Origin: Pseudomonadota bacterium
GTDB taxonomy: Bacteria; Pseudomonadota; Alphaproteobacteria; Rhizobiales; Beijerinckiaceae
Length of the DNA: 7,220 nt
Reading direction: 5' to 3'
NCBI GenBank assembly: GCA_023423995.1
Contig: JAFAEL010000080.1
Coordinates: 1-7,220, forward strand
The position numbers and the translations under genes were made by a program. Below the pieces are notes generated by a model. The model saw only the letters and a list, made by a program, of their open reading frames with translations, made no database searches and was not told where the DNA came from. This document shows positions 1 through 7,220 of this stretch, in pieces. Position 1 is the first letter of the stretch; every line of letters begins with the position of its first letter.

Positions 1-1267
1 CCTTCATGGCGGCAGCGCCGCGATTGGCGATGTATGCCTCGCCGAGATCGTACATGAACCCCGTCGCGGAGGTCGGGATGACGCCGAGCCGCTTCATGCG
101 CTCCCGGATGGCCGGCGGCACGCAGCAGCTGTGCTCCACCCGCATCCGGTGATCCTGTGACGGGTGGGCCGTCAGCGCCGCCTCGAACGCGTCGAGCACG
201 AAATCCACGCCGCGGTCGCCGACGCCGTCGGCGCAGACCGTCAGGCCCGCGGCGGTCGCCTCGGTCACGCGCCGGGTGAAATCCTCGGGGCTATACAGGA
301 GCATGCCCGTGTTGTTCTCGGGCTCGCCGACGATCGGCTTGCCGATATACGGCTCGTAATAGGCGGCGGTGCGGCCGCTGGTGCTGCAATCGGGGCACCA
401 CTCCACGCCGACGATGCGAACCCACTCGTCTCCGAAGCCCGAGCGGATGCCGCTGCGAATGACGGACTCGACGAGCCCGTCTTCCTTGCCGCTGACGATG
501 ACGCCGATGCGCATCGGGAGCCGCCCCTCGCGCCGGAGCGTCTGATAGGCGCGGATGCCGTGCGATGTGGTGAGCGAGTTGTGGAGGGACGTAATTCCGT
601 AGCTCAGGAATTCCGCGAAGACGGTTCCGAGGCCGGCCGCGAAGTCGTCCGCCGTATAGTCGCGCATGATCTCGTCGATCACCGCATAGGCGGCGTTCTC
701 GCGCAGCAGCCCGGTCGGCTCGCCCGTTTCCGGATGACGATCCGTGCGGCCGAAGGGCGGGTCCGGATAGTCGCCCCCGAGCTTCGCGCGCCGTAGCGCC
801 TCGCTGCTGGCCACGCCGAGATGGCAATCGGTGCGGAACACGAAGACGGGCCGCCCGCCGCCCGCCTGGTCGAGTTCCTCGCGCGTCGGATAGCCGCCCA
901 GCTTGTTGTCGTCGTAGCGGAAGCCCGCACACCAGGCATCGGCCGGGAGTGTGGCCGCGCGCTCGGCGATGATCGACAGGACCTCGTCCTTCGACCTCAC
1001 CTTCGGGTAGCTGAAATCCGCCCAGCGATGGATGCGGGCGCCGTAGAGATCCGCATGCACGTGGCATTCGACGAAGCCGGGAAGCACGGTCCGGCCGCCC
1101 GCGTCGATGCGCACGGTCTCCGGACCCGCCCAGAGGGCGATCTCGCTCGCCGTCCCGACGGCCGCGATGCGGCCGTCCTTGATGGCGAGCGCCTCGTCGA
1201 AGCGCCCTTCCTCGACCATCGCGGCAACCTTGCCGTTCTCGATGATCGTATCAGCGAAGACCTGCAT
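1..1267 (-). CDS. YtcJ-like amidohydrolase (amidohydrolase_3 family), C-terminus cut by window edge
   Basis: The first 422 residues are visible; YtcJ-type proteins usually run to about 540, so roughly the last 120 lie beyond the left edge. These are cytoplasmic metal-dependent hydrolases of amide, carbamate or related bonds on small molecules. Family marks: an N-terminal beta-sandwich segment (IKDGRIAAVG near 29-38), the LPGFVECHVH motif at 62-71 giving the HxH metal pair H69/H71, RTDCHLGVASSEAL at 145-158, the SGRTAAYYEPY stretch at 297-307, and RVEH at 376-379. Two positions differ from the usual pattern: E289 stands where a metal-bridging Lys is expected (four residues before the conserved D293), and D347 stands where the HAIGD His is expected (ADGVGD, 346-351). 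No signal peptide is seen. The ATG at 1267 has a weak GAGAG-type ribosome site nine bases upstream and starts 14 bases after the solute-binding gene, so the two are probably co-transcribed. Family is confident; substrate is unknown. Confidence 0.9.
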   Translation of the reverse strand, partial: MQVFADTIIENGKVAAMVEEGRFDEALAIKDGRIAAVGTASEIALWAGPETVRIDAGGRTVLPGFVECHVHADLYGARIHRWADFSYPKVRSKDEVLSIIAERAATLPADAWCAGFRYDDNKLGGYPTREELDQAGGGRPVFVFRTDCHLGVASSEALRRAKLGGDYPDPPFGRTDRHPETGEPTGLLRENAAYAVIDEIMRDYTADDFAAGLGTVFAEFLSYGITSLHNSLTTSHGIRAYQTLRREGRLPMRIGVIVSGKEDGLVESVIRSGIRSGFGDEWVRIVGVEWCPDCSTSGRTAAYYEPYIGKPIVGEPENNTGMLLYSPEDFTRRVTEATAAGLTVCADGVGDRGVDFVLDAFEAALTAHPSQDHRMRVEHSCCVPPAIRERMKRLGVIPTSATGFMYDLGEAYIANRGAAAMK

Positions 1268-1281
1268 GCGGTGACGCTCTC

Positions 1282-2394
1282 TCAGGACGCGACGGTGTCC
1301 AGGAAGCGCTTGCTTACCGGAATGATATTCTCGGCGTACCAGTCGCCGTTCTGCACCACCATCAGCTTCCTGTTGTCGGGATGGGACGGGTTCCGGGCCG
1401 CGAGCGCGGGATCGTACTGACCCTCGGCGGCCGGGTTCGCGGGCCCGTTGCCGAGCAGCTTCAGCAGCTCGATCTGTCCGGCCGGATCCTGCATGGAGGC
1501 CAGGAATTCCATCGCGAGCTTCTTGCCGGCCGGGTTGTCCTTCATCACCGACATGACGCCGGGATGCAGGAGGCCGCCGTTGAAGGTGTACTTCACCCGA
1601 CCCTTGGTCTCCTGCTCGAGCAGGTTGGCGCGGGTGTGCCAGATCTGGCCCATGACGACCTCGCCGTCGCGGAAGACCTGCTGGCTGCTGGCGCCCGTAT
1701 CCCAGAGCACGAGGTGCTCCTTGATGGACTTGATCTTCCCGAGGCCACGATCGACGTCGAGCGGATAGAGCTTGTCGAGCGGAACGCCATCGGCGAGGAG
1801 CGCCGCCTCGAGCGCGCCCGCCATGTACTTGTACATGACGCGCTTGCCCGGGAACTTCTTGACGTCGAAGAAGTCGGCCCAGCTCTCAGGCTGCTTTCCG
1901 CCGAGCGCCTTGGTGTCGTAGGCGAGGACCGACCCGTACAGGAACACCGAGGCGCCCCACTTGTAGTCGAGGCCGGGCAGCGTCTTGGCGCGGTCGAAGA
2001 TCGAGTAGTCGATCTCTTCCAGCACGCCGAGCTTGCCCAGCGAAGCCTGCGTCCCGACACCGCCATCCAGGATGTCCCAGGTGACGTTCTTCGACTGCAC
2101 CATGGCGCGAGCGCGCCCCGGGCTCGGCCCGCTGCCATCGAGGACCACCGGAATGCCGGACTTCTTCGTATAGGGCTCGCACCAGGCCTTGCGGTACGCG
2201 TTCTCGGCGTCGCCGCCCCACATGGCGAAGACGATCTCCTTGGCGGCAGCCTGCGCGGACCCGGCGCCGCCGACCCCGGCGAGGCCCAGCAGCGCCCCGA
2301 GCTGAAGAACGCGCCGGCGATCGAGCGAACCGCGTTCGAGCCGCTCAGCCGCGCAGAGGACGGCGTCTTCTAGATACGTCTGCACCCTGGTCAT
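1282..2394 (-). CDS. Tat-exported ABC-type solute-binding protein, PotD/PotF-like
   Basis: This 370-residue periplasmic binding protein would deliver a small solute to an ABC permease. The N-terminus has about 24 residues before a twin-arginine-type signal (LDRRRVLQLGALLG; Arg at 26-28), a hydrophobic Ala/Gly/Leu stretch, and a likely signal peptidase site after AQA at residue 49. The mature part has the solute-binding fold typical of the spermidine/putrescine-like group: a first strand IVFAMWGG, WDILDGG at 106-112 followed by a GVLEEID segment, LAYDTKALGGKQPESWADFFD around 157-177, and KFPGKRVMY. The ATG at 2394 is preferred over the upstream TTG at 2412 because GGAGG sits six bases before it, and that sequence lies inside the TTG-started extension. 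Polyamine, amino-acid-like or other cationic ligands are possible, but the ligand cannot be read. No permease or ATPase gene is in view, although they could lie left of the amidohydrolase. Confidence 0.88.
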   Translation of the reverse strand: MTRVQTYLEDAVLCAAERLERGSLDRRRVLQLGALLGLAGVGGAGSAQAAAKEIVFAMWGGDAENAYRKAWCEPYTKKSGIPVVLDGSGPSPGRARAMVQSKNVTWDILDGGVGTQASLGKLGVLEEIDYSIFDRAKTLPGLDYKWGASVFLYGSVLAYDTKALGGKQPESWADFFDVKKFPGKRVMYKYMAGALEAALLADGVPLDKLYPLDVDRGLGKIKSIKEHLVLWDTGASSQQVFRDGEVVMGQIWHTRANLLEQETKGRVKYTFNGGLLHPGVMSVMKDNPAGKKLAMEFLASMQDPAGQIELLKLLGNGPANPAAEGQYDPALAARNPSHPDNRKLMVVQNGDWYAENIIPVSKRFLDTVAS

Positions 2395-2405
2395 TCCCCG
2401 CCTCC
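2395..2405 (-). promoter_or_regulatory. Strong ribosome binding site fixing the solute-binding protein start
   Basis: On the minus strand GGAGG is followed by six bases and then the ATG at 2394. This is the best Shine-Dalgarno sequence in the window, and it argues against the in-frame TTG at 2412 as the true start. Confidence 0.75.
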
Positions 2406-2416
2406 GAGGCAAGTGT

Positions 2417-2445
2417 CTGATATGCTAGCGGCGCCTAGCTTGCAA
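2417..2445 (-). promoter_or_regulatory. Candidate promoter of the solute-binding protein gene
   Basis: On the minus strand TTGCAA (2445-2440) and TATCAG (2422-2417) are 17 bases apart, each matching four of six sigma-70 consensus positions. This would start transcription around 2410 and leave a short leader of about 16 bases. A perfect TTGACA hexamer lies further upstream (2464-2459), but I see no good -10 at a proper distance from it. The repeated TGSCATRTCA motif at 2418-2427 covers the proposed -10, which would suit repression. Confidence 0.35.
2418..2427 (-). promoter_or_regulatory. Operator-like site (copy 2 of TGSCATRTCA)
   Basis: On the minus strand this reads TAGCATATCA and continues as GACACTT. 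With the copy at 5003-5012 it shares the 13-base string CATRTCAGACACT, the closest pair among the six copies. It overlaps the proposed -10 of the solute-binding protein promoter. Inferred target: the double GntR/FCD regulator encoded at 5366-6793. Confidence 0.45.
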
Positions 2446-2460
2446 AGCGTGGCTGCGCTG

Positions 2461-2496
2461 TCAATCAGGGGTAGCACGAAAGCGGGAGGACAGCAT
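2461..2496 (-). other. Possible 11-codon leader ORF between the molybdoenzyme and solute-binding genes
   Basis: AAGGAG (2511-2506) lies nine bases before an ATG at 2496, opening MLSSRFRATPD and a TGA. The ribosome site is strong for this window, but an 11-codon frame can arise by chance and the peptide resembles nothing I know. If the gap is transcribed from the molybdoenzyme promoter it could be translated. Its stop codon overlaps the TTGACA hexamer at 2464-2459. Confidence 0.2.
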
Positions 2497-2533
2497 CAAA
2501 GTTAGCTCCTTCCGCAGCCGCTGCGCGACCCTC

Positions 2534-2543
2534 TGCCATATCA
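2534..2543 (+). promoter_or_regulatory. Operator-like site (copy 1 of TGSCATRTCA)
   Basis: Reads TGCCATATCA on the plus strand and matches the consensus fully. It overlaps the molybdoenzyme stop codon (2541-2543), so part of the match is imposed by that codon. It lies 116 bases from copy 2 and could be an auxiliary site or a chance match. Confidence 0.3.
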
Positions 2544-4970
2544 GCGCACGGAGGATCCGTGCTGGATGGCGCGCCAGACTGCGTCAGGTGTAGCGGGCAT
2601 CTCGATGGCGTCGACGCCGCGTTCCGCGAGCGCATCGAGGAGGGCTCCGACGATGGCGGGCGGCAATCCGACGGAGCCAACCTCGGCGCAGCCCTTCGCC
2701 TTCAGGGGGTTGTGCTCGCAGGGCGTCGAATGCGTCAGCACTTCGAAGGCCGGCAGGTCGCCGGCGCGCGGAAGAGCGTAGTCCATGAAGGAGCCGCTGA
2801 GGAGCTGACCGGCCTCGTCGTGCAGGGTGCGCTCGATCAGCGCCTGGCCGACACCCTGGGCAAGGCCGCCATGGATCTGCCCCTCGACGATCATGGGATT
2901 GATGATCGTTCCGAGGTCGTCGACCGCGACGATGCGCAGGATGGCGGTCTCGCCGGTCTCCGGGTCGACCTCGAGCTCGCAGACGTGACAGCCACCCGGA
3001 TAGGTCCAGTTCTGCGGGTCGTAATAGGCCGTCTCGTCGAGGCCCGGCTCGATCTCCTCCACGGGAAAGAGGTCGCCGCCATAGGCGGCCTTCGCGATCT
3101 CTCGGAACGAGACGGAACGATCGGTGCCCGCGACCGAGAAGCGCCCCGCCTCGAACACGACATCGGCGGCGGCGGCCTCGAGGACATGCGCGGCGATGCG
3201 CTTCGCCTTCTCGACCACCTTGTCGAGCGCCTTCACGAGCGCGGAACCGCCCACCACCAGGGAGCGCGAAGCGGCCGTGCCGCGGCCGAACGGCACCTGG
3301 TCCGTGTCGCCCTGCACGATCCTGACCGTGTCCGGCGAAACGCCGAGCCGATCGCACACGATCTGCGCAAAGGTCGTCTCGTGCCCCTGGCCGTGGCTGT
3401 GCACGCCGCTGAACACCGTGACAGTCCCGCCCGGATGCACCCGGACCTGCGCCGATTCCGAGCGGCCCGACCGAGCCCCGAGCCGGCTCGCGACGCGGGA
3501 GGGCGTGCCGCCGGCGATCTCCACATAGGTCGAGATGCCGATGCCGCGGAGCCGCCCGCGCGCGCGGCTCTCCTCCTTGCGGGCCGGAAAGCCCGCCCAA
3601 TCGACCGCATCGAGCGCGAGCGCGAGCGTCGCCTCGTGATCCCCGGAATCGTATTCCAGCCCGAGCGGTGTCCGGTACGGAAACTCTTCGCGCCGAATGA
3701 AATTGCGCCGCCGCAGTTCGACGCGGTCGATCCCCGCCTCGCGCGCGGCCTTGTCGATCAGCCGCTCCAGCACGTAGGTCGCCTCGGGCCGGCCGGCGCC
3801 GCGATAGGCGTCGACGCTGCAGGTATTGGTGAAGGCGAGGACGACGTTGCAGTAGATGGCGGGCGTCTTGTACACGCCCGCGAGCAGCGGCGCGTAGTAA
3901 TAGGTCGGGATCGCGGTCGCGCCGCTCGTCAGGTAAGCGCCGACATTGGCGTAGGTCTTGACCCTCAACCCCAGGAACGTACCGTCCGCGGCGAGCGCCA
4001 GCTCCGCCTCTGTCCGATGATCGCGCCCATTCGCATCCGTGAGGAAGGATTCCGAGCGGTCCGCCGTCCAGCGGATCGGCCGCGCGAGCCGGCCCGCCGC
4101 CCAAGTGATCGTCGTCTCCTCCGGATAGACGAAGATCTTGGCCCCGAAGCCGCCGCCGACATCGGGCGAGACCACCCGAAGGCTGCTCTCCGGAATGCCG
4201 AGCACGGCGTTGGCAAGCGTGCTGCGCACCGCATGCGGGTTCTGGCTGGTGGTATAGAGCGTGTAGCTGCCGCTCCCGGGGTCGAACAGCGCCAGCGCCG
4301 AGCGTGGCTCCATCGGAGCCGGGACGAGGCGGTTGTTCACCAGGGTGATCGACGTGACATGGGCTGCGCGGGCGAAGGCCGCATCCGTCGCGTCGCGGTC
4401 GCCGATCTCCCAGTCGCAGCAGATGTTCGCCGGGATCTCGTCCCAGACCAGCGGGGCGCCATTCTGCGTCGCGCAGAGCGCGTCCGTCACCGCCGGAAGC
4501 GGCTCGTACAGGACCTCGACGGCCTCCGCGGCCGCCCTCGCCTCTTCCAGGCTCTCCGCGATCACCACGGCGACCGGATCACCCTGGTGGCGAACCTTGT
4601 TCACCGCGAGCGGAAGGCGCGGCGGCTCCGCCATCGGCCTGCCATCGCGGCCCGTGAGCGACCAGCCGCACGGGATGCTGCCGACGCCTGCGGCGTGAAG
4701 ATCGCGGCCCGAATAGACCGCCGCGACGCCCGCCATGCCTCGCGAGCGGCCGGCATCGATCCGAAGGATCTTCGCATGGGCGTGCGGGCTGCGGACGAAG
4801 ACGGCGTGAAGCTCGCCCTCCGCCTTCTGGTCGGCGACATAGCGCCCGCGCCCCGTGACGAAGCGCAGATCCTCGCGCCTGAGCACGGACTCGCCGATGC
4901 GAAAGGGTATCTCGCGCGAGGTCACCGCATCTTCGCCGGGGATCGATCCAGGGCGAGCGTTCAGGAGCAC
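2541..4970 (-). CDS. Form II CoxL-like molybdenum hydroxylase large subunit (xanthine dehydrogenase family)
   Basis: An 809-residue molybdopterin-cytosine-dinucleotide-binding catalytic subunit of the xanthine oxidase family, which hydroxylates carbon centres with water as oxygen donor. Order: an a/b hammerhead domain from about 38 to 155 (VTGRGRYVAD, VRSPHAHAKI), then the two molybdopterin-binding domains. Visible signatures are GGGFGAK at 272-278, AYRGAGR at 388-394, HGQGHET at 526-532, GRGTAASRS at 562-570, and KGCAEVGSVG at 759-768 with E763 in the catalytic Glu position. AYRGAGR is the form II signature; true aerobic CO dehydrogenases carry AYxCSFR, so CO is not the expected substrate. 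The small [2Fe-2S] and medium FAD subunits, usually encoded alongside, are absent within the window. Start: GTG at 4970 has AGGGTGA just upstream and a promoter-like sequence about 40 bases away. GTG at 4925 (MTSREIPFRIGESVLRRED, 794 residues) fits the family's usual N-terminus equally well. Confidence 0.92.
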   Translation of the reverse strand: MLLNARPGSIPGEDAVTSREIPFRIGESVLRREDLRFVTGRGRYVADQKAEGELHAVFVRSPHAHAKILRIDAGRSRGMAGVAAVYSGRDLHAAGVGSIPCGWSLTGRDGRPMAEPPRLPLAVNKVRHQGDPVAVVIAESLEEARAAAEAVEVLYEPLPAVTDALCATQNGAPLVWDEIPANICCDWEIGDRDATDAAFARAAHVTSITLVNNRLVPAPMEPRSALALFDPGSGSYTLYTTSQNPHAVRSTLANAVLGIPESSLRVVSPDVGGGFGAKIFVYPEETTITWAAGRLARPIRWTADRSESFLTDANGRDHRTEAELALAADGTFLGLRVKTYANVGAYLTSGATAIPTYYYAPLLAGVYKTPAIYCNVVLAFTNTCSVDAYRGAGRPEATYVLERLIDKAAREAGIDRVELRRRNFIRREEFPYRTPLGLEYDSGDHEATLALALDAVDWAGFPARKEESRARGRLRGIGISTYVEIAGGTPSRVASRLGARSGRSESAQVRVHPGGTVTVFSGVHSHGQGHETTFAQIVCDRLGVSPDTVRIVQGDTDQVPFGRGTAASRSLVVGGSALVKALDKVVEKAKRIAAHVLEAAAADVVFEAGRFSVAGTDRSVSFREIAKAAYGGDLFPVEEIEPGLDETAYYDPQNWTYPGGCHVCELEVDPETGETAILRIVAVDDLGTIINPMIVEGQIHGGLAQGVGQALIERTLHDEAGQLLSGSFMDYALPRAGDLPAFEVLTHSTPCEHNPLKAKGCAEVGSVGLPPAIVGALLDALAERGVDAIEMPATPDAVWRAIQHGSSVR

Positions 4971-5002
4971 GAGTTCACCCTGTAACCGAGCGAAGCTTTG
5001 AC

Positions 5003-5012
5003 TGCCATGTCA
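5003..5012 (+). promoter_or_regulatory. Operator-like site (copy 3 of TGSCATRTCA)
   Basis: Reads TGCCATGTCA and continues GACACT, giving the 13-base match to copy 2. It covers the proposed -10 of the molybdoenzyme promoter. Relative to the gene it controls it points the opposite way from copy 2, which argues that the similarity is an operator and not a shared promoter element. Confidence 0.5.
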
Positions 5013-5036
5013 GACACTCTCGTACATAGACGTCAA
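5007..5036 (-). promoter_or_regulatory. Candidate promoter of the molybdoenzyme gene
   Basis: On the minus strand TTGACG (5036-5031; five of six consensus bases) is followed after 18 bases by TGACAT (5012-5007; three of six). Transcription would begin near 5000, leaving about 30 bases to the GTG at 4970. Operator-like copy 3 overlaps the -10. Confidence 0.35.
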
Positions 5037-5093
5037 CTCGCTCAACAGACGCTTCGGAGAGCGGACGTATGCCCCCGTTTGGCGCCGGAACGC

Positions 5094-5103
5094 TGGCATA
5101 TCA
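5094..5103 (+). promoter_or_regulatory. Operator-like site (copy 4 of TGSCATRTCA)
   Basis: Reads TGGCATATCA, a full match to the consensus. It sits in the middle of the divergent region, 91 bases from copy 3, far from either proposed start of transcription. It might act as a distal site for looping. Confidence 0.4.
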
Positions 5104-5283
5104 AGTCTCGTTTTCCGCGATCCGGAATGCGATTGCCCGGCGTGGCCCAAAAGCGAGGTTCGTGACGATGGCCCGGATAGCTGGCGCCCGGGGCGACCTA
5201 CGCGGCTGATGTACCAGGCCAAGCGCCTGCAAAACCGCAGCTTCCCGCCCGGAGAGCCGATCCGGAATTGCCTGTGTCTCTAG

Positions 5284-5333
5284 TTGATGGGAGCGATTTT
5301 GCGCTTTGACATGCAATCACTCAGGCTTACTTT
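5284..5333 (+). promoter_or_regulatory. Candidate promoter(s) of the double GntR regulator gene
   Basis: Two readings are possible. TTGATG (5284-5289) and TGACAT (5307-5312) are 17 bases apart, the latter identical to the -10 proposed for the molybdoenzyme. Alternatively a perfect TTGACA at 5306-5311 pairs with TACTTT at 5328-5333 over 16 bases. Either way operator-like copy 5 (5307-5316) overlaps a promoter element, consistent with autoregulation. The second reading would rule out the in-frame TTG at 5306 as a start codon. Confidence 0.35.
5307..5316 (-). promoter_or_regulatory. Operator-like site (copy 5 of TGSCATRTCA)
   Basis: On the minus strand this reads TTGCATGTCA, one mismatch from consensus. 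It overlaps the regulator's candidate promoter elements and lies 55 bases upstream of copy 6, in the opposite orientation. Confidence 0.4.
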
Positions 5334-5361
5334 CGGCGCCGAGGCCAGCCGACACCATCCC

Positions 5362-5371
5362 TGGCATGTCA
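5362..5371 (+). promoter_or_regulatory. Operator-like site (copy 6 of TGSCATRTCA), over the upstream start codon candidate
   Basis: Reads TGGCATGTCA, a full match. The ATG within it (5366-5368) is one candidate start of the regulator. If translation really begins at 5474, this copy lies in the leader, where bound protein could block transcription. Confidence 0.4.
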
Positions 5372-6793
5372 GCGTGGAGCAAACCCGAAAGCCCTGAGGC
5401 GCTCGCTTCCCGAGCGAGTGACGGCTTCTTAGCAAGTTCCTCGGCGCCTGGTCCCATCTTTTCCTCCCAAGCAATGCCCGAGACCCTCGCCGCCAAAGCG
5501 TATGACGCGATCGAACACCTGATCGTCGAAGGCTCCATCCCGCCGGGAGATCTCCTGTCGGAAGTCTCCCTCAGCCAGCAGATCGGGATCGGGCGAACGC
5601 CTGTGCGGGAGGCGCTCCAGCGGCTCGAGCGCGACCAGCTGATCGTCGTGGAGCCCCGGCGCGGTGTCCGCGTGACGGACATCGACCGGAAGCGCTTCGA
5701 GCAGGCGATGGAGGTCCGCGAGGCGCTCGAGCCGGTGATGTCGCGGCTCGCCGCCCTTTCTGCCTGTCGCGGCCAGCGCCTGGAACTGAGGGAGTTGGCG
5801 CAGGCCATGATGGAGGCCGCGGACGGCGGCTCATCCTCGGGGCTCCTGGACGTTGATTTCCGGTTCAAGCGGGTGGTGGCGGAAGCCTGCGGCAACCCGC
5901 TGCTGACCACGGCGATCCGTCCCCTGCATTCGGTGTCCCGGCACTTCTTCTTCCGACATGCGCGCACCTCGCAGCGCTCGGTCGCGCTCGCCCATGCGGC
6001 CCTCATGAATCTCATCGCCAGCGGAGACGCCGCCGGCGCCGAGGCCGCATCCGAGCGCTTCCTCCATTCGATCCGTCGCTTCGCGAAATCCGTCCGCGCG
6101 CGCCGGGACGCAGGACCGGATCAGGGCTCGGCCCAGCACCGCCCGGACGCGGACATGACTCTCGCTGGCCAAGCCTTTCGGGCTATCGAGAGCCTCGTCG
6201 TCTCCCAGACCTACCCCCCGGGGGAGGTGCTTTCGGAACTCCGGCTGAGCGCCGAGCTCGGGATCGGCCGGACGCCCGTGCGGGAGGCGCTGCAGCGCCT
6301 CTCGGCCTTCCACCTGGTCACGATCCAAGCTCGCCGAGGAGCCGTCGTCGCCGAACTCGACCGCTACGACGCCTCGACGCTGAACGAAGCCCGCCTCCCG
6401 CTCGAACAGCTGCTCTCGCGCCTCGCCGCGCGCCGCTGCACCGACCGGCAGCGCGCCGAATTGAAGCGGCTGGGAGTCGAGTGGGTCCGGGCCGCCGAAC
6501 GTGGCCCGACGGCAGAGATCATCGCGATCGACGCCCGGATGAAATCCCTCGTCATCGCGGCCGCCGCGAACCCGTTCCTCGAACGCGCCATCGCGCCGCT
6601 TCACGCCATGGCGCGACGGTCCTATTTCGGACGGGCAACCATTCCGGACGCCGACGTCGCAGCGGCGCAAGCCGAACTTCTCGACAGGATCGCCGCAGGA
6701 GACGAGAACGCCGCCGCTCTCGCCTCGGTCCGGTTCGTCGCCGAGGCGATCAGGGTCGTGCGCGGCGCGATGCGGGAACCGCAGCCCGCCTGA
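5366..6793 (+). CDS. Tandem-duplicated GntR/FCD transcriptional regulator (two complete FadR-type units in one protein)
   Basis: 475 residues, about twice the usual 220-250 of FCD-class GntR regulators. Order: Ala/Ser-rich leader 1-37; winged helix 1 about 41-107; FCD 1 about 112-242; charged linker 243-264; winged helix 2 about 266-332; FCD 2 about 337-467. The halves align without gaps at a 225-residue offset, and GIGRTPVREALQRL is identical in both (74-87 and 299-312). Usual FCD metal ligands are Asp plus three His. FCD 1 has D164, K168 in place of the first His, H210 and H234. FCD 2 has D389, K393, and Q435 and A459 at the other two positions. It probably represses the divergent molybdoenzyme operon and itself, with an organic-acid-like ligand; this is inferred from context. 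The start is uncertain: ATG 5366 and ATG 5474 (MPETLAAKAYDAIE, a typical GntR beginning) both lack a clear ribosome site, and TTG 5306 is less likely. Confidence 0.92.
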   Translation: MSAWSKPESPEALASRASDGFLASSSAPGPIFSSQAMPETLAAKAYDAIEHLIVEGSIPPGDLLSEVSLSQQIGIGRTPVREALQRLERDQLIVVEPRRGVRVTDIDRKRFEQAMEVREALEPVMSRLAALSACRGQRLELRELAQAMMEAADGGSSSGLLDVDFRFKRVVAEACGNPLLTTAIRPLHSVSRHFFFRHARTSQRSVALAHAALMNLIASGDAAGAEAASERFLHSIRRFAKSVRARRDAGPDQGSAQHRPDADMTLAGQAFRAIESLVVSQTYPPGEVLSELRLSAELGIGRTPVREALQRLSAFHLVTIQARRGAVVAELDRYDASTLNEARLPLEQLLSRLAARRCTDRQRAELKRLGVEWVRAAERGPTAEIIAIDARMKSLVIAAAANPFLERAIAPLHAMARRSYFGRATIPDADVAAAQAELLDRIAAGDENAAALASVRFVAEAIRVVRGAMREPQPA

Positions 6794-6831
6794 GAGGCTG
6801 CCGGCTCTGGTCTCCGCGAGGCGTAATCTCG

Positions 6832-7220
6832 TCAGATCACGAGCGTCGCGGACCGCGACCGGACGGCGTGCAGCAGCGAGAATGCCGTGGAGGCCGAGGT
6901 CTTCGGATTTGCGCTCGCCCGGCCGGCCATGACGACCGTCATGTCGCCGATCTCGCTCGAGGCTTCGATGGTGCCGGTATTCCCCGAAGCCGCCGGATCG
7001 GCCACGAGCCGGACCTCCGTGCGGTCGAGACCCAGCCCGGCGAGCGCGACGGTTGCGGCTAGGTTGGCGTTCTTCGGGTAGCTCAGCGCGGCCTCTCGCG
7101 CCGAGCCTTTGAAGAAAACGGTGCGCTCGCGCAGGCCCGCCAGATCGACCGCTTTCTCGGCGGGGGTGCCGCGCCAGGCAAGCGGTGGCTTGGTGGACGT
7201 GTAGGTGACCGATACTAGCC
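6832..7220 (-). CDS. L-aspartate dehydrogenase-like protein (NadX/DUF108 family), N-terminus beyond window
   Basis: The C-terminal 128 residues are visible, about half of a typical 260-270-residue protein; the NAD(P)-binding Rossmann part lies beyond the right edge. Family marks, numbered from the first visible residue: TKPPLAWRGTPAE at 9-21, FKGSAREAALSYPKNANLAATVALAGLGLD at 36-65 (notably the YPKNAN block), VRLVADP at 69-75, and NPKTSASTAFSLLHAVR at 104-120. NadX converts L-aspartate to iminoaspartate, which can feed quinolinate and NAD synthesis. In place of the family's usual N-x-H-x-I after ADP, this protein has N80-T81-G82-T83-I84, so the expected active-site His is Gly. It may therefore be a paralogue with a different substrate or weak activity. 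It converges on the regulator gene, stop codons 38 bases apart, so it is not in that transcript and may belong to another operon. Confidence 0.85.
   Translation of the reverse strand, partial: LVSVTYTSTKPPLAWRGTPAEKAVDLAGLRERTVFFKGSAREAALSYPKNANLAATVALAGLGLDRTEVRLVADPAASGNTGTIEASSEIGDMTVVMAGRASANPKTSASTAFSLLHAVRSRSATLVI

What the first reader, a model, noticed from the sequence alone, without database searches (positions are those of the whole stretch)
5366..6793. Two full GntR/FCD regulators fused in one polypeptide
FCD-class GntR proteins normally have one winged helix and one FCD domain and act as dimers. Here both modules occur twice in one uninterrupted frame. The repeat is exactly 225 residues with no gaps (L41/L266, D164/D389, H210/Q435, H234/A459), and 36 of 67 aligned residues match across the DNA-binding parts. 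The protein could act as a built-in pseudo-dimer, or as a dimer bridging two operators. Nucleotides around 5584 and 6259 (675 apart) show the shared block diverged mostly at silent positions, so the duplication looks maintained, not recent.
Basis: partly seen in the sequence, partly recalled or inferred. Interest (0 to 1): 0.8.

Follow-up and report, generated by a model that had tools for sequence, protein, structure and literature searches.

The report
Two-in-one GntR repressor with built-in dimer
One gene here encodes two complete copies of a bacterial switch protein that normally works in pairs; the double protein likely arose by duplication of the switch beside the same set of genes, and is predicted to fold on itself and grip the same ten-base DNA site that its single-copy relatives would bind as pairs.

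Summary
One open frame holds GntR-FCD-GntR-FCD with a gapless 225-residue repeat (36/67 identical in the DNA-binding part, 85/200 overall). It is no sequencing accident: a 99% identical protein stands in Enterovirga sp. CN4-39, and nine more full-length two-module proteins and one fragment were found, one on a Rhodobacterales plasmid. In trees the ten N halves form one clade and the ten C halves another, in nearly the same order: one old fusion.

New here: four orthologous operons in other genomes carry a one-module regulator at the same place. These join N and C halves in one clade (100/96) against 21 other FCD proteins. All four loci hold two copies of a 10-bp palindrome, TGACATGTCA. The window's intergenic region holds the motif too (rank 1 of 1024 palindromes), as does the plasmid's (rank 2). 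AlphaFold predicts one packed body (pTM 0.90); a distant member is less certain (0.66). Best reading: a single-chain pseudo-dimer repressor. My paper searches found no description of this architecture. New variant of a known kind.

The parts
5366..6793 (+). Two-module GntR-FCD regulator, 475 aa as given; likely start at 5474 (439 aa)
   Evidence: public copy P0001 starts at the equivalent of 5474
5486..5683 (+). HTH1 (winged helix, aa 41-106)
   Evidence: Pfam PF00392; R77, T78, R81, G100 in 10 of 10 N halves
5705..6067 (+). FCD1 (aa 114-234), six predicted helices
   Evidence: Pfam PF07729; model of P0001
6104..6142 (+). linker between modules (P0001 211-223); pLDDT under 50 at 211-213 and 217-223
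6161..6358 (+). HTH2 (aa 266-331)
   Evidence: Pfam; DNA-contact positions kept in 10 C halves (R77 equivalent 9 R, 1 K)
6380..6742 (+). FCD2 (aa 339-459), six predicted helices
5003..5012 (.). predicted operator TGCCATGTCA (1 mismatch), XDH-GntR intergenic region
5094..5103 (.). predicted operator TGGCATATCA (2 mismatches)
5307..5316 (.). weak predicted operator TGACATGCAA (2 mismatches); may just be part of a -35-like TTGACA
5362..5371 (.). predicted operator TGGCATGTCA (1 mismatch), over the ATG at 5366
2534..2543 (.). predicted operator TGCCATATCA (2 mismatches), upstream of the solute-binding gene, overlapping the XDH stop codon
2541..4970 (-). xanthine-dehydrogenase-family molybdenum large subunit, divergent from the regulator; likely target
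   Evidence: Pfam/NCBIfam; close relatives beside one-module and plasmid two-module regulators
1282..2412 (-). ABC-importer solute-binding protein (SBP_bac_8); likely target
2..1267 (-). amidohydrolase (Amidohydro_3), cut by window end; likely target

Best explanation
The gene encodes one chain with two complete GntR-FCD modules that likely folds into an intramolecular pseudo-dimer and is predicted to repress its own gene and the divergent genes for a xanthine-dehydrogenase-family enzyme, an importer binding protein and an amidohydrolase by binding TGACATGTCA-like 10-bp sites until an inducer binds. Shown: the architecture, its conservation in ten proteins, the one-module regulators at four orthologous operons, and the shared palindrome. 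Inferred: each HTH reads one half-site of a palindrome, as the two subunits of a one-module dimer would. Inferred: the operon substrate or an early product is the inducer and binds one or both FCD pockets. Untested: binding, repression, inducer and oligomeric state. The likely origin is duplication of the one-module regulator of this same operon, with the operator kept.
For: Two full modules in ten full-length proteins including this one. N halves one clade (98/93), C halves one clade (100/99), N + C + the four operon-linked one-module regulators one clade (100/96) against 21 other FCD proteins. The solute-binding protein has 68-72% identical relatives in 4 of 397 genomes, and all four loci carry a one-module regulator next to that gene, the best match to the two-module profile in each of those genomes. 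TGACATGTCA with at most 1 mismatch: 8 sites in the 4 one-module intergenic regions, 2 in the window's 504-bp region, 2 in the plasmid's 360-bp region; expected in window 4971-5483: 0.016. DNA-contact residues are kept in both halves, matching the contacts named for Atu1419 and FadR (PMC7797058, passages). One-body model of P0001, pLDDT 91.6, pTM 0.90. In one one-module locus an operator lies 5 bp past the -10 of a promoter-like match.
Against: The distant member P0010 gives pTM 0.66 and pLDDT 80.3. No model coordinates or error matrix were available, so the HTH-HTH geometry was not seen. N and C as exclusive sisters is unresolved (support 82/15; holding either half with the one-module regulators costs 0.11 log units, AU p 0.395 and 0.396), so fusion of two paralogues is not excluded. 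None of the window's five sites is a perfect palindrome, against 3 of 8 in one-module loci. The motif was first seen by eye in the output, which showed the one-module, window and plasmid sequences together, so its ranks are not blind tests. One further site each lies outside the intergenic region in L038 (16324) and in the plasmid stretch (8131). No sigma-70 promoter match was found in window 4900-5500 or the plasmid region. The plasmid's solute-binding protein is only 25% identical to the window's and its amidohydrolase shows no match; only XDH is close there (67%).
Confidence: 0.58

Rival explanations
1. Covalent half-tetramer: two chains pair to give four modules that hold two distant palindromes and loop the DNA, as the Atu1419 tetramer does.
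For: Each locus examined has at least two sites: 97-119 bp apart in the four one-module loci, 164 bp in the plasmid, several in the window. Atu1419, an FCD relative, is a tetramer binding two 10-bp palindromes 190 bp apart, with loops seen by microscopy (PMC7797058, passages).
Against: Paired sites occur with one-module regulators too, so they do not point to the fusion. Chain-chain contacts were not modelled. It can be true together with the pseudo-dimer.
Confidence: 0.25
2. The C module is a passenger or a locked arm; two chains dimerise through their N modules only.
For: C halves are less conserved than N halves (FCD 0.43 against 0.48 mean pairwise identity; HTH 0.60 against 0.64); in the plasmid group (pRR4, P0010, P0011) the C-half FCD has E for K168 and L for R118 in 3 of 3.
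Against: HTH2 keeps the DNA-contact positions in 10 of 10 (one R to K), and the C module is predicted with high confidence in P0001 with a high whole-chain pTM.
Confidence: 0.08
3. Two-input switch: the halves read different operators or bind different inducers.
For: FCD halves of one protein are 19-38% identical, below their HTHs at 42-53%; the pocket position H210 differs between halves (H/Q in the window).
Against: In the window the recognition helix is the same in both halves (GRTPVREALQRL), and C halves elsewhere differ from it by at most two residues. Only one palindrome type stands out. Different ligands with one shared operator remain possible.
Confidence: 0.08
4. Assembly or sequencing artefact (collapsed tandem genes or missing stop).
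For: None found.
Against: A 99% identical, not identical, protein stands in a separate public record, with nine more full-length two-module proteins.
Confidence: 0.01

Closest known systems
Atu1419 (VanR-group FCD regulator, Agrobacterium fabrum; PDB 6z74, 6za3)
   Different: One module per chain, four chains; operator ATGTATACAT; zinc site Asn137, His141, His192, His214. Here the first His position is Lys (Glu in three C halves), the third is Phe or another non-polar residue, and the second is His in 2 of 20 halves.
One-module regulators of the orthologous operon (L038, L039, L103, L104)
   Same: Same operon, same operator, one clade with both halves; share K168
   Different: One module; keep H210 (4 of 4)
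PmiR (P. aeruginosa, 7xp0), McbR/YncC (E. coli, 4p9f) and the Ralstonia protein 3ihu
   Different: One module per chain; 20-30% identity
Double histone fold proteins (PMC13088155, start of abstract seen in a search listing)
   Same: Two copies of a dimer-forming fold in one chain forming a pseudo-dimer
   Different: Unrelated fold; an analogy only

Membership tests
GntR superfamily | N-terminal GntR winged helix (PF00392) | tested here: met
   Two stretches, 109.6 bits against cut-off 27
FCD subfamily of GntR | FCD effector domain (PF07729) behind the winged helix | tested here: met
   Two stretches, 112.3 bits against cut-off 24.3
FCD subfamily of GntR | One module per chain (usual architecture) | tested here: not met
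   Two modules in this and nine other full-length proteins
VanR group of FCD | Six-helix FCD (FadR group seven); definition recalled | tested here: met
   Six helices in each predicted FCD of P0001; a model, not a structure
Metal-binding FCD regulators (TM0439, LldR, Atu1419) | Asp/Asn plus three His around the metal | tested here: not met
   D164 kept in 10 N and 10 C halves; first His position K in 10 of 10 N and 7 of 10 C (E in 3); second His kept in 2 of 10 N and 0 of 10 C; third position (F232/F457) His in 0 of 20 halves (positions from the TM0439 and 7xp0 alignments, and passages)
FCD regulators | Dimer (or tetramer) in solution | not testable with these tools
   No complex prediction or bench data
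PhnR-type phosphonate regulator (TIGR03338) | NCBIfam curated score | tested here: not met
   125.6 bits against cut-off 271.5

The most novel reading that the evidence does not exclude
A natural single-chain GntR repressor: an obligate-dimer regulator was duplicated in place at its own operon, kept its operator, and became a covalent pseudo-dimer whose two effector pockets diverged, so that one chain per operator, and perhaps one inducer per chain, throws the switch. The surviving one-module orthologues at the same operon give a ready before-and-after pair.
Probability: 0.4. Interest if true: 0.7.

Novelty: new variant of a known kind. Interest (0 to 1): 0.56.

Why it matters
GntR regulators are one of the largest bacterial families and are treated as homodimers (recalled). 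A stable two-module lineage beside one-module orthologues that stand at the same operon with the same palindrome lets one test directly what covalent linkage buys: tighter binding at low copy number, freedom of the two pockets to diverge, or two-signal sensing. It also gives a testable operator for a group for which the papers searched describe none.

Tried and rejected
Asymmetric sensor from metal ligands: rejected. H210 is kept in 2 of 10 N halves, and H234 is not at a metal position; alignment to TM0439 puts the third metal His on F232.

Widespread architecture: not supported. Two-module matches in 0 of 397 and 0 of 390 genomes at strict cut-offs, with at most four first-look candidates per genome scored in the rows shown; query A1 did find the plasmid protein at 3.6e-141. 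Genome contigs scan: 6 loci, none two-module. Viral contigs: none. Plasmids: 1621 records match; one single-piece two-module hit among the 15 rows listed, and the same record among 10 rows with P0002; the unlisted rows were not seen.

Asymmetric operator as proof of a pseudo-dimer: only a hint. Seven of seven sites in two-module loci and five of eight in one-module loci are imperfect, which is too few to tell (counted by me).

Typical GTNNNAC-type GntR sites: none useful. Solved structure with both modules in one chain: none in the rows, which cannot exclude one. Operator in print: 18 papers hold the string, 15 listed, none of these by title on bacterial GntR regulation. Plasmid copies of the one-module regulator: no match at 1e-20.

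Rows dropped: one search left out eight of the 46 rows (seven long-branch singles and the fragment P0012) and added seven singles, four others having no HTH match; one search also dropped L068 and L069 and added L103 and L104. In one search, 22 of the 48 loci L050-L097 gave no HTH match, likely because minus-strand matches were not turned; 17 of these were tried again, five (L070, L089, L090, L092, L096) were not. L005 and L006 were in no tree.

Full report
What is there. The frame 5366-6793 is open and encodes GntR-FCD-GntR-FCD. At a 225-residue offset 36 of 67 residues match in the HTH part and 85 of 200 overall; half against half gives E 2e-49 without gaps. The public copy P0001 from Enterovirga sp. 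CN4-39 is 99% identical and starts at the equivalent of 5474. The ATG at 5366 lies inside a predicted operator, so the shorter protein is more likely (inference).

How common. Three protein searches returned 8, 3 and 17 hits at their cut-offs, query proteins included; the candidates were capped. Two-module ones are P0001-P0006, P0009, P0010, P0011 and a 320-aa fragment, P0012. The plasmid search adds one on conjugative plasmid pRR4-35_4 of Pseudohalocynthiibacter aestuariivivens. Genome searches gave 0 of 397 and 0 of 390, with a working control on the plasmid record. N-half and C-half queries in 190 genomes of the same class hit 21 and 20 genomes; by the listed places I saw no genome with two adjacent modules. 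On this evidence it is rare, and most of the proteins found come from metagenomes.

Origin. In the trees drawn, and by support, N halves and C halves each form one clade with nearly the same internal order; the clearest difference is that the window and P0004 change places. This points to one fusion, inherited whole. Searching for the operon rather than the regulator gave the key comparison. The window's solute-binding protein has 68-72% identical relatives in 4 of 397 genomes of the order of G059. That order was reached through G001, the genome of Arsenicitalea aurantiaca; its name, Rhizobiales or Hyphomicrobiales, is recalled. Each stands beside an amidohydrolase 68-69% identical to the window's and a one-module GntR-FCD gene; two of the four also have the XDH-family gene (67 and 64%) in the fetched stretch, the other two do not. 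The four one-module regulators join the N and C halves in one clade (100/96) against 21 other FCD proteins. Whether N and C are each other's closest kin is unresolved (82/15; AU p about 0.4 for the alternatives), so duplication in place is likely but fusion of two close paralogues is not excluded.

The locus. In the window the regulator is divergent from the genes for an XDH-family large subunit, a solute-binding protein and an amidohydrolase. On the plasmid the two-module gene sits among an amidohydrolase, a complete ABC importer, an M20 hydrolase and an XDH family. Its XDH is 67% identical to the window's; its solute-binding protein is only 25% and its amidohydrolase shows no match. Of the ten XDH neighbourhoods fetched, two carry the one-module regulator (L038, L039); eight show no related regulator in the fetched piece. 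The genes suggest uptake, oxidation and hydrolysis of a small nitrogen compound (inference).

Operator. I saw TGACATGTCA by eye in the intergenic sequences printed, window and plasmid included, and then scored it, so the ranks are not blind. Each of the four one-module intergenic regions has two sites with at most one mismatch, 97-119 bp apart; the motif ranks first of 1024 palindromic 10-mers there. In the window's 4971-5474 it also ranks first (2 sites with at most 1 mismatch, 4 with at most 2), and second in the plasmid's 360-bp divergent region. Expected numbers in 4971-5483 are 0.016 and 0.152. The whole window has five sites with at most 2 mismatches (1.26 expected): four between XDH and the regulator, and one at 2534 that overlaps the XDH stop codon and so was not counted in 2413-2540 (0 there). 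Elsewhere, L038 has one more site (16324) and the plasmid stretch one more (8131) at 1 mismatch. Background: 10 sites in 568,566 bases of other loci; four of these are the L038/L039 sites again under other names and two are one place counted twice. In L039 one operator follows a TTGACA-18-CAAAAT match by 5 bp, a place fit for repression; no promoter match was found in the window or plasmid regions. The site at 5307 may be only part of a -35-like TTGACA.

Protein. DNA-contact positions named for Atu1419 and FadR (passages of PMC7797058) are kept in both halves: R77 in 10 of 10 N and 9 of 10 C (one K); T78, R81 and G100 in all 20. The FCD metal site is gone. Position 168 is K in 10 of 10 N halves, 7 of 10 C halves and 4 of 4 one-module operon regulators, but in 1 of 21 other FCD proteins (15 N, 4 D, 1 S). 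Position 210 is His in 21 of 21 others and 4 of 4 one-module regulators, yet in 2 of 10 N and 0 of 10 C halves. Position 232 is His in none of the 45 rows. The Lys may replace the metal's charge for an acidic ligand (speculation).

Fold. AlphaFold2 on P0001 with 13 sequences gives pLDDT 91.6 and pTM 0.90, with a short loose linker at 211-223. A pTM this high for a two-module chain suggests fixed packing of the modules; I had no coordinates or error matrix to view. P0010, of the plasmid group, gives 80.3 and 0.66. The ranges listed each fall within one module; one search gives no ranges, and its targets are chains of 198-272 residues.

Mechanism. The same recognition helix in both halves and the same isolated 10-bp palindromes as in one-module loci make it likely that one chain replaces one dimer. 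Sites at least 55 bp apart do not look like a double-length operator. A chain pair looping two sites, as Atu1419 does, is the main rival and is compatible with the pseudo-dimer.

Known or not. No paper on GntR-FCD-GntR-FCD proteins turned up in the listings; the library lacks most subscription journals. Public records that name P0001 and P0002 call them only GntR family transcriptional regulators.

Noticed in passing
window 2541-4970; L038-L042: The XDH-family large subunit (motif AYRGAGR; recalled as form II, not CO dehydrogenase) has no 2Fe-2S or FAD partner gene in the window or in the fetched pieces of L038-L042, while six of the eleven neighbourhoods looked at (L043-L048) and the plasmid have both.
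   Followed up: partly
L011/L049: The conjugative plasmid pRR4-35_4 carries a two-module regulator, a second XDH-family gene and a histidine-utilisation cluster in one 31-kb stretch.
   Followed up: no
window 6832-7218 (-): C-terminal part of an aspartate dehydrogenase gene, convergent with the regulator and cut by the window end.
   Followed up: no
L041 3536: TTACATGTCA inside the stop-to-stop frame of an amidohydrolase gene beside an XDH relative in G118, a genome without a related regulator at 1e-30.
   Followed up: partly
FCD position 210 of the window numbering: A His invariant in 21 of 21 other FCD proteins and 4 of 4 one-module operon regulators is lost in 8 of 10 N and 10 of 10 C halves.
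   Followed up: partly
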